Assembly (NCBI RefSeq): GCF_019219825.1
Contig: NZ_JAHUXH010000001.1
Coordinates: forward strand, 434,001 to 498,000
DNA: 64,000 nucleotides
Origin: Streptomyces sp. TRM70350
Lineage (GTDB): Bacteria > Actinomycetota > Actinomycetes > Streptomycetales > Streptomycetaceae
Reading direction: 5' to 3'
Each line of letters starts with the position of its first letter. Positions within the stretch are counted from its first letter, which is position 1. A program made the position numbers and the translations under genes. This document shows, in pieces, positions 1 to 64,000 of this stretch. Under the pieces are notes generated by a model, which was not told the DNA's origin, ran no database searches, and saw only the letters and a program-made list of their open reading frames with translations.

Positions 1-23
1 ACAGGGGTCCGCCTCCGATGCGC

Positions 24-1118
24 TCAGTCGACACGGACGGACGCCACGTCCTGCGCCTCCTCCGCGCCCCGCTGCTGCGGAATCACCACCGCGCCCTGCT
101 GCAACGACACCGTCCGCGTGGGCGCCGGGATGCGGATGCCCTCGGCCCGGTACCGCTTGTGCAGCCGCTTGATGAACTCGTGCTTGATCCGGTACTGGTC
201 GCTGAACTCACCCACCCCCAGGATGATCGTGAACCCGATCCGGGAGTCGCCGAAGGTGTGGAAGCGGACCGCCGGCTCGTGGTCCGGGACGGCGCCGTCG
301 ATCTCGTTCATCACCTCGGCGATGACCTCCAGGGTCACCCGCTCGACGTGCTCCAGGTCGCTGTCGTAGGCCACCCCCGCCTGGACCAGGATCGTCAACT
401 GCTCCTCGGGCCGGTTGTAGTTGGTCATGTTCGTCCCCGCGAGCTGCCCGTTGGGGATGATGACCAGGTTGTTGGAGAGGTTGCGGATGGTGGTCTGCCG
501 CCAGTTGATGTCCGTGACGTAGCCCTCCTCGCCGCTGCTCAGCCGGATGTAGTCACCGGGCTGGACGGTCTTCGAGGCGAGGATGTGGATGCCCGCGAAG
601 AGGTTCGCGAGGGTGTCCTGCAGGGCGAGGGCGACGGCCAGACCGCCGACGCCGAGGGCGGTGAGCAGCGGCGCTATGGAGATGCCCAGCGTCTGCAGCA
701 TCACCAGGAAGCCGATCGCCAGGACCGCGACCCGGGTGATGTTGACGAAGATCGACGCCGAGGCGGCGACTCCGGAGCGGGACTGGGCGACCGTACGCAC
801 CAGCGCGGCGACGGCCCGGGCCGCGGACACCGACACGACGAGGATGAACAGCACGGTCAGGGACTGGTTGACGTGGTGCTGGACGGTCCGGGTCAGCGGC
901 AGCACCGCTCCGGCGGCCGCCGCGCCGCCCACGATCGCCGCCCACGGCACCACGGTCCGCAGGGCGTCGACGATGACGTCGTCGCCGCTCCAGCGGGTCC
1001 GCAGGGCGTGCTTGCCCAGCCAGCGCAGCAGCATCCGCAGCAGGAACGCCGCCAACAGGCCCGCCGCCAGCGCGATTCCGGCGAGGATGAGGTCGTCCAC
1101 GGTCAGCGCGCGGGTCAC
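24..1118 (-). CDS. MscS-family mechanosensitive ion channel
   Basis: A 364-residue small-conductance mechanosensitive channel of the inner membrane, which would release solutes during osmotic down-shock. The N-terminal third holds several hydrophobic helices (about residues 10-35, 55-80, 85-110 and 125-185). The last is followed by the family's pore-lining glycine/alanine-rich stretch (ALGVGGLAVALALQDTLANL, about 155-174). The beta domain (DINWRQTTIRNLSNNLVIIPN region) and the alpha/beta C-terminal domain follow. The length is normal for the short MscS type. The start is a GTG reading V/M-T-R-A-L-T. It lies downstream of a strong terminator hairpin and is probably monocistronic. Confidence 0.9.
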   Translation of the reverse strand: MTRALTVDDLILAGIALAAGLLAAFLLRMLLRWLGKHALRTRWSGDDVIVDALRTVVPWAAIVGGAAAAGAVLPLTRTVQHHVNQSLTVLFILVVSVSAARAVAALVRTVAQSRSGVAASASIFVNITRVAVLAIGFLVMLQTLGISIAPLLTALGVGGLAVALALQDTLANLFAGIHILASKTVQPGDYIRLSSGEEGYVTDINWRQTTIRNLSNNLVIIPNGQLAGTNMTNYNRPEEQLTILVQAGVAYDSDLEHVERVTLEVIAEVMNEIDGAVPDHEPAVRFHTFGDSRIGFTIILGVGEFSDQYRIKHEFIKRLHKRYRAEGIRIPAPTRTVSLQQGAVVIPQQRGAEEAQDVASVRVD

Positions 1119-1200
1119 CGGTCACCTCCGGAGAAACGGTTTGTGGCGTACCGGATGTGAAGTCGCGTCACGTTCTCACCTGCTCGAAGACGGGATGTGC

Positions 1201-1234
1201 GATCGCGCCGGCCACCACGCGGGTCGGCGCGATC
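1201..1234. terminator. Perfect hairpin between permease and mscS genes
   Basis: A perfect 10-bp inverted repeat (GATCGCGCCG ... CGGCGCGATC) with a 14-nt loop, 62 to 95 bases past the stop codon of the minus-strand permease and just before the mscS start. There is no T-tract, which is usual for Streptomyces terminators. Confidence 0.65.
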
Positions 1235-1295
1235 GCTCATCCTGCCGTATCCGGCACGCCGGTTCGTACCTGGCCCGGTGGCCGGATCGCGCGGC

Positions 1296-2807
1296 TCAGA
1301 CGATTCCCTCGGCCATTTCGGCCTGTTCCCGGTCCGATCCGTACGCGGCGGTGGTGGGTGTTCCGTACGAACGGCGGGCGACGTACCACCACGCGGTGGC
1401 GAGGACGAGTACGACGACCAGGGCCACGGAGGCGTAGTTCATCGTGTCGACCGTCACCGGAGAGGACTGCGGCAGGCAGAACAGCACGGTCACGCAGGCC
1501 ACCCACCCGACCGCGATCCAGCCGATCGGCCTGCTCCACCGGCCCAGGTGCCAGGGCCCCGGCCGGAACCGGTCGCCCGCGCGCAGCCGCAGGAACACGG
1601 GGATGACGTAGGCGGGCGTGATCCCGATGACGTTGATGGCGGTGACCGCACCGTACGCCGTCGCCGAGTACAGGGACGGCAGCGCGAGCAGGCAGGCGAC
1701 GCCCACCGACAGCCAGACGGCGGCCACCGGGGTCTGGGTGCGGCGGCTGACCTTGCGCCACAGGTTCGAGCCGGGCAGGGCCCGGTCGCGGCTGAACGCG
1801 AACACCATCCGGCTGGCCGCGGCGACCTCGGCGTTGCCGCAGAACAGCTGGGCGACGATCACGACCAGCAGCAGCGCGCTCGCGCCGTCGGTGCCGAGGC
1901 CGTCGAGCAGGATCTGCGCGGGCGGCACCCCGGTCTCGCTGGCCCGCGTGGCGGCGTAGTCCTGGATGGCGAAGGTCAGACCGGCGAGCAGGACGAAACC
2001 GGCGATCCAGGAGACCCAGATGGCCCGGACGATGCCGCGTGCCGCCGACACCGAGGCGTTGGCGGTCTCCTCGGAGAGGTGGGCGGAGGCGTCGTAGCCG
2101 GAGAAGGTGTACTGCGCGAGCAGCAGGCCGATCGCGGCGACGTAGACCGGGTTCTCCCAGCCGGTCTCGTTGACGAACTCGGTGAAGACGAAGGACGGCG
2201 ACTGGTGGTGGTCGGGGACGATCGCCAGCGCGCCGACGATCAGCGCGACACCGGCGAGGTGCCACCACACGCTGATCGAGTTGAGCACGCTCACCAGGCG
2301 GACGCCGAACAGGTTCAGCGTGGCGTGCAGCAGCAGGATCACCAGGAAGATGAGGAACGTCTTCTCCGGCGTCGGCTCGAAGCCCCACTGGAGGTTCAGG
2401 AACGCGCCCGTGAACAGGGCGGCCCCGTAGTCGATGCCCGCGATCGCGCCGAGCAGGCCGAGCAGGTTCAGCCAGCCCGTGTACCACCCCCAGCGGCGGC
2501 CACCGAGCCGGTCGGCCATGTAGTACAGGGCGCCCGACGTGGGATACGCGCTGGTCACCTCCGCCAGTGCGAGCCCCACGCACAGCACGAACAGACCGAC
2601 CCCGGCCCAGCCCCACAGCATCACCGCGGGACCGCCCGCGCCCATGCCGAAGCCGTACAGGGTCATGCAGCCGGACAGGATCGAGATCACCGAAAAGCTG
2701 ATCGCGAAGTTGCCGAAGCCGCCCATACGGCGGGCGAGCACCGGTGTGTAGCCGAGTTCGCGCAGGCGCTGTTCCTCGTCCTGCGGCGGGAGGGCGTTGC
2801 TGGACAT
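1296..2807 (-). CDS. APC-superfamily amino acid permease
   Basis: A 503-residue polytopic transporter with about 12 hydrophobic segments and the APC N-terminal signature (LGYTPVLARRMGGFGNFAISF, around residues 18-38), followed by glycine-rich helix 1. It resembles GABA/choline/amine permeases of the APC family (AAT/ACT group), so it probably imports an amino acid or amine by proton symport. The substrate cannot be told from sequence. ATG 2807 is preferred over an in-frame start at 2828 because it has a GAAGGG ribosome site 5-6 bases upstream. It lies 33 bp after the unknown gene at 2841-3827 and is probably co-transcribed with it. Confidence 0.88.
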   Translation of the reverse strand: MSSNALPPQDEEQRLRELGYTPVLARRMGGFGNFAISFSVISILSGCMTLYGFGMGAGGPAVMLWGWAGVGLFVLCVGLALAEVTSAYPTSGALYYMADRLGGRRWGWYTGWLNLLGLLGAIAGIDYGAALFTGAFLNLQWGFEPTPEKTFLIFLVILLLHATLNLFGVRLVSVLNSISVWWHLAGVALIVGALAIVPDHHQSPSFVFTEFVNETGWENPVYVAAIGLLLAQYTFSGYDASAHLSEETANASVSAARGIVRAIWVSWIAGFVLLAGLTFAIQDYAATRASETGVPPAQILLDGLGTDGASALLLVVIVAQLFCGNAEVAAASRMVFAFSRDRALPGSNLWRKVSRRTQTPVAAVWLSVGVACLLALPSLYSATAYGAVTAINVIGITPAYVIPVFLRLRAGDRFRPGPWHLGRWSRPIGWIAVGWVACVTVLFCLPQSSPVTVDTMNYASVALVVVLVLATAWWYVARRSYGTPTTAAYGSDREQAEMAEGIV

Positions 2808-2840
2808 GCGCACCCTTCGGGTAGGCAAACAGAAAGAAAT

Positions 2841-3827
2841 TCAGGGGCGGTGGGCCGCCGAGCGGCTGCGGGCCTGCAGGAACACGTCCACGGCCTGGGT
2901 GTGGTCGGACGGGCCGGACGTGCGATAAACCCAGGGCAGGGGCGCGTAGTACGGGCCGATCGCGTCGAACACCCGGGCCGCCTCCGGGAACTGCAGGGCG
3001 CCCCACAGCGCGTGGGCCAGGTGGTTGAGGTCGAGCGGGGAGCGCTCGGCGGCGGTGGTGAGCTCGAACCAGCTGTGGAACGCCCGGCGCGCCTCCCGGG
3101 TCGCGTCCTCGGCGACCCAGTGCAGGTCGAGGGCGGCGTCGTGGCCGCCCGCCCGCCGGTAGCGCTCGACCCGTACGTACAGCGGCAGGACGTGCAGCGC
3201 GGAGCCCGGCGGCGCCCCGTCGGCCGCCCACTGCGCGAAGCCGACCGCCTCCGCGAGCCGACCCGAGGCGACCCGTGCGAACAGGAACTGGAGCATGCGG
3301 TGGTGGGCCTCGCGGTTGTACGGGTCGCGCTTGCCGGCCTCCGCGAGGAGCCCCCAGGGGCCGGGCGGCAGCATCGGCTCCGGCGCCGGAACCCGGTGCT
3401 CGTCCCAGCGCTGCCCCCGGTCCAGCCGGGCCAGCGCCAGCAGGCAGACCCACGGCACCGGGTCGTGCGGGGAGGCGCGGGCCGCGGCGTCCGCGGCCAG
3501 CCAGGCCTCGTGCCACAGTTCCTGCGTACGGCGATGCTCCCCGCGGGCGGCGCGCAGCGCGCGTTCCACCGCGACCCGGGCGTGCATCACCACGGCCGGG
3601 ACGCTGTCCGGTTCCTCGGCGAGCCAGGCCCGCACCACGTCGGTGCCGGCCGCCGCGGCCGCCAGGACCTGGGTGCGCTGGGTCCACTGCCACCAGGACG
3701 AGGTCTCCGCGAGCAGCGTGCGCATCGACATCCAGCGTCCGGTGCGCACCTCCTGAAGGGCCGTGCGCAGCGCGGCGTCGGGTCCTGCCGGGTCGTAGGC
3801 GGGTCGTGCTCCGTCTCTGGCCATCAT
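2841..3827 (-). CDS. Unrecognised soluble protein, TPR-like helical
   Basis: About 328 residues, rich in Ala, Arg, Trp and Leu, with no signal peptide or membrane helix. The pattern of amphipathic helices (repeated A-x3-A-x2-A and WxxxAxxAA spacing) suggests a tetratricopeptide-like or alpha-solenoid fold. I do not recognise a catalytic motif. An upstream in-frame ATG at 3974 exists, but the extra 49 residues are Arg/Ser/Pro-rich and unlikely to be coding, so tandem ATGs at 3827/3824 are preferred. Operonic placement just ahead of an amino-acid permease is the only functional hint. Confidence 0.7.
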   Translation of the reverse strand: MMARDGARPAYDPAGPDAALRTALQEVRTGRWMSMRTLLAETSSWWQWTQRTQVLAAAAAGTDVVRAWLAEEPDSVPAVVMHARVAVERALRAARGEHRRTQELWHEAWLAADAAARASPHDPVPWVCLLALARLDRGQRWDEHRVPAPEPMLPPGPWGLLAEAGKRDPYNREAHHRMLQFLFARVASGRLAEAVGFAQWAADGAPPGSALHVLPLYVRVERYRRAGGHDAALDLHWVAEDATREARRAFHSWFELTTAAERSPLDLNHLAHALWGALQFPEAARVFDAIGPYYAPLPWVYRTSGPSDHTQAVDVFLQARSRSAAHRP

Positions 3828-3995
3828 CCGCCCGCCCCCTGCGACGGGTGGACGGGAACGGAAGGCTGGAGTAACAACAGGGCTCCCCCGAGCGGCGGTT
3901 GACAAGGTCATGTCTGGTCGGCGGTCACTATAGAGGCGGAGCTTCCGCGTTCTCCCCATGGTTTGGCGATCCATGAGCGCTTCCTCGTGTCACCG

Positions 3996-4024
3996 GTTCA
4001 CCATGTGAACTGACCGTCCGTCAG
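3996..4024. promoter_or_regulatory. Two abutting palindromes upstream of glycerol-type operon
   Basis: GTTCAC-CAT-GTGAAC (3996-4010) is a perfect 15-bp palindrome. It shares its last base with CTGAC-CGTCC-GTCAG (4010-4024), a second perfect inverted repeat. They lie in the divergent space between the minus-strand gene starting at 3827 and the kinase starting at 4098. The first resembles IclR/GylR-type or similar dimer sites and the second TetR-type sites. Neither assignment is proven. Confidence 0.5.
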
Positions 4025-4097
4025 CGGCGCTTGACGCGGTGTGGCGGCCGACGGCAGGCTGTCGAGCCGTGATCGCCCAGGAGCCGAAGGGGGCTCG

Positions 4098-5533
<1,436 letters not shown>

Positions 5534-5537
<4 letters not shown>

Positions 5538-5716
5538 CTCGGACGTATGACGTGGCGGTGGTCGGCGGGCGAGTGGTCGGTTGTGGGATCGCTCGTGAAT
5601 TCGCCCGGTGTCCGCGGCTGCGTATGGCCCTTGCTGAGGTGCGGGAGGATGTCGGTCGGGGCAGTTGCGAGGCCGACATTGTGGTTCGCCGGTTGCTCGG
5701 CGGGGCGTTCGTATGA
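5534..5716 (+). pseudogene. Mini-ORF 1: N-terminal FAD-binding fragment copy
   Basis: A 60-codon open frame matching the first 60 residues of the GlpA-like protein at 6071: the beta-alpha-beta Rossmann unit and nothing more. The dinucleotide motif is altered: GxGxxG has become G-G-R-V-V-G, so FAD binding is doubtful in this copy. Its ATG overlaps the kinase stop, and its stop overlaps copy 2. Whether it makes a peptide or only links the operon's translation is unknown. Confidence 0.75.
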
Positions 5717-5895
5717 CTTGGACGTGTGACGTGGCGGTGGTTGGCGCGGGGGTGGTCGGTTGTGCGATTGCCCGGGAATTCGCCCGGTGTCCGCGGCTGC
5801 GTATGGCCCTTGCCGAGGTGCGGGAGGATGTCGGTCGGGGCAGTTGTGAGGCCGACATTGTGGTTCGCCGGTTGCTCGGCGGGGCGTTCGTATGA
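5713..5895 (+). pseudogene. Mini-ORF 2: N-terminal FAD-binding fragment copy
   Basis: The second 60-codon copy, with an intact GAGVVG dinucleotide motif. It keeps the same length and the same ATGA junctions as its neighbours. The residues after about position 48 (SCEADIVVRRLLGGAFV) replace the parent's SSKANTAILHTGFDA. This is explained by base changes plus a small deletion that brings the stop into frame. Confidence 0.75.
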
Positions 5896-6074
5896 CTTGG
5901 ACGTGTGACGTGGCGGTGGTTGGCGCGGGGGTGGTCGGTTGTGGGATCGCTCGTGAATTCGCCCGGTGTCCGCGGCTGCGTATGGCCCTTGCTGAGGTGC
6001 GGGAGGATGTCGGTCGGGGCAGCTGCGAGGCCGACATTGCGGTTCATCGGCTGTTCGCCGGGATGCCCGTATGA
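5892..6074 (+). pseudogene. Mini-ORF 3: N-terminal FAD-binding fragment copy
   Basis: The third 60-codon copy, intact GAGVVG motif, ending two bases into the full gene's start codon (ATGA). Its final 30 bases align best of the three with the parent gene, apart from a gap of about 2 bp that creates the stop. This makes it the most parent-like end and suggests that the array grew from this side. Confidence 0.75.
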
Positions 6075-7447
6075 CCCGGACCTATGACGTGGCGGTCGTC
6101 GGCGCCGGAGTCGTCGGTAGCGCGATCGCCCGTGAACTCGCCCGGCACCCACAGCTGCGCGTCGCCCTTGTCGAGGCGCAGGACGACGTCGGTCAGGGCA
6201 GCTCCAAGGCCAACACCGCGATCCTGCACACCGGCTTCGACGCGGTCCCCGGCTCGCTGGAGGCACGGCTGGTGCGCGAGGGGGCGCACCTGCTCGCCGC
6301 GTACGCCGCCGAGTCCGGCATCCCCGTCGAACCCGTCGGCGCCCTGCTCGTCGCCTGGGACGAGGAACAGCTCGCCGCCCTGCCCCGCCTCGCCGAGAAG
6401 GCCGAGGCCAACGACTACCACGCCACCCGCCTGCTCGGCCCCACCGCACTGTACGAGCGCGAACCCCACCTCGGCCCCGGCGCGCTCGGCGCCCTGCACG
6501 TACCCGGAGAGTCGATCATCTGCCCCTGGACGACGACCCTGGCGTACGCCACCCAGGCCGTCCGGCACGGAGTCGACCTCCACCTCGACTCCCGCGTGGA
6601 GGGGGTCACTCGTCAGGACGGCACCCATGTGCTGACGACCAGCGGCGGCACCCTGCGGGCCCGCTGGCTGGTCAACGCGGCCGGACTGCACGCCGACACG
6701 CTCGACGCGCGCCTCGGGCACCGCGACTTCACGGTCACCCCGCGCCGCGGCCAGCTCATCGTCTTCGACAAGTTCGCCCGCACGCTGGTCAACCACATCC
6801 TGCTGCCCGTCCCCACCGCACTCGGCAAAGGCGTCCTGGTCGCCCCCACCGTCCACGGCAACGTCCTGCTCGGCCCCACCGCCGAGGACCTGGACGACAG
6901 ACGGGCCACCGGCTCCACCGCCGACGGACTCGCCGCCCTGCGCGCCCAGGGCCGCCGCATCCTCCCCGAACTGCTCGACGAGGAGGTGACCGCCGTCTAC
7001 GCGGGCCTGCGCGCCGCCACCGAGCACGACGACTACCGCATCCGCGCCCACCCCGCCCAGACGTACGTCACCGTCGGCGGCATCCGCTCCACCGGCCTGA
7101 CGGCGTCGCTCGCGATCGCCTCGCATGTCACCGGCCTGCTGACCGAGGCAGGCCTCGACCCGGGCCCCGTCCGGGAGTTGAAGCCGGTGGAGATGCCCAA
7201 CCTCGGCGAGGCCTTCCCACGCCCCTACCAGCGCCCCGACCTCATCGCGGCCGACCCGCAGTACGGCACCCTCGTCTGCCACTGCGAGCGCGTCTCCCGC
7301 GGCGAGATCCGCGACGCCCTCGCGAGTACCATCCCGCCGCGCACCCTCGACGGACTGCGCCGCCGCACCCGCGCCCGGGCGGGCCGCTGCCAGGGCTTCT
7401 ACTGCGGGGCGGCGGTACGGCAGCTGCTGGAGGAGGCCCGGCCATGA
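6071..7447 (+). CDS. GlpA-like FAD-dependent dehydrogenase with BFD [2Fe-2S] domain
   Basis: A 458-residue flavoprotein of the DAO/GlpA type: an N-terminal Rossmann motif (VVGAGVVG, residues 9-16), a central substrate domain, and a C-terminal BFD-like iron-sulfur domain with cysteines in CHCERVSRGEI (about 399-409) and GRCQGFYCGAAV (about 437-448). This is the architecture of anaerobic glycerol-3-phosphate dehydrogenase subunit A. With the upstream kinase and the downstream flavoprotein it would oxidise sn-glycerol-3-phosphate to DHAP. The third partner usual in this type (a small DUF1667 protein) is not present. It overlaps both neighbours by ATGA. Confidence 0.85.
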   Translation: MTRTYDVAVVGAGVVGSAIARELARHPQLRVALVEAQDDVGQGSSKANTAILHTGFDAVPGSLEARLVREGAHLLAAYAAESGIPVEPVGALLVAWDEEQLAALPRLAEKAEANDYHATRLLGPTALYEREPHLGPGALGALHVPGESIICPWTTTLAYATQAVRHGVDLHLDSRVEGVTRQDGTHVLTTSGGTLRARWLVNAAGLHADTLDARLGHRDFTVTPRRGQLIVFDKFARTLVNHILLPVPTALGKGVLVAPTVHGNVLLGPTAEDLDDRRATGSTADGLAALRAQGRRILPELLDEEVTAVYAGLRAATEHDDYRIRAHPAQTYVTVGGIRSTGLTASLAIASHVTGLLTEAGLDPGPVRELKPVEMPNLGEAFPRPYQRPDLIAADPQYGTLVCHCERVSRGEIRDALASTIPPRTLDGLRRRTRARAGRCQGFYCGAAVRQLLEEARP

Positions 7448-8403
7448 CGGACGTACGGCAGGTCGACGTGCTTGTCGTCGGCGCGGGCCCCGCCGGACTC
7501 ACCACCGCCGCCCGGCTGGCTGCCGCCGGGGCGGGCCGGGTGGAGGTGCTGGAGCGGGAGCAGCGGGCGGGCGGAGTGCCACGGCACTGCGCGCACGGCG
7601 GCTTCGGCACCTGGCTGCGTCCGCTGACCGGTCCGCAGTACGCCCGCCTGCTCACCGCCGCCGCCGTACGCGCCGGAGCGGTCGTCCGCACCGGCGTGAC
7701 CGCTCTGGACTGGGCGGGCCCGCTGACCCTGGCGACGGTCGGCCCGCACGGCCCCGAGACGATCACCGCGAGGGCGATCGTGCTGGCCACCGGTGCCCGT
7801 GAACGCCCCCGCAGCGCGCGGCTGGTGCCCGGCACCCGCCCGGCCGGTGTCTACACCACGGGCGAACTCCAGCAGGCGGTCCACCTGTACGAGCAGCCGA
7901 TCGGCAGCCGGGCCGTGGTGGTCGGCGCGGAGGACGTCTCCTACGCGGCCGCGGGCACCGTACGGGCCGCCGGTGCCCGGGTCGTCGCCATGGTCACCGA
8001 CCTGCCCGCCCCACGGACCGCGCCCGCCCGGACCCTCGACGCCCGCCTCCGCCGGGGCATCCCGCTCCTCACCCACACCGGCGTCACCGAACTCCTCGGC
8101 CACGGCCGCCTGTCCGGCGTCCGGGTGCGCCACCGCGACGGCCGTACGACGGTCCTGCACTGCGACACCGTGGTGTTCACCGGCGACTTCGTCCCCGACC
8201 ACGAACTGGCCCGGCGTGGCGGCCTCGCCCTGGACCCCGCCACCCGCGGCCCCGCCGTCGACGGCGCCCTGCGCACCTCACGCCCCGGCGTGTTCGCCGT
8301 CGGCAACGTCGTGCACGCCGTGGAGCGCGCCCCGGCCGTGTCCCGCGAGGGCGTGCGCGCGGCAACCGCGATCTTGTCGGACCTCGGCCTCACTGCTCCG
8401 TGA
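7444..8403 (+). CDS. FAD/NAD(P)-dependent oxidoreductase, GlpA partner
   Basis: A 319-residue pyridine-nucleotide-disulfide-type flavoprotein. Its FAD Rossmann motif is VVGAGPAGL (about residues 10-18), with an ATGARERPR segment near 117 and a second dinucleotide-binding region (VVVGAEDVSYAAA, about 158-170). A conserved C-terminal GVFAVGN motif (about 285) closes the FAD site. The redox-active CxxC of thioredoxin reductases is absent. It overlaps the GlpA-like gene by ATGA and probably forms the NAD(P)-reducing half of that complex. Its last codons sit inside a repeat unit shared with the convergent enoyl-CoA hydratase gene. Confidence 0.8.
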   Translation: MTDVRQVDVLVVGAGPAGLTTAARLAAAGAGRVEVLEREQRAGGVPRHCAHGGFGTWLRPLTGPQYARLLTAAAVRAGAVVRTGVTALDWAGPLTLATVGPHGPETITARAIVLATGARERPRSARLVPGTRPAGVYTTGELQQAVHLYEQPIGSRAVVVGAEDVSYAAAGTVRAAGARVVAMVTDLPAPRTAPARTLDARLRRGIPLLTHTGVTELLGHGRLSGVRVRHRDGRTTVLHCDTVVFTGDFVPDHELARRGGLALDPATRGPAVDGALRTSRPGVFAVGNVVHAVERAPAVSREGVRAATAILSDLGLTAP

Positions 8404-8847
8404 ACATGCCGTGCCGCCCGGCCCTCGCGGTGAAGCGGGCGGCACCGTGCAGGCGGTCGGCTGGCGCGCCGGTGTCGTGGCCTGCGAGGGCGTGTGCGTG
8501 ACCGCCGGCGTGCTGTCGGATGGCGGGTCTCATGGGTCCGTGAACGTGCTGTGCCGCCGGGTCGCCGTGGTGAAGCGGGTGGCGTCGTCCAGGCTCTCGA
8601 CCGGTGTCCTTGTGCCGTGGTCGGGTCTCGGTCTTATTGGTCCGTGAAGGTGTGGTGCTGCCGGGTCGCGGTGGTGAAGCGGGTGGCGTCGTCCAGGTTC
8701 TCGACCGGTGTCCTTGTGCCGTGGTCGGGTCTCGGTCTTATTGGTCCGTGAAGGTGTGGTGCTGCCGGGTCGCGGTGGTGAAGCGGGTGGCGTCGTCCAG
8801 GTTCTCGACCGGCGCTCCGGTGCCGTGGTCAGACCTCGGCCTCATGG
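8397..8847 (-). repeat. Tandem C-terminal echoes of the enoyl-CoA hydratase gene
   Basis: Units start at 8397 (140 bp), 8537 (104 bp), 8641 (104 bp) and 8745 (103 bp), each opening TCCGTGAA(C/G). Read on the minus strand, each encodes a variant of the last ~25 codons of the enoyl-CoA hydratase at 8829, with a stop near the same place: the gene ends ..ARFAAGAGRHGTFTDHEAEV, and the unit at 8641 reads ..DATRFTTATRQHHTFTDQ-stop. Units at 8537 and 8641 are almost identical. The first unit also repeats the end of the plus-strand oxidoreductase. No unit has a start codon or ribosome site. Confidence 0.88.
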
Positions 8848-9605
8848 TCCGTGAACGTGCCGTGCCGCCCGGCCCCCGCGGCGAAGCGGGCGGCGCCCTC
8901 CAGGCTGTCCGTCAGCACGCCCATGCCGTGGCGGAGTTCGCCGCGCATCGCCGCCCGCTCGTCCAGGCCGTCCTGCTCCCGGACCGAGGCGCGGTCGGCG
9001 CGCACGCAGGCCTGGGGGAAGCGGGCGATCGTGGCGGCGAGTTCCTCGGCCTCGGCGCGGGCGCGGCCGGTGGGGACCAGGCGGTTGGCGAGGCCGATGG
9101 CGTAGGCCTCGCGGGCGGGCACCGGACGTCCGGTGAGGATCATGTCCAGGGCGCGGCCGGTGCCGATCAGCCGGGGGAGCCGCACCGTACCACCGTCGAT
9201 CAGCGGGACGCCCCAGCGGCGGCAGAACACCCCGAAGACGGCGTCCTCCTCGGCGACCCGCAGATCGCACCACAGCGCCAGCTCCAGGCCGCCCGCGACG
9301 GCGTGCCCCGCCACGGCGGCGATCACCGGCTTGGTCAGCCGCATGCGGGTCGGCCCCATCGGCCCGTCGCCGTCCTCGGCGACCCGGTTGCCGCGCTCGG
9401 TGCCGATCGCCTTGAGGTCCGCCCCCGCGCAGAACGTGCCGCCCTCACCCCACAGCACCGCCACCCGCGCCTCGTCGTCGGCCTCAAACTCGCGGAAGGC
9501 CGCGGCGAGTTCGGCCGCCGTCGGGCCGTCCACCGCGTTGCGGGCCTCGGGGCGGGCGAGGACGACCGTGGTGACATGCTGCTGACGCTCGACGCGGACC
9601 GGCAT
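8829..9605 (-). CDS. Crotonase-fold enoyl-CoA hydratase/isomerase
   Basis: A 258-residue crotonase-superfamily protein, likely acting on an enoyl-CoA in fatty-acid or aromatic degradation. The oxyanion-hole segments are FCAGADLKAIG (about residues 59-69) and AVAGHAVAGGLELAL (about 97-111), and the LPRLIGTGRALDMILTG signature lies near 138-154. The first catalytic Glu position of classical crotonases is occupied by WCDLRVAEEDAVFG, a typical hydratase/isomerase context. ATG 9605 has a GAAGGGGGCTCCACC leader. The in-frame ATG at 9638 is not needed. The gene's 3' end has been duplicated downstream several times. Confidence 0.87.
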   Translation of the reverse strand: MPVRVERQQHVTTVVLARPEARNAVDGPTAAELAAAFREFEADDEARVAVLWGEGGTFCAGADLKAIGTERGNRVAEDGDGPMGPTRMRLTKPVIAAVAGHAVAGGLELALWCDLRVAEEDAVFGVFCRRWGVPLIDGGTVRLPRLIGTGRALDMILTGRPVPAREAYAIGLANRLVPTGRARAEAEELAATIARFPQACVRADRASVREQDGLDERAAMRGELRHGMGVLTDSLEGAARFAAGAGRHGTFTDHEAEV

Positions 9606-9647
9606 GGTGGAGCCCCCTTCGTTTCCTCGGGGCAGCACGCTACTGGC

Positions 9648-10721
9648 TCAGATCACCTTCAGCCGGACCAGCGCCCCCAGCGTCAACGCCCCCGGCAGCA
9701 GCGGCAGCCAGACGGTGATGATGCGGTACGCCAGGACCACCGCCGTGGCCACGGCGGCCGGGCTGCCCGCCGCGACCAGCGCCACGATCAGCGCCGCCTC
9801 GACCGAACCGAGCCCGCCCGGCGTGGGCACCACGGCGACGGCGACGGTCGCGGCCAGATACGCGACGACCATGTGCCACAGGGGTATCTGCAGTCCCAAG
9901 GCCAGCCCCACCGCGACCAGCCCGGCCGCCTGCAACGCGGGGAACGCCAGCGAACCGCCCCACAGGGCGAGCGCCCGCGACGGACGGGTGTGCACCGAGC
10001 GCGCCTCGCCCAGTGCCGTGCGCAGGAAGGAGAAGACGGCCGTGCGCAGCCGTCGTACGAGCAGCAGTACGGCCGCCGCCACCAGCGCGACCGCGGCCAG
10101 GACGAGCAGCAGGGGCCCGGCCGCGTTGTCCGGCAACAGGGTGCCCAGCCTCAGCGCGCCCGGGAAGGCGATGAGCAGCACGGCCAGCATGCCGACCCGC
10201 GCGATGCTCTCGGCGAGCAGATAGAGCGCCACCGCGGCCGAGGAGCGGGCCAGCGGCAGCCCGCACACCGTCATGAACCGCAGGTTGACCGCGCTGGAAC
10301 CCAGCCCCGTCGGCAGCATGTGGTTGGCCGCCATCGCCGCGACCTGCGTGACGAGCAGCCGGAAACCCGGCAGCCGCTCGACGACCGCGCCCTGCCGGGT
10401 CACCGCCATCGCGACCCAGGTCAGGCAGGTGGCGCCGCCCGCGGCCAGCAGCCACGGCCACTTGGCCGTCGCCAGGTGGTGGAAGCCCTCGGCGAGCACA
10501 TCGAGGTGCCGCACCGCGAGGTACGCCACGAAGGCGAGTGGAAGCAGGCCCAGGATCAGCCGGAAGGGAAGGCGTCCGGGGTGCCGTCCCGCGGGTTGGT
10601 GTTCGACCGGTGTCACACTTCGAGAGGTTTTCCGTGCCGCCTCAACTGCGGGTTGCGCAAGCGCGGACGGCGGATTACGTACCGGGAGCGAGCCGACAAC
10701 GATCTTCCCGAAGCCCTGCAC
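9648..10721 (-). CDS. LPG-synthase-type (UPF0104) integral membrane protein
   Basis: About 357 residues with 7 to 8 hydrophobic helices. It resembles the membrane (flippase) half of lysylphosphatidylglycerol synthetase (Lysylphosphatidylglycerol_synth_TM family), including AANHMLPTGLGSSAVNLRF (about residues 130-148) and PTPGGLGSVEAALI (about 290-303). No catalytic domain is attached, so lipid translocation or an uncharacterised glycolipid role is possible. The start is uncertain: GTG 10721 gives the longest plausible protein, GTG 10616 a 322-residue version. The open frame continues to 11579 only as a shadow of the divergent ABC gene. Start 10721 lies beside the divergent MerR-like promoter. 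Confidence 0.75.
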   Translation of the reverse strand: MQGFGKIVVGSLPVRNPPSALAQPAVEAARKTSRSVTPVEHQPAGRHPGRLPFRLILGLLPLAFVAYLAVRHLDVLAEGFHHLATAKWPWLLAAGGATCLTWVAMAVTRQGAVVERLPGFRLLVTQVAAMAANHMLPTGLGSSAVNLRFMTVCGLPLARSSAAVALYLLAESIARVGMLAVLLIAFPGALRLGTLLPDNAAGPLLLVLAAVALVAAAVLLLVRRLRTAVFSFLRTALGEARSVHTRPSRALALWGGSLAFPALQAAGLVAVGLALGLQIPLWHMVVAYLAATVAVAVVPTPGGLGSVEAALIVALVAAGSPAAVATAVVLAYRIITVWLPLLPGALTLGALVRLKVI

Positions 10722-10729
10722 GGGGACGC

Positions 10730-10760
10730 TTGACCTAAAGTTTGGTCGAGGTTCTACCTT
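10730..10760 (+). promoter_or_regulatory. MerR-family-type promoter, probably leaderless transcript
   Basis: TTGACC (10730-10735) and TACCTT (10755-10760) are separated by 19 bp, the long spacer typical of MerR/SoxR-controlled promoters. Between them lies a partial dyad, ACCTaAAGttTgGTcGAGGT (10733-10752). The ATG of the ABC transporter at 10768 is 7 bases after the -10 box, so the transcript probably begins at or next to the start codon. Confidence 0.6.
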
Positions 10761-10767
10761 CGACTGC

Positions 10768-12657
10768 ATGAGCATGGAGACCACGGCGTGGACGCAGCTG
10801 TACAGCGTCATGAACGCCCAGCAGGAACGCCGCCCCTTCGCCCGCGCCACACTGCGCCGCATCGCCGCGTTCGCCCGCCCGCACCGCCGCCGGATCGCGC
10901 TGTTCGTGCTGCTCGGGGTGGCGACCGCGCTGCTCGCCGTCGCGACCCCCGTCCTCGCCGGACGTGTCGTCGACGTGATCGTGACGAACGGCGACGCGCG
11001 GACCGTCGTACGGCTGGCGCTGCTGATCGCGCTCATCGCGGTGGTGGAGGCGGCCCTCGGCATCCTCGGGCGCAGGCTCTCGGCGGCGCTGGGGGAGGGG
11101 CTCATCCTCGATCTGCGGACGGCGGTGTTCGACCATGTGCAGCGGATGCCGGTCGCGTTCTTCACCCGCACCCGCACCGGAGCGCTGGTCAGCCGGCTCA
11201 ACAACGACGTGATCGGCGCCCAGCGGGCGTTCAGCAACACCCTGTCCGGCGTGGTCAGCAACCTCGTCACGCTGGTGCTCACCCTCGCCGTCATGCTCAC
11301 CCTCTCCTGGCAGGTCACGCTGCTCGCTCTGGTGCTGCTGCCGGTGTTCGTGATCCCGGCCCGGCGGATGGGCAGCCGGATGGCCCGGATGCAGCGGGAG
11401 GCGGCGACGCTGAACGCGGCCATGGGCACCCGGATGACCGAGCGTTTCTCGGCGCCCGGCGCGACGCTGGTCAAGCTCTTCGGGCGGCCGGAGGAGGAGT
11501 CGGCGGAGTTCGCCGTCCGGGCCCGCCGGGTGGCCGACATCGGCATCCGCACGGCGACCGCCCAGTCGGCGTTCATCACCTCGCTGACCCTGGTGTCCGC
11601 CCTCGCCCTGGCCCTGGTCTACGGCCTCGGCGGCTGGTTCGCCCTGCGCGGCACCCTGGAACCCGGAGCCGTGGTGGCCCTTGCCCTGCTCCTGACCCGC
11701 CTGTACGCGCCGCTCACCGCGCTCGCCGGGGCGCGCGTCGAGGTGATGAGCGCCCTCGTCAGCTTCGAGCGCGTCTTCGAGGTGCTCGACCTCAAGCCGC
11801 TCATCGCGGAGAAGCCGGACGCCGCCGAGGTCCCCGACGGGCCGGTGGCGGTCGAGTTCGACGACGTCCGCTTCGGCTACCCTGCCGCCGACAAGGTCTC
11901 CCTCGCCTCCCTGGAGGAGGTGGCGGCCCTCGACGGCCGGGGCGGCGCCGAGGTTCTGCACGGCGTCTCCTTCCGCGCCGAACCCGGCCGGACCGTTGCC
12001 CTCGTCGGCTCGTCCGGCGCGGGCAAGTCGACGATCGCGCAGCTGCTGCCGCGTCTGTACGACGTCGACGGGGGCGCAATCCGGGTCGGCGGCGTCGACG
12101 TCCGCGACCTGAGCGCCGACTCCCTGCGCGCCACCGTCGGCATGGTCACCCAGGACGGCCACCTGTTCCACGACACGGTCCGCGCCAACCTGCTGCTGGC
12201 CCGCCCCGACGCGACCGATGACGAGCTCTGGGACGCCCTGCGCAGGGCCCGCCTGGACACTCTCGTCCGCTCCCTCCCCGACGGCCTCGACACCGTGGTC
12301 GGCGAACGCGGCTACCGCCTCTCCGGCGGCGAACGCCAGCGCATGACGATCGCCCGCCTGCTCCTCGCCCGCCAGCGGGTGGTGATCCTCGACGAGGCCA
12401 CGGCCCACCTCGACAACACCTCCGAGGCGGCCGTGCAGGAGGCCCTCACCGAGGCACTCCAGGGCCGCACCGCCCTCGTCATCGCCCACCGGCTGTCCAC
12501 CGTGCGGGCCGCCGACCTGATCCTGGTCCTCGAAGACGGCCGCATCGTCGAACGGGGCACGCACGAGGGGCTGTTGACGGCGGGCGGACGGTACGCGGAG
12601 CTGTACCGGACGCAGTTCGAGGAGCGGGCGGGGGAGATGGCGGAGGTGGCGGCGTAG
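10768..12657 (+). CDS. ABC exporter half-transporter (permease-ATPase fusion)
   Basis: A 629-residue type-I ABC exporter. Residues 30-330 form the six-helix transmembrane domain. The nucleotide-binding domain carries Walker A (GSSGAGKST, about 412-420), the LSGGERQR signature (about 517-524) and Walker B (VVILDEATAHLD, about 538-549). It probably works as a homodimer for drug or lipid efflux. The substrate is unknown. The first ATG (10768) sits 7 bases from a MerR-type -10 box, which fits induction by a small-molecule or redox sensor. The regulator itself is not in the window. A hairpin at 12675 ends the unit. Confidence 0.88.
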   Translation: MSMETTAWTQLYSVMNAQQERRPFARATLRRIAAFARPHRRRIALFVLLGVATALLAVATPVLAGRVVDVIVTNGDARTVVRLALLIALIAVVEAALGILGRRLSAALGEGLILDLRTAVFDHVQRMPVAFFTRTRTGALVSRLNNDVIGAQRAFSNTLSGVVSNLVTLVLTLAVMLTLSWQVTLLALVLLPVFVIPARRMGSRMARMQREAATLNAAMGTRMTERFSAPGATLVKLFGRPEEESAEFAVRARRVADIGIRTATAQSAFITSLTLVSALALALVYGLGGWFALRGTLEPGAVVALALLLTRLYAPLTALAGARVEVMSALVSFERVFEVLDLKPLIAEKPDAAEVPDGPVAVEFDDVRFGYPAADKVSLASLEEVAALDGRGGAEVLHGVSFRAEPGRTVALVGSSGAGKSTIAQLLPRLYDVDGGAIRVGGVDVRDLSADSLRATVGMVTQDGHLFHDTVRANLLLARPDATDDELWDALRRARLDTLVRSLPDGLDTVVGERGYRLSGGERQRMTIARLLLARQRVVILDEATAHLDNTSEAAVQEALTEALQGRTALVIAHRLSTVRAADLILVLEDGRIVERGTHEGLLTAGGRYAELYRTQFEERAGEMAEVAA

Positions 12658-12674
12658 GCGGGACCGCGCGTGGT

Positions 12675-12694
12675 GCCGCGGAGTTCGCCGCGGC
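12675..12694 (+). terminator. Hairpin after ABC exporter
   Basis: GCCGCGG-AGTTCG-CCGCGGC, a perfect 7-bp stem, 17 bases past the ABC stop codon. The remaining bases to panD (12695-12890) show no gene. Confidence 0.5.
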
Positions 12695-12906
12695 GACGGC
12701 GACGGCCAGGCCCCTGTTCCTGTACCTCACCGGGTCACGGCTCCGGGCCCGGCCGAACGACCTGGCTTGCGGGGCCGGGCTGTGGCCATGGTCACGCCTG
12801 TCCTCGAAAACCGGCCCATAGGCCTGGCGACGGAACTCGTCATATGGTGTCACCAGCCCTTGACCTGCAAGAGCGCAGGCAGGGAGCCGTCATCCAGGAG
12901 GACCCA

Positions 12907-13326
12907 GTGCTCCGCACCATGTTCAAGTCCAAGATCCACCGCGCCACCGTCACCCAGGCCGACCTGCACTACGTGGGATCGGTGACGATCGACGCCGACC
13001 TGCTCGACGCCGCCGACCTGCTGCCCGGCGAGCTCGTGCACATCGTGGACATCACCAACGGCGCCCGGCTGGAGACGTACGTCATCGAGGGCGAACGCGG
13101 GTCGGGTGTCGTCGGTATCAACGGGGCCGCGGCCCATCTGGTCCACCCCGGGGACCTTGTGATCATCATCAGCTACGCTCAGGTCACCGACGCCGAGGCG
13201 CGGGCGCTGAAGCCGCGCGTGGTGCATGTGGACCGCGACAACCGGATCGTGGACCTGGGCACCGACCCGGGCGAACCCGTGCCGGGTTCGGACCAGGAGC
13301 GCAGCCCGCACGCCGTGCGGGCGTGA
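12907..13326 (+). CDS. panD: Aspartate 1-decarboxylase (pyruvoyl enzyme)
   Basis: A 139-residue PanD proenzyme that converts L-aspartate to beta-alanine for pantothenate and CoA synthesis. The self-cleavage site is G24-S25 in [10 protein letters not shown]. Lys9, Tyr22 and Arg residues of the active site region are in place, and the length is standard. The GTG start at 12907 follows a perfect AGGAGG (12895-12900). Earlier in-frame starts are not supported. The C-terminal tail after about residue 115 ([16 protein letters not shown]..) is typical of Streptomyces PanD. No other pantothenate gene is nearby. Confidence 0.95.
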
Positions 13327-13346
13327 ACCGTCGACGAGGGGCGCCC

Positions 13347-13691
13347 ATGAGCGAGACCGAGATCCGCGACGACCGGGCGGCGGGCCGCCTGGAGGCCGTC
13401 AGTGGCGGGGAAGTCGTCGGCCGCATCGAGTACTTCGTGCTGGACGCCCCGAGGCACGCGCTGGTGCCCGTGCACACCCTCGTCGAACCGGCCCACGAGG
13501 GCAAGGGCATCGCGGGCTCCCTGGCACGCGAGCTGTACGCCGTCGCCGAACGCGAGGGCGTCCCCGTCGCCCCGCTCTGCCCGTACGTCGTCCAGTGGGC
13601 CGAACGCCATCCCGACCGGGCCCCCGCCGCCGACCCCGCGCTGCTCGACGCGGCGAAGGAGTGGCTGGCGGCGCGTCCCGGACGGTTCTGA
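13347..13691 (+). CDS. Small GNAT-fold N-acetyltransferase (YjdJ type)
   Basis: A 114-residue single-domain protein of the GCN5-related YjdJ/NATD1 type. It has the short acetyl-CoA-binding loop EGKGIAGSLARELY (about residues 52-65) and a Y-x-V-x-W core near the end. The substrate is unknown. ATG 13347 is 20 bases past the panD stop, with a GAGGGGCG ribosome-like stretch, so it may be co-transcribed with panD. The next gene begins 2 bases after its stop. Confidence 0.8.
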   Translation: MSETEIRDDRAAGRLEAVSGGEVVGRIEYFVLDAPRHALVPVHTLVEPAHEGKGIAGSLARELYAVAEREGVPVAPLCPYVVQWAERHPDRAPAADPALLDAAKEWLAARPGRF

Positions 13692-13693
13692 GC

Positions 13694-14362
13694 GTGCTCG
13701 CCCTGCTGCACACCTCACCCCTCCACATCCCGGTCTTCGACGCCCTGCGCGACCAGGACCACCCGGGCCTGGAGCTGCGGCACCTGGTCCACGAGGACCT
13801 GCTGACCCGGGCGGGGCACGACGGTCCCGAGTCGGTCGCGGACGACGTGCGGGCCGTACTGGACCGGGCCGTCACCGACGGCGCCCGGGCCGTGCTGTGC
13901 ACCTGTTCGAGCATCGGTGGCGTCGCGGAGGCGGCCGCCGCCAAGGCCGGGGTGCCGGTGCTGCGCGTGGACCGTCCGATGGCGGCCGCCGCGGTGGCCG
14001 CCGGACCGCGGATCGTCGTCCTCGCCACCGTGGCGAGCACCCTCGCACCCACGGTGTCGCTCATCGAGGAGGAGGCCCGGCGCGCCGGCCGCCCCGCCTC
14101 GGTGCGCACCCTGCTCGTCGAGGACGCCTGGACCCACTTCATGGCGGGCGACACACGCGCGTACGCCCGCCGGATCGCCGCCGCGGCCGACACGATCACC
14201 GACGCCGACGCGATCGTCCTCGCCCAGGCCTCCATGACCCCGGCCCAGCAGCTGACCTCGACCACCGTCCCGGTCCTGTCCAGCCCCCGGCCAGGTCTGG
14301 CGGCGGGCGCACGGGCGGTCGCCGGGCCGTCGGGCAAGGAGCCCAACCGGGCCACGGAGTGA
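13694..14362 (+). CDS. Aspartate/glutamate racemase-family protein
   Basis: A 222-residue protein of the Asp/Glu racemase superfamily. A cysteine-containing loop (VLCTCSSIGGVAEAA, about residues 66-80) provides the first catalytic cysteine. The second, usually in a C-x-H/D or T-C-x motif near residue 180, is not obvious: the region reads DAIVLAQASMTPAQQ. It may therefore be an arylmalonate-decarboxylase-like or hydantoin-racemase-like relative rather than a true racemase. The GTG start at 13694 comes 2 bases after the upstream stop, so translation is probably coupled. Confidence 0.75.
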   Translation: MLALLHTSPLHIPVFDALRDQDHPGLELRHLVHEDLLTRAGHDGPESVADDVRAVLDRAVTDGARAVLCTCSSIGGVAEAAAAKAGVPVLRVDRPMAAAAVAAGPRIVVLATVASTLAPTVSLIEEEARRAGRPASVRTLLVEDAWTHFMAGDTRAYARRIAAAADTITDADAIVLAQASMTPAQQLTSTTVPVLSSPRPGLAAGARAVAGPSGKEPNRATE

Positions 14363-14448
14363 CTCCGGCGGGTGACTGGCGTCGTACGCCGCCGGGTACG
14401 CGGGGGAGTAGTCCAGAGCCGACGTTCACCGACTGGCCGGAGGACACC

Positions 14449-14679
14449 ATGACCACTCCGCCCCCCGACCCGGCCCCCCCGACCCCGGGCCCGGATCCCC
14501 AGCCACCCCAGCCGCACCCGGTGCCGCCCCCGGAGCCACCCCCGGCTCCGCCCCCTCCACCGCCCCCGGCCCCCCAACCGCCGCCGGGCCCCCGCCCGGT
14601 CCCGGACCCCAGCCCGTCCCCGATCCCCCCGGGCCCGGAACCGGTCCCGAACCCGGAACCGGGACCACCCCTCACTTGA
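14449..14679 (+). CDS. Small proline-rich protein
   Basis: A 76-residue open frame that is more than half proline, with Pro-Pro-x and PDP/PEP runs and no hydrophobic segment, so it is probably a disordered cytoplasmic peptide. The ATG follows CCGGAGGACACC, a fair ribosome site, which is the main reason to accept it. High GC makes such frames easy to obtain by chance, so it may be spurious. It ends just before an intergenic repeat and the convergent gnd gene. Confidence 0.45.
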   Translation: MTTPPPDPAPPTPGPDPQPPQPHPVPPPEPPPAPPPPPPPAPQPPPGPRPVPDPSPSPIPPGPEPVPNPEPGPPLT

Positions 14680-14740
14680 GAATTGGTGGTGAGCGACAAA
14701 GAAACAGCGGTGGGCGACACACAACGCCGCCCACCGCAAC

Positions 14741-14774
14741 GCCCTCAGGGGCGCGGGGAACTGCGCGACCAGCC
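14741..14774. repeat. Streptomyces intergenic repeat, copy 1
   Basis: GCCCTCAGGGGCGCGGGGAACTGCGCGACCAGCC-type element with an internal GCCCTCAGGGGC hairpin. A second copy is at 53684. I recognise it as the GC-rich intergenic element common between convergent Streptomyces genes. Here it separates the proline-rich ORF from gnd and may act as a bidirectional terminator. Confidence 0.75.
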
Positions 14775-14823
14775 CCCCCACACCCACACCCGCACCCGCT
14801 CCAGGACGGAACCGCCCGGGACC

Positions 14824-16263
14824 CTAGGCGGACACCTCCGCCCGGTCCCCACCCCACAGCGTGTGGAACGACCCGTCCCGGTCCACCCGCCGATACGTGT
14901 GCGCCCCGAAGAAGTCCCGCTGCCCCTGCGTCAGCGCCGCGGGCAACCGCTCGGCCCGCAGCGCGTCGTAGTACGCCAGCGCCGCCGCGAACCCCGGCGT
15001 CGGCACACCCTGCCGTGTCGCCGCGATCAGCACCTCACGCCAGTCGTCCTGCGCGTCGGCGATCTCCCGCGCGAACGTTTCGTCGGACAGCAGGCTCGGC
15101 AGGTCCGGCCGGGCGTCGTAGGCGGCACGGATCCGGTCCAGGAACGCCGCGCGGATGATGCAGCCGCCACGCCAGATCGAGGCGACCTGGCCCAGGTCGA
15201 TCCCCCAGCCGTACTCCTCACTCCCCGCGGCGATCTCGTGGAAGCCCTGCGTGTACGACACGATCTTCGAGGCGTACAGCGCCTGCTCGACGCGGTCGGC
15301 GAAGGCCCCCGCCTCGGACGAGCTCAGCGGCGACGCCTTCGGCCCCGCCAGCTCCCGCGAAGCGGCCCGCAGCGGCGCGTGCCCGGACAGTGAGCGCGCG
15401 AAGACCGCCTCCGCGATCCCGGACACCGGAACACCCAGGTCCAGCGCGATCTGCACCGTCCAGCGGCCCGTGCCCTTCTGCTCCGCCTGGTCCACCACCA
15501 CGTCCACGAACGGCTTGCCCGTCGCCGCGTCCACGTGCGACAGCACCTCGGCCGTGATCTCGATCAGATACGAGTCCAGTCGGCCGGTGTTCCACGTACG
15601 GAAGATCTCCGCGATCTGCGCGGGCTCGTACCCGGCGACATCACGCAGCAGCTGGTACGCCTCGCCGATCAGCTGCATGTCGGCGTACTCGATGCCGTTG
15701 TGCACCATCTTCACGAAGTGCCCGGCGCCGTCCGGACCCACGTGCGTCACACAGGGCGCCCCGCCGGCCGCCTTGGCGGAGATCTTCTCCAGCATCGGGC
15801 CCAGCGACTGGTACGACTCCTTCGAGCCGCCCGGCATGATGCTCGGCCCGTGCAGCGCACCCTCCTCGCCGCCGGAGATGCCGGTGCCGACGAAGTGGAT
15901 GCCCTGCTCGCGCAGCTCGCGCTCGCGGCGCCGGGTGTCCGCGAAGTGCGCGTTGCCGCCGTCGATGATCATGTCGCCGGGCTCCAGCAGCGGGGCGAAC
16001 TCCTGGATCACCGCGTCGGTCGGCTCTCCGGCCTTGACCATGACGACCAGGCGGCGGGGTCGTTCCAGGGCCGCCACGAAGTCCTTGGCGGTCTCGGCCG
16101 CGACGAACTCACCCTCGCTCCCGAACTCCTCGACCAACGCGTGGGTCCGCGACGCCGTCCGGTTGTGCACCGCGACCGTGTAGCCGTTGCGCGCGAAGTT
16201 GCGGGCGAGGTTGCGGCCCATGACCGCGAGACCCGTGACGCCGATCTGGGCTGAAGTGCTCAT
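14824..16263 (-). CDS. gnd: 6-phosphogluconate dehydrogenase, decarboxylating
   Basis: A 479-residue NADP-type enzyme of the oxidative pentose phosphate pathway: 6-phosphogluconate to ribulose-5-phosphate, CO2 and NADPH. The nucleotide-binding motif is GLAVMGRNLARNFA (about residues 11-24), followed by the VHNRTASRT loop whose Asn-Arg-Thr favours NADP. The catalytic segment FVKMVHNGIEYADM (about 184-197) contains the Lys, His-Asn and Glu of the active site. The C-terminal helical domain is complete. A GGGATC-CGGG-GATCCC hairpin (16281-16296) lies in its leader. It is convergent with the genes on its downstream side. Confidence 0.95.
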   Translation of the reverse strand: MSTSAQIGVTGLAVMGRNLARNFARNGYTVAVHNRTASRTHALVEEFGSEGEFVAAETAKDFVAALERPRRLVVMVKAGEPTDAVIQEFAPLLEPGDMIIDGGNAHFADTRRRERELREQGIHFVGTGISGGEEGALHGPSIMPGGSKESYQSLGPMLEKISAKAAGGAPCVTHVGPDGAGHFVKMVHNGIEYADMQLIGEAYQLLRDVAGYEPAQIAEIFRTWNTGRLDSYLIEITAEVLSHVDAATGKPFVDVVVDQAEQKGTGRWTVQIALDLGVPVSGIAEAVFARSLSGHAPLRAASRELAGPKASPLSSSEAGAFADRVEQALYASKIVSYTQGFHEIAAGSEEYGWGIDLGQVASIWRGGCIIRAAFLDRIRAAYDARPDLPSLLSDETFAREIADAQDDWREVLIAATRQGVPTPGFAAALAYYDALRAERLPAALTQGQRDFFGAHTYRRVDRDGSFHTLWGGDRAEVSA

Positions 16264-18793
<2,530 letters not shown>

Positions 18794-19176
18794 GGCCTGC
18801 TCCTCTGCGGGCGGCGGGGGCGCTGGGCCCGGCGCGGCGAACGGTCGGCTTCCATAACCAACACGATGCCTTCTCGCGCTGTTCCCGTCGTCGTACCTGA
18901 GCACGCAATAGGCCCTACTGCCGATGGAGTACGACCGGCTCTTCGTCATCCCCAGGGTGGGCTACCAGAGGGGGACACCCGCACGCCCGGGCCCCCGGCG
19001 CAGCAACTGCCGAACCTCGCTCAGGTGTACGACGGTACGGCATCGGCTGTTCACAGGGATCCCCTGACGTTTCCCGGGCCTCGCGGCCCGGCTGTGGTCG
19101 GCCATCCCGTGGTCTTCCGCGCGCGGCGCATCTGGGTGACCATGAAGGGACCAGCCGTTGAGACAGGGGGTTCCGG
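18794..19176. other. 383-bp divergent intergenic region
   Basis: Contains the promoters of the EamA gene (minus) and glgA (plus). No ORF with a convincing start or codon pattern is visible. No clear inverted repeat above 7 bp was seen apart from GGGCCTCGCGGCCC-like GC tracts around 19080. Nothing else can be supported. Confidence 0.4.
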
Positions 19177-20355
19177 GTGCGAGTGGGACTGCTGACCCGG
19201 GAGTACCCGCCGGACGTGTACGGCGGCGCGGGCGTCCATGTCGAGTTCCTCGCCCGGGAGTTGCGCCCCCTGGTCGACCTGGAGGTGCACTGCTGGGGCG
19301 AGGGCCGCAGCGAGGGCGTGGTCCGCCACCGCCCCTGGCCCACCCTCGACGGCGCCAACGACGCCCTGCGCACCTTCTCCGTGGACCTCTCCGTCGCGGC
19401 CGCCCTCCAGGGCCGCGAACTCGTCCACTCCCACACCTGGTACGCCAACCTCGCCGGCCACCTCGCCAAGCTCATGTACGGCATCCCGCACGTGCTGACC
19501 GCCCACTCCCTGGAGCCGCTGCGCCCCTGGAAGGCCGAGCAACTCGGCGGCGGATACGCCCTGTCGAGCTGGGCCGAGCGCACCGCGATCGAGGCCGCCG
19601 ACGCGGTGATCGCCGTGTCGGGGGCGATGCGCGAGGACATCCTCGCCTGCTATCCGGCGCTGGACCCGGCCCGCGTCCACGTCGTGCACAACGGCATCGA
19701 CACCGAGCTGTACCGACCGGATCCGGCCACCGACGTCCTGCACCGTCTCGGGATCGACCCGGCCCGCCCCTATGTGCTGTTCGTCGGCCGCATCACCCGG
19801 CAGAAGGGCGTCCCCCATCTGCTGCGCGCGGTGCGTGACATCGACCCGTCGGCGCAGGTCGTGCTGTGCGCGGGCGCGCCCGACACGCCCGAGATCGACC
19901 AGGAGTTCCGCGACCTGTACCAGGAGCTGAGCCGGGTCCGCGACGGCGTGCGCTGGATCCCCCGGATGCTGCCCCGCCCGGAGGTGATCCAACTCCTCAC
20001 GCACGCGGCCGTGTTCGTCTGCCCCTCGGTGTACGAGCCCCTGGGCATCGTCAATCTGGAGGCGATGGCCTGCGGCACCGCCGTGGTGGCCTCCCGGGTC
20101 GGCGGGATCCCGGAGGTCGTCGCCGACGGCAGGACCGGCCTGCTGGTGCCCGTGGACGACGACTTCGTCACCGGCCTCGCCCGCGCCCTGGACGCGGTGC
20201 TCGCCGACCCGGAGGGCGCCCGGCGGATGGGTGAGGCGGGGCGGGAGCGGGCGGTGGGCGAGTTCGGCTGGGACACGGTCGCCCGCCGTACGGCCCGGCT
20301 TTACGAGGAGATCCTCGGGCGGACGGACGACCGGGGGATCCTCGAACAGGCTTAG
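19177..20355 (+). CDS. glgA: GT4 glycogen synthase / maltose-1-phosphate synthase (actinobacterial GlgA/GlgM type)
   Basis: A 392-residue GT4 glycosyltransferase using ADP-glucose. Residues 1-190 form the acceptor domain, starting RVGLLTREYPPDVYGGAGVH. Residues 200-370 form the donor domain, with FVGRITRQKG (about 207-216) and the E-x7-E retaining motif (YEPLGIVNLEAM, about 287-298). The length is that of the short actinobacterial GlgA. In mycobacteria this subfamily (GlgM) makes maltose-1-phosphate for the GlgE alpha-glucan pathway, and it may do so here. The GTG at 19177 has a CAGGGGG site. glgC follows 51 bp downstream. Confidence 0.9.
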   Translation: MRVGLLTREYPPDVYGGAGVHVEFLARELRPLVDLEVHCWGEGRSEGVVRHRPWPTLDGANDALRTFSVDLSVAAALQGRELVHSHTWYANLAGHLAKLMYGIPHVLTAHSLEPLRPWKAEQLGGGYALSSWAERTAIEAADAVIAVSGAMREDILACYPALDPARVHVVHNGIDTELYRPDPATDVLHRLGIDPARPYVLFVGRITRQKGVPHLLRAVRDIDPSAQVVLCAGAPDTPEIDQEFRDLYQELSRVRDGVRWIPRMLPRPEVIQLLTHAAVFVCPSVYEPLGIVNLEAMACGTAVVASRVGGIPEVVADGRTGLLVPVDDDFVTGLARALDAVLADPEGARRMGEAGRERAVGEFGWDTVARRTARLYEEILGRTDDRGILEQA

Positions 20356-20406
20356 TCCGCCCTGCTCAAGGGCAGGCATGGGTCAACCACGGTGAGGGGA
20401 GCGGCT

Positions 20407-21627
20407 ATGCGGCGTGGTGGTCCTTCGGTGCTCGGAATCGTACTGGCGGGCGGAGAAGGCAAGCGCCTGATGCCCCTGACCGCGGACCGGGCGAAACCCG
20501 CGGTGACCTTCGGCGGCACCTACCGCCTCGTCGACTTCGTCCTGTCCAACCTCGTCAACGGTGACATCCTGCGCATCTGCGTCCTCACGCAGTACAAGTC
20601 GCACTCGCTGGACCGGCACATCACCACCACCTGGCGGATGTCCAGCCTGCTCGGCAACTACGTCACCCCGGTCCCGGCCCAGCAGCGGCTCGGCCCACGC
20701 TGGTACCTGGGCAGCGCGGACGCCATCCTGCAGTCCCTGAACCTGATCTACGACGAACGGCCCGAGTACGTCGCGGTGTTCGGCGCCGACCACGTGTACC
20801 GCATGGACCCGCGGCAGATGCTCGCCCAGCACATCGAGTCCGGCGCGGGCGTGACCGTGGCCGGTATCCGCGTCCCGCGGTCGGAGTCCTCGTCCTTCGG
20901 GGTGATCACCCCGGGTTCGGACGGCAGCACCGTCGAGCGGTTCCTGGAGAAGCCCGCGGACCCGCCGGGCCTGCCGGACGACCCCGACTGCGTCCTGGCC
21001 TCGATGGGCAACTACATCTTCTCCACCAAGGCCCTCATCGAGGCCCTCCAGCGGGACGCGGAGGACGCGAACTCGGTGCACGACATGGGCGGTTCGATCC
21101 TGCCCCAGCTCACCGCGCGCGGCGAGGCACACCTGTACGACTTCGGTGACAACCACGTGCCCGGCGAGACCAGCCGCGACCAGGGCTACTGGCGGGACGT
21201 CGGCACGCTCGACGCGTACTACGACGCCCACATGGACCTCATCGCCGAGCGCCCCGCCTTCAACCTCTACAACCGCAGCTGGCCCATCTACACCCACTCC
21301 AACCAGCTCTCACCGGCCCGCTTCAACGCCGGTGGCATCGCCGGGGAGTCGATCATCAGCGCGGGCTGCCTGATCCGGGGGCAGGTCACCCGGTCGGTGC
21401 TGTCGCCCGGTGTGGTGGTCGACCCGGGAGCGGTCGTCCAGGGCTCGGTGCTGCACGACAACGTGCACATAGGGCGGGGCGCCGTGGTGCGGGGCGCCGT
21501 CCTGGACAAGAACGTGGAGGTGCCCCCGGGGGCGACGATCGGCGTCAACCCGGAGCGGGACGCGGAGCTGTACACGGTGTCCAAGGGCGGGGTGATCGCG
21601 CTGGGGAAGGGGCAGCGGGTGCCCTGA
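20407..21627 (+). CDS. glgC: Glucose-1-phosphate adenylyltransferase
   Basis: A 406-residue ADP-glucose pyrophosphorylase that makes the sugar donor used by the upstream GlgA. The nucleotidyltransferase motif [18 protein letters not shown] begins near residue 15. The substrate loop ([10 protein letters not shown]) lies near 180. The C-terminal left-handed beta-helix ([20 protein letters not shown] and onward, about 313-380) carries the allosteric and oligomer contacts. ATG 20407 with GAGGGGAGCGGCT is chosen over GTG 20392. A clean hairpin follows the stop. Confidence 0.95.
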
Positions 21628-21633
21628 GGGGGC

Positions 21634-21657
21634 GGGGTCGATTACTCGTTCGACCCC
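21634..21657 (+). terminator. Terminator of glgA-glgC
   Basis: GGGGTCGA-TTACTCGT-TCGACCCC, a perfect 8-bp stem 6 bases after the glgC stop. It is followed by the 21-bp repeat tract. Confidence 0.7.
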
Positions 21658-21684
21658 AGGCGCGGGCGCCGCTGCGCGCGGCGT

Positions 21685-21915
21685 CCGGAGGTTTCCGTGT
21701 CGTGCCCGGAGGTCTCGGCGCGGCATCCGGAGGTCTCGGTGCAGAGCCCGGCGGTCTTCGCGTCGCGCCCGGAAGGCCCGGTGTCGGATCGGGCGGTTTC
21801 CGTGTGGCCTGCGGCAGAGCCCGTGTCGCGCCCCGGAGATTCCCCTGTCGCGCCCCGAAGGCCCCGTGTGGCGCCCGCCGCGTCTTCGTGTGACGCTCCT
21901 TACGTCTCCGTGCCG
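21685..21915. repeat. Degenerate 21-bp tandem repeat, about 11 units
   Basis: Units begin at 21685, 21706, 21727, 21748, 21769, 21790, 21811, 21832, 21853, 21874 and 21895. The approximate consensus is CCGGAGGTCTCCGTGTCGCGC. The sequence drifts strongly between units, yet the 21-bp spacing does not slip. A multiple-of-three unit keeps several frames open. In the plus frame from 21697 it reads heptads such as CPEVSAR-HPEVSVQ-SPAVFAS, and on the minus strand PPDAAPR-PPGTTRK. Neither frame has a convincing start, and I do not call a gene. The rest of the 462-bp gap (21916-22089) is comparatively AT-rich and probably holds the next gene's promoter (GTTAACTGTGCGTAGCCTGAT around 22000). Confidence 0.8.
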
Positions 21916-22089
21916 CCCTGCCCCCTTGTTCGTGACCACTTCTGTCACATGAGCCCCGTGAGTCCCACAGCTTTCGCATGCGTCGGGACTTAATCTGCTG
22001 TTAACTGTGCGTAGCCTGATCGTACTTGACCGTAATCGCGCGTGGGCGATTGACTGCTGGCCCACCCGTCGTCGACGCGAGGCAAGCCA

Positions 22090-23430
22090 TTGACTTCTGA
22101 CGACCTGCTCGCTCCCCTTGACCTGGCGTTCTGGAACATCGAGTCCGACCGGCACCCCATGCATCTGGGGGCGCTCGGCGTGTTCACGTCCCACTCGCCC
22201 GCCGCGGGCGCCCACGCCGCCGACCTGCTCGCCGCGCGTGCCGCCGCCGTGCCCGGGCTCCGGATGCGGATCCGGGACGTATGGCGGCCCCTGGACCTGC
22301 GACAGCCGCTGGCCTTCGGCGGCGCGGCCCGTGAACCCGCGCCGGACTTCGACCCGCTCGACCACGTCCGGCTGCACGCCCCGACGGCCGATTTCCAGGC
22401 GGTGGCGGGCCGCCTGATGGAGCGTCCGCTGGAGCGCGGCCGGCCCCCGTGGGAGGCCCATGTGCTGCCCGGGGAGGACGGCGTGTCGTTCGCCGTGCTC
22501 TTCAAGTTCCACCACGCCCTCGCCGACGGCCTGCGCGCCCTGACCCTCGCGGCGGCGGTCCTGGACCCCACGGACCTGCCCGCGCCCCGCCCCCGCCGGG
22601 TGGAGCCGACCCGCCGCCAGCTGCCCGACGTGCGCAAACTGCCCGGCCTGGTGCGCGGCGCCCTGTCCGACATGGGCCGCGCCCTCGACATCGGCGCCTC
22701 CGTCGCCCTGTCCACCCTGGGCGTGCGCTCCTCGCCGGCGCTGACCTCCGAGCCCTCCGGAACCCGCCGTACCGCCGGAGTGGTCCTCGACCTCGACGAC
22801 GTCCACCGCGTCCGCAAGGCCGTCGGCGGCACCGTGAACGACGTCCTGATCGCCGTCGTCGCCGGCGCCCTGCGCGGCTGGCTCGACGAACGCGGCGACG
22901 GCAGCGACGGCGTCGCACCCCGCGCCCTGATCCCGGTCTCCAAGCGCCGCCCGCGCACCGCACACCCCCAGGGCAACCGGCTGTCGGGCTACTTGATACG
23001 GCTTCCGGTCGACGACCCCGACCCGCTCGCCCGCCTCGCCGCGGTCCGCACGGCCATGGACCGCAACAAGGACGCCGGCCCCAACCGGGGCGCGGGTGCC
23101 GTCGCGCTGCTCGCCGACCACGTCCCGGCGCTCGGCCACCGGCTCGGCGGCCCGCTGGTCAGCCAGGCCGCGCGGCTGTGGTTCGACATCCTGGTCACCA
23201 GCGTGCCGCTGCCCGGCCTCGGCCTGAAGCTGGGCGGCAACCAGCTCACGGAGGTGTTCCCCTTCGCCCCGCTGGCCGCCGGCCAGTCCCTCGCCGTCGC
23301 CGTCTCGACGTACCGGGGGCGGGTCCACTACGGGCTCGTCGCCGACGCGGCGGCCGTACCGGACCTCGACCGGTTCGCCCAGGCGGTGGCCGACGAGCTG
23401 GAGACGCTGATCAAGGCCTGTGCGGCCTGA
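22090..23430 (+). CDS. WS/DGAT-family wax ester synthase / diacylglycerol acyltransferase
   Basis: A 446-residue acyltransferase that would esterify diacylglycerol or fatty alcohols with acyl-CoA to form storage lipid at the membrane surface. The catalytic HHxxxDG motif is HHALADG (about residues 141-147). The second conserved block is GGTVNDVLIAVVAGALR (about 246-262). The start is a TTG (22090) behind GCGAGGCAAGCCA. No better start fits the family's N-terminus (PLDLAFWNIES..). The genes on both sides are on the same strand but well spaced, so it is probably its own transcription unit. Confidence 0.9.
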   Translation: MTSDDLLAPLDLAFWNIESDRHPMHLGALGVFTSHSPAAGAHAADLLAARAAAVPGLRMRIRDVWRPLDLRQPLAFGGAAREPAPDFDPLDHVRLHAPTADFQAVAGRLMERPLERGRPPWEAHVLPGEDGVSFAVLFKFHHALADGLRALTLAAAVLDPTDLPAPRPRRVEPTRRQLPDVRKLPGLVRGALSDMGRALDIGASVALSTLGVRSSPALTSEPSGTRRTAGVVLDLDDVHRVRKAVGGTVNDVLIAVVAGALRGWLDERGDGSDGVAPRALIPVSKRRPRTAHPQGNRLSGYLIRLPVDDPDPLARLAAVRTAMDRNKDAGPNRGAGAVALLADHVPALGHRLGGPLVSQAARLWFDILVTSVPLPGLGLKLGGNQLTEVFPFAPLAAGQSLAVAVSTYRGRVHYGLVADAAAVPDLDRFAQAVADELETLIKACAA

Positions 23431-23539
23431 TCATGACGGGTTTGGTGGTGCGGCCCGGCGCTCCGTAAAATCTGCCGTTCGAATGCGGACGCGACCTTCA
23501 GCGCCGCGACGGCGGAGATTCAGGGAAACGGCAGCGGCG

Positions 23540-25015
23540 ATGACGGTGACAGAGGACAGCTCGGCGACCACGGACGAGGTGGTGTACGGGCCCGGCATCG
23601 ACCCGGAGCGGCTCGCCGTCTGCCTGAGCGTGCTGGAGGAGCTCGACAAGCTCGACGTCGACCACCCCGACGCGATCCTGGTGCGCCGGGCCACCTCGCA
23701 CATCTACCGCACCGTCAAGCAGCGCCGCCGTCAGGAGCGCCGGGCCGCCAAGACCGCCCACGACAAGGCGGTCACGGAGGCCACGGCGACCGGCTCCGCC
23801 CAGCGCATCGACGACGAAACGGAGGGCATCCTGCCCTCGTCGCGGACCGCCGAGGGCCAGATCGCGGGGATACTCCAGCGTCCCCGCTCCTGCTACATCT
23901 GCAAGCAGCGGTACGTCGAGGTCGACTACTTCTACCACCAGCTCTGCCAGAAGTGCGCCGCCGAGAACCGCGCCAGGCGTGACGCCCGCACCGACCTCAC
24001 CGGCAAGCGCGCGCTGCTCACCGGCGGCCGCGCCAAGATCGGCATGTACATCGCGCTGCGGCTGCTGCGCGACGGCGCGCACACCACGATCACCACGCGG
24101 TTCCCGAACGACGCCATCCGCCGCTTCAAGGCGCAGCCCGACAGCGACGAGTGGATCCACCGGCTGAAGATCGTCGGCATCGACCTGCGCGACCCTGCCC
24201 AGGTCGTCGCGCTCGCCGACTCGGTGGCCGCCGAGGGCCCGCTGGACATCCTGATCAACAACGCCGCGCAGACGGTACGCCGCTCCCCGCAGGCCTACAG
24301 CGAGCTGGTCGCCGCCGAGTCCGCCCCGCTGCCCGCCGGTGAACTGCCCGCCTCCGAGGTGATCGGCACCTTCGGCTCCGGCGCGGTCGCCGCGCTGCCG
24401 GTGGCCGGGGGCGGCGCGCTGACCGCGCAGGACGTCACGGACCTGGCGCTGGTGTCGGGCTCGGCGTCCCTGGAACGCATCGCGGCCGGTACGGCGATCG
24501 ACGCGGGTGGCCTGGTGCCCGACCTGCACGACACCAACAGCTGGATCCAGACGGTCGAGGAGGTCACGCCGGTGGAGCTGCTGGAGGTGCAGCTCTGCAA
24601 CTCGACGGCGCCGTTCATCCTGATCAGCCGCCTGCGCCCGGCGATGGCGGCCGCGCAGGCCCGCCGCACCTACGTCGTGAACGTCTCGGCGATGGAGGGT
24701 GTCTTCGCCCGCGGCTACAAGGGCGCCGGGCACCCGCACACGAACATGGCCAAGGCCGCGCTGAACATGCTCACCCGGACCAGCGCGCAGGAGATGTTCG
24801 AAAAGGACCGCATCCTGATGACGGCCGTCGACACCGGCTGGATCACGGACGAGCGCCCGCACCCGGACAAGGTCCGCCTCGCCGAGGCGGGCTTCCACGC
24901 CCCGCTCGACCTGGTCGACGGCGCGGCCCGCGTCTACGACCCGATCGTGCGCGGCGAGGCGGGCGAGGACCTGTACGGCGTCTTCCTCAAGGACTACGCG
25001 CCCGGCAAGTGGTGA
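23540..25015 (+). CDS. Zinc-ribbon-containing SDR-family oxidoreductase with atypical active site
   Basis: 491 residues. The N-terminal ~135 are helical and charged and end in a CxxC...CxxC zinc ribbon (CYICKQRY..LCQKC, about 119-139). From about 155 a short-chain dehydrogenase fold begins with TGGRAKIGMYIALRLL in place of TGxxxGxG, then NNAAQT (about 242). An insert of about 90 residues precedes VNVSAMEG (about 383). The usual catalytic Tyr-x3-Lys is missing its tyrosine: the segment reads HPHTNMAKAALN, leaving Thr four residues before Lys. Function unknown. ATG 23540 is the first start in the coding-like part; its ribosome site is weak. Confidence 0.82.
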   Translation: MTVTEDSSATTDEVVYGPGIDPERLAVCLSVLEELDKLDVDHPDAILVRRATSHIYRTVKQRRRQERRAAKTAHDKAVTEATATGSAQRIDDETEGILPSSRTAEGQIAGILQRPRSCYICKQRYVEVDYFYHQLCQKCAAENRARRDARTDLTGKRALLTGGRAKIGMYIALRLLRDGAHTTITTRFPNDAIRRFKAQPDSDEWIHRLKIVGIDLRDPAQVVALADSVAAEGPLDILINNAAQTVRRSPQAYSELVAAESAPLPAGELPASEVIGTFGSGAVAALPVAGGGALTAQDVTDLALVSGSASLERIAAGTAIDAGGLVPDLHDTNSWIQTVEEVTPVELLEVQLCNSTAPFILISRLRPAMAAAQARRTYVVNVSAMEGVFARGYKGAGHPHTNMAKAALNMLTRTSAQEMFEKDRILMTAVDTGWITDERPHPDKVRLAEAGFHAPLDLVDGAARVYDPIVRGEAGEDLYGVFLKDYAPGKW

Positions 25016-25027
25016 GCCGCGCTCACC
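25011..25027. terminator. Palindromic hairpin over two convergent stop codons
   Basis: GGTGAGC-CGC-GCTCACC, a perfect 7-bp stem. The SDR stop (25013-25015) and the stop of the minus-strand small membrane protein (25023-25025) both lie inside it. Confidence 0.6.
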
Positions 25028-25196
25028 TGCTCTGGCGGGTGTTCTCGACGAGGTCCATCCAGGCGATGCCCATGAGCAGCGCGGCCACGCCGAACAGCAG
25101 TGCGCTCACGGCCAGGGCGAAGAACAGGACGGTGCGGGACAGGCCCCCGAGATCCGGGGTGCGCCGGGGGCGCGGGGGCGGCGTGGTGTCGCTCAT
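25023..25196 (-). CDS. Small single-pass membrane protein
   Basis: 57 residues: a Pro/Arg-rich cytoplasmic start (MSDTTPPPRPRRTPDLGGLS), one hydrophobic helix (about 24-48, VLFFALAVSALLFGVAALLMGIA) and a short polar tail. ATG 25196 is preceded by GAAGAAGGTGG. Longer in-frame starts up to 25328 would add Cys/Arg/Trp-rich residues that look non-coding. Not recognised as a named family. It ends inside the shared terminator palindrome with the SDR gene. Confidence 0.7.
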   Translation of the reverse strand: MSDTTPPPRPRRTPDLGGLSRTVLFFALAVSALLFGVAALLMGIAWMDLVENTRQSR

Positions 25197-25324
25197 GTGT
25201 GCCACCTTCTTCACGGCGTCCTGCCGGAACGTCCCGGCCCGACTGCCGAGGCGTACCGGGCGACAGGTGCCATCTCCATGATCCCACCAGGCCGCCGGAC
25301 ACGCCTGTCTACCGGACGCCACGA

Positions 25325-25849
25325 TCATCCAGGTCTCCCGGCCGGCTGCGGCCCGGCCGCCAGCGCCGTGTTGGCCACCGGTGTGTGCGGTCGGTCGGCG
25401 GTTTGGGGCCGGGGGCCGGGGGTGCGATCAGCTGCGATTGCATCTCGGCTGCCGGTGGCTGTGGTCGGTTGGCGGTTTCGGGTCGGCTGCCGGGGGTTGC
25501 GATCGTCCGAGGCTCCGGGCCGGCTGCGGGTGGTGGCGATCGTTCGAGGCTCCGGGGTGGGCTGCCGGGGGTTGCGCTCGGTCGGGCTTCGGGGGAGCCT
25601 TTGGACCGCGTCCGCCGCGTGGTCCGCGTGCCCCGCGTCGTCGCCGGGCCGCAGCAGATGCCCGAGGTCGTGCACCAGGCCCGCGACCTGGAGTTCCTTG
25701 TCGGCGGGGCGACTTGGGCGCAGCAGCGCGGCCGTCTGCAGCGCGTGGTCGTGCAGGTCGACCGGGTCGCCGCTGCCCTCAGGGGTGGCCCAGGCGCCGC
25801 GGCAGGCGTACAGCAGATCCGTCAGCTCTTCGACACTGCGCAGCTCCAT
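25325..25849 (-). pseudogene. HD-domain protein, 3' half replaced by repeats
   Basis: The first ~85 residues are a good HD/inositol-oxygenase-like phosphohydrolase start: an early His in LHDHALQTA (about 33-41) and the metal-binding GLVHDLGHLL (about 57-66). After ..DHAADAVQRL the frame runs into Arg/Pro/Thr-rich repeats (RNPRQPTPEPRT.., DRNPRQPTRNRQ..) with no family resemblance. Later metal ligands of the HD fold are missing. The frame stays open for 174 codons because the repeats happen to lack stops. A nine-G run (25861-25869 on the opposite strand) lies next to the ribosome site. Likely a broken gene. Confidence 0.7.
25340..25620. repeat. G/T-rich degenerate direct repeats inside the HD gene's 3' part
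   Basis: Two partial series are visible on the plus strand. GCGATCGTCCGAGGCTCCGG at about 25499 recurs as GCGATCGTTCGAGGCTCCGG about 39 bp later, then decays. Upstream, GGCGGTTT(C/G)GGG(T/C)CGG occurs at about 25396 and 25463, each followed by CCGGGGGT and GCGATC. The tract replaces what should be the second half of an HD-domain gene. Confidence 0.7.
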
Positions 25850-26324
25850 GCGTCAGTCCTCCCCCCCCCGGACAAGCCGTTGCCGTGCGCGCCAGCAGAC
25901 CATGGCAGGCTTGCGAATCGGCCAACGGGACCTGAACTGCGTGACGCCACGACAGCGGTCGGTCGCGGGCCTCCCCGCGGTAGACCGGTCGGGTGAGTCA
26001 CTATGGGTCCATTTCGTTACAAATGCCCGCAGAATTCGCCTGGTCGCACACGCGATGACTCGCGATCGTTACCCGCAGTTTTCAGCCCTATCGAGCGGGC
26101 CCCCGCTCATTTGGTTAATCTGGTCCTGACGGACAAGCAGCAACGGGTCCCTACCCACACCCATCGTCCGTCCCGGGACAAGCCGGTGCACAACGGCCTG
26201 CTCTCACGCAAGTTACCGACGCCACCGCGTCCAACAGCACCACGTCAGACCCGAACGGGCGTCGGGCAGCGGACCCAGGCCGCCGGCGCGCCCCGAGGGT
26301 GACCCGACACATAAGGAGTGCGCG
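25850..26324. other. 475-bp gene-free region with AT-rich stretch
   Basis: Follows the start of the HD gene and precedes the 57-residue peptide gene. It contains a C9 homopolymer (25861-25869), two CGTTAC hexamers 52 bp apart (26015 and 26067) and a relatively AT-rich section (about 26000-26130, e.g. CATTTGGTTAATCTGG). This is most likely the promoter and a long leader for the peptide gene. No gene with a credible start was found. Confidence 0.45.
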
Positions 26325-26498
26325 GTGACACCGGAGAAGACGAATCGCGAACAGCGCCCCAAGGAACGCACGGAGCGCGCGGGCCGCCGGCCCGGCGAGA
26401 TCGGCAGCCTCGACGTGTGGGCCCGGTCCGCCCCGATCCGCCTGGCGGGCTACGAGGACGACCTCGCCGAGCCGCACATCCTGCCCAGCGTGGACTGA
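26325..26498 (+). CDS. 57-residue peptide of unknown function
   Basis: A GTG start with a strong AAGGAG 8 bases upstream (CACATAAGGAGTGCGCG), too short for most gene callers. The N-terminal half is very basic and polar (EKTNREQRPKERTERAGRRP). The C-terminal half is ordered-looking (GSLDVWARSAPIRLAGYEDD) and ends in an acidic tail ..LPSVD. There is no cysteine, signal peptide or membrane helix. The sequence looks conserved rather than random, but I cannot name the family. The bipartite basic leader/core arrangement is reminiscent of a modified-peptide precursor, though no modifying enzyme is adjacent. An acetyltransferase gene follows 54 bp later. Confidence 0.72.
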   Translation: MTPEKTNREQRPKERTERAGRRPGEIGSLDVWARSAPIRLAGYEDDLAEPHILPSVD

Positions 26499-26552
26499 CC
26501 GGCACGAGCCCTTCGCGATCGCCGACCGCATGGGCGTGCGAGACTCACGCCC

Positions 26553-27035
26553 ATGCTGATCAGGGAAGCAACGGCCGACGACTGGCCGCACATCTGGCCG
26601 TTCTGGCACCGCATCGTCGCCGCCGCCGAGACCTACGCCTGGGATCCGGACACCACCGAGGACGCGGCCCGCGCCCTGTGGATGAGCCCGGCCAAGCGGG
26701 TGTACGTCGCCCAGGACGACGACGGAGCCGTCATCGGCTCCGCCTACCTCACTCCCAACTACGGCGGCCCGGCCGCCCGGGTCGCCAACGCGGGCTTCAT
26801 GGTCGACCCCGACCAGGCCGGCCGTGGCATCGGCCGGACCCTCGCCGAGCACATCCTGACCGAGGCCAAGGCCCACGGCTACCGGGCCATGGTGTTCAAC
26901 GCGGTCGTCGAGACCAACCCGGCCGTACAGCTGTGGACGTCCCTCGGCTTCACGATCCTGGGCACGGTGCCGGACGCGTACGACCACCCCAAGCACGGCA
27001 GGGTGGGCCTGCACATCATGCACAAGACCCTCTAG
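26553..27035 (+). CDS. GNAT-family N-acetyltransferase
   Basis: A 160-residue single GNAT domain similar to phosphinothricin/L-amino-acid acetyltransferase-like proteins. It opens MLIREATADDWPHIWPFW. The acetyl-CoA pyrophosphate loop is VDPDQAGRGIGRTLAEH (about residues 89-105), and a C-terminal NPAVQLWTSLGFTILGTVP motif (about 125-143) follows. The substrate cannot be assigned. It lies 54 bp after the unknown 57-residue peptide gene, so the two may share a transcript. Confidence 0.87.
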   Translation: MLIREATADDWPHIWPFWHRIVAAAETYAWDPDTTEDAARALWMSPAKRVYVAQDDDGAVIGSAYLTPNYGGPAARVANAGFMVDPDQAGRGIGRTLAEHILTEAKAHGYRAMVFNAVVETNPAVQLWTSLGFTILGTVPDAYDHPKHGRVGLHIMHKTL

Positions 27036-27071
27036 AGAGCCCCTGACCTCAAGAGCCCGTCCAGAGACCCC

Positions 27072-28418
27072 CTACTCCAGCGGCGCCGTCCGCCGCCATG
27101 GCCGCGCGCTCTCCAACTGGCCCGCCAGCTCCAGCAGTTCCGCCTCCGACCCGGGCCGCCCCACGAGTTGTACGGCGCAGGGGGCGCCCGACGGCAGGGT
27201 GCCGAACGGCACGGCCATCGCGGGCCAGCCGGTGAGGTTCCACGGGGGCGTCATCGGCGAGTAGGTGGTGTTGGCGGCCACGTTGCGCAGCCAGCCCCGC
27301 TCGTGCCAGGGCCCGGCCTTGGGCGAGCGGCGCGCCAGCGCGGGCGTCAGCAGCACGTCGTACTCGGCGAAGAACGGCTCAAGGCGCCGCCGCAGTTCCT
27401 CCCGGGCGGTGCCGGTGCGCACCGTCCGCACGAACCTCCGCCCGACGGCCGCGTGGACCCGCGTGCGCCGGGCCAGCAGCCGCACGTCGAGCCCCTGGGC
27501 GTCGACGCAGGTACCCGCCGTCCAGTGGGCGAGGGAGGCGAAGCTCAGGGTGGCCGGATACGGCGGGTCGGCGCGCCGCACCTGGTGACCGCCCTTGATG
27601 AGCAGCCCGGCGGCCTCCCGGGCGGCGGTCGTATACGGCTTCCCGACGGTGACGCCGGCGATGGGGCTGCGCAGCGAGACGGCGACGCGGCGGGTGGCGG
27701 GCGCGTCCTGCCGTACGACAACGTCGGTGCCGGCCAGGACGGACAGCATCAGCCGGGCGTCCTCGACGGTCGTCGCCAGCGGTCCGTTCTCGGACATGCC
27801 GAACCAGTCGCCGTCGCTGATGCCGGCCGGGACCACCCCGCGGCCCGGCTTGATGGTGACGACACCGCAGTTGGCCGCCGGTATGCGCAGGGAGCCCATC
27901 CCGTCGTTGCCGAGGGCGATCGGCACCATGCCCGCCGCCACGGCGGCCGCGCTGCCACCGGACGAACCGCCCGCCGTACGCGTCGTGTCCCACGGATTGC
28001 GGGCGGTGCCGTGCACCCCCTCGGTCGTACCGAACACACACAACTCCGGCACGTTGGTCAGCCCCACCACGACCGCACCGGCCGAGCGCAGCCGGGCGAC
28101 GGTGACATGGTCCTGCTCGGCGGGTACGTCCGGCGTCGCGGCGGAGCCGATCCGCGTGCTCTCGCCCCGCACGGCCAGATTGTCCTTGACGGCCACGGGC
28201 ACGCCCGCGAGCGGCAGTTCGGCCAGGTCGTCCCGCGCTCCCACCTCGTCGGCCTCGGCGAGCGCCCGCTCGGCCCGGACGGCACGGAACGCCCCGATCC
28301 GCCCGTCCAGTTGCTGGATCCGCGCCAGATGCCCGGCCACCACCTCCCGGGGGGTGACCCGCTTCTCCTGCACGGCGGCGGCGATCTCGACGGCGGTCCG
28401 TCCGACCCAGTTGGTCAC
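27072..28418 (-). CDS. Amidase signature family enzyme
   Basis: A 448-residue amidase hydrolysing an amide bond of unknown substrate. The Ser-cisSer-Lys triad is visible: Lys in VAVKDNLAV (about residue 80), the cis-serine in GGSSGGSAAAV (about 155) and the nucleophile serine in NDGMGSLRIPA (about 178). The usual DTGGS is changed to DGMGS, a common variant. GTG 28418 has AAGGAG upstream, and longer in-frame extensions overlap the decayed region. Some members act on peptide or aryl amides. It is not GatA, because no gatB/gatC is nearby. Confidence 0.87.
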   Translation of the reverse strand: MTNWVGRTAVEIAAAVQEKRVTPREVVAGHLARIQQLDGRIGAFRAVRAERALAEADEVGARDDLAELPLAGVPVAVKDNLAVRGESTRIGSAATPDVPAEQDHVTVARLRSAGAVVVGLTNVPELCVFGTTEGVHGTARNPWDTTRTAGGSSGGSAAAVAAGMVPIALGNDGMGSLRIPAANCGVVTIKPGRGVVPAGISDGDWFGMSENGPLATTVEDARLMLSVLAGTDVVVRQDAPATRRVAVSLRSPIAGVTVGKPYTTAAREAAGLLIKGGHQVRRADPPYPATLSFASLAHWTAGTCVDAQGLDVRLLARRTRVHAAVGRRFVRTVRTGTAREELRRRLEPFFAEYDVLLTPALARRSPKAGPWHERGWLRNVAANTTYSPMTPPWNLTGWPAMAVPFGTLPSGAPCAVQLVGRPGSEAELLELAGQLESARPWRRTAPLE

Positions 28419-28507
28419 GGGCGCTCCTTGGTCGTGTGGCCGGGGTGGTGCGTGGTCTGGCCGACATCCTGGCAGAGCCGACGCCCGCCCGTACGCCCCC
28501 GCCCTCC

Positions 28508-28625
28508 TCACGCCCCGCAGGGCCCGGGGCTGTCCCGCTCGATCAGCCGCGGCACCGGCACCGTCCGTGCCGGGCCGCCGTCCAGCAGCGAGGTCAGCTC
28601 CTGCGTGGCCCTCCGGCCGAACAGC
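28508..28625 (-). pseudogene. LacI-family regulator, C-terminal remnant
   Basis: About 38 codons reading GRRATQELTSLLDGGPARTV..RLIERDSPGP, the typical final helix and strand of a LacI-type effector domain. The DNA-binding and main sugar-binding parts are gone. It abuts a GH38 fragment in the opposite orientation at about 28625. Confidence 0.7.
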
Positions 28626-28640
28626 CCGCGCGGGGAGGGC

Positions 28641-28972
28641 GGGTACGTCCTGGACAACGGCCTGCTGCGGATCGAGATCGACGACCGGGGCCTTGTCGTC
28701 GGCGCGTGGCGCGTCACCCAGGTGCAGTCGCTGCCGCCGGGGGAGCGGCGGCTGGTGCTGGACACGGAGGTGGACTGGCACGAGACGGAGAAGTTCCTCA
28801 AGCTCGCCCTCCCGCCCGACGTGCACCACGGTCTGCGTCTCCCTCCTGCGCGCCCCGCGCTTCCCGGACCCGGGAGGGCGTGCACCGCTTCCGGCACGCC
28901 CTCGTGGTCGGCGCGAGCATCGGCGACGCGGTGCGGGAGGGCTGGCGGATCAACGTGCCGGAGCGGCGGGTG
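28641..28972 (+). pseudogene. GH38 alpha-mannosidase remnant, deleted and frameshifted
   Basis: Pieces of the C-terminal half of a family-38 alpha-mannosidase in changing frames: GYVLDNGLLRIEIDDRG, then LDTEVDWHETEKFLKLALP (28753-28815), then SLLRAPRFPDP (about 28835-28868), then HRFRHALVVGASIGDAVREG with RINVPERRV (about 28880-28972). Internal material is missing and at least two frame changes are needed. The catalytic N-terminal domain is absent. Confidence 0.72.
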
Positions 28973-29105
28973 AGGCCGAGTTGCGCGCGCAGCCACTCCT
29001 CCACCGCGCCCACGTGCACGGCCGCCGCCGCCCTCGCCGCCTCCGGGTCACGGGCGGCCAGGGCGCGGTGGGTCGCGGCGTGTTCGCGGCGGGTACGGGC
29101 GAAGG
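28965..29105 (-). pseudogene. GntR-family (FCD) regulator, C-terminal remnant
   Basis: The minus strand reads ..[35 protein letters not shown], the last helices of an FCD-domain GntR regulator. No winged-helix part is present. It meets the mannosidase remnant on one side and the dehydratase remnant on the other. Confidence 0.6.
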
Positions 29106-29111
29106 CGCCCC

Positions 29112-29814
29112 GACGGCTTCCGGCAGATCAAGCTGAAGGTGGGCGCCGACCTCGACGACGACATCCGCCGCTGCCGGGCCGCCCGCGCGGTCGTCGGCCC
29201 GGACGTCCGCATGGCGATCGACGCCAACCAGCGCTGGGACGTCGACGAGGCGATCCGCTGGACCAAGGCCCTCGCCGAGTTCGACCCCTACTGGATCGAG
29301 GAGCCCACCAGCCCCGACGACGTCCTCGGTCACGCCGCGATCCGCCGGGCCGTCGCCCCGGTCAAGGTCGCCATCGGGGAACACGCGCACAACCGGATCG
29401 TCTTCAAGCAGCTCCTCCAGGTCGGCGCCATCGACGTCCTCCTAGCTCGACGCGGCCCGCGTCGGCGGCGTCAACGAGAACCTCGCCATCCTGCTGCTCG
29501 CCGCCCGGTTCGGCGTCCCGGTCTGCCCGCACGCCGGAGGCGTCGGCCTGTGCGAACTCGTCCAGCACCTGGCGATGTTCGACTACCTAGCGGTCTCCGG
29601 CACCACCGACGACCGGGTCGTCGAGTACGTCGACCATCTCCACGACCACTTCCTCGACCCGGTCCGGATCCGGGACGGCCACTACCTCGCACCCACCGCG
29701 CCCGGCTTCTCGGCCACCATGCGGCCGGAGTCCGTCGCGCGCTACACCTTCCCCGACGGCACCTTCTGGGCCGCCGACCGCGACGACACACAGAAGAAGG
29801 GGCAAGCGGCATGA
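29112..29814 (+). pseudogene. L-fuconate dehydratase remnant (enolase superfamily)
   Basis: Begins mid-protein at [19 protein letters not shown] and continues through metal-ligand segments ([27 protein letters not shown]) until a frameshift at about 29441, where CTCCTAGCTCGAC has at least one extra base. It resumes in another frame as [20 protein letters not shown] and [11 protein letters not shown], ending at 29814 with ..[16 protein letters not shown]. The first ~190 residues of the enzyme are missing. The family dehydrates L-fuconate in L-fucose breakdown. Confidence 0.8.
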
Positions 29815-29945
29815 CCGGCTTCGAGGGCATCAGGGCCCTGGTGACCGGCGGCGCCTCCGGCATCGGCCGCGCCACCGCGGAACTCCCGGCCGAGCGGGGA
29901 GCCCGGGGCGCCGTCCTCGACCTCGACCCGTCGACGGTCGGCAAG
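29811..29945 (+). pseudogene. SDR-family dehydrogenase, N-terminal remnant
   Basis: ATG overlapping the dehydratase stop (ATGA), then [24 protein letters not shown], a clear short-chain dehydrogenase cofactor motif. After about 45 codons it runs directly into amidohydrolase sequence. In intact fucose operons this would be an L-fucose or KDF dehydrogenase. Confidence 0.72.
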
Positions 29946-30250
29946 CCCCTCCTCGGCATGCCGTACGCGCCCTCGCCGCCCTGTCCAACACCGTCTGCAA
30001 GCTGTCCGGCCTGGTCACCGAGGCCGACCTCGCCACCTGGACCGTCGACGACCTGCGCCCGTACGCCGATGTCGTCCTGGACGCCTTCGGCCCGCACCGG
30101 CTGATGTTCGGCTCCGACCGGCCGGTGTGCACCCTGGCGGCGACGTACGGTGACGTGCTCGCCGTGGCAGCGGAGTTGATCGCCGGTATCGGCCCGAGCG
30201 ACCGCGCGGCGGTCTTCGGGGGCACCGCCACCCGCGTCTACGACCTCTGA
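29946..30250 (+). pseudogene. TIM-barrel amidohydrolase (L-fuconolactonase-like), C-terminal remnant
   Basis: After a frame change the plus strand reads [20 protein letters not shown], then [17 protein letters not shown] and FGGTATRVYDL-stop, the standard end of an amidohydrolase_2 lactonase. The metal-binding N-terminal half is missing. Its last 13 bp overlap the convergent lipase maturation factor gene. Confidence 0.75.
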
Positions 30251-31659
30251 GCAGTCTCCGCCAGCCGCGTCGGCGGCAGATACTCCCGCACATACGTCCG
30301 GTCCCAGCACGCGCCCGTCTCCCGCAGCTCCCGCCAGGTCGTGTACCGGTAGCGGAAGAGGCGGGCGCGGACGAAGCGCGGCGGCTCGTCGGGCGGGAAC
30401 GGGGAGCGGCGCAGCAGCTTCAGGGTGTCGCGGTCGTTCTCCAGCAGACGTTCCACGAGGGCGCCGAACCACGAGCCCGCGTAGGCCGGGGACAGCGCCG
30501 CGAACCACATCAGCCAGTCCAGCCGCAGATGGTAGGGCGCGAACTGGCGCGGCCAGTGCCGTGGATCACCGGGCTTGCCCTTGAACTCGTACTCCCGCCA
30601 GTCGGAGTCCTCGCGCGGTACGGCGTCGGCGGTGCCCTCGATGACCACCTCGTAGCGGACCCGGCTGACGCTGCCGAAGGCGCCGTAGGTGTTGACCAGG
30701 TGGAGCGGGTCGAAGGAGCGGTTCATGACCTGGCGGCGGGAGACCATGTTGGCGACCGGGCGGTAGCTGAGGAACACGATCAGCGCGGCCACGGCCAGCA
30801 CCACGACCACGTACCAGAGCGGGGCGTCCGGGACGGACGGCGGGTCGGTGGGGAACCGGATCGCCGAGAGGGCCAGCACGATGGTGATCCAGTTCAGCCA
30901 GGAGAAGTTGCCGGACAGGACCAGCCACAGCTGGGTGACGATCATCAGCGCGGCGGCGGCCGTGGCGATCGGCTGCGGGGCGAAGAGGAGAAACGGCACG
31001 ACGAGTTGGGTGACGTGGTTGGCGGCCACCTCCACGCGGTGCAGCGGCCGGGGGAGATGGTGGAAGAACCAGCTCAGCGGGCCCGGCATCGGCTGGGTCT
31101 CGTGGTGGTAGTCCAGACAGGTCAGCTTGCGCCAGCAGGCGTCGCCGCGCAGTTTGATCAGGCCCGCGCCGAACTCCACCCGGAACAGGATCCAGCGCAG
31201 CAGGAACAGCACCACGATCGGCGGCGCCACCTCGTCGTTGCCGAGGAGGATCGCGAGGAAGCCGACCTCCAGGAGCAGGGACTCCCAGCCGAACGAGTAC
31301 CAGGTCTGGCCGACGTTGACGATGGACAGATACAGCAGCCAGGGCAGCACCCACAGCAGCATCCCGGCCCACAGCGGCACCATCGAGTCCACGCCCGCCA
31401 GCAGCGCCGCCGACACCGCGCAGCCCGACCAGGCGCACACCGCGAAGAAGCGGTCGGAGTAGTGGAGTTGGAAGAGGCTGGGGGCTCGTTTGAACGGCAC
31501 GTCCGCGGTGTAGTGCGGGACCGGGAGCATGCCGCGTGATCCGATCAGCGCCCGGAACTGCAGGGCCGCCGTCAGGAACGCGACCAGATAGACGGCCGCC
31601 AGGGCCCGCTGGAAGACCAGCCGGGTCAGCCAGTAGTCGGGTGCGGTGAACCACTCCAC
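30238..31659 (-). CDS. Lipase maturation factor family membrane protein
   Basis: 473 residues with about ten hydrophobic segments in the first 310, then a conserved soluble domain. The signature W-x5-L-E/F-G-F and PRHWPRQFAPYHLRLDWLMWF block (residues about 368-390) identify the LMF1-like family, known in animals for folding secreted lipases and found in many actinobacteria with unproven function. The start ATG 31659 reads MEWFTAPDYWLTRLVFQR and has a GAGAGGAGCG site. Its 3' end overlaps the amidohydrolase remnant. Confidence 0.87.
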   Translation of the reverse strand: MEWFTAPDYWLTRLVFQRALAAVYLVAFLTAALQFRALIGSRGMLPVPHYTADVPFKRAPSLFQLHYSDRFFAVCAWSGCAVSAALLAGVDSMVPLWAGMLLWVLPWLLYLSIVNVGQTWYSFGWESLLLEVGFLAILLGNDEVAPPIVVLFLLRWILFRVEFGAGLIKLRGDACWRKLTCLDYHHETQPMPGPLSWFFHHLPRPLHRVEVAANHVTQLVVPFLLFAPQPIATAAAALMIVTQLWLVLSGNFSWLNWITIVLALSAIRFPTDPPSVPDAPLWYVVVVLAVAALIVFLSYRPVANMVSRRQVMNRSFDPLHLVNTYGAFGSVSRVRYEVVIEGTADAVPREDSDWREYEFKGKPGDPRHWPRQFAPYHLRLDWLMWFAALSPAYAGSWFGALVERLLENDRDTLKLLRRSPFPPDEPPRFVRARLFRYRYTTWRELRETGACWDRTYVREYLPPTRLAETAQRS

Positions 31660-31827
31660 GGTCGTGCGCTCCTCTCCTTCATTCTGGTGCCGTCACTCCG
31701 GGCTCCGGCCCTGCTGTCACTGTTGGTAGTCGTGCTCTCCGTTCGCGTGGCCCGAGAGAGTGAAGCAGACAATAGTGTCGAAATGCTCATGGCGAGGCGG
31801 GCGAGGCGGGCGAGGCGGGAGAACGTG

Positions 31828-32957
31828 GTGCGCATACCCACCGGGACCTTCGTCACGGCCTGCGCCCTCTCGCGGCCCTGCTCGTCGCCGAGCCGGTCAA
31901 GGACCAGGGCCCGGACCCCTTCACGGACTCCTCGGCCGTCTCCTCGGCCACCCCGGCCGCCGTCACCCGAACGCCGCAGCCGGACCCGGCGGCCCGCTCG
32001 GGTCCCGGCGTCACCGCCCCGGCGACCCTCACCGGCGTGCGCTCCTACTCCGGCCGGACGCCCGGTCTCTACGGCGGCAGGGCACGGGCCGGCAGCTGTG
32101 ACGTCGACCGCCAGATCCGCCTGCTCACCGCCGACCGGGGCAGGGCGAACGCCTTCGCCGGGGCCATCGGCGTCTCCCCGGAGTCCGTCCCGGGCTGTCT
32201 GCGCGGGCTCACCTCGGCCGAACTGCGCGCCGACACCCGGGTCACCCCGTACGGATACAGCGACGGCCGCGCCACCGACCGCCAGTCGGTCCTCCAGGCG
32301 GGCACCGCCGTGCTCGTGGACGACCGGGGCGTCCGCCGCGTCCGCTGCGCCTGCGGCAACCCGCTCGGCGCACCCGTCGCCCTGCGGGGCACGCCGGGCA
32401 GCAGCGGCCGGGCATGGGTCGGGTACCGGCCCACCGAGGTGATCGTGGTGACTCCGGCGCCCCAGGTGATCACCGACATCACCCTCGTCGACGTCGTCGA
32501 CCACACCTGGATCGAGCGGCGGATCGGGCACGACGTCCGCCACGACAAGGTCGTACCGAAGCCGCAGGGGCAGCCGGACCGGCCGAACCCGTCGCGCGCG
32601 CAGCCGCAGGTGACCGAGTCCGGCGGCCTCCCGAGTGACGGCGCATCCATGGCGGAGGGCGGCGAGGACGCGGCCCCGGCGCTGGAGGAGCCCGCGACCG
32701 AGACGGCCACGCCGGTGGTGGACAGCGACACCCCGCTCCTTGTGCCGGAGGCGGGCAGCACGGCCCCCTCGCTGCCCGGCGAGCCGACCCTGCCAGAACC
32801 CGCGGAGCCCCCTGGACCCCTCCGCCGAGATCGGCCCCGAGACCGTCCCGGAGACCCCCGGCCTGCCCGACGGCGGCGCACTCATCCGGATGACACGGAC
32901 GCCCCGGACGCCCCCGAGACCGCCGACGAAGGAATTCAGCCAAAGAACCTGAGCTGA
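31828..32957 (+). pseudogene. DUF6777-like protein gene with several frame disruptions
   Basis: From GTG 31828 the frame reads VRIPTGTFVTACALS, then one base appears missing near 31868 and coding resumes in the frame of LLVAEPVKDQGPDPFTDSS. The family core is intact from about 32037 (SYSGRTPGLYGG, CDVDRQIRLL, CACGNPLGAPV) to about 32800. Near 32812 the acidic tail continues in another frame (DPSAEIGPETVPETPGLPDGG) and near 32885 it returns (PDDTDAPDAPETADEG). The lipobox expected for this secreted family is not readable. A GAGGCGGGC triplet repeat (31793-31818) precedes the start. Errors in the sequence or true decay could explain this. Confidence 0.65.
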
Positions 32958-32997
32958 TCCGGTCGAAGAATCGGTCGAATCCTGGCAAGGTGGGCCC

Positions 32998-35076
32998 ATG
33001 GTTGATCGGGGAGCGAGCGCCCTGTCACTCCCGGACGACTGGCCCGCCCACCCGGACCCGATCCTGGCGCTCAACCAGATGGGCAGCTTCGACTGGGACC
33101 TGGACAACGGTCTGTTCCACATGGACGCCCAGGCCCACGAGGTCTTCGACCTGCGCCCCGGCGAATACGACGGCCGCCCGGAGTCCCTGACCGTGCGCGT
33201 CCCGCCGGCCGAGGGGCGGCGCCTGGACAGCCTGGTGACCCAGGCCATCAAGGACGGCAGCGAGAACTACGGCGCCTACTTCCGCATCCGCCGCCGCGAC
33301 GGCACCCTGCGCTGGACCCACACCCAGGGCTACATCCGCCGCGACGAGTCCGGCCGCCCGCGCCGGATCATCGGCATCGTCCGGGACGCCACCCGCGAGC
33401 TCAACGAGTCGGTGGCGCGTCGCGACCAGACCGCCTGGAACCTGGCCGGTCGCCGGGAGCAGACCAACGTCGTGCAGCTCATCACGGCCGCCCTCGCCAA
33501 CGCCCGCACCGTTCAGGACGTCATCGACGTCCTGAAGGACACCCACGGTGTCACCCATCTGGGCGCGACCAGCCTGGTCATGGGCCTGGTCGAGGCCGGG
33601 CGCATCCGGCTGGTCGCCGAAGGTCCGGAGGGCAGCTTCGTACCCGGCACCCTGATCACCCGCATCGACGAGCCGTATCCGATGAGCGAGGTCGTCCGCA
33701 CGCTCAGCCCGCGCTTCATCGAGTCCCCGGAGGAGTTCGCCGAGGGCTACCCGATCCTGTGGCCGCACATCACCGACCTCGACATCACCTCGGCCGCCTA
33801 CCTGCCGCTCATCGTCCAGGCCCGTCCCATCGGCGCGATGGGCCTGCTCTACAACGACCGCCACGGCTTCACGACCGAGGAACGCGACATCCTGGTCGCC
33901 CTCGGCAGCAGCATCGCGCAGAGCCTGCAACGCGCGATGTTCTACGAGCAGGAGAAGGACCTCGCCAGTGGCCTGCAGCAGGCCATGCTGCCGCGCACCA
34001 TCCCCAGCGTGCGGGGCGCCGACGTCGCCGTCCGCTACCGTTCGGCCTCCCTCGGCCGGGACATCGGCGGCGACTGGTACGACCTGATCCCGCTGCCGGG
34101 CGGCCGGGTCGGCGCGGTCATCGGCGACGTCCAGGGCCACGACACGCACGCCGCGGCCGTGATGGGCCAGCTCCGTATCGTCCTGCGCGCCTACGCCGCC
34201 GAGGGCCACACCCCGGCCACGGTGATGGCCCGGGCCTCCGTCTTCCTGCACGAACTGGACACCGACCGCTTCGCGACCTGCCTGTACGCCGAGGCCGACC
34301 TCGCCACCGGAGTCGTCCAGGTCGTCCGGGCCGGCCATATCGATCCCCTGATCCGGACCCCCGACGGAAGTTGCCGCCGCGTTCCCCTCCAGGGCGGCCT
34401 GCCGCTCGGTCTGTCCGCCGAGTTCGGGCGCCTGGCCTATCCCGTCGGCACCATCGAGCTCGACCCCGGGCACACGCTGATCCTGTGCACCGACGGCCTG
34501 GTCGAGCAGCCCGGCGCCGACCTAGACGACGGCATGAAGGTCCTCACCGCGCTCGTCGCCTCCGGCCCGCAGGACGTGTGGAAACTCGCCGACCTGCTCA
34601 TCGACGTGGCCGAGGAGCGCGGCGGCGACGACGACGTGGCGCTGCTCCTGCTGCGCCGCCGCGGCGTGGACGCCCCGCAGAGCGGCGGCCGCCTCCAGCA
34701 GCACGTCGCGCCCGGCGACCCGGAGGCGCTGAGGCAGGCCCGGCACATGATCCGCGCCGCCGTGCGCGCCTGGGGCGCCGCCGACCGCTCCGACGAGGTC
34801 GAACTCGTCGCCGACGAGCTGATCACCAACGCCCTGATGCACACCGAGGGCGCCGCGATCGTCACCCTGCGGGTGCTGACCGACACCGACCGCCGACTGC
34901 GCGTCGAGGTCGAGGACTCCTCCAGCGCCCTGCCCCGCCGCCGCGAGGCCGGTGACTGCGGCGTCTCCGGCCGCGGTCTGCTCCTCGTCGACCTGCTCAC
35001 GGACGTGTGGGGCGTGGAGGCGCGGGGCGGCGGCAAGTGCGTGTGGTGCGAGTTCGTCGTGCCCGACCGGGACTGA
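32998..35076 (+). CDS. PAS-GAF-PP2C (SpoIIE)-HATPase regulatory phosphatase
   Basis: A 692-residue cytosolic signalling protein. A PAS domain (about residues 25-140, with FRIRRRDGTLRW) is followed by a GAF domain (about 165-325), a SpoIIE-type PP2C serine/threonine phosphatase domain (about 345-560; GGDWYD and VIGDVQGHD metal motifs) and a C-terminal anti-sigma-type HATPase domain (about 580-690; ELVADELITNALMHTEG). Such fusions both dephosphorylate anti-anti-sigma factors and act as RsbW-like kinases, so it is likely to control an alternative sigma factor such as a SigB homologue. It reads as a single gene starting at ATG 32998. Confidence 0.9.
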   Translation: MVDRGASALSLPDDWPAHPDPILALNQMGSFDWDLDNGLFHMDAQAHEVFDLRPGEYDGRPESLTVRVPPAEGRRLDSLVTQAIKDGSENYGAYFRIRRRDGTLRWTHTQGYIRRDESGRPRRIIGIVRDATRELNESVARRDQTAWNLAGRREQTNVVQLITAALANARTVQDVIDVLKDTHGVTHLGATSLVMGLVEAGRIRLVAEGPEGSFVPGTLITRIDEPYPMSEVVRTLSPRFIESPEEFAEGYPILWPHITDLDITSAAYLPLIVQARPIGAMGLLYNDRHGFTTEERDILVALGSSIAQSLQRAMFYEQEKDLASGLQQAMLPRTIPSVRGADVAVRYRSASLGRDIGGDWYDLIPLPGGRVGAVIGDVQGHDTHAAAVMGQLRIVLRAYAAEGHTPATVMARASVFLHELDTDRFATCLYAEADLATGVVQVVRAGHIDPLIRTPDGSCRRVPLQGGLPLGLSAEFGRLAYPVGTIELDPGHTLILCTDGLVEQPGADLDDGMKVLTALVASGPQDVWKLADLLIDVAEERGGDDDVALLLLRRRGVDAPQSGGRLQQHVAPGDPEALRQARHMIRAAVRAWGAADRSDEVELVADELITNALMHTEGAAIVTLRVLTDTDRRLRVEVEDSSSALPRRREAGDCGVSGRGLLLVDLLTDVWGVEARGGGKCVWCEFVVPDRD

Positions 35077-35138
35077 ACCCCCGATGCCCTGCCCGGGGCC
35101 CCGCCGGCAGTGTCGGTCCCGGATGGCACTCTGGACGT

Positions 35139-36002
35139 ATGCCGGAACTGCCCGAGGTCGAAGCGCTCAAGGACTTCCTGACCGACAACCTGGTCGGTCA
35201 CGAGATCGTGCGCGTGCTGCCGGTCGCGATCAGTGTGCTGAAGACGTACGACCCACCGCTCTCCGCCGTCGAGGGCCGTCAGGTCGTGGCCGTGCACCGG
35301 TACGGCAAGTTCCTGGACGTCGAGACGGACGGTGGCCCGCATCTGGTGACCCACCTGGCCCGCGCGGGCTGGCTCCAGTGGAAGGACCGCCTCCCCGACG
35401 GCCCGCCCCGCCCCGGCAAGGGCCCCCTGGCGCTGCGCGTGGCCCTGGAGACCGGCGCGGGCTTCGACCTCACCGAGGCCGGCACGCAGAAGCGGCTCGC
35501 GGTGTACGTCGTGCCCGATTCGCGGCAGGTGCCCGGAGTCGCCCGGCTCGGCCCCGACCCGCTCGCCGACGACTTCGACGAGGCCCGCTTCGCCGCCCTG
35601 CTCCAGGGCGAACGCCGGCAGCTCAAGGGCGTCCTGCGCGACCAGAGCCTGATCGCCGGCGTCGGCAACGCCTACAGCGACGAGATCCTGCACGCCGCGA
35701 AGATGTCCCCGTTCAAACTGGCCGCGTCCCTCACCCCCGACGAGACCCGAAGACTGTATGAGGCTCTGCGCACCACGCTCACGGAGGCCGTCGAACGCTC
35801 GCGGGGCCTGGCGGCCGGACGGCTGAAGGCCGAGAAGAAGAGCGGCCTGCGCGTGCACGGCCGCACCGGCGAGCCCTGCCCGGTGTGCGGCGACACCATC
35901 CGCGAGGTCTCCTACAGCGACTCCTCACTGCAGTACTGCCCGACCTGCCAGACCGGCGGCAAGCCGCTCGCCGACCGCAGGCTGTCCCGGCTGCTCAAGT
36001 GA
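35139..36002 (+). CDS. Fpg/Nei-family DNA glycosylase
   Basis: A 287-residue bifunctional DNA glycosylase/AP lyase for oxidised bases. The catalytic N-terminal proline and glutamate are present (M-P-E-L-P-E). The helix-two-turn-helix region (DQSLIAGVGNAYSDEIL, about residues 168-184) is typical. The C-terminal zinc finger has CPVCGDTI and CPTC (about 248-270). The sequence differs from MutM (an unusual RVLPVAISVLKTYDPP loop) and is closer to the actinobacterial Nei-like group. ATG 35139 is fixed by the N-terminal motif. It ends 4 bp from a convergent phosphatase gene. Confidence 0.92.
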   Translation: MPELPEVEALKDFLTDNLVGHEIVRVLPVAISVLKTYDPPLSAVEGRQVVAVHRYGKFLDVETDGGPHLVTHLARAGWLQWKDRLPDGPPRPGKGPLALRVALETGAGFDLTEAGTQKRLAVYVVPDSRQVPGVARLGPDPLADDFDEARFAALLQGERRQLKGVLRDQSLIAGVGNAYSDEILHAAKMSPFKLAASLTPDETRRLYEALRTTLTEAVERSRGLAAGRLKAEKKSGLRVHGRTGEPCPVCGDTIREVSYSDSSLQYCPTCQTGGKPLADRRLSRLLK

Positions 36003-36006
36003 CCGT

Positions 36007-37188
36007 TCAGCGGGTCGGCGGCCACCACTCGACCAGCAGGATCGTCGCGTCGTCCTGAAGCCGGCCCGGCTGGGCGTCGAGGATCGAGTGGATCAGCTTG
36101 CGCAGCGTCTCCGGCGCCAGCTCGCCCGCGGCGGTGGCCCGGATGACATAGTCGGCGAACCGCTCCAGACCGAACTGCTCGCCGTCCCGGGTCCGCGCCT
36201 CGGTGACCCCGTCGGTGTACAGCAGCACCCGGTCACCGGGCTGCAGCGCGACCTCGTGCACCTTCCGCCCCCGCTCGGCCAGCAGCGACGGCACCCCCAT
36301 CGGCGGATCGGCCTCCCGCTCCAGCGCGTCGACGAGCAGTCGCTGGTCGCGGATCAGCAGGGGCGCCGGATGCCCGCAGTTGACCCAGCGCAGCACGCCG
36401 CTCGCCAGGTCCAGCTGGGCGAGCACGCCGGTGCAGAACTGGTCCGGCAGCCACTGGGCCAGTGCGTCGTCCACGCTCTGCACCAGCTCCGGCAGATCGG
36501 CGCCGGTGCGCCGGGCGTTGCGGCAGGCGGCCAGCGACACGGCCGTGGTCAGCCCCGATGCCAGGTTGTGGCCCATGGCGTCGAGGACCGCGGCGTGCAG
36601 CGTGGTTTCCGTGAGGGCGTGGTCGAAGGCGTCGCCGCCGAGTTCGTAGGCGGGCTCCAGCACTGCCGTGGAGATGACGTGCGCGGTGCCGATCGTGCGG
36701 GGCGGCAGAAAGGCGCGCAGCATCTCGGCGGGCAACTGCATCGGTTCGGTGCGGGTCCGTCGTACGAAGGACTCCCTGTACGCCCGCACGGACGTGAGCA
36801 TCATGGCCAGCAGGGCGGCGAGGGCCCGGCTGCTGCGCAGCGAGGCGGGGCTGAGCACCGGGCAGTGCACCGCGAGCACGCCGAGCCGCTCCGCCCCGTC
36901 CAGCAGCGGGAGCCACGCCGTCATGCCGCCGGTCTCGGACTCCGCCACGCGCAGGGACTGGGTGCGGTAGGTCCAGCCCGCGAGGGAGCCGTCGACGGGC
37001 AGCGCGGAGGTGACGTCGGTCAGCGGGACCAGCTGGCGCTGCTGGAGGTCGGCGAGGTAGACCACGGAGTGCTGCAGGCCGAGCGCCTTGGAGCAGCGGG
37101 CCACGGCGGTGGACAGGTCGAGCGCCGCGTTGTCCGGATCGGCGAGGAACTCCTCCAGTCGGCCCTCGCCCGGGTCCGCCGTCGTCAC
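36007..37188 (-). CDS. PP2C (SpoIIE)-type phosphatase with GAF-like sensor
   Basis: 393 residues. A GAF-like domain (about 20-150) precedes the PP2C/SpoIIE domain (about 165-390). Metal-binding residues are in GGDAFDHALTETTLHAAVLDAMGHN (about 199-223), where the usual GGDWYD is changed to GGDAFD, and the C-terminal DDATILLVEW (about 380) is complete. No HATPase domain is present. The GTG start at 37188 has GGGGAGACGAG. It sits between the sigma/anti-sigma group upstream and the convergent Fpg gene, and could act on an anti-anti-sigma factor. Confidence 0.88.
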   Translation of the reverse strand: MTTADPGEGRLEEFLADPDNAALDLSTAVARCSKALGLQHSVVYLADLQQRQLVPLTDVTSALPVDGSLAGWTYRTQSLRVAESETGGMTAWLPLLDGAERLGVLAVHCPVLSPASLRSSRALAALLAMMLTSVRAYRESFVRRTRTEPMQLPAEMLRAFLPPRTIGTAHVISTAVLEPAYELGGDAFDHALTETTLHAAVLDAMGHNLASGLTTAVSLAACRNARRTGADLPELVQSVDDALAQWLPDQFCTGVLAQLDLASGVLRWVNCGHPAPLLIRDQRLLVDALEREADPPMGVPSLLAERGRKVHEVALQPGDRVLLYTDGVTEARTRDGEQFGLERFADYVIRATAAGELAPETLRKLIHSILDAQPGRLQDDATILLVEWWPPTR

Positions 37189-37326
37189 CTCGTCTCCCCT
37201 CGTCGGGACCGCGCCGCGGTCGGGTCGCGTCGTTCAGCAGTCTCACACCGCCGCCCGGGGTGTGCTCGGTGACCGGGGCGGGCGGGGGCAACGAGGGGGC
37301 GAGGGCACCGCCGGAAGGGTGAGCGG

Positions 37327-37980
37327 TCACTCATGGGGGTCCAGTGTCACCAGCCGCTCCCCGGCCGTCGTGCGCACCTCGTAGCGGTCGATCTGGTCGG
37401 GGTGCAGGGCGGTGGCGCCCTGCATGGTGTTGGGGCGGGCGTCGTGCCGGGGGACGGTCCAGTTGGTCGCCGTCTCCTCCGAGCCGTCGCCGCCGATCAC
37501 GACCAGTCGGCAGGCCCGGGGCCCGGCCGCGTCCTTGACCTCCAGCACCACCTTGCTGCCCCAGGGCGCGTCCTCGGTCGTGACCTGCGCCCACACACCC
37601 GAGCGCTCGTCGGTCGCCGAGATGCTCACCGCCTGCTCCCCGCGCTCGGCCACGATCGCGATCGCGGGTCCGGCCACGGCGCACACCACCGCGACGGCCA
37701 CCGCGAACAGCCGCAGCCGGCGCCCGGCCCGACGCCGCGCCGCGACCTCGCCCAGCAGCCGGTCCAGCAGCCGCGGCCCGGGCCCCGCCATGGGGTGCAC
37801 CGAGCGCGGGGTGGCCCGCCGGTAGAGCATCAACTGCCGTGCGGTGGGGCCGAATTCGGTGACCCGCAGGGAGCACTGAGGGCACTCCATGAGGTGGTCC
37901 TCGAAACGGAAGGCGTCCGCCTCGTCCAGCACGCCGAGCGCGTACGCGCCGACGTCGCGATGCCTCTCCAGGGACCTCAT
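37327..37980 (-). CDS. Zinc-binding anti-sigma factor (ZAS type)
   Basis: A 217-residue single-pass membrane anti-sigma factor. The N-terminal ZAS motif is H-x3-C-x2-C in FEDHLMECPQC (about residues 25-35), with a helical sigma-binding part around it. A transmembrane helix (about 90-112, LFAVAVAVVCAVAGPAIAIVA) leads to an extracytoplasmic domain of about 100 residues that resembles anti-sigma sensor domains. It presumably holds the ECF sigma factor encoded at 38851-39396. It is separated from that gene by the unknown gene at 38189, an unusual arrangement. Confidence 0.88.
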   Translation of the reverse strand: MRSLERHRDVGAYALGVLDEADAFRFEDHLMECPQCSLRVTEFGPTARQLMLYRRATPRSVHPMAGPGPRLLDRLLGEVAARRRAGRRLRLFAVAVAVVCAVAGPAIAIVAERGEQAVSISATDERSGVWAQVTTEDAPWGSKVVLEVKDAAGPRACRLVVIGGDGSEETATNWTVPRHDARPNTMQGATALHPDQIDRYEVRTTAGERLVTLDPHE

Positions 37981-38131
37981 GCCGAATCCTCGTGCCGTTG
38001 GGTGCGGGTGGTGTCACTCCTTGCTCCCACCGGTACGCACCAGGCCGCGGAATCACTCAAGCCGTCTACAGAATCGCAACCAAGGGATTCGGAGCGGCCC
38101 ACCCCGAGGATTGGTCGGATTCCCGACGCAT

Positions 38132-38204
38132 CCCGGAAGGATCCGGAGGACGAGCCAGAAGGATCCGGAGGGCGAGTCCCGGAAGGATCTAGAAGAGGTG
38201 GATG
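38132..38204. repeat. Three 22-24 bp direct repeats at a gene's 3' end
   Basis: GGAAGGATCCGGAGGACGAG (38135), AGAAGGATCCGGAGGGCGAG (38157) and GGAAGGATCTAGAAGAGGTG (38181). The last unit contains the stop codon and final codons of the minus-strand gene that ends at 38189. Confidence 0.75.
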
Positions 38205-38704
38205 GCCAGGTGCCCCAGCGGCAGCCCCAGCTGCCACGCCGGCGTCCACACCTTCGGTCCGTCGTCCTCGCCCACCAGCGGACCGCCGCCCGGGACCGCG
38301 TTCAGGTCGGGCGCGAGCAGCTCGGTCTCCTGCAGCCAGCGCCAGGCGGCCTCCGCCAGCTCCAGGTCCGGCGCGGGGCCGCCGGACTGAGCCGCCTCGG
38401 TGGCCACCTGCGCCATCCGCTCCCGTACCCAGTCCTGCCACGGCTGGTCGTACGCCGTCAGCGACAGCCAGGTCTCCAGCTGGGAGACGACCCGGATGCC
38501 GGACAGCTCACCGTCGGTGTCGGACAGGAAGATGGTCAGCGCCAGGGCGTCCCGCCCGGCGCGGAACTCGAAGGACGTCGGCGGCATCAGGTCGCCGGTC
38601 CGCAGCAGTTCGTCGGCGATGTACTCGGCGTACAACCAGGCCATGGGGACGGCGAGTTCACCGCCACCGGTGCCGCCCCTGCTCTGGTGACCTCTGTGCT
38701 GCAT
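38189..38704 (-). CDS. Unrecognised protein between sigma and anti-sigma genes
   Basis: 171 residues from the ATG at 38704 (GGAGGAAGGCAGGAAGGG ahead of it; longer in-frame starts at 38734 and 38800 are weaker). The N-terminus is Gly/Arg/Gln-rich (MQHRGHQSRGGTGGG), then a soluble alpha/beta sequence (AWLYAEYIADELLRTGDLMPP, TIFLSDTDGELSGIRVVSQLE). No motif recognised, no signal peptide. Placement inside a sigma/anti-sigma group suggests a regulatory role, but this is only positional. Its end is copied in short direct repeats. Confidence 0.7.
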   Translation of the reverse strand: MQHRGHQSRGGTGGGELAVPMAWLYAEYIADELLRTGDLMPPTSFEFRAGRDALALTIFLSDTDGELSGIRVVSQLETWLSLTAYDQPWQDWVRERMAQVATEAAQSGGPAPDLELAEAAWRWLQETELLAPDLNAVPGGGPLVGEDDGPKVWTPAWQLGLPLGHLAIHLF

Positions 38705-38850
38705 CCCTTCCTGCCTTCCTCCGGTGGTGCGCATCGCCCGACCCGGGTCCGTGGGCTCCGGCCCGATCCGGAACACGGATGAGGACAGCCGATTACTCAA
38801 CCGGGGTCCTCAGCAAGGCGCTTTACGGAGGTTTGACTCGGCGGTTGGTT

Positions 38851-39396
38851 TCACCGCAGGTCGGCCGCGTATCCCGGAAGCACCCGGCGCAGGGCGCGCA
38901 GCGCGTAGTACGCGCGGGACTTCACGGTACCGGGCGGGATGCCCAGGGCCTGCGCCGCTTCCGCCACAGTCGCCCCCTGGAAGTACACCAGCACCAGAAC
39001 TTCACGGTGTTCCGGCGTGAGTGTCTTCACAGCCTCGCGGACGTCGACGGTGGCGGCCGACCGTTCCGCGTGATCGGCGCACACGCGCGCGTTCTCCAGG
39101 ATCGCGTCGCCGACCTCGGGCGGGCGCGCCTGGCGGGCCCGTCGGGCGTCGATCGCGAGCCGCCGGCCCACGGTCAGCAGCCAGGGCCGTACGGACTCGA
39201 AGGCGTCGGCGCGCAGCGCCTCGGGGTGTTGCCAGGCGCGCACGAGGGTCTCCTGGACCAGGTCCTCGGCGCGCTGCCGGTCGCCGTCGCAGAGCCTGAG
39301 CAGCAGCGCGAAGAGCGGTCGGCCGTGCTCCCGCTGGAGCGCGGCGAGCTCGTGCTCGGCGGTCGTCCCGCTGGTGATGGTGGTTCCGGCCGTCAT
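38851..39396 (-). CDS. ECF RNA polymerase sigma factor
   Basis: A 181-residue group-4 sigma factor. Region 2 spans about residues 25-95 (AEDLVQETLVRAWQHPEAL and RPWLLTVGRRLAIDARRAR). Region 4 spans about 120-175 (LTPEHREVLVLVYFQGATVAEAAQALGIPPGTVKSR). Region 3 is absent, as expected. It probably pairs with the ZAS anti-sigma factor at 37327. The start ATG at 39396 is consistent with family length. Confidence 0.93.
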   Translation of the reverse strand: MTAGTTITSGTTAEHELAALQREHGRPLFALLLRLCDGDRQRAEDLVQETLVRAWQHPEALRADAFESVRPWLLTVGRRLAIDARRARQARPPEVGDAILENARVCADHAERSAATVDVREAVKTLTPEHREVLVLVYFQGATVAEAAQALGIPPGTVKSRAYYALRALRRVLPGYAADLR

Positions 39397-39565
39397 GGCC
39401 GTATGGCATCGCAGGGTGCGGTTTCAGGACAGGGAGCGCACACGGTGGTGCGACGGACGGTCGAACGCGTCGGCGAACGGTACGACGAACGGTCCGCCTC
39501 GCCCGCTCGCGCGGCGCGGACGGGTTAAAGGGGCCCCTGGGGCTGTTTGCGACTGTGTTCAGCTT

Positions 39566-39589
39566 CGTACCTATTTGTGGGTAAGTACG
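39566..39589. promoter_or_regulatory. Inverted repeat ahead of CapA-like gene
   Basis: CGTAC-c-TA-N8-TA-a-GTACG, a 24-bp near-perfect dyad 20 bases upstream of the ATG at 39610. It is in the right place for a repressor site. The protein is unknown. Confidence 0.5.
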
Positions 39590-39609
39590 ACCACACCTGG
39601 GGTGAGCTG

Positions 39610-40791
39610 ATGATCGTACGCATCGCACGCAGTCGACAGGTGGCCCTGGCCCTGACAGCTCTGCTCGCCGCGGCTGCCGCCTGCCAGGCCCGCGACGAGG
39701 AGTCCATCGCCCGCACGGGCCCGCAGGCCGCCACCGCGGCCACCGCCGTCACCGCCGGTCCCCGCGCCTTCACCCTGGTCGCCTCCGGCGACGTCCTGCC
39801 GCACACCTCCGTCAACGAGCAGGCCCGCTTCGACGCGGGCGGCGTGGGCCATGACTTCCGGCCCATGTTCGCCGCCGTGGCACCCGTGGTCTCCGGCGCC
39901 GACCTGGCGCTGTGCCATATGGAGACGGTGTACGGCGAGAACGGCGACTACTCCGGCCAAGCCGAGTTCACCTCCCCGCCGGAGATCGCCCAGGGCCTCG
40001 CCGACACCGGCTACGACGGCTGCTCCACCGCCTCCGAACACAGCCTCGACGACGGCGCCCGGGGCATCCGCCGCACCCTGGACGCCCTCGACCGGGCCGG
40101 CGTCCGGCACGCCGGGTCGGCGCGCACCGAGGAGGAGGCGGGCACGGTCACGATCCTGCCCGCGGGCACGGCGCGGGTCGCCCACCTCGCCTACACCTTC
40201 GGCACGGAAGGTCACCCGCTCCCCGCCGGGCAGCCCTGGGCCGTCAACCTGATCGACGAGGGCCGGATCCTCGCCGACGCCCGGGCCGCCCGGCAGGCGG
40301 GCGCCGACGTGGTCGTCGTCTCCCTGCACTGGGGCACCGCATGGCAGGAGGAGCCCGACCGGCGGCAACTGTCCCTGGCCCGGACGCTCACCGCCGCCGC
40401 CACCGGCGGCCGCCCCGACATCGACCTGATCCTCGGCACCCACGCCCATGTCCCGCAGGCGTACGAGAAGGTCAACGGCACCTGGGTTGTCTACGGCATG
40501 GGCGACCAGATCGCCGGCGAGATGACCAACTACCGAGGCGCCCCGGACCCGCGCGCCAACCAGTCCACGATCGGCCGCTTCACCTTCGCCCCGCCCGCCC
40601 GTCCCGGCGGCCGCTGGGAGGTGCGGAAGGCCGAGTTCATTCCGCAGTTGTTCGACATCGACGCCGGCCGGGTGATCAACCTCAACACCGCCCTCGCCCA
40701 GGGCGCCGACGTGGCCGGTGTGCGCGACCGCATCCAGCGGGTCGTCCTCAGCCGGGGCGCGGCACAGCACGGGCTGGTGATGGGGGAGTAG
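39610..40791 (+). CDS. CapA/PgsA-family metallophosphatase-like lipoprotein
   Basis: A 393-residue exported protein. The N-terminus has basic residues, a hydrophobic core and a Cys after a run of alanines (LLAAAAAC, about residue 22), a weak lipobox. The CapA domain begins FTLVASGDVLPH (about 52-63) and contains LCHMET, SEHSLDDG, VVSLHWGTAW and GTHAHVPQ segments with His/Asp metal ligands. The family was first tied to capsule/poly-glutamate synthesis and is now seen as metal-dependent hydrolases of unclear substrate. ATG 39610 follows GGTGAGCTG. It ends 8 bp from the MarR remnant on the other strand. Confidence 0.87.
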   Translation: MIVRIARSRQVALALTALLAAAAACQARDEESIARTGPQAATAATAVTAGPRAFTLVASGDVLPHTSVNEQARFDAGGVGHDFRPMFAAVAPVVSGADLALCHMETVYGENGDYSGQAEFTSPPEIAQGLADTGYDGCSTASEHSLDDGARGIRRTLDALDRAGVRHAGSARTEEEAGTVTILPAGTARVAHLAYTFGTEGHPLPAGQPWAVNLIDEGRILADARAARQAGADVVVVSLHWGTAWQEEPDRRQLSLARTLTAAATGGRPDIDLILGTHAHVPQAYEKVNGTWVVYGMGDQIAGEMTNYRGAPDPRANQSTIGRFTFAPPARPGGRWEVRKAEFIPQLFDIDAGRVINLNTALAQGADVAGVRDRIQRVVLSRGAAQHGLVMGE

Positions 40792-40798
40792 GGGGTGG

Positions 40799-41264
40799 TC
40801 AGTTGACGTCGACGTGGTCGAACAGCTTCAGCATCTCGCCGGGCACCCGCACGCACGTCCGCACGTCGGCGTCCGTCAGATCGCCCCCGGGCGTGAGCCG
40901 GATCAGCGACGACCGTTGGTGTGCCGGGTTCGGGATGCTCTCCACCAGGCCGCGCGCCGCGGCGTCGTTGACCATCCGCTGCACGAACTGCCGGCTGATG
41001 GCCTGCGCGCGGCCCATCTGCGGGACGGTCATCGGCCCGTGCTTGTGCAGCAGGTCCGGTACGGGGCGGACGCCGACGGACAGGCCCTCGATGGCCTCGC
41101 CCTGTTCGACCTTGCGCTGCACGCGCCGGTAGAGCGGGCCCACCGGGTCGAAGACCTCGGTGAGGCGGTGGCCGAGTTCGTCCGGGGGAAGCGGCTTGGC
41201 GATTCGGGCCTTCGCTTCTTCCCGTCCGCCGACGGCGACCTCGCACCGGGTCCGGAACGACCAG
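40799..41264 (-). pseudogene. MarR-family regulator with lost start and internal deletion
   Basis: The winged-helix core is recognisable (TVPQMGRAQAISRQFVQRMVNDAAARGLVESIPNP and HQRSSLIRLTP), as is the C-terminal helix (DLTDADVRTCVRVPGEMLKLFDHVD). About 20-25 residues between IRLTP and GGDLT, usual in this family, are missing. On the 5' side the frame continues only as antisense of a hydrolase fragment (to 41338), and no start codon lies in the MarR-derived part before mid-domain. Confidence 0.68.
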
Positions 41265-41578
41265 ATCCCGGCCCTCGCCGCCGAGTACCGCGTGATCGCC
41301 CCGGACGTCCGCGGCCACGGCTCCTCCGCCAACGCCACCCGGCCGTTCCGCTGGGCCGACGACCTCGCCGCCCTGCTGCGTCACCTCGACGCAGGGCCCG
41401 CGGTCCTCGTCGGTTCGTCGACGGGTGGGGTGATCGCCACCGACACGCTGGTGGAGCACCCGGAACTGGTCCGCGCGGTGGTCACCTGCGCCGCCGTGAC
41501 CGGCGACGTCCACTACACGGATCCCCGGCACAAGGAGATCCAGGCCGAGTACGCCCGCGCACTGGGCGCCGGCGACAT
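41240..41578 (+). pseudogene. Alpha/beta hydrolase, middle fragment
   Basis: Reads PALAAEYRVIAPDVRGHGSS and DLAALLRHLDAGPAVLVGSSTGG, including the nucleophile elbow G-S-S-T-G, then VEHPELVRAVVTCAAVTGDVHY and DPRHKEIQAEYARALGAGD. The N-terminal strand with the oxyanion motif and the C-terminal Asp/His part of the triad are absent. It joins antisense MarR and universal-stress fragments at both ends. Confidence 0.75.
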
Positions 41579-41579
41579 C

Positions 41580-41740
41580 GCCTGCACGTATACCACCGCC
41601 GGCAGCGCGTGCTGCCGCCGGGCCAGTCCACCGGCGTAGGCCGCGGCCCGCAGCGAGGAGTCGGAGCCGTCCACTCCGACCACGATGACCTTCGGCCCGT
41701 CCGTGCCCCGCTCGAACTGGTGCGAGTGCTGTTCCGCCAC
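41580..41740 (-). pseudogene. Universal stress protein, N-terminal remnant
   Basis: About 50 codons: [19 protein letters not shown] and LARRQHALPAVVYVQ, the first beta-alpha-beta of a UspA domain, starting at ATG 41740. The ATP-binding G-x2-G-x9-G(S/T) C-terminal motif is gone. The reading runs on into antisense hydrolase. Confidence 0.7.
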
Positions 41741-41828
41741 GGCCCGAGGCTGTCGGAAGCGGTACCTCCGCCCACCGGGCGACAGCGCTCGACGGGCGGA
41801 GCGCGGGCGCTGTTCCTACAGTCGAACC

Positions 41829-44800
41829 ATGAGTGCCACCGTCGACGCCACGACGGCCCGGGACACCCCGGGCGGCCCGATACGGCGGCCCGGCACCGGC
41901 CTCCTCGGCAGGGTGCCGGAGGCCTTCGCGGCCTTCTTCGGTGCCCTCGGCGTGCTCTGTGTGCTGCTGGCCCTGATCCCGCCGCTGCGCACCGCGCTGC
42001 AGCCCGTCGTCCGCTTCCTCGAACTGCTCATCGTCCCCGTCAGCGCCAACCTGGCCTACGCCGTCTTCCTGTTCCTGCTCGCCGCCGCGACCGCCGCCCG
42101 CAAGAAGGTCGCCTGGTGGCTGGTCGTCGTCTATCTGGGCCTGCTGGTCCTCACCGACGTCCTCGGGGTCGCCCTCGGCTACTACGCCGACTCGCTCCCC
42201 TCCCTGATCGTGTGCGCCCTCGCGCTGGTGCTGCTGATCGTCGCCCGCCACGAGTTCTACGCCGCCTCCCGCCCCGGCGCCGTACGGCGGGCCGTCGGCG
42301 TCCTGCTGGCCGGTCTGGTCGTGGGCATCCTGCTCGGCCGGGGGCTGGTCGAGCTGTTCCCGGGCACGCTGCCGCGCGAGCAGCGGCTGGCGTGGGCCGC
42401 CGACCGGGTGTGCGGCGGGCTGATCCCCGGCGGCGCCTTCGACGGGCGGCCGCCGCACTTCCTGTTCCTCCTGCTCGGCCTGTTCGGCGCGCTCGCCCTG
42501 CTGAACGCCGCCGCGACCCTCTTCCGCTCGCAGCGCATGGAGGCCGCCCTGCACGACGACGAGGAGGCCCGCATCCGCGCCCTGCTGAAGGCGTACGGCG
42601 AGCAGGACTCGCTCGGCTACTTCGCCACCCGGCGCGACAAGGCCGTCGTCTTCTCACCCAGCGGCAAGGCAGCCGTCACCTACCGCGTCGAGGCCGGCGT
42701 CTGCCTCGCCGGCGGCGACCCGGTCGGCGACCGCGAGGCCTGGCCGCACGCCGTCGCCGCCTGGCTGGACCTCGCCCGCCGGCACGCCTGGGCGCCCGCC
42801 GTGATGGGCGCCTCCGAGGAGGGCGCCAAGGCCTTCGCCCGCGCCGGACTCGGCGCCCTCCAACTCGGCGACGAGGCGATCGTGCACGTTCCGGAGTTCG
42901 ACCTCGACGGCCGCGACATGCGCGTCACCCGGCAGGCCGTCCACCGCGTCCGCCGTACCGGCGCCACCACCCGCATCCGCCGCCACGCCACCCTCACCGC
43001 CGAGGAGATGGAGGAGGTCGCGGGCAAGGCCGACGCCTGGCGCGACACCGAGACCGAACGCGGCTTCTCCATGGCCCTGGACCGGCTGGGCGACCCGGCC
43101 GACGGCGACTGCCTCCTCGTGGAGGCCCTCGGCGCGGACGGCCGCCTGCTCGCGCTGCTGTCGTTCGTGCCGTGGGGCAGGGACGGCGTCTCCCTGGACC
43201 TGATGCGCCGGGACCGGCAGACCGCGCCCAACGGCGTCATGGAGTTCATGGTCGCCGAACTGTGCGCCGCCGCCCCCAAGCTGGGCGTACGGCGGATCTC
43301 CCTCAACTTCGCCGTCTTCCGCTCCGTCTTCGAGGAGGGCGCCCGCATCGGCGCCGGGCCGGTGCTGCGGCTGTGGCGGCGCCTGCTGCTGTTCCTCTCC
43401 CGCTGGTGGCAACTGGAGGCGCTGTACCGCTCCAACGCCAAATACCACCCCGAGTGGTATCCGCGTTTCCTCTGTTACGGCGACGCCGCCGCCCTCGCCC
43501 GGATCGGCCTGGCCTCCGCCATCGCCGAGGGCTTCGTCTCCGTACCGTCGCTGCGCACACTCCGGAAGAAAGGGCACCCGAACGGCCGGCACCGGCCCGC
43601 GACCACGCAGGGCCTGCCGTCGCTGTCCGCGCTCGGCCTCGCCGGAGGGGACGAGGCCGGGCCCGCTGATCCGCTCGCCGCACTGCCGGAACAGGTCCGC
43701 GTCCGGCACCACAAGCTGGACCGGCTGCGCGCCGCCGGAACCGACCCGTACCCGGTGGGCGTCCCGCCGCCCACCCACACCCTCGCCGAGGTCCGCGAGG
43801 GCGAGCGGGTGACGGTCGCCGGGCGGATCACGCTGGTGCGCGACTTCGGAGGCATCGTCTTCGTGCTGCTGCGCGACTGGTCGGGCGACCGCCAACTCGC
43901 CCTCACCCGCGAGGACCTGGGATCCGACGCGCTGGACCGCTTCACGGCCGACACCGACATCGGCGACCACATCACCGCGAGCGGCCGCGCGGGCGTCAGC
44001 GACAAGGGCGAACCGACCGTCTTCGTCACCTCCTGGCAGCTCGTCGGCAAGTGCCTGCGCCCGCTGCCCGACAAACGCCGGGGCCTGGCCGACCCCGAGG
44101 CCCGGGTACGCCGCCGCTATCTCGACCTGGCCATCAGCCCCCGGGCCCGCGAGGTGATCCGGGCCCGCTCCACCGCCGTACAGGCGCTGCGGCAGGGCCT
44201 GATCGACCGTGGCTACCTGGAGGTCGAGACACCGATGCTCCAGCAGATCCACGGCGGCGCCAACGCCCGGCCCTTCACCACCCACATCAACGCCTACGAC
44301 CTCGACCTCCATCTGCGCATCGCGCCCGAGCTGTATCTGAAACGGCTGTGCGTCGGCGGCATGGAGAAGGTCTTCGAGATGGGCCGCACCTTCCGCAACG
44401 AGGGCGTCTCCTACAAGCACAACCCCGAGTTCACGATGCTGGAGGCGTACCAGGCGTTCGCCGACTACGAGGTGATGCTCGACCTGACGCGGGAGCTGAT
44501 CCAGGGCGCGGCGACCGCGGCCTTCGGCAGCCCGGTGGTGCGCAAGGACGGCCGGGAGTACGACATCTCCGGGCCCTGGCCGGTCAGGACCGTGTACGGG
44601 GCGATCTCCGAGGCGCTGGGGGAGGAGGTGACTCCGGACACGGACCTGCCCGCCCTGAAGCGGCTGTGCGACCGCGCGGGCGTCCCCCACACCGCCGACG
44701 ACGGCTCCGGCGACGTCGTGCTGGAGATGTACGAACGCCTTGTCGAGGAGCGGACCCAGCTGCCGACGTTCTACAAGGACTTCCCGACCGACGTCTCCCC

Positions 44801-45116
44801 GCTGACCCGGCAGCACCGCACCGACCCGCGGCTCGCCGAACGCTGGGACCTCGTCGCCTTCGGCACCGAACTCGGCACGGCCTACTCCGAACTGACCGAC
44901 CCGGTCGAACAACGCCGCCGCCTGACCGCCCAGTCCCTGCTCGCCGCGGGCGGCGACCCCGAGGCCATGGAACTGGACGAGGACTTCCTGGACGCCCTCG
45001 AATACGCCATGCCGCCCACGGGCGGCCTCGGCCTCGGCGTCGACCGCCTGATCATGTTCCTCACGGGCCTGACCATCCGGGAGACACTGCCGTTCCCGCT
45101 CGTGCGGCGCCGCTGA
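41829..45116 (+). CDS. lysX: Bifunctional lysylphosphatidylglycerol synthase/lysyl-tRNA synthetase
   Basis: 1095 residues. An N-terminal membrane region (about 25-230, roughly six helices) leads to a DUF2156 lysyltransferase domain (about 250-570; [28 protein letters not shown]). Then comes a lysyl-tRNA synthetase: OB-fold (about 655-740) and class II core with motif 2 ([20 protein letters not shown], about 853-872) and motif 3 ([16 protein letters not shown], about 1064-1079). It charges lysine to tRNA and transfers it to phosphatidylglycerol, lowering surface charge against cationic peptides. TACAGT lies 7 bases before the ATG, so the transcript may be leaderless. Confidence 0.95.
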
Positions 45117-45223
45117 GGGGCCGGCCGCGGGATCCCCCCGGACATCGGCCGCCCGGGTGTTTTCCCACCGCCGCGCCGGTGTCGCTGTGGTGCGCCGGGG
45201 CCGGGTGGGGCGACTGATGAGTC

Positions 45224-46057
45224 ATGAAGAAGGATCAGTTGCTCACGCGCCGCCGGGCGTTGTTCGCCGGTGTCGGTGCCCTGGGCGCGGCCGGTGCCGC
45301 CGGTCTGCTGACGCCGGGGACGGGGGGTGAGGCCGGCCCGTCCGCCGCCCCCGCCCCGGGGCCCCCGGCGCGCCGCCCGCTCAAGCCCTCCGCCTACCGC
45401 CTCCAGCCCCTGGCCGGATACGGCCCGCCGTCCGCCTCCGGCCGCACTCCGGTCCGCCGCGAACCCCTGCTGCGCATGTCCGGAATCGGCCGCAGCATGG
45501 TGCTGACCTTCGACGACGGCCCCGACCCGCGCTACACCCCGGACATCCTGCGCACCCTGCGCGAGTACGACGTACGCGCGATGTTCTTCGTGTGCGGCGA
45601 GATGGCCACCGAGCACCGGGACCTGCTCGCCGAGATGGCCGAGGACGGCCACGTCGTCGGCAACCACACCTGGTCCCACCCCCTGCTCACCCGGCTCACC
45701 CGCGCCCGCATCCGCGTCGAGATGGAACGCACCAGCGAGGTCATCGAGGAGGCGTACGGCGAACGCCCGCTGTGGTTCCGCGCCCCCTACGGCGCCTGGA
45801 ACCGCGCCGCCTTCCAGCTCGGCGCCGAACTCGGCATGGAACCGCTCGCCTGGACCGTCGACACCCTCGACTGGACCGAGCCCGGCACCCGCACCATCGT
45901 CGACCGGGTGGAGGACGGCGCCGGTCCCGGCGTCGTGGTCCTCGCGCACGACGCCGGGGGCGACCGGTCGCAGAGCGTGTGGGCGCTGCGCGACTATCTG
46001 CCCCACCTGCTCGACGCCGGGTACCACATCACCGTGCCGCGCCGGTACCAGGTGTGA
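45224..46057 (+). CDS. Secreted polysaccharide deacetylase (NodB/CE4 fold)
   Basis: A 277-residue exported carbohydrate esterase. The N-terminal R-R-R-A-L-F region with a following Ala/Gly-rich stretch looks like a Tat-type signal (about 1-35). The CE4 motifs are complete: TFDDGPD (catalytic Asp and metal Asp, about residues 94-100), GNHTWSHP (metal His pair, about 146-153) and RAPYGAW (about 184-190). Likely substrates are peptidoglycan or other N-acetylated glycans. It is convergent with the sortase gene. Confidence 0.9.
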   Translation: MKKDQLLTRRRALFAGVGALGAAGAAGLLTPGTGGEAGPSAAPAPGPPARRPLKPSAYRLQPLAGYGPPSASGRTPVRREPLLRMSGIGRSMVLTFDDGPDPRYTPDILRTLREYDVRAMFFVCGEMATEHRDLLAEMAEDGHVVGNHTWSHPLLTRLTRARIRVEMERTSEVIEEAYGERPLWFRAPYGAWNRAAFQLGAELGMEPLAWTVDTLDWTEPGTRTIVDRVEDGAGPGVVVLAHDAGGDRSQSVWALRDYLPHLLDAGYHITVPRRYQV

Positions 46058-46077
46058 CCGGCGGCCGTCCGCCGGGT
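46058..46077. terminator. Bidirectional terminator between deacetylase and sortase
   Basis: CCGGCGG-CCGT-CCGCCGG, a perfect 7-bp stem right after the deacetylase stop and 11 bases from the sortase stop. Confidence 0.6.
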
Positions 46078-46087
46078 CGGGGCACGC

Positions 46088-46750
46088 TCAGCGGACCTCG
46101 ACCAGGCGGGCGAAGACGACGACGTTCCCGTCGTACCCGTTCTGCTTGGAGAAACCACCGCCGCAGGTGATGACCCGCAGTTCCGGGACGCCCTTGGAAC
46201 CGTAGACACGGTCGCCTGGGAAGTCGTTCTTCGCGAAGACCTCGACGCCGTAGATCTCGAACACGGCCGTCTTTCCGTCCTGCCGCACCACCTCGACCCG
46301 ATGTCCGCGCTTGAGCGCGCCGAGCCCGTAGAACACGGCGGGACCGACCTGGTTGTCGACATGGCCGACGACCACGGCGGTGCCCTTCTCGCCGGGGGAC
46401 ACGGCACCGGTGAACCAGCCCGCCAGATTGGGATCCTCGGCGGGCGGTGCGTCCACCCAGCCCTCCGTGTCCAGACCGACCGGTGTGATGGGCGCGTCGA
46501 CCTGGATCGCGGGAATCCTGATCCAGTCGGGCAGGGAGTACGGCAGCGCCGGCGGCGTGTTCGCGAACGTGCCCGGGGTGGAGCGGCTGTCCGCGGCCGC
46601 CGCCGACGCGGGCTGCGGTGGACCCACGTCGAACTCTCCCGAGCCATTCCGAATGAGCGCGAGTCCGGTCAGCAGAACAAGCGCTATCACACCCCATGGG
46701 GCACGCTTCCTCCGCGGCTCCTCCTCTTCCTCCAGTTCGGAAAGGTACAT
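46088..46750 (-). CDS. Class F sortase
   Basis: A 220-residue membrane-anchored transpeptidase. An acidic/basic cytoplasmic start (MYLSELEEEEEPRRKR) precedes one transmembrane helix (about 22-38). The sortase barrel has the catalytic His in VVGHVDNQ (about 127) and the Cys in VITCGGG (about 195), with an Arg near the C-terminal VVFARLVEV. Class F enzymes are characteristic of actinobacteria and anchor surface proteins. ATG 46750 is preceded by GAGAGGGGATGACACC. An in-frame extension to 46879 is unlikely. The divergent secreted protein at 47086 is a candidate partner. Confidence 0.9.
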   Translation of the reverse strand: MYLSELEEEEEPRRKRAPWGVIALVLLTGLALIRNGSGEFDVGPPQPASAAAADSRSTPGTFANTPPALPYSLPDWIRIPAIQVDAPITPVGLDTEGWVDAPPAEDPNLAGWFTGAVSPGEKGTAVVVGHVDNQVGPAVFYGLGALKRGHRVEVVRQDGKTAVFEIYGVEVFAKNDFPGDRVYGSKGVPELRVITCGGGFSKQNGYDGNVVVFARLVEVR

Positions 46751-47085
46751 GGTGTCATCCCCTCTCGACGCGGCCGTCGCCACGTCATTCAGCGCATGGG
46801 AGCACGCTAAGACCGTGGCGGGAAACCGGCGACGGGAGAGATACGAATGGGTGGTCCCGGCCAAGGGACGGTGAGCCATCCGAGTTGCCGCGCGCAGGAT
46901 TTTTCTGACGGTCCGTGACCTGCGGCAATATCTGATTGTGTGGTGTACCTCCGGCGTGTTGCCTCACCAGGACGGACCAGCGCCGAAATGCGGGTTTTTG
47001 CGCGGCAACTGAGGGTTTTGCTGGGAGACGCTTTCTCGCCGACAGACCGGGGACGGGCCCCGGGGCGTCTTCCGCGGAGGATGAC

Positions 47086-47571
47086 ATGCGAAATTCTCGT
47101 GCCCTGGCGGTCTCCGCCGCGGTGGCCGCCGTAGTCGGGGTCGCGGCCCCGGCGGCCGTCGCGGGGAACACCCCGAGCAATATCGTCGCCCTGCCCAGCG
47201 TCATCGCCCGTGGGGGCCAGATGACGGTCACCGTCGACGGCTGTCCGAGGGGTGGCACCATGAACTCCGACGCCTTCCGCACGGCCACCCTGGTGCCGGT
47301 CAACGGTGCCAACCAGACCTCCAGGGGCTACGCGACGATCGACACCAACGCCCGCCCCGGCACCTACGACATCTTCGTCCACTGCTCGGGCCGGCGGCTG
47401 ATCCGCCCGAACGCCTTCACCGTCATCGGCGGTGTCCGGGGCGGCCTCGGCGGCAGCACCTCCACCGGGGCGACACCGACCGACATGGCCATCGGCGGCG
47501 GACTGGTCGCGACTGCCGTCATCGGCGGCGGCGTGTTCTGGATGCGCCGCCGCTCCGAGAAGCGGCTCTGA
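47086..47571 (+). CDS. Secreted membrane-tethered protein next to sortase F
   Basis: 161 residues: a signal peptide (about 1-26, ..APAAVAG), a small beta-rich domain (IVALPSVIARGGQMTVTVDGC, GTYDIFVHCSGRR) with two cysteines that could pair, a Gly/Ser/Thr linker, and a C-terminal hydrophobic helix followed by RRRSEKR. The end looks like a sortase sorting signal, but no LPxTG-type pentapeptide precedes the helix (STSTGATPTDMAIGGG). ATG 47086 is used; another at 47081 is out of frame. GCGGAGG lies just upstream. Confidence 0.82.
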   Translation: MRNSRALAVSAAVAAVVGVAAPAAVAGNTPSNIVALPSVIARGGQMTVTVDGCPRGGTMNSDAFRTATLVPVNGANQTSRGYATIDTNARPGTYDIFVHCSGRRLIRPNAFTVIGGVRGGLGGSTSTGATPTDMAIGGGLVATAVIGGGVFWMRRRSEKRL

Positions 47572-47615
47572 CGCGCCGCCCCGCGCCTGGAGACCTGATC
47601 GCACGTACGGGCGTT

Positions 47616-47644
47616 GGCCCCGGAGCCCAGGAGGTTCCGGGGCC
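47616..47644. terminator. Terminator after secreted protein gene
   Basis: GGCCCCGGA-N11-TCCGGGGCC, a perfect 9-bp stem 45 bases past the stop. The remainder of the 304-bp gap up to 47875 shows no credible gene or repeat. Confidence 0.65.
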
Positions 47645-47875
47645 GACGTCATGTGCAAGGTCTGGTGCGCGCATGTGGATCCTCCGGTCCCCGAGGAGCA
47701 GCTGCAGATCTTCATTCCGATCGCGCCGGAAATGCTCCTCGCTGACCGAAACGCTAGGAACGGGAGTGCCCGCGCGCGATCGCAGTCGTGCGAACGGGGC
47801 AACCCTGTGGGCCGACCGGGGTACGCCGTTGCTGTGGCCGGGGGACGGCGGCGGCGTGCCACACGCCCCCCGACG

Positions 47876-48640
47876 TCAGCGCCTGGCGTCCGGGAAGAGA
47901 TCCAGGAACGGCTCGGACGAGGCCGCGACGCCCCGGCTGTAGGGCGAGTCGAAGTCCCAGATCAGGAAGAGCAGGAAGGCGATGAGCGCGGAGAACAGCA
48001 CGGCGAGGACCAACTCGCGCGGGGTGCGCCGGATCTGCAGGGCGAGGATCATCCCGATGGTGACCACGGCCCCGCTGATGAGCCCGAACCACACCACGCC
48101 CGGCATGGTCGGCCCCGTCGAGTCCGCGCGCGCATGGCGTGCCCGGTCCGCCTCGGCCACCTGGTCGACGAGCGGCTGGTAGGCCTGGGCCTCGAAGTCG
48201 GTCCGCGGCTCGTAGTCCGTGACGGTCGCGCGCACCTGGTCCAGCAGCTCGGTGCCGCGCTCGGTGACCCTGCCCTCGTCGGTCATCGCCTTCCACTCGG
48301 TGGTGACGACGTGTCCGACATAGGTGTTGACATCCTCCCGAATGCGGTCACGTACCTCGGGCGGATAGACCCGGACCCGTTCCGTGATCTCGTGCAGCGC
48401 CTGGGCCTCCGCCCGCACGTGATCCTGCGCGACGCCGCGCGCCTCCCAGACACCGGCGATGGCCAGGCCGAGCACGATGGCGTACACCACGCCGATCCAC
48501 ATCGTCATGTACTCGATGACGTCCGGCGTCTCGGAGGGATCCTCGTCCTCGGACGCGGCCCGGTGCCGTAGCAGGGTGATGACGACCACCAGGGCGCAGG
48601 CGGCCAGCATCGCGAGGGTGAGAACAAGCCATTCCGGCAA
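47876..48640 (-). CDS. DUF4239 (bestrophin-like) membrane protein
   Basis: A 254-residue protein with four hydrophobic segments: one at the N-terminus (about 4-24), one near 45-66, and a pair near 185-230. A long amphipathic helical middle lies between (residues 75-170). This matches DUF4239. Function is unknown; distant similarity to bestrophin channels has been suggested. The start is a TTG at 48640 with CTGGAGGC 9 bases upstream. It lies 15 bp after the Pro-rich protein gene and is probably in the same operon. Confidence 0.82.
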   Translation of the reverse strand: MPEWLVLTLAMLAACALVVVITLLRHRAASEDEDPSETPDVIEYMTMWIGVVYAIVLGLAIAGVWEARGVAQDHVRAEAQALHEITERVRVYPPEVRDRIREDVNTYVGHVVTTEWKAMTDEGRVTERGTELLDQVRATVTDYEPRTDFEAQAYQPLVDQVAEADRARHARADSTGPTMPGVVWFGLISGAVVTIGMILALQIRRTPRELVLAVLFSALIAFLLFLIWDFDSPYSRGVAASSEPFLDLFPDARR

Positions 48641-48655
48641 CGGATGCCTCCAGGG

Positions 48656-49276
48656 TCAGCGTGGACGCAGCGCGGCGACGGCGAGCAGCGCGGGCACGGT
48701 GATGAGCAGGACGTAGGTGACGGGCGACCGACCGCCCTGCGACGGCCGGTTGCGCGGCGGGGTGCGATAGCGCGGGTAGCTCACCGGGGCCACGGTCGGA
48801 CGGGGGGTGGTCCTGACGTGCGGGGACGGCGACGGTGACGGCGTGGGGGTGGGTGTCGGAGTCGGCGCCGGAGGTGGGGGAGGCGTGGGAGCCGGGGCCG
48901 GGGGGAGCGCGGGAGCAGGTGGCGGCGGTGCGGGCCGGGGCGGTGGCTCGGGCCGCTGGGTGGGCGTCGGTTTCGGCGGTGGCGGTGGCGGTGGAGGCGG
49001 TGGTGGCGGTGGTGGTGGCGGTGTCGGGGTCGGCTTCGGGGTCGGGGTCGGGGTCGGCGTGGGGCTGGGCGTGGGGCTGGGGCACGTCGGGGGAGTGGGC
49101 CACGTCTGGCTCCCCGCGATCGCCACCGCCTCCGTGCCGCCCGGTCCGCTGGACGCGTACGCGCAGGAGTCGGCCACCGCCGCACCGGCCGGGGCGCCGA
49201 CGAGCGCCGCGGTCAGCGCCACCAGGACCAACATCCGTACGCCGATGGACGATTGGGTCGGTTCGGAACCATGCAC
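48656..49276 (-). CDS. Exported proline/threonine-rich protein with C-terminal membrane anchor
   Basis: 206 residues: a signal peptide (VLVALTAALVGAPAGAAVADS, about 17-37), a short globular part with two cysteines, a Pro/Thr-rich stalk of about 110 residues (PTPTPTP, then PPPPPP, then PAPAPTP blocks), and a final hydrophobic helix (about 185-203) ending LRPR. Probably a wall-spanning stalk protein. The start is uncertain: GTG 49276 or ATG 49234, neither with a good ribosome site. The stalk DNA is a low-complexity GGTGGC/GGGGTC tract that may vary in length between strains. Confidence 0.72.
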   Translation of the reverse strand: MHGSEPTQSSIGVRMLVLVALTAALVGAPAGAAVADSCAYASSGPGGTEAVAIAGSQTWPTPPTCPSPTPSPTPTPTPTPKPTPTPPPPPPPPPPPPPPPPKPTPTQRPEPPPRPAPPPPAPALPPAPAPTPPPPPAPTPTPTPTPSPSPSPHVRTTPRPTVAPVSYPRYRTPPRNRPSQGGRSPVTYVLLITVPALLAVAALRPR

Positions 49277-49432
49277 GTTTCGAGATCATGAGGCTTCTCG
49301 GGCCACCACAGGCCCGGGCGCCGGGGGATTGCCCCGAACGGGGGAAGCGGGCGCTGCGGGGTTTGAACGGCGGACGGAGCGCCCGGACGCGCAGACGCCC
49401 CCGATCACAGGTTCCGGAAAGAAATCTCCGAT

Positions 49433-49450
49433 CCGGTTGAACACAACCGG
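49433..49450. promoter_or_regulatory. Perfect 18-bp palindrome in divergent promoter region
   Basis: CCGGTTG-AACA-CAACCGG, between the minus-strand stalk gene and the lipoprotein gene starting at 49526. Suitable for a dimeric regulator controlling one or both. It also forms a hairpin, but no gene ends here. Confidence 0.55.
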
Positions 49451-49525
49451 CGTCCGCGTGCGTACCCATGGTCGTGCGGCGGCACAGCAGGGCGCTGCAA
49501 TCCTTGTCATTATGGGGAGTTGACG

Positions 49526-50509
49526 ATGAAGACCTCCTGGCGGAGCGCCTCGCTCGTGGCGAGCGCCGCGGCCGTACTGGCGCTGACGACGGCGTGCGGT
49601 CAGGAAAGCGGCACCCCGTCGGCCAGTCAGAACGTGGGCGCGACGGCCCCGGCCGGCGGATACGGAAGCGCGGGGCTCGGCACCAGCGCCGGTACGGGTA
49701 CCGGCACCGGCGCCGACGCGGGTGCCGCGACGGACCAGCAGAACGCCGGGGCCCAGGCCGCCGCCGCGGGCAAGCTGTCGGTCTCGGCCAACGCCGAACT
49801 CGGGCAGGTGCTGACCGACAGCGCCGGCCGGACCCTCTACCGGTTCGACCAGGACACGGCCGAACCGCCCAAGACCAACTGCGAGGGCGACTGCGCGACC
49901 GCCTGGCCGCCCGTCCCCGCGGACGACGCCACCGCGGGCGAGGGCATTGACGAGTCGCTGCTCGGCGAGGTCACCCGCCCCGACGGCACCAAGCAGCTGA
50001 CCGTCGGCGGCTGGCCGGCGTACCGCTACGCGAAGGACGTCAACCCTGGTGACACCAAGGGCCAGGGCGTGGGCGGCACCTGGTACGCGCTGGCCCCCGA
50101 CGGCAAGAAGGCCTCGCTGGAGGACCTGCCCGGACTGTCCACCCGCAAGGACCCGGAACTCGGCGAGATCGTCGTCGACAAGAACGGCCACACGGTGTAC
50201 CGCTTCATGAAGGACTCGCAGTGGCCGATGAAGACCGCGTGCACCGGCGAGTGCCTGGAGAAGTGGCCCGTCGTCGCGCCGGTCGACGCGAAGGACACCA
50301 AGGGCATCGACCTGCAGGGCTCCACCCCCAACCGGGGCTACGTCGTCTTCGACCGCCCCGACGGCATCAAGCAGCAGACCATCGACTGCGTACCGATCTA
50401 CACCTTCGCCGGCGACAAGAAGCCCGGTGACACCAACGGTCAGGGCGTGGGCGGCACCTGGTTCGCCGTGGCCCCCGACGGCAAGCCGGTCGGCGCACCC
50501 GCGCAGTAG
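49526..50509 (+). CDS. Secreted-repeat (PF03640-type) lipoprotein, SCO0930-like
   Basis: A 327-residue exported lipoprotein. The signal peptide ends at a Cys near residue 25 (LALTTAC-GQ). A Gly/Ala/Thr-rich linker with TGTGTG runs follows. Two or more repeats of the family unit then appear, recognisable by GRTLYRFDQD and GHTVYRFMKD, CEGDCATAWPPV and CTGECLEKWPVV, and GDTKGQGVGGTWYALAPDG and GDTNGQGVGGTWFAVAPDG. The paired cysteines may bind copper or form disulfides. ATG 49526 is favoured over TTG 49520, with GGGGAG just upstream. A terminator follows. Confidence 0.87.
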   Translation: MKTSWRSASLVASAAAVLALTTACGQESGTPSASQNVGATAPAGGYGSAGLGTSAGTGTGTGADAGAATDQQNAGAQAAAAGKLSVSANAELGQVLTDSAGRTLYRFDQDTAEPPKTNCEGDCATAWPPVPADDATAGEGIDESLLGEVTRPDGTKQLTVGGWPAYRYAKDVNPGDTKGQGVGGTWYALAPDGKKASLEDLPGLSTRKDPELGEIVVDKNGHTVYRFMKDSQWPMKTACTGECLEKWPVVAPVDAKDTKGIDLQGSTPNRGYVVFDRPDGIKQQTIDCVPIYTFAGDKKPGDTNGQGVGGTWFAVAPDGKPVGAPAQ

Positions 50510-50540
50510 CAGAACAGACTTCCCGGTTCCGCACGACCCA

Positions 50541-50579
50541 GCGGTCCGCTTCCCCGCAACCACGCGGCAGGCGGACCGC
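50541..50579 (+). terminator. Terminator of the secreted-repeat lipoprotein
   Basis: GCGGTCCGC-N21-GCGGACCGC, a perfect 9-bp stem (10 bp with the flanking A/T pair), 31 bases past the stop, followed by TTTGCC. Confidence 0.75.
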
Positions 50580-50726
50580 TTTGCCGTGGTTCACGTAGGT
50601 CGATTCGGCACGTGCCACAGGCAGTGACCGGGAACGGATGGTCAATTTCCGTTTCCGCTCGCTCCATTGGCGGGCGATCAGTAGCCTCTGCTCGAACACC
50701 GGATCGCCTACGTCTTGGAGAGATAG

Positions 50727-51539
50727 ATGGAGCGTCCCGCCTGGGCCCCACGGAGCATCGACATCTCGGTGCCCAGTGTCGCGCGGATCTACGACTACTA
50801 CCTGGGCGGTTCGCACAACTTCGAGGTCGACCGGGAGGCGGCCCGCAGGGCCATGGAGTTCATGCCGGGACTGCCGAAGATCATGCAGGCGAACCGGGCG
50901 TTCATGCGCCGCGCGGTGCGCTACGCGGCCGGTGAGGGCATCACGCAGTTCCTGGACATCGGCTCGGGCATCCCGACGTACGGCAACGTCCACGAGGTGG
51001 CCCAGACGGCCAGCCCCGGCGCGCGGGTGGTCTACGTCGACCACGACCCGGTCGCCGTCGCGCACAGCCAGGCCGTTCTCGAAGGCAACGAGAACGCGGG
51101 CGTGGTCGCGGCCGATCTGCGCAAGCCCGAGGACATCCTGTCGAGCCCGCAGGTGGAGCAACTGCTCGACCTGAAGCGGCCGGTGGCGCTGCTGCTCGTT
51201 GCCATACTGCACTTCGTGGAGGACGCGGACGACCCGTACGGGGCGGTGGCTCACCTGAGCGACGCACTGGCGCCCGGCAGCATGCTGGTTCTCACACATG
51301 CCTCGTACGAGGGAATCCCGCTGCCACCCGAGCGGGCGGGTGGCGCGGTCGACGTATACAAGGACCTCCGCAACCCGCTGATCATGCGCTCGCGCGAGGA
51401 GATCGCGCGGTTCTTCGAGGGGTACGACATGGTGGAACCGGGACTGGTGCCGATGCCCGTCTGGCGACCGGACACCGCGCCGGAGGACGAGGATCCCTAT
51501 GCCTTCTCCGGTTTCGCGGGCGTGGGGCGTACGGCGTGA
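50727..51539 (+). CDS. SAM-dependent methyltransferase, DUF574 / Methyltransf_19
   Basis: A 270-residue member of a family abundant in Streptomyces. It opens with the family hallmark SVARIYDYYLGGSHNFEVDR (about residues 16-35). Motif I is LDIGSGIPTYGNVHE (about 75-89), and motif II has YVDHDPVAVAH (about 101-111). Substrate unknown; several relatives sit beside regulators. Its stop overlaps the start of rmdA as GTGA, so both are translated from one message. This links an unknown methylation to c-di-GMP control. Confidence 0.9.
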   Translation: MERPAWAPRSIDISVPSVARIYDYYLGGSHNFEVDREAARRAMEFMPGLPKIMQANRAFMRRAVRYAAGEGITQFLDIGSGIPTYGNVHEVAQTASPGARVVYVDHDPVAVAHSQAVLEGNENAGVVAADLRKPEDILSSPQVEQLLDLKRPVALLLVAILHFVEDADDPYGAVAHLSDALAPGSMLVLTHASYEGIPLPPERAGGAVDVYKDLRNPLIMRSREEIARFFEGYDMVEPGLVPMPVWRPDTAPEDEDPYAFSGFAGVGRTA

Positions 51540-53677
51540 TCGCGGAGCCGGACGGGCCGGAGGACAGACTGCGGCGGTTCGCGACGATCTGGAGCCGGGC
51601 GGTCTACCCGGCCACCTCGACGTCGCTGACCAGACCGGAGTTCGAGGAGCTGCTGCTGCCGCTGGCCCGGAGGCTGAGCGCGGCGCTGCGCGCCCGGACC
51701 TTCGACGCGGCCGAGGGCCGCGCGGTCGGCGCCGCCCTGGTCGACGCGCACTGCACCGACCCGGAGGCGCTCAGCCGGGCCCTGGACTGCGTCGACGCCT
51801 ACCTGGTGCTCTACTGCGGCGACGACGGCCCCCAGGAGGACCTGCGGGCCCGGTCGGCCCGGCTGCAGCACGCCATGGCCGCCGGGTTCGCCCAGGCGCT
51901 GCGCGTACGCACCCTGGCCGAGCAGGAGTCCATCGCGCAGGCCGCGCTGCGCGCCCAGGGCGTGGTGGCGCAGGCGCTGCACGCCAGCGAGGCCCGTTTC
52001 CGCGCGGTGTTCGAGGGCGCGGCCATAGGCATCGGCATCGCCGACCTCGACGGCAACGTCCTGGAGGTCAACGGCGCGCTGACACGCATGTTCGGCGGCT
52101 CCGAGCAGAACGTGCGCGGCCGCAACGTCCGGGAGTGGACCCACGCCGACGACGCCCCCCAGGTCTGGCGGCTCTACGAGGAGCTGGTGCGCGGCGAACG
52201 CGAGCACTACCACGTGGAGAAGGCCTTCTACCGGCCCGACGGAACGGTCCTGTGGACCAACCTCACCGTCTCCCTGCTGCGCGACCCCGACGGCAACCCG
52301 CAGTACCAGCTCGCGCTGATGGAGGACACCACCGAACGGCGGCTGCTCAACCTCCGGCTGCGCTACGAGGCCACCCACGACGCCCTCACCGGACTGCCCA
52401 ACCGCACCCTGTTCTTCGAACGCCTGGAGAAGGTGCTGAACGCGGGCGAGGGGCAGCGCTTCGGGCTGTGCTATCTCGACCTCGACGGCTTCAAGACCAT
52501 CAACGACAGCCTCGGCCACGCGGCCGGCGACCGGCTGCTCGTCGAGGTCGCCGACCGGCTTCAGGCCTGCGCCACCGCGCCCGGCGAGATGGTCGCCCGC
52601 CTCGGCGGCGACGAGTTCGTGGCCCTCACCACCGGCCCCGACACCCAGCGCGAGGTCGACGAGCTCGCCGCCCGGATCATGAACGCGCTGGTCGCCCCGA
52701 TCAGCGTGGACGGCCGGGAGCTGACCGTGCGCGGCAGCATCGGCGTCGTCGAGGGCGCGGCGGGGGAGCGCAGCGCGGCCGAGGTGCTGCGCAGCGCCGA
52801 CATCACCATGTACCGGGCCAAGTCGGCCGGCGGCAACCGCTTCGAGGTGGCCGACGCCGAGGCCGACGCCCGCGCCATCACCCGGCACGGGCTCACCACG
52901 GCGCTGCCGACCGCGCTGGAGCGGGGCGAGTTCTTCATCGAGTACCAGCCCCTGGTCCACCTCGGGGACGGCAGTGTGCGCGGCGCCGAGGCCCTGGTCC
53001 GCTGGCTCCACCCGCAGCACGGCGTCCTCGGCCCCGACCGGTTCATCCCGCTCGCCGAACACACCGGGCTGATCGTTCCGCTGGGCCGCTGGGTCCTGGA
53101 GCAGTCGGTCCGCCAGGCCCGTGACTGGCGGGAGCGCTACGCCGGGACGCCCTCCGCGCCGCTGCGCATCAACGTCAACCTCTCCCCGTGCCAGCTCACC
53201 CACCCCGGGCTGGTCCAGGACACGGTCGAGATCCTTCAGGCCGCGGGCGTCGCGCCCGACGCCCTGTGCCTGGAGGTCACCGAATCCGCCCTGATCGGCG
53301 CCGACGACGACCTGCTCAAGCCGCTGCGCCGACTGGCCGAGATGGGCGTCGACATCGCCCTGGACGACTTCGGCACCGGCTACTCCAACCTGGCCAACCT
53401 CCGCCGCCTCCCGGTGAGCGTCCTCAAGCTGGACCGCTCCTTCACCCAGAGCATGCAGCAGTTCCCGGCCGACCCCGTCGACCTCAAGATCGTCGAAGGC
53501 ATCGTCTCCCTGGCCCACAGCCTCGACCTCGCGGTCACGGTCGAGGGCGTGGAAACCGGCGCCCAGGCCGAACAGCTCCGCATACTCGGCTGCGACACGG
53601 CCCAGGGCTGGTACTACGCCCGCCCGGGCCCACCGGAACGGTTGCACGAACTGGCGCTGGCAGACGCAACGCCCTGA
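51536..53677 (+). CDS. rmdA: PAS-GGDEF-EAL cyclic di-GMP enzyme, RmdA-like
   Basis: 713 residues, cytosolic. A helical N-terminal region (1-145) precedes a PAS/PAC domain (about 150-270), GGDEF (about 285-445; intact GGDEF at about 355-359) and EAL (about 460-705). The phosphodiesterase residues appear complete: EALVRW, NVNLSPCQL, LEVTESAL, DDFGTGYSNL, LKLDRSF and EGVET. No RxxD inhibitory site precedes GGDEF (APGEMVAR). By architecture and neighbourhood it matches S. coelicolor RmdA, a c-di-GMP phosphodiesterase controlling development. The GTG start overlaps the methyltransferase stop. Confidence 0.85.
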   Translation: MIAEPDGPEDRLRRFATIWSRAVYPATSTSLTRPEFEELLLPLARRLSAALRARTFDAAEGRAVGAALVDAHCTDPEALSRALDCVDAYLVLYCGDDGPQEDLRARSARLQHAMAAGFAQALRVRTLAEQESIAQAALRAQGVVAQALHASEARFRAVFEGAAIGIGIADLDGNVLEVNGALTRMFGGSEQNVRGRNVREWTHADDAPQVWRLYEELVRGEREHYHVEKAFYRPDGTVLWTNLTVSLLRDPDGNPQYQLALMEDTTERRLLNLRLRYEATHDALTGLPNRTLFFERLEKVLNAGEGQRFGLCYLDLDGFKTINDSLGHAAGDRLLVEVADRLQACATAPGEMVARLGGDEFVALTTGPDTQREVDELAARIMNALVAPISVDGRELTVRGSIGVVEGAAGERSAAEVLRSADITMYRAKSAGGNRFEVADAEADARAITRHGLTTALPTALERGEFFIEYQPLVHLGDGSVRGAEALVRWLHPQHGVLGPDRFIPLAEHTGLIVPLGRWVLEQSVRQARDWRERYAGTPSAPLRINVNLSPCQLTHPGLVQDTVEILQAAGVAPDALCLEVTESALIGADDDLLKPLRRLAEMGVDIALDDFGTGYSNLANLRRLPVSVLKLDRSFTQSMQQFPADPVDLKIVEGIVSLAHSLDLAVTVEGVETGAQAEQLRILGCDTAQGWYYARPGPPERLHELALADATP

Positions 53678-53683
53678 GCTGCA

Positions 53684-53719
53684 GCGCCCTCAGGGGCGCG
53701 GGGAACTGCGGGACCAGCC
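53684..53719. repeat. Streptomyces intergenic repeat, copy 2, with terminator hairpin
   Basis: GCGCCCTCAGGGGCGCGGGGAACTGCGGGACCAGCC-type element, sharing its core with 14741-14774. The GCGCCCT-C-AGGGGCGC part folds on itself. Located between the convergent rmdA and LysR genes. Confidence 0.75.
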
Positions 53720-53782
53720 ACATCGAACCCGCACTCCCGAACGGCGCTGCAGCAGAACGGCGCCACCGGCGACAGGGCACCC

Positions 53783-54667
53783 TCACCGCTCCAGCAACAT
53801 CCGCTGCAACTCCCGAGCGGCCCGAGGCGGAGCCACATCACTCCGGTGCGCCAGCGCAATGGTGCGATGCAGTCCGGGCAGGGCCAACGGAGTGACCCGC
53901 AGCCCGTGCCCGGACCGCGCGGCAACCATCCGAGGCACCACAGCCACGCCCAACCCCGCCCGCACAAACCCCAGCACCGCGTCCATCTCCCCACCCTCCA
54001 CCGCGAAGTCCGGCTCGAACCCAGCGGAGCGACACGCCGCGACGGTCAGCTCCCGCAGGTCGTACCCGTGCCGGAACATCACCAGCCGCTCCCCCTCCAG
54101 ATCCGCGATCCGCACGGTCCGCCGCCCCCCACCCGGCCGCGGCGCCTCCGGCGACGACACCACCACCAGGTCCTCCCGCAGCAGCTCCACCGTCGTCAGC
54201 GCCGGCGACGGCGTCGGCAGCGGAAGGACGACCAGCGCCAGGTCGAGCGCGCCGCGCGCAAGGTGCCGTACGAGATCGTGCGAGCCGCCCTCCTCGATCA
54301 GCAGCCGGATCCCCGGATAGCGGTCGTGGAAGGCGCGCAGCACATCCGGCAGCAGGCCGGTGCACAGACTCGGCGTGGCGCCCAGCCGCACCCGCCCCCG
54401 CCGCAGTTGCGCCAGCTCCTGCACCTCGTGCCGCGCGGTGTCCGCGTCGGCCAGGATGCGCCGGGCCAGCGGCAGCAGCGCCTCGCCCGCGTCGGTCAGC
54501 GTGATGTTGCCGCGGGCCCGCAGGAACAGATCCGCGCCGAGCTCCCGCTCCAGCGCCTTGATCTGCTGGGACAGCGACGGCTGGGCGACATGGACGAGAT
54601 CGGCGGCCCGGGTGAAGTGCCGGGTCTCGGCCACCGCCACGAAGTACTGGAGCTGCTGGAACTGCAC
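53783..54667 (-). CDS. LysR-type transcriptional regulator
   Basis: A 294-residue LTTR. The N-terminal helix-turn-helix is QLQYFVAVAETRHFTRAADLVHVAQPSLSQQI (about residues 4-35). The effector domain spans about 90-290. No redox cysteine pair like that of OxyR is obvious (single cysteines in TPSLCTG and TVAACRS). The GTG start at 54667 is set by family alignment, since the in-frame extension to 54763 is unlike LTTRs. Divergent from sdhCAB with a shared ATAG-N7-CTAT site, so it probably regulates that operon and itself. Confidence 0.9.
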   Translation of the reverse strand: MQFQQLQYFVAVAETRHFTRAADLVHVAQPSLSQQIKALERELGADLFLRARGNITLTDAGEALLPLARRILADADTARHEVQELAQLRRGRVRLGATPSLCTGLLPDVLRAFHDRYPGIRLLIEEGGSHDLVRHLARGALDLALVVLPLPTPSPALTTVELLREDLVVVSSPEAPRPGGGRRTVRIADLEGERLVMFRHGYDLRELTVAACRSAGFEPDFAVEGGEMDAVLGFVRAGLGVAVVPRMVAARSGHGLRVTPLALPGLHRTIALAHRSDVAPPRAARELQRMLLER

Positions 54668-54676
54668 CCATCCAGC

Positions 54677-54691
54677 ATAGGCCGGAGCTAT
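54677..54691. promoter_or_regulatory. OxyR/LTTR-type site ATAG-N7-CTAT
   Basis: A perfect ATAG-GCCGGAG-CTAT (T-N11-A core) lies 10 bases upstream of the LysR start and about 60 bases before sdhC. This is the classic LTTR arrangement for autoregulation plus control of the divergent operon. Confidence 0.68.
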
Positions 54692-54750
54692 TGAATCAAG
54701 CCGGACCATGTCTTGGACCGATGAGGTGGCGCACGCATAGCGTGCCTTCC

Positions 54751-55455
54751 ATGGCTCTGGCAACGCGGACGGACCGACGGCCGTCCATGGCGCGCACGAT
54801 GTGGGACAGCTCCGTCGGCAAGAAGACAGTGATGGCGGTCAGCGGCCTGATCATGCTGCTGTACCTGGTCGTCCACATGATCGGCAACCTGAAGATCTTC
54901 TTCGGCGCCGGCGAGTTCAACCACTACGCCCACTGGCTGCGCACGCTCGGCGAGCCCTTCATGCACTACGAGTGGACGCTGTGGCTGGTCCGCGTCGTCC
55001 CCGTCGTCGCGGTCGTCGCCCACGCCGTCTCCGCGTACCAGCTGAGCCGCCGCGACATCAAGGCACGCCCCAGCAAGTACGTCCACAAGAAGCCGCGGGC
55101 CTCCTACGCGACGCGCACCATGCGCTGGGGCGGGATCATCCTCGGCCTGTTCATCGTCTGGCACATCCTGGACCTGACGACCGGGACCGTGCACCCCGGC
55201 TTCCAGCCCGGCCACCCGTACCAGAACGTCGTCGACACCTTCTCCACCTGGTACGGCAACGTCATCTACATCGTCGCGATGCTCGCCCTCGGCCTGCACG
55301 TCCGGCACGGCTTCTGGAGCGCCGCCCAGAGCCTCGGCGTCGGCAGCCGCACCCGCGACCGCGCCCTGAAGACCGTCGCCAACGTCCTCGCGCTGCTGCT
55401 CACGGTCGGCTTCATCGCCGTGCCGGTGGGTGTCATGACTGGAGTCGTGAGCTGA
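54751..55455 (+). CDS. sdhC: Succinate dehydrogenase cytochrome b subunit
   Basis: A 234-residue membrane anchor of the type-B succinate:quinone/fumarate reductase family, with five transmembrane helices (about 20-45, 68-95, 115-140, 165-190 and 205-232). Histidines in [22 protein letters not shown] and HVRHGFW are candidates for the two heme ligand pairs. No separate SdhD is present, as expected for this type. ATG 54751 is used; the earlier in-frame ATG at 54691 has no ribosome site. sdhA begins 2 bp after the stop. Confidence 0.92.
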
Positions 55456-55456
55456 G

Positions 55457-57399
<1,943 letters not shown>

Positions 57400-57403
<4 letters not shown>

Positions 57404-58149
57404 AGCTCACCCTGCGCGTCTGGCGGCAGCGCAACGCCGACGCCGACGGCGCCATGTCCACGTACGAGGTGGACGGCATCTCGCCCGACATGTCCTTCCT
57501 GGAGATGCTCGACACGCTCAACGAGGAGCTCATCCTCAAGGGCGAGGACCCCGTCGCCTTCGACCACGACTGCCGCGAGGGCATCTGCGGCGCCTGCTCC
57601 CTCGTCATCAACGGCGACGCGCACGGCCCCGAGCGCACCACCACCTGCCAGCTGCACATGCGGTCCTTCCAGGACGGCGACACGATCGACATCGAGCCGT
57701 GGCGGGCCGCCGCCTTCCCGGTGATCAAGGACCTGGTCGTCGACCGGTCCGCGTTCGACCGGATCATCCAGGCCGGCGGCTACATCACCGCGCCGACCGG
57801 CTCCGCGCCCGAGGCGCACGCCACGCCGGTGCCCAAGCCGGACGCCGACTTCGCCTTCGAACACGCCGAGTGCATCGGCTGCGGCGCCTGCGTGGCCGCC
57901 TGCCCGAACGGCGCGGCGATGCTGTTCACCTCCGCCAAGGTCAACCACCTCAACGTGCTGCCGCAGGGCGCGCCGGAGCGCGAGACCCGCGTGCTGAACA
58001 TGGTGGCGCAGATGGACGAGGAGGGCTTCGGCGGCTGCACCCTCACCGGGGAGTGCGCCACCGCCTGCCCGAAGGGAATCCCGCTGATGTCCATCACCGG
58101 CATGAACAAGGAGTGGCTGCGCGCCACCCGCAAGGCGGCCAAGAGGTGA
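57400..58149 (+). CDS. sdhB: Succinate dehydrogenase/fumarate reductase iron-sulfur subunit
   Basis: A 249-residue electron-transfer subunit. The N-terminal plant-type ferredoxin domain binds [2Fe-2S] through CREGICGAC and TTTCQLH (about residues 60-90). The C-terminal domain binds [4Fe-4S] through [12 protein letters not shown] (about 157-168) and [3Fe-4S] with [16 protein letters not shown] (about 208-223). ATG 57400 overlaps the sdhA stop. The operon is closed by a 9-bp terminator hairpin. Confidence 0.95.
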
Positions 58150-58195
58150 GGCCGCCCAGGTGGAAGAGACGTTCGCCGTAAAGGTGCGGACGGGC

Positions 58196-58226
58196 GGGAC
58201 CGGGAGTGGTGCTCATCCCCGGTCCC
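58196..58226 (+). terminator. Terminator of sdhCAB
   Basis: GGGACCGGG-N13-CCCGGTCCC, a perfect 9-bp stem, 46 bases past the sdhB stop. Confidence 0.7.
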
Positions 58227-58388
58227 GTCTCGCTTCCCGGCCACCCCGGGCATTCAACATCCGCACATCCCCGCTCCGGCCACAGGTCACGCGCACGCCA
58301 ACCGGCGTAGGAAGAACTGTGGCGGCAGGCCGAACGACCCGGCCCGCCCGCTGCCGTCGTCGAACCGGCCCGTGACCAGGAGTGTGCC

Positions 58389-59162
58389 ATGACCGGCGTT
58401 TCCACCCTCGACCGTCCCCCGCAGCCAGCGGCACCCACCCGCTACACCGTCACCCTCGCCCGCGACGAGGACGACGTGCGAGCGGCGCAGAAGCTGCGGC
58501 ACGACGTCTTCGCCGGTGAGATGGGCGCGATGCTGTCCACCCCGCAGCCGGGGCTCGACATCGACTCCTTCGACGCGTACTGCGACCATCTGCTGGTCCG
58601 TGACACGCTCACCGGCGAGGTCGTCGGCACCTACCGCCTGCTGCCGCCCGAGCGTGCCGCCGTGGCCGGCCGGCTCTACTCCGAGGGCGAGTTCGACCTG
58701 ACCCGCCTCGACGCGATCCGCCCCGGCCTCGTCGAGGTGGGCCGGTCCTGCGTGCACCCGGACCACCGCGACGGCACCGTCATCGGCCTGATCTGGGCGG
58801 GGATAGCGCGCTACATGGTCGACCGCGGCCACGAGTGGCTGGCCGGCTGCTGCTCCATCCCGCTGGCCGACGGCGGCGCCCTCGCCGCCGCCACCTGGGA
58901 CCGGGTCCAGGCCAAGAACCTCGCCCCCGAGGAGTACCGGGTACGGCCGCTGCTGGCGTGGTCCGCGGACGGCGTCGCCCGCCCCGCCGGGCGCACCGAA
59001 CTCCCGCCGCTGCTGCGCGGTTACGTCCGCCTCGGCGCCTGGGTGTGCGGCGAGCCCGCCCACGACGCCGACTTCGGCGTGGCCGACCTGTACGTGCTGC
59101 TGCCGATGCGCCGGGTCAACCCGCGCTATCTGAAGCACTTCCTCTCCCTCGTCCCGGCCTGA
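58389..59162 (+). CDS. OlsB-like acyl-ACP-dependent N-acyltransferase
   Basis: 257 residues related to the ornithine lipid enzyme OlsB and autoinducer-synthase-fold GNAT proteins. It has the early RHDVFAGEMGAML motif (about residues 37-49), then D-x-D/FDAYCDHLLV (about 58-70), GTYRLLPPE and VEVGRSCVHPDHRDG (about 118-132). It would transfer a 3-hydroxyacyl group to the alpha-amine of ornithine (or another amino acid), forming a lyso-lipid. The next gene, overlapping by one base, supplies the second acylation, so both steps of a phosphate-free aminolipid can be inferred. ATG 58389 has AGGAG upstream. Confidence 0.85.
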   Translation: MTGVSTLDRPPQPAAPTRYTVTLARDEDDVRAAQKLRHDVFAGEMGAMLSTPQPGLDIDSFDAYCDHLLVRDTLTGEVVGTYRLLPPERAAVAGRLYSEGEFDLTRLDAIRPGLVEVGRSCVHPDHRDGTVIGLIWAGIARYMVDRGHEWLAGCCSIPLADGGALAAATWDRVQAKNLAPEEYRVRPLLAWSADGVARPAGRTELPPLLRGYVRLGAWVCGEPAHDADFGVADLYVLLPMRRVNPRYLKHFLSLVPA

Positions 59163-59971
59163 TGAGCGTCTGGCTGCCCAGCGCGCCCTGCACCCCCAGG
59201 GCGTGCGTGGAGCCCGCGGGGCGGGGCGCGGCCGCGCTGTGGGCCGTGCTGCGGCTCACCGCGGTGCTGGTGCTGCTGCTCGGCGGGATCACGCTGCTGC
59301 CGCTCGGCCGGCGCGTCCCCGCCCGCTGGGTACGCCGGTGGGCCCGGACGATCGCGTGGGCCGCGGGGGTCCGGGTCCGCATCACCGGCTCCGCCGCCCC
59401 CACCGGTGGCCTGCTGCTGGTCGCCAACCACATCTCCTGGCTGGACATCCCGCTGCTCGCGTCGGTCCGCCCGGCCCGGATGATCGCCAAGACGGAGATA
59501 CGGAAGTGGCCGGTCGCCGGTCCGCTGGCCGCGAGCGCCGGGGTCGTGTTCATCGAACGCGACCGTCTGCGTGCCCTTCCGGACACGGTCGCGCACATCG
59601 CCGAACTGCTGCGGTCCGGGGCCGCGGTCGGCGTCTTCCCCGAGGGCAGCACCTGGTGCGGCCGCGCCCAGGGCACCTTCCGCCGGGCCGTCTTCCAGGC
59701 CGCGCTGGACGCCGAGGTCCCCGTCCAGCCGGTCCGCATCCACTACCGCCTCGCCGACGGCCTCGCCAGCACGGCCCCGGCCTTCGTCGGCGAGGACTCC
59801 CTGCTCGCCTCCCTGTGGCGGGTGACGACGGCTCGCGGCCTGGTCGCCGAGGTGGACGTCCGGGACCCGATCCCGCCGGGCACCTTCGCCGACCGCCGGT
59901 CCCTGGCCCGCGCCGCCCAGCCCTCCGCGACACCGGAGCCGGGATGGACCCACGCAGTGCTGGCGTCCTAG
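59162..59971 (+). CDS. PlsC/OlsA-like acyltransferase
   Basis: A 269-residue membrane-associated 1-acyl-glycerol-phosphate-type acyltransferase. A hydrophobic helix (about 24-48) is followed by the catalytic HxxxxD motif in NHISWLD (about residues 92-98), then FIERDR (about 130) and FPEGST (about 160-165). Next to an OlsB-like gene it is best seen as OlsA, completing ornithine-type lipid synthesis, though lysophosphatidate acylation cannot be excluded. Its ATG shares a base with the upstream stop (TGATG). Confidence 0.85.
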   Translation: MSVWLPSAPCTPRACVEPAGRGAAALWAVLRLTAVLVLLLGGITLLPLGRRVPARWVRRWARTIAWAAGVRVRITGSAAPTGGLLLVANHISWLDIPLLASVRPARMIAKTEIRKWPVAGPLAASAGVVFIERDRLRALPDTVAHIAELLRSGAAVGVFPEGSTWCGRAQGTFRRAVFQAALDAEVPVQPVRIHYRLADGLASTAPAFVGEDSLLASLWRVTTARGLVAEVDVRDPIPPGTFADRRSLARAAQPSATPEPGWTHAVLAS

Positions 59972-59983
59972 CCGCTCGTACCT

Positions 59984-60026
59984 GGCCTTTCCGGCCGCCG
60001 GACGCCCACCGGCGGCCGGAGGCCTT
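59984..60026. terminator. Strong bidirectional terminator
   Basis: TCCGGCCGCCGG-ACGCCCA-CCGGCGGCCGGA, a perfect 12-bp stem with 7-nt loop, followed by GGCCTTCTTCC. Located between the OlsA-like gene and the convergent LLM oxidoreductase gene. Confidence 0.8.
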
Positions 60027-60076
60027 CTTCCGGACGGCCGACGGACGCTTCAGGTACGGGCGCAGCAGCAGCCGAG

Positions 60077-61075
60077 CTATGAGCGGACGATCCCGGCCAG
60101 CCGCCGGTACGAGTCCAGCAGCGCCTCGCGGTCGTACGTGCTGGTCGTGACGAGCACCTCGTCGGCGCCCGTCTCCTTCAGCACCGTCTCCAGCTCGTGG
60201 GCGACCTGCTCCTCGGTGCCTGCGATGTGGCCGGTCAGGCCGGACTCGTAGAAGCCGCGCTCCTTGTCCGTCATCCGCAGCTCATCGACGCGCTCGGCGG
60301 GCGGCAGCGGCGGGAAGGTGCCGTGCGTGCGCGAGTACGCCATCGACCAGGCCTCGGGCATCAGCAGCCGCCGCGCCTCCTCGGGGGTCGCGGCCACGGC
60401 GATGGTGCCGGAGATGACGACGTACGGCTCCCGCGCCCACGGAGACGGGCGGAAGTGCGTGCGGTAGTGGTCGATGCCGCGCTGCGTCTTCTCCCGGTTG
60501 CGGAGGTCGCCGATCACCATCGGCAGGCCCGCGCGGGCCGCGATCGCGGCGCCCTCGCCCATCGCGAGCACGAAGGGCGGCACGGTCAGGCCCTCCGCCG
60601 GACGGGCGTGGACCCGCGTCGGGGAGGTGCCGCGGAACCAGCCCAGCAGTTCCTGGAGCTGGGCGGCGAAGTCCTCGGCATCGTCCTTGCCCCGGCCCAG
60701 CGCCCTGCGCACGCCGTCGGTGAAGCCCACCGAGCGGCCGAGCCCCATGTCGATCCGGCCCGGGAAGAGGGACTCCAGCACGCCGAACTGCTCGGCGACG
60801 ACCAGAGGTTGGTGGTTGGGCAGCATCACCCCGCCGGTGCCCACCCGGATCGTCCGGGTCGCCCCGGCCACGGCGGCGGCCAGCACGGTCGGCGCGGAAC
60901 CGGCGACGCCGGGCACGCCGTGGTGCTCCGACACCCACAAGCGGTGGTAGCCGAGCTCCTCCAGCTCCCGCGCCAGCCGCACGGTGTCACGCAACGCCTC
61001 CGGTGCCGGATGCCCCTCGCGGGTGCGGGAGCGGTCGAGCACGGAGAACGGGGTCGAGGCGATCACGGAGGTCAC
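60077..61075 (-). CDS. LLM-class flavin-dependent oxidoreductase
   Basis: A 332-residue luciferase-like TIM-barrel flavoprotein, probably FMN-dependent. It starts near VIASTPFSVLDRSRTREG and has YHRLWVSEHHGVPGVAGSAP (about residues 45-64) and RIDMGLGRSVGFTDGV (about 107-122), typical of the MsnO8/luciferase-like subfamily. Cofactor F420 versus FMN cannot be settled. The start is uncertain: GTG 61075, GTG 61066, or an ATG at 61147 that would add an improbable leader. No partner gene is evident. Confidence 0.82.
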   Translation of the reverse strand: MTSVIASTPFSVLDRSRTREGHPAPEALRDTVRLARELEELGYHRLWVSEHHGVPGVAGSAPTVLAAAVAGATRTIRVGTGGVMLPNHQPLVVAEQFGVLESLFPGRIDMGLGRSVGFTDGVRRALGRGKDDAEDFAAQLQELLGWFRGTSPTRVHARPAEGLTVPPFVLAMGEGAAIAARAGLPMVIGDLRNREKTQRGIDHYRTHFRPSPWAREPYVVISGTIAVAATPEEARRLLMPEAWSMAYSRTHGTFPPLPPAERVDELRMTDKERGFYESGLTGHIAGTEEQVAHELETVLKETGADEVLVTTSTYDREALLDSYRRLAGIVRS

Positions 61076-61162
61076 ATCAGGGTTCAACGCCTGGCGGGGC
61101 TCGGCATTCCCACCGTGTCCGGTCCGCGCGGATGCCGGGCGCGGCACGCCGGAGCTACGACG

Positions 61163-61374
61163 TCAGTAGTCGATGCGGTCGGGGTGCAGCTTGGGCAGCG
61201 TGTCGTCGTGCGCGGCCCGCTCCGGATCGGTGATCGGCTCCAGCACCTCGTAGTCGACCACGGTCTTCGCCGGCGCACGCCGGGCCGTACACGTACCTTG
61301 AGCGTTCCGTCCGGCCGCGGTGGGCTGTCGCCGATGCCGCCGGAGATCGCCTCCTTGAGGTCCTGCGGGCCCAC
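61163..61374 (-). pseudogene. Small conserved-looking protein gene with a frameshift
   Basis: From about 61374 one frame reads GPQDLKEAISGGIGDSPPRPDGTLKVRV. From about 61275 another frame reads KTVVDYEVLEPITDPERAAHDDTLPKLHPDRIDY-stop at 61163. Both pieces look like real acidic protein and meet without a gap near 61280, needing a one-base frame change. Together they would make a protein of about 70 residues. The family is not recognised. A sequence error or a mutation could be responsible. Confidence 0.55.
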
Positions 61375-61403
61375 GCCACAGGAACGCGTCTTAGGGTGGG
61401 CCT

Positions 61404-61895
61404 GTGACAGCTCGTGACGAACGCCCGGTCGCCGTGTTCGACCTCGACAACACCCTCGCCGACACGGCCCACCGGCAGCGCTTCCTGGAACGCAGGCCGC
61501 GTGACTGGGACGGCTTCTTCGCCGCCGCCCCCGCGGATCCGCCGCTGGCCGAGGGCATCGCGATGGCGCGGGCGAGCGCCGAGGAGTGCGAGGTCGTGTA
61601 CCTCACCGGGCGGCCCGAGCGGTGCCGGCGGGACACGCTCGACTGGCTCACCGCCCACGGGCTGCCCGAAGGGCGGGTCTACATGCGGCGGGACGCCGAC
61701 CGCAGGCCCGCCCGGCACACCAAGCTGGAGATCCTGCGCCGGCTCGCCCGGACCCGGGAGATCCGGGTGCTCGTGGACGACGATGAACTGGTGTGCGAGG
61801 ACGCGGAGCGGGCCGGGTTCGCCGTCGTGCGGGCGCGCTGGGCGACCCCCTCCGCCGAGCTCAAGGTCGCGCAGGAGCGCGAGGGGCGGACCTGA
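61404..61895 (+). CDS. HAD-fold phosphatase, polynucleotide-kinase-phosphatase-like
   Basis: A 163-residue HAD-superfamily protein. The nucleophile motif is VFDLDNTLADT (about residues 11-21), the conserved threonine loop VVYLTGRPERCR (about 64-75), a lysine in RHTKLEILRRL (about 104-114) and the acidic motif VLVDDDELVCEDA (about 122-134). It resembles the phosphatase domain found in bacterial Pnkp and magnesium-dependent phosphatases. The GTG start at 61404 lies close to TTAGGGT, so the message could be leaderless. Confidence 0.83.
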   Translation: MTARDERPVAVFDLDNTLADTAHRQRFLERRPRDWDGFFAAAPADPPLAEGIAMARASAEECEVVYLTGRPERCRRDTLDWLTAHGLPEGRVYMRRDADRRPARHTKLEILRRLARTREIRVLVDDDELVCEDAERAGFAVVRARWATPSAELKVAQEREGRT

Positions 61896-61907
61896 CGGGG
61901 CAGGTCC

Positions 61908-62123
61908 TCATTCCGCGTCCTCCAGGCGGAAGCCGACCTTCATGCTCACCTGCCAGTGCGCGATCTGCCCGTTGTCGAGCTGGCCCCGCACTTCCGTCAC
62001 CTCGAACCAGTCGAGGTTGCGCAATGTCTGCGAGGCGCGGTTGATGCCGTTGCGGATGGCCTGGTCCACGCCCTCGGGCGAGGTGCCGACGATGTCCGTG
62101 ACCCGGTAGGTGTGGTTCGTCAT
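61908..62123 (-). CDS. Dodecin (flavin-binding small protein)
   Basis: 71 residues, the normal dodecin length. The beta-alpha-beta-beta pattern is clear: YRVTDIVGTSPEGVDQAIRN, then a helix (ASQTLRNLDWFEVTEVRG) containing the flavin-stacking Trp, then GQIAHWQVSMKVGFRLE. Dodecamers store or buffer flavins or CoA in actinobacteria. ATG 62123 is preceded by AGGAGCACCCGC. It is convergent with the HAD gene, 12 bp apart. Confidence 0.93.
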   Translation of the reverse strand: MTNHTYRVTDIVGTSPEGVDQAIRNGINRASQTLRNLDWFEVTEVRGQLDNGQIAHWQVSMKVGFRLEDAE

Positions 62124-62235
62124 GCGGGTGCTCCTCTCCGCGCGGTGACGACGGCGTCCTGTGTGTCCCGCGTCACTCCACCGTGCCCCAAGCGGCAGCG
62201 GAGCGCGAGGCGTCGCCCGCCTTCCCCGGAATCCC

Positions 62236-62262
62236 TTGACCTCCCGTATTGGTCCATACCAA
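62236..62262 (+). promoter_or_regulatory. Promoter with DasR-like (dre) operator
   Basis: TTGACC (62236-62241) is followed by TTGGT-CCAT-ACCAA (62249-62262), a perfect 14-bp palindrome close to the DasR/chitinase-type dre consensus TGGTCTAGACCA. It lies in the spacer and around the -10 position, 86 bases before the sugar-binding lipoprotein start, so a bound repressor would block RNA polymerase. Confidence 0.65.
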
Positions 62263-62347
62263 AATCCAGCACACCCGTACGAGCCCACGGCTCGTTCCCC
62301 CCACGTCGGGCCCTTTCCCCCTGTCCGCCAGACAGAACAGGACCGCC

Positions 62348-63607
62348 GTGAAGCTTCGCCTCCTCGCCCTCGCCTGCGTGTCCGCCTCCCTCCTCGGCGG
62401 GTGCGCGCTCGTCCCGTCGAGCGGGACCGAACGGCGCACGGTCACCGTGTGGCTGATGAAGGACAGCGCCTCCTCGGAGTTCCTGGAGCGGTTCACCGAG
62501 GAGTTCGAGCGCACGCACGGCGCCCTCGACCTCGACATCCGCATCCAGGAGTGGACCGGCATCGGCGAGAAGGTGCAGGCCGTGCTGGAGGCCGACACCC
62601 CTGACGGGCCCGATGTGATCGAGGTCGGCAACACCCAGGTCCCGCAGTACGTCGACGGCGGCGGCCTGCTCGACCTGACGCTGGAGTCGCTGCGGGACTG
62701 GGGCATGCGCGACTGGCTGCCCGGCCTCGCCGAACCGGGCCGCCAGCGGTCGACGCAGTACGGCATCCCCTGGTACGCGGCGAACCGCGTCGTCATCTAC
62801 CGCAAGGACCTCTTCGAGCAGGCCGGGATCGCCGACCCGCCGAAGACCCGCGAGGAGTGGCTCGCCGCCACCGAGAAGCTCAACTCCGGCGGCACCCAGG
62901 GGATCTACCTGGCCGGACAGGACTGGTACACGCTCTCCGGCTTCATCTGGGACGAGGGCGGCGACCTCGCGCAGGAGAGCGGCGGCGTCTGGACCGGCAC
63001 CCTGGACACCCCGGCCGCCCTGCGCGGCATGGACTTCTACCGCCGGCTCCAGGCGCTCGGCGAGGGCCCGGTCGACGCCGACGAGGAACACCCGCCGCAG
63101 GCCGGGGTGTTCGCCGAAGGGAAGGTCGCCCAGATCGTGGCCGTACCGGGCCAGGCCCGGGCGATCGTCCAGCAGAACCCCGAACTCGACGGCAAGCTGG
63201 GCTTCTTCCCCGTCCCGGGCAAGTCCGCCGACAAGCCCGGCGCGGTCTTCACCGGCGGCTCCGACCTCGTCGTACCGAAGAACACCGACCAGCGCGACGG
63301 CGCCATCGCGGTCGTCGAGGAACTCACCGGCGCCAAGTGGAACACCGAACTGGCCCGGACCATGAACTACGTCCCCAACAAGACGACCCTCGCCGGGGCC
63401 GTCGCGGGCGAGGAGGGGGTCGCCGCCATGGCGGCCGGTGCCGCGCAGGGGCGGGCGACCCCCAGCACGCCCGAGTGGGCGGCCGTCGAGGCGGACAACC
63501 CGATCAAGGAGTACATGACCCGGGTGCTCACCGGCGCCGACCCGCAGGCGGAGGCCCGCCGCGCCTCCCGCCGGATCACGGAGGCGCTGGCGGTCCCCCT
63601 CGGCTGA
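62348..63607 (+). CDS. Extracellular sugar-binding lipoprotein of an ABC importer
   Basis: A 419-residue family-1 solute-binding protein. The lipoprotein signal ends at Cys19 (ASLLGGCALV). The binding fold follows: TVTVWLMKDSASSEFL near the start, DGPDVIEVGNTQVPQYV (about residues 83-99), GIPWYAANRVVIYRKDLFEQAG (about 139-160) and a Trp-rich ligand region. It is likely to bind an oligosaccharide. The dre-like operator suggests chitin/GlcNAc-linked control. No permease or ATPase genes follow: the convergent egtD comes immediately after, so this is an orphan binding protein. GTG 62348 is chosen for the signal peptide. Confidence 0.88.
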   Translation: MKLRLLALACVSASLLGGCALVPSSGTERRTVTVWLMKDSASSEFLERFTEEFERTHGALDLDIRIQEWTGIGEKVQAVLEADTPDGPDVIEVGNTQVPQYVDGGGLLDLTLESLRDWGMRDWLPGLAEPGRQRSTQYGIPWYAANRVVIYRKDLFEQAGIADPPKTREEWLAATEKLNSGGTQGIYLAGQDWYTLSGFIWDEGGDLAQESGGVWTGTLDTPAALRGMDFYRRLQALGEGPVDADEEHPPQAGVFAEGKVAQIVAVPGQARAIVQQNPELDGKLGFFPVPGKSADKPGAVFTGGSDLVVPKNTDQRDGAIAVVEELTGAKWNTELARTMNYVPNKTTLAGAVAGEEGVAAMAAGAAQGRATPSTPEWAAVEADNPIKEYMTRVLTGADPQAEARRASRRITEALAVPLG

Positions 63608-64000
63608 TCAGCCGACGGTGCTCAGCGAGAGCGCGAAACGGCCCTCGCCGTCCGTCCACCAGTGGGACAACTCCAGCCCTGCAGAGGCCAGTTCGGCGCG
63701 CACCCCCTCCTTCCGGAACTTCGCCGACACCTCGGTGCGCAGCTCCTCGCCCGCCGCGAAGTCGACGGCGAGATCGAGCGAGGGAATCTTCACGGTCTGC
63801 GCGGTACGGGAGCGCAGCCGCATCTCGATCCACTCGTTCCCGGCGTCCCACAGGGCCACATGGTCGAAGGCGCCGGGATCGAAGTCGGCGCCCAGCTCAC
63901 GGTTGACGACCGCCAGGACGTTCTTGTTGAACGCCGCCGTCACCCCGGCCGCGTCGTCGTACGCCCGGACCAGCACCTGCTCGTCCTTGACCAGGTCGGT
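63608..64000 (-). CDS. egtD: L-histidine N-alpha-methyltransferase EgtD, C-terminal part (runs off window)
   Basis: About 131 residues of the enzyme that trimethylates histidine to hercynine, the first step of ergothioneine synthesis. The visible portion reads [20 protein letters not shown], then [34 protein letters not shown] and the conserved [15 protein letters not shown] substrate-binding block, with a final [15 protein letters not shown]. The N-terminal SAM-binding part lies beyond base 64000. Its stop is directly adjacent to that of the convergent solute-binding protein. Confidence 0.92.

Follow-up and report, generated by a model that had tools for sequence, protein, structure and literature searches.

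Chimeric short reading frames bridging a kinase and a GlpA-like oxidoreductase gene in Streptomyces: probable origin by junction-spanning duplication and possible maintenance through ribosome hand-over

The window analysed here, a stretch of 64,000 nucleotides of Streptomyces sp. TRM70350 (source genome G000, 8.4 Mb in 153 contigs), contains an operon in which three short open reading frames separate a carbohydrate kinase gene from the full-length gene of a GlpA-like oxidoreductase, abbreviated below as FL. The short frames are referred to as bridge ORFs or minis (m1 to m3), and the features are, in window coordinates:

4098..5537, forward strand: FGGY carbohydrate kinase (GlpK-like; Pfam FGGY_N, FGGY_C), starting at the ATG at 4098, with its stop TGA inside the ATGA at 5534-5537
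5523..5533, forward strand: last 11 nt of the kinase before the ATGA, counterpart of the end of each unit (168 + 11 = 179; identities of this tail are given below)
5534..5716, forward strand: bridge ORF m1, 60 codons, with an FL-like head, a kinase-like tail and a broken GxGxxG motif
5713..5895, forward strand: bridge ORF m2, 60 codons, ATGA at both ends
5892..6074, forward strand: bridge ORF m3, 60 codons, ATGA at both ends, its 3' end nearest to the kinase-derived tail
6071..7447, forward strand: FL, GlpA-like FAD-dependent oxidoreductase with a C-terminal BFD [2Fe-2S] domain (Pfam DAO, Fer2_BFD), its first 168 nt being the counterpart of the unit heads
7444..8403, forward strand: FAD/NAD(P) oxidoreductase partner (Pfam Pyr_redox_2), ATGA-coupled to FL
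8404..8841, unstranded: second tandem array of ~104- and 139-bp units, in which the 3' ends of the FAD partner and the hydratase are duplicated together
8829..9602, reverse strand: convergent enoyl-CoA hydratase/crotonase gene (Pfam ECH_1; NCBIfam PRK08259 above cut-off)

FL fails the NCBIfam GlpA equivalog (119.3 bits, cut-off 552.8); its best NCBIfam model is glycerol3P_ox_II (236.7 against a cut-off of 460), and the best model of the kinase, glycerol_kin, scores under its cut-off. No NCBIfam model reached its cut-off for the kinase, FL or the FAD partner among the matches listed (12 of 12, the best 25 of 33 and the best 25 of 61, respectively), and “GlpA-like” therefore denotes likeness only.

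The three 179-bp units (5534-5712, 5713-5891 and 5892-6070) show zero net indels between one another, and TRF reports a single array at 5534-6215 with a period of 179, 3.8 copies and a score of 972, the 0.8 copy being the head of FL. Each of m1, m2 and m3 has 60 codons when read from its own ATG, although the m2 frame reaches 76 amino acids if started at an upstream TTG. ATGA occurs at 5534, 5713, 5892, 6071 and 7444, that is, at all five junctions of the operon, and the chain runs kinase > m1 > m2 > m3 > FL > FAD partner with an ATGA at each step. A sequence-only reading of this DNA had described three intact, ATGA-joined 60-codon ORFs within a chain of six coding units, and the coordinates, TRF and the five junctions confirm both descriptions. 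Per 179 positions, m1 and m2 differ at 12, m1 and m3 at 17, and m2 and m3 at 17, against 52-55 differences between the units and FL. The base composition of the minis is low in C and high in G (41 and 79 of 179 nt in m1). Since the units differ mutually, and since the separately assembled genome of S. spinoverrucosus (G177) has a homologous insert at the same junction, an assembly artefact is an unlikely source of the array.

Each unit opens with ~56 codons of FL (its first ~168 nt) and closes with ~11 nt from the kinase end and the ATGA. The last 21 nt of m1, m2 and m3 are identical to the kinase tail of the window at 14, 14 and 15 positions, and to FL at 8, 8 and 5; the G177 copy matches its own kinase tail at 17 of these positions and its own FL at 7. 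A local-alignment test finds the FL head in the window insert (p 0.005) and likewise in the L050 insert, and at p<0.01 is too blunt for the short kinase tail (p 0.74 in the window, p 0.02 at L050, the S. spinoverrucosus locus). Given this agreement with the flanking genes, the units are read as the outcome of a tandem duplication across the kinase/FL junction that would have left both parent genes whole, and we infer a breakpoint at a TCGAC microhomology common to the kinase end and FL. The earlier description of the units as N-terminal copies of the GlpA-like gene accordingly holds for the FL-like head and gives way at the kinase-derived last ~11 nt, which make them chimeras.

The nearest relative at the locus among the genomes compared is S. 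spinoverrucosus NBRC 14228 (G177; L050 = L105), whose FL has 94.5% amino-acid identity to that of the window. An alignment of 101 columns gives 27 derived sites for the G177 copy, 20 of which recur in a G000 mini, and the copy has 80% identity to m3, compared with 66% to its own FL. Because these derived sites are common to both, the founding duplication preceded the divergence from S. spinoverrucosus; the two species go back to one founding event, and further duplication rounds gave three copies in the window lineage. The previously suggested alternative of a recent, still neutral expansion can apply at most to the copy number. Among the 392 genomes listed, a match crossing a unit border of the array was seen in G177 alone apart from G000, and a plasmid collection gave zero matches to the array. 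The G177 copy is frame-shifted, and a GTGA splits it into two ORFs, of 61 and 11 codons, through which FL is reached again; frameshifts in close relatives had been regarded as evidence against retained frames, and one is indeed present, yet the re-cutting restores the chain. Gene conversion between the FL head and the minis was considered because dS against S. spinoverrucosus is raised in the first 56 codons of FL (6071-6238; 0.41, whole gene 0.14). At the 17 sites where the G000 and G177 FL genes differ, the minis match the former at 11 and the latter at 5, which is suggestive only.

Junction-spanning duplication appears to have struck twice within 3 kb, once where the reading frame matters and once, at the convergent junction of the FAD partner and the hydratase, where it does not; G177 has only 22 bp at the latter junction and lacks the array. 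Nearly all changes that separate the two arrays from their parent sequences are C>T, C>G or A>G, read on the forward strand. Amino>keto versus keto>amino changes number 35:4, 36:3 and 32:3 in m1-m3, 8:1, 17:2, 22:2 and 19:1 in copies c0-c3 and 14:2 in d1, copies within one array not being independent. This bias is weaker in the G177 copy (30:15), stands at 47:21 in the insert of S. coacervatus (unpolarised) and is absent from the young insert of S. cellostaticus (7:8). Relaxed codon usage alone is insufficient for the hydratase part, where the forward strand is antisense. In G+T content, 5534-6074 and 8404-8841 rank within the top four 200-bp stretches of the window, which also carries a G/T-rich imperfect tandem array with a period of ~37 at 25380-25620, near the 3' end of a reverse-strand ORF. 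Dense G-rich imperfect tandem arrays with periods of 24-79 lie at 17251-17624 of L067 (G000:C1, within 20 kb upstream of the window).

The comparison covered 198 loci: 17, the best 80 of 330, 100 further regions and the window. The 100 regions follow the match order of the FL matches (161 of 392 genomes) as far as G255, except for loci already in the sample and for G121 and G286, which were passed over. Both genes stand in order in 195 loci (L123, L129 and L256 were dropped), of which 175 are distinct. Eight of the 40 longer inserts resemble their own flank, FL head or kinase tail, at p<0.01, with ~1 chance match expected in 80 tests: those of the window, L050, L144, L099, L135, L138, L174 and L231, the first two representing one event. 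S. cellostaticus (L144) carries a young chimera with kinase tail and FL head both near-identical to their sources and joined at CCGGYTTC, and S. coacervatus (L099) an old, diverged junction-spanning duplication; independent cases of this kind occur in these species and in others. Duplication is recognisable only in these 8 of 40 inserts, and most may be of other origin (short tandem repeats are present in L090 and L093), insert sequences being unrelated between species. On the 175-row tree, the bridge state changes at least 10 times on well-supported branches. The kinase-FL gaps of L091 and L126 have a common 33-base repeat-like sequence, which L092 carries in reverse orientation, with the chain intact; within the best 80 of 330 loci this sequence has 8 sites with at most 6 mismatches, in 4 of the 80.

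A chain was counted as unbroken when a series of ORFs leads into FL in frame, each start lying inside the NTGA of the previous ORF. The coupled set consists of the distinct loci whose kinase stop lies in NTGA, 157 in number, and leaves out the 18 of 175 that lack NTGA there; this requirement may hide broken loci that later lost their NTGA. The chain from kinase to FL is unbroken in 156 of the 157 coupled loci, L217 being the sole exception, and the unbroken loci contain no extra ORF in 131 cases, one in 21, two in 2 and three in 2, giving 25 bridge loci. Among inserts of at least 36 nt, 40 of 41 are unbroken, compared with 18.2 expected when length and order are randomised, and with one insert per sequence cluster the figures are 29 of 30 and 12.9 (P 3e-11). 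Selection for translational coupling, as proposed by the sequence-only reading, is supported by these comparative statistics. When real intergenic DNA from 21 convergent gaps, in six variants of each, is transplanted into the junction, 59 of 126 cases pass; adding an artificial ATGA to uncoupled loci yields 10 passes in 18 (Fisher test against 40/41, p 1.5e-4).

If the observed lengths and base composition are kept, an unbroken chain is already expected by chance in 18.6 of the 25 bridge loci and in 35.9 of the 41 in-frame extensions, and the evidence therefore lies mainly in length modulo 3. Among coupled loci, 3 of 157 have lengths with residue 1, the value that breaks the chain, compared with 5 of 18 among uncoupled ones (Fisher p 3e-4); in two of these coupled cases, L050 and L098, an extra overlap rescues the chain. 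Unique lengths in coupled loci are uneven by residue (28/3/20, p 7e-5); the contrast in unique lengths between coupled and uncoupled loci is not significant (p 0.18).

A Shine-Dalgarno (SD)-like site precedes some in-frame FL start in 15 of 157 coupled and 11 of 18 uncoupled loci (p 1.5e-6), or in 14 of 157 and 11 of 18 when a single FL start is tested. The rarity of such sites in coupled loci suggests that translation of FL in these species probably depends on ribosomes supplied by the kinase. According to PMC10666635, a distance of ~20 nt is enough for coupling to be nearly lost in E. coli and H. volcanii, and an insert should therefore be tolerable only when translation runs through it into a terminal overlap. 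These observations lead to the main reading, to which a probability of roughly 0.7 is given: at the bridge ORFs, selection would keep the hand-over of ribosomes from kinase to FL, and not the peptides. The proposed course begins with a tandem duplication ending in the kinase tail and at FL codon ~56, which would copy the ATGA junction, so that the chimera begins with the FL start codon and ends with the kinase stop codon while both genes stay whole; in the window lineage the unit was later multiplied to three. Since the ribosomes that translate FL probably come straight from termination at the kinase stop, the insert would have to be translated and to pass ribosomes on through its 4-nt overlaps. 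Chain-breaking inserts would be removed by selection, and the peptides, judging from their pattern of change and from the frameshift in the sister species, would drift with no function of their own.

The most serious alternative is that the units are neutral debris: duplications are tolerated as the genes stay whole, and in high-GC DNA, with its few stops, frames remain open unselected. The peptide changes fall in the neutral range (see below), openness by composition alone is common (one unit stays open after 50 substitutions without indels with a probability of 0.38-0.47), and a similar array has formed at the non-coding convergent junction at 8404-8841. Against this stand the excess of unbroken inserts when length is free, the near absence of residue 1 from coupled loci and the failure of transplanted intergenic DNA about half the time, which make the neutral account unlikely.

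The chain rule recurs one junction downstream. From FL to the FAD partner, 88 of 90 loci are unbroken, 8 of them with a bridge ORF, and among inserts of at least 29 nt without N, 18 of 19 pass compared with 7.9 expected (P 8e-7); the chain fails in L125 and L126. L126, the one locus where this chain continues in another frame, has an FL-FAD gap of 789 bp with a low-complexity G-rich repeat insert and an N run. At the methyltransferase > GGDEF/EAL junction of the window (51536), 61 of 61 loci have the 4-nt overlap and zero inserts (60 of 277 matching genomes, mostly close ones, plus the window). Inserts of at least 36 nt thus occur in 41 of 157 loci at kinase > FL and in 0 of 61 here (p 4e-7), and look like a hotspot of the FGGY kinase/FL operon; as all 61 loci are free of inserts, this third junction bears on the hotspot and not on the chain rule.

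A different kind of selection would produce the same sequence pattern: open frames could hold ribosomes on the mRNA and so protect it from Rho-dependent polarity, instead of delivering a reinitiating ribosome to FL. It predicts the stop-free cover of inserts just as well, and the minis are indeed C-poor and G-rich. Protection from Rho is nevertheless quite improbable, given that gaps of 26-286 nt persist in the uncoupled loci, of which 11 of 18 have an SD-like site, and that exact 4-nt overlaps recur, even a frameshift having been repaired by a new GTGA in L050.

Selection for the 60-residue Rossmann-like peptides themselves, as cofactor-binding molecules or regulatory decoys, is very improbable. 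The nonsynonymous share of changes is 0.63, 0.58 and 0.61 for the three minis, inside the simulated neutral range (mean 0.66, lower 5% bound 0.574), and m1 has lost a glycine of the GxGxxG motif (GAGVVG > GGRVVG), which m2 and m3 retain as GAGVVG. The sister species has no conserved peptide, its copy being frame-shifted, and the inserts of other species are unrelated. The earlier suggestion that the FAD/NAD-binding peptides are selected is not supported by these points. In its favour, m3 is still DAO-like (Pfam DAO, E 7e-6, 26.2 bits, just under the gathering score of 27.9), and simple dN/dS is 0.40-0.55 for mini versus FL. Among the minis it is 0.21-0.58 on few changes, so the comparison of synonymous and nonsynonymous change between units agrees with neutrality in the share and allows weak constraint in the ratio; the values against FL leave room for the latter.

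A dispersed mobile repeat of the type of the mycobacterial interspersed repetitive units (MIRUs), with a chance resemblance to FL, is a scarcely credible origin for the insert, even though MIRUs couple at the same -4 nt spacing (PMC12548453) and the gaps of L091, L126 and L092 do share a repeat-like sequence. Within its own genome the mini peptide has no match at E<=1e-6 beyond the array and FL (24 of 24 candidates scored), and the ends of the units agree with the adjoining kinase and FL sequences.

If bridge ORFs are kept for ribosome hand-over, selection for this process becomes visible in sequence, and the 41 insert loci between the same two genes, 40 of them chain-intact, amount to a natural experiment on translational coupling. 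Translated, probably functionless ORFs could then persist in operons, which bears on the annotation of small proteins and on de novo gene birth. This significance is limited by the known MIRU case and by the insert-free methyltransferase > GGDEF/EAL junction. It is tempting to go further and to regard duplications across coupled junctions as a repeated source of new small genes in the operons of Streptomyces: such genes would be “born coupled”, translated from the first generation and held open by selection on the downstream gene, with the peptide free to vary. This generalisation is tentative, with the odds leaning somewhat against it; if true, coupled-junction duplications would be a nursery for de novo operon genes.

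The closest known parallel is that of MIRUs, described in PMC12548453 as repeats that insert at gene starts with an internal ORF coupled at -4 nt, gene expression surviving the insertion. The units described here likewise carry an internal ORF that bridges its neighbours at -4 nt; whereas MIRUs are, in that account, dispersed and apparently mobile, the present units are a local chimera of the flanking genes found at their own junction only, and insert sequences at this locus vary between species. Short ribosome-delivering ORFs offer a second likeness, as their proposed role is the translation of the next gene and not the peptide (PMC12548453), but the bridge ORFs lie inside an operon between two genes and would derive from duplication of the junction. 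The locus further resembles ATGA/GTGA termination-reinitiation coupling in that every junction has a 4-nt overlap and FL mostly lacks an SD-like site; it differs in that the known pairs are real genes, whereas the links here are non-conserved ORFs with putative reinitiation. In eukaryotes, tandem duplication across gene borders creates chimeric genes that join the head of the downstream gene to the tail of the upstream one and leave both neighbours whole. The bacterial chimera differs from these in being born with a coupled start and stop, and in showing no clear sign of a protein function. No report of bridge ORFs from junction-spanning duplication was found in the open-access literature searched. 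The working principle, a coupled bridge ORF, is thus already known from MIRUs, and what the Streptomyces operon would add is a new origin for it, by duplication across the junction of the two genes that it connects.
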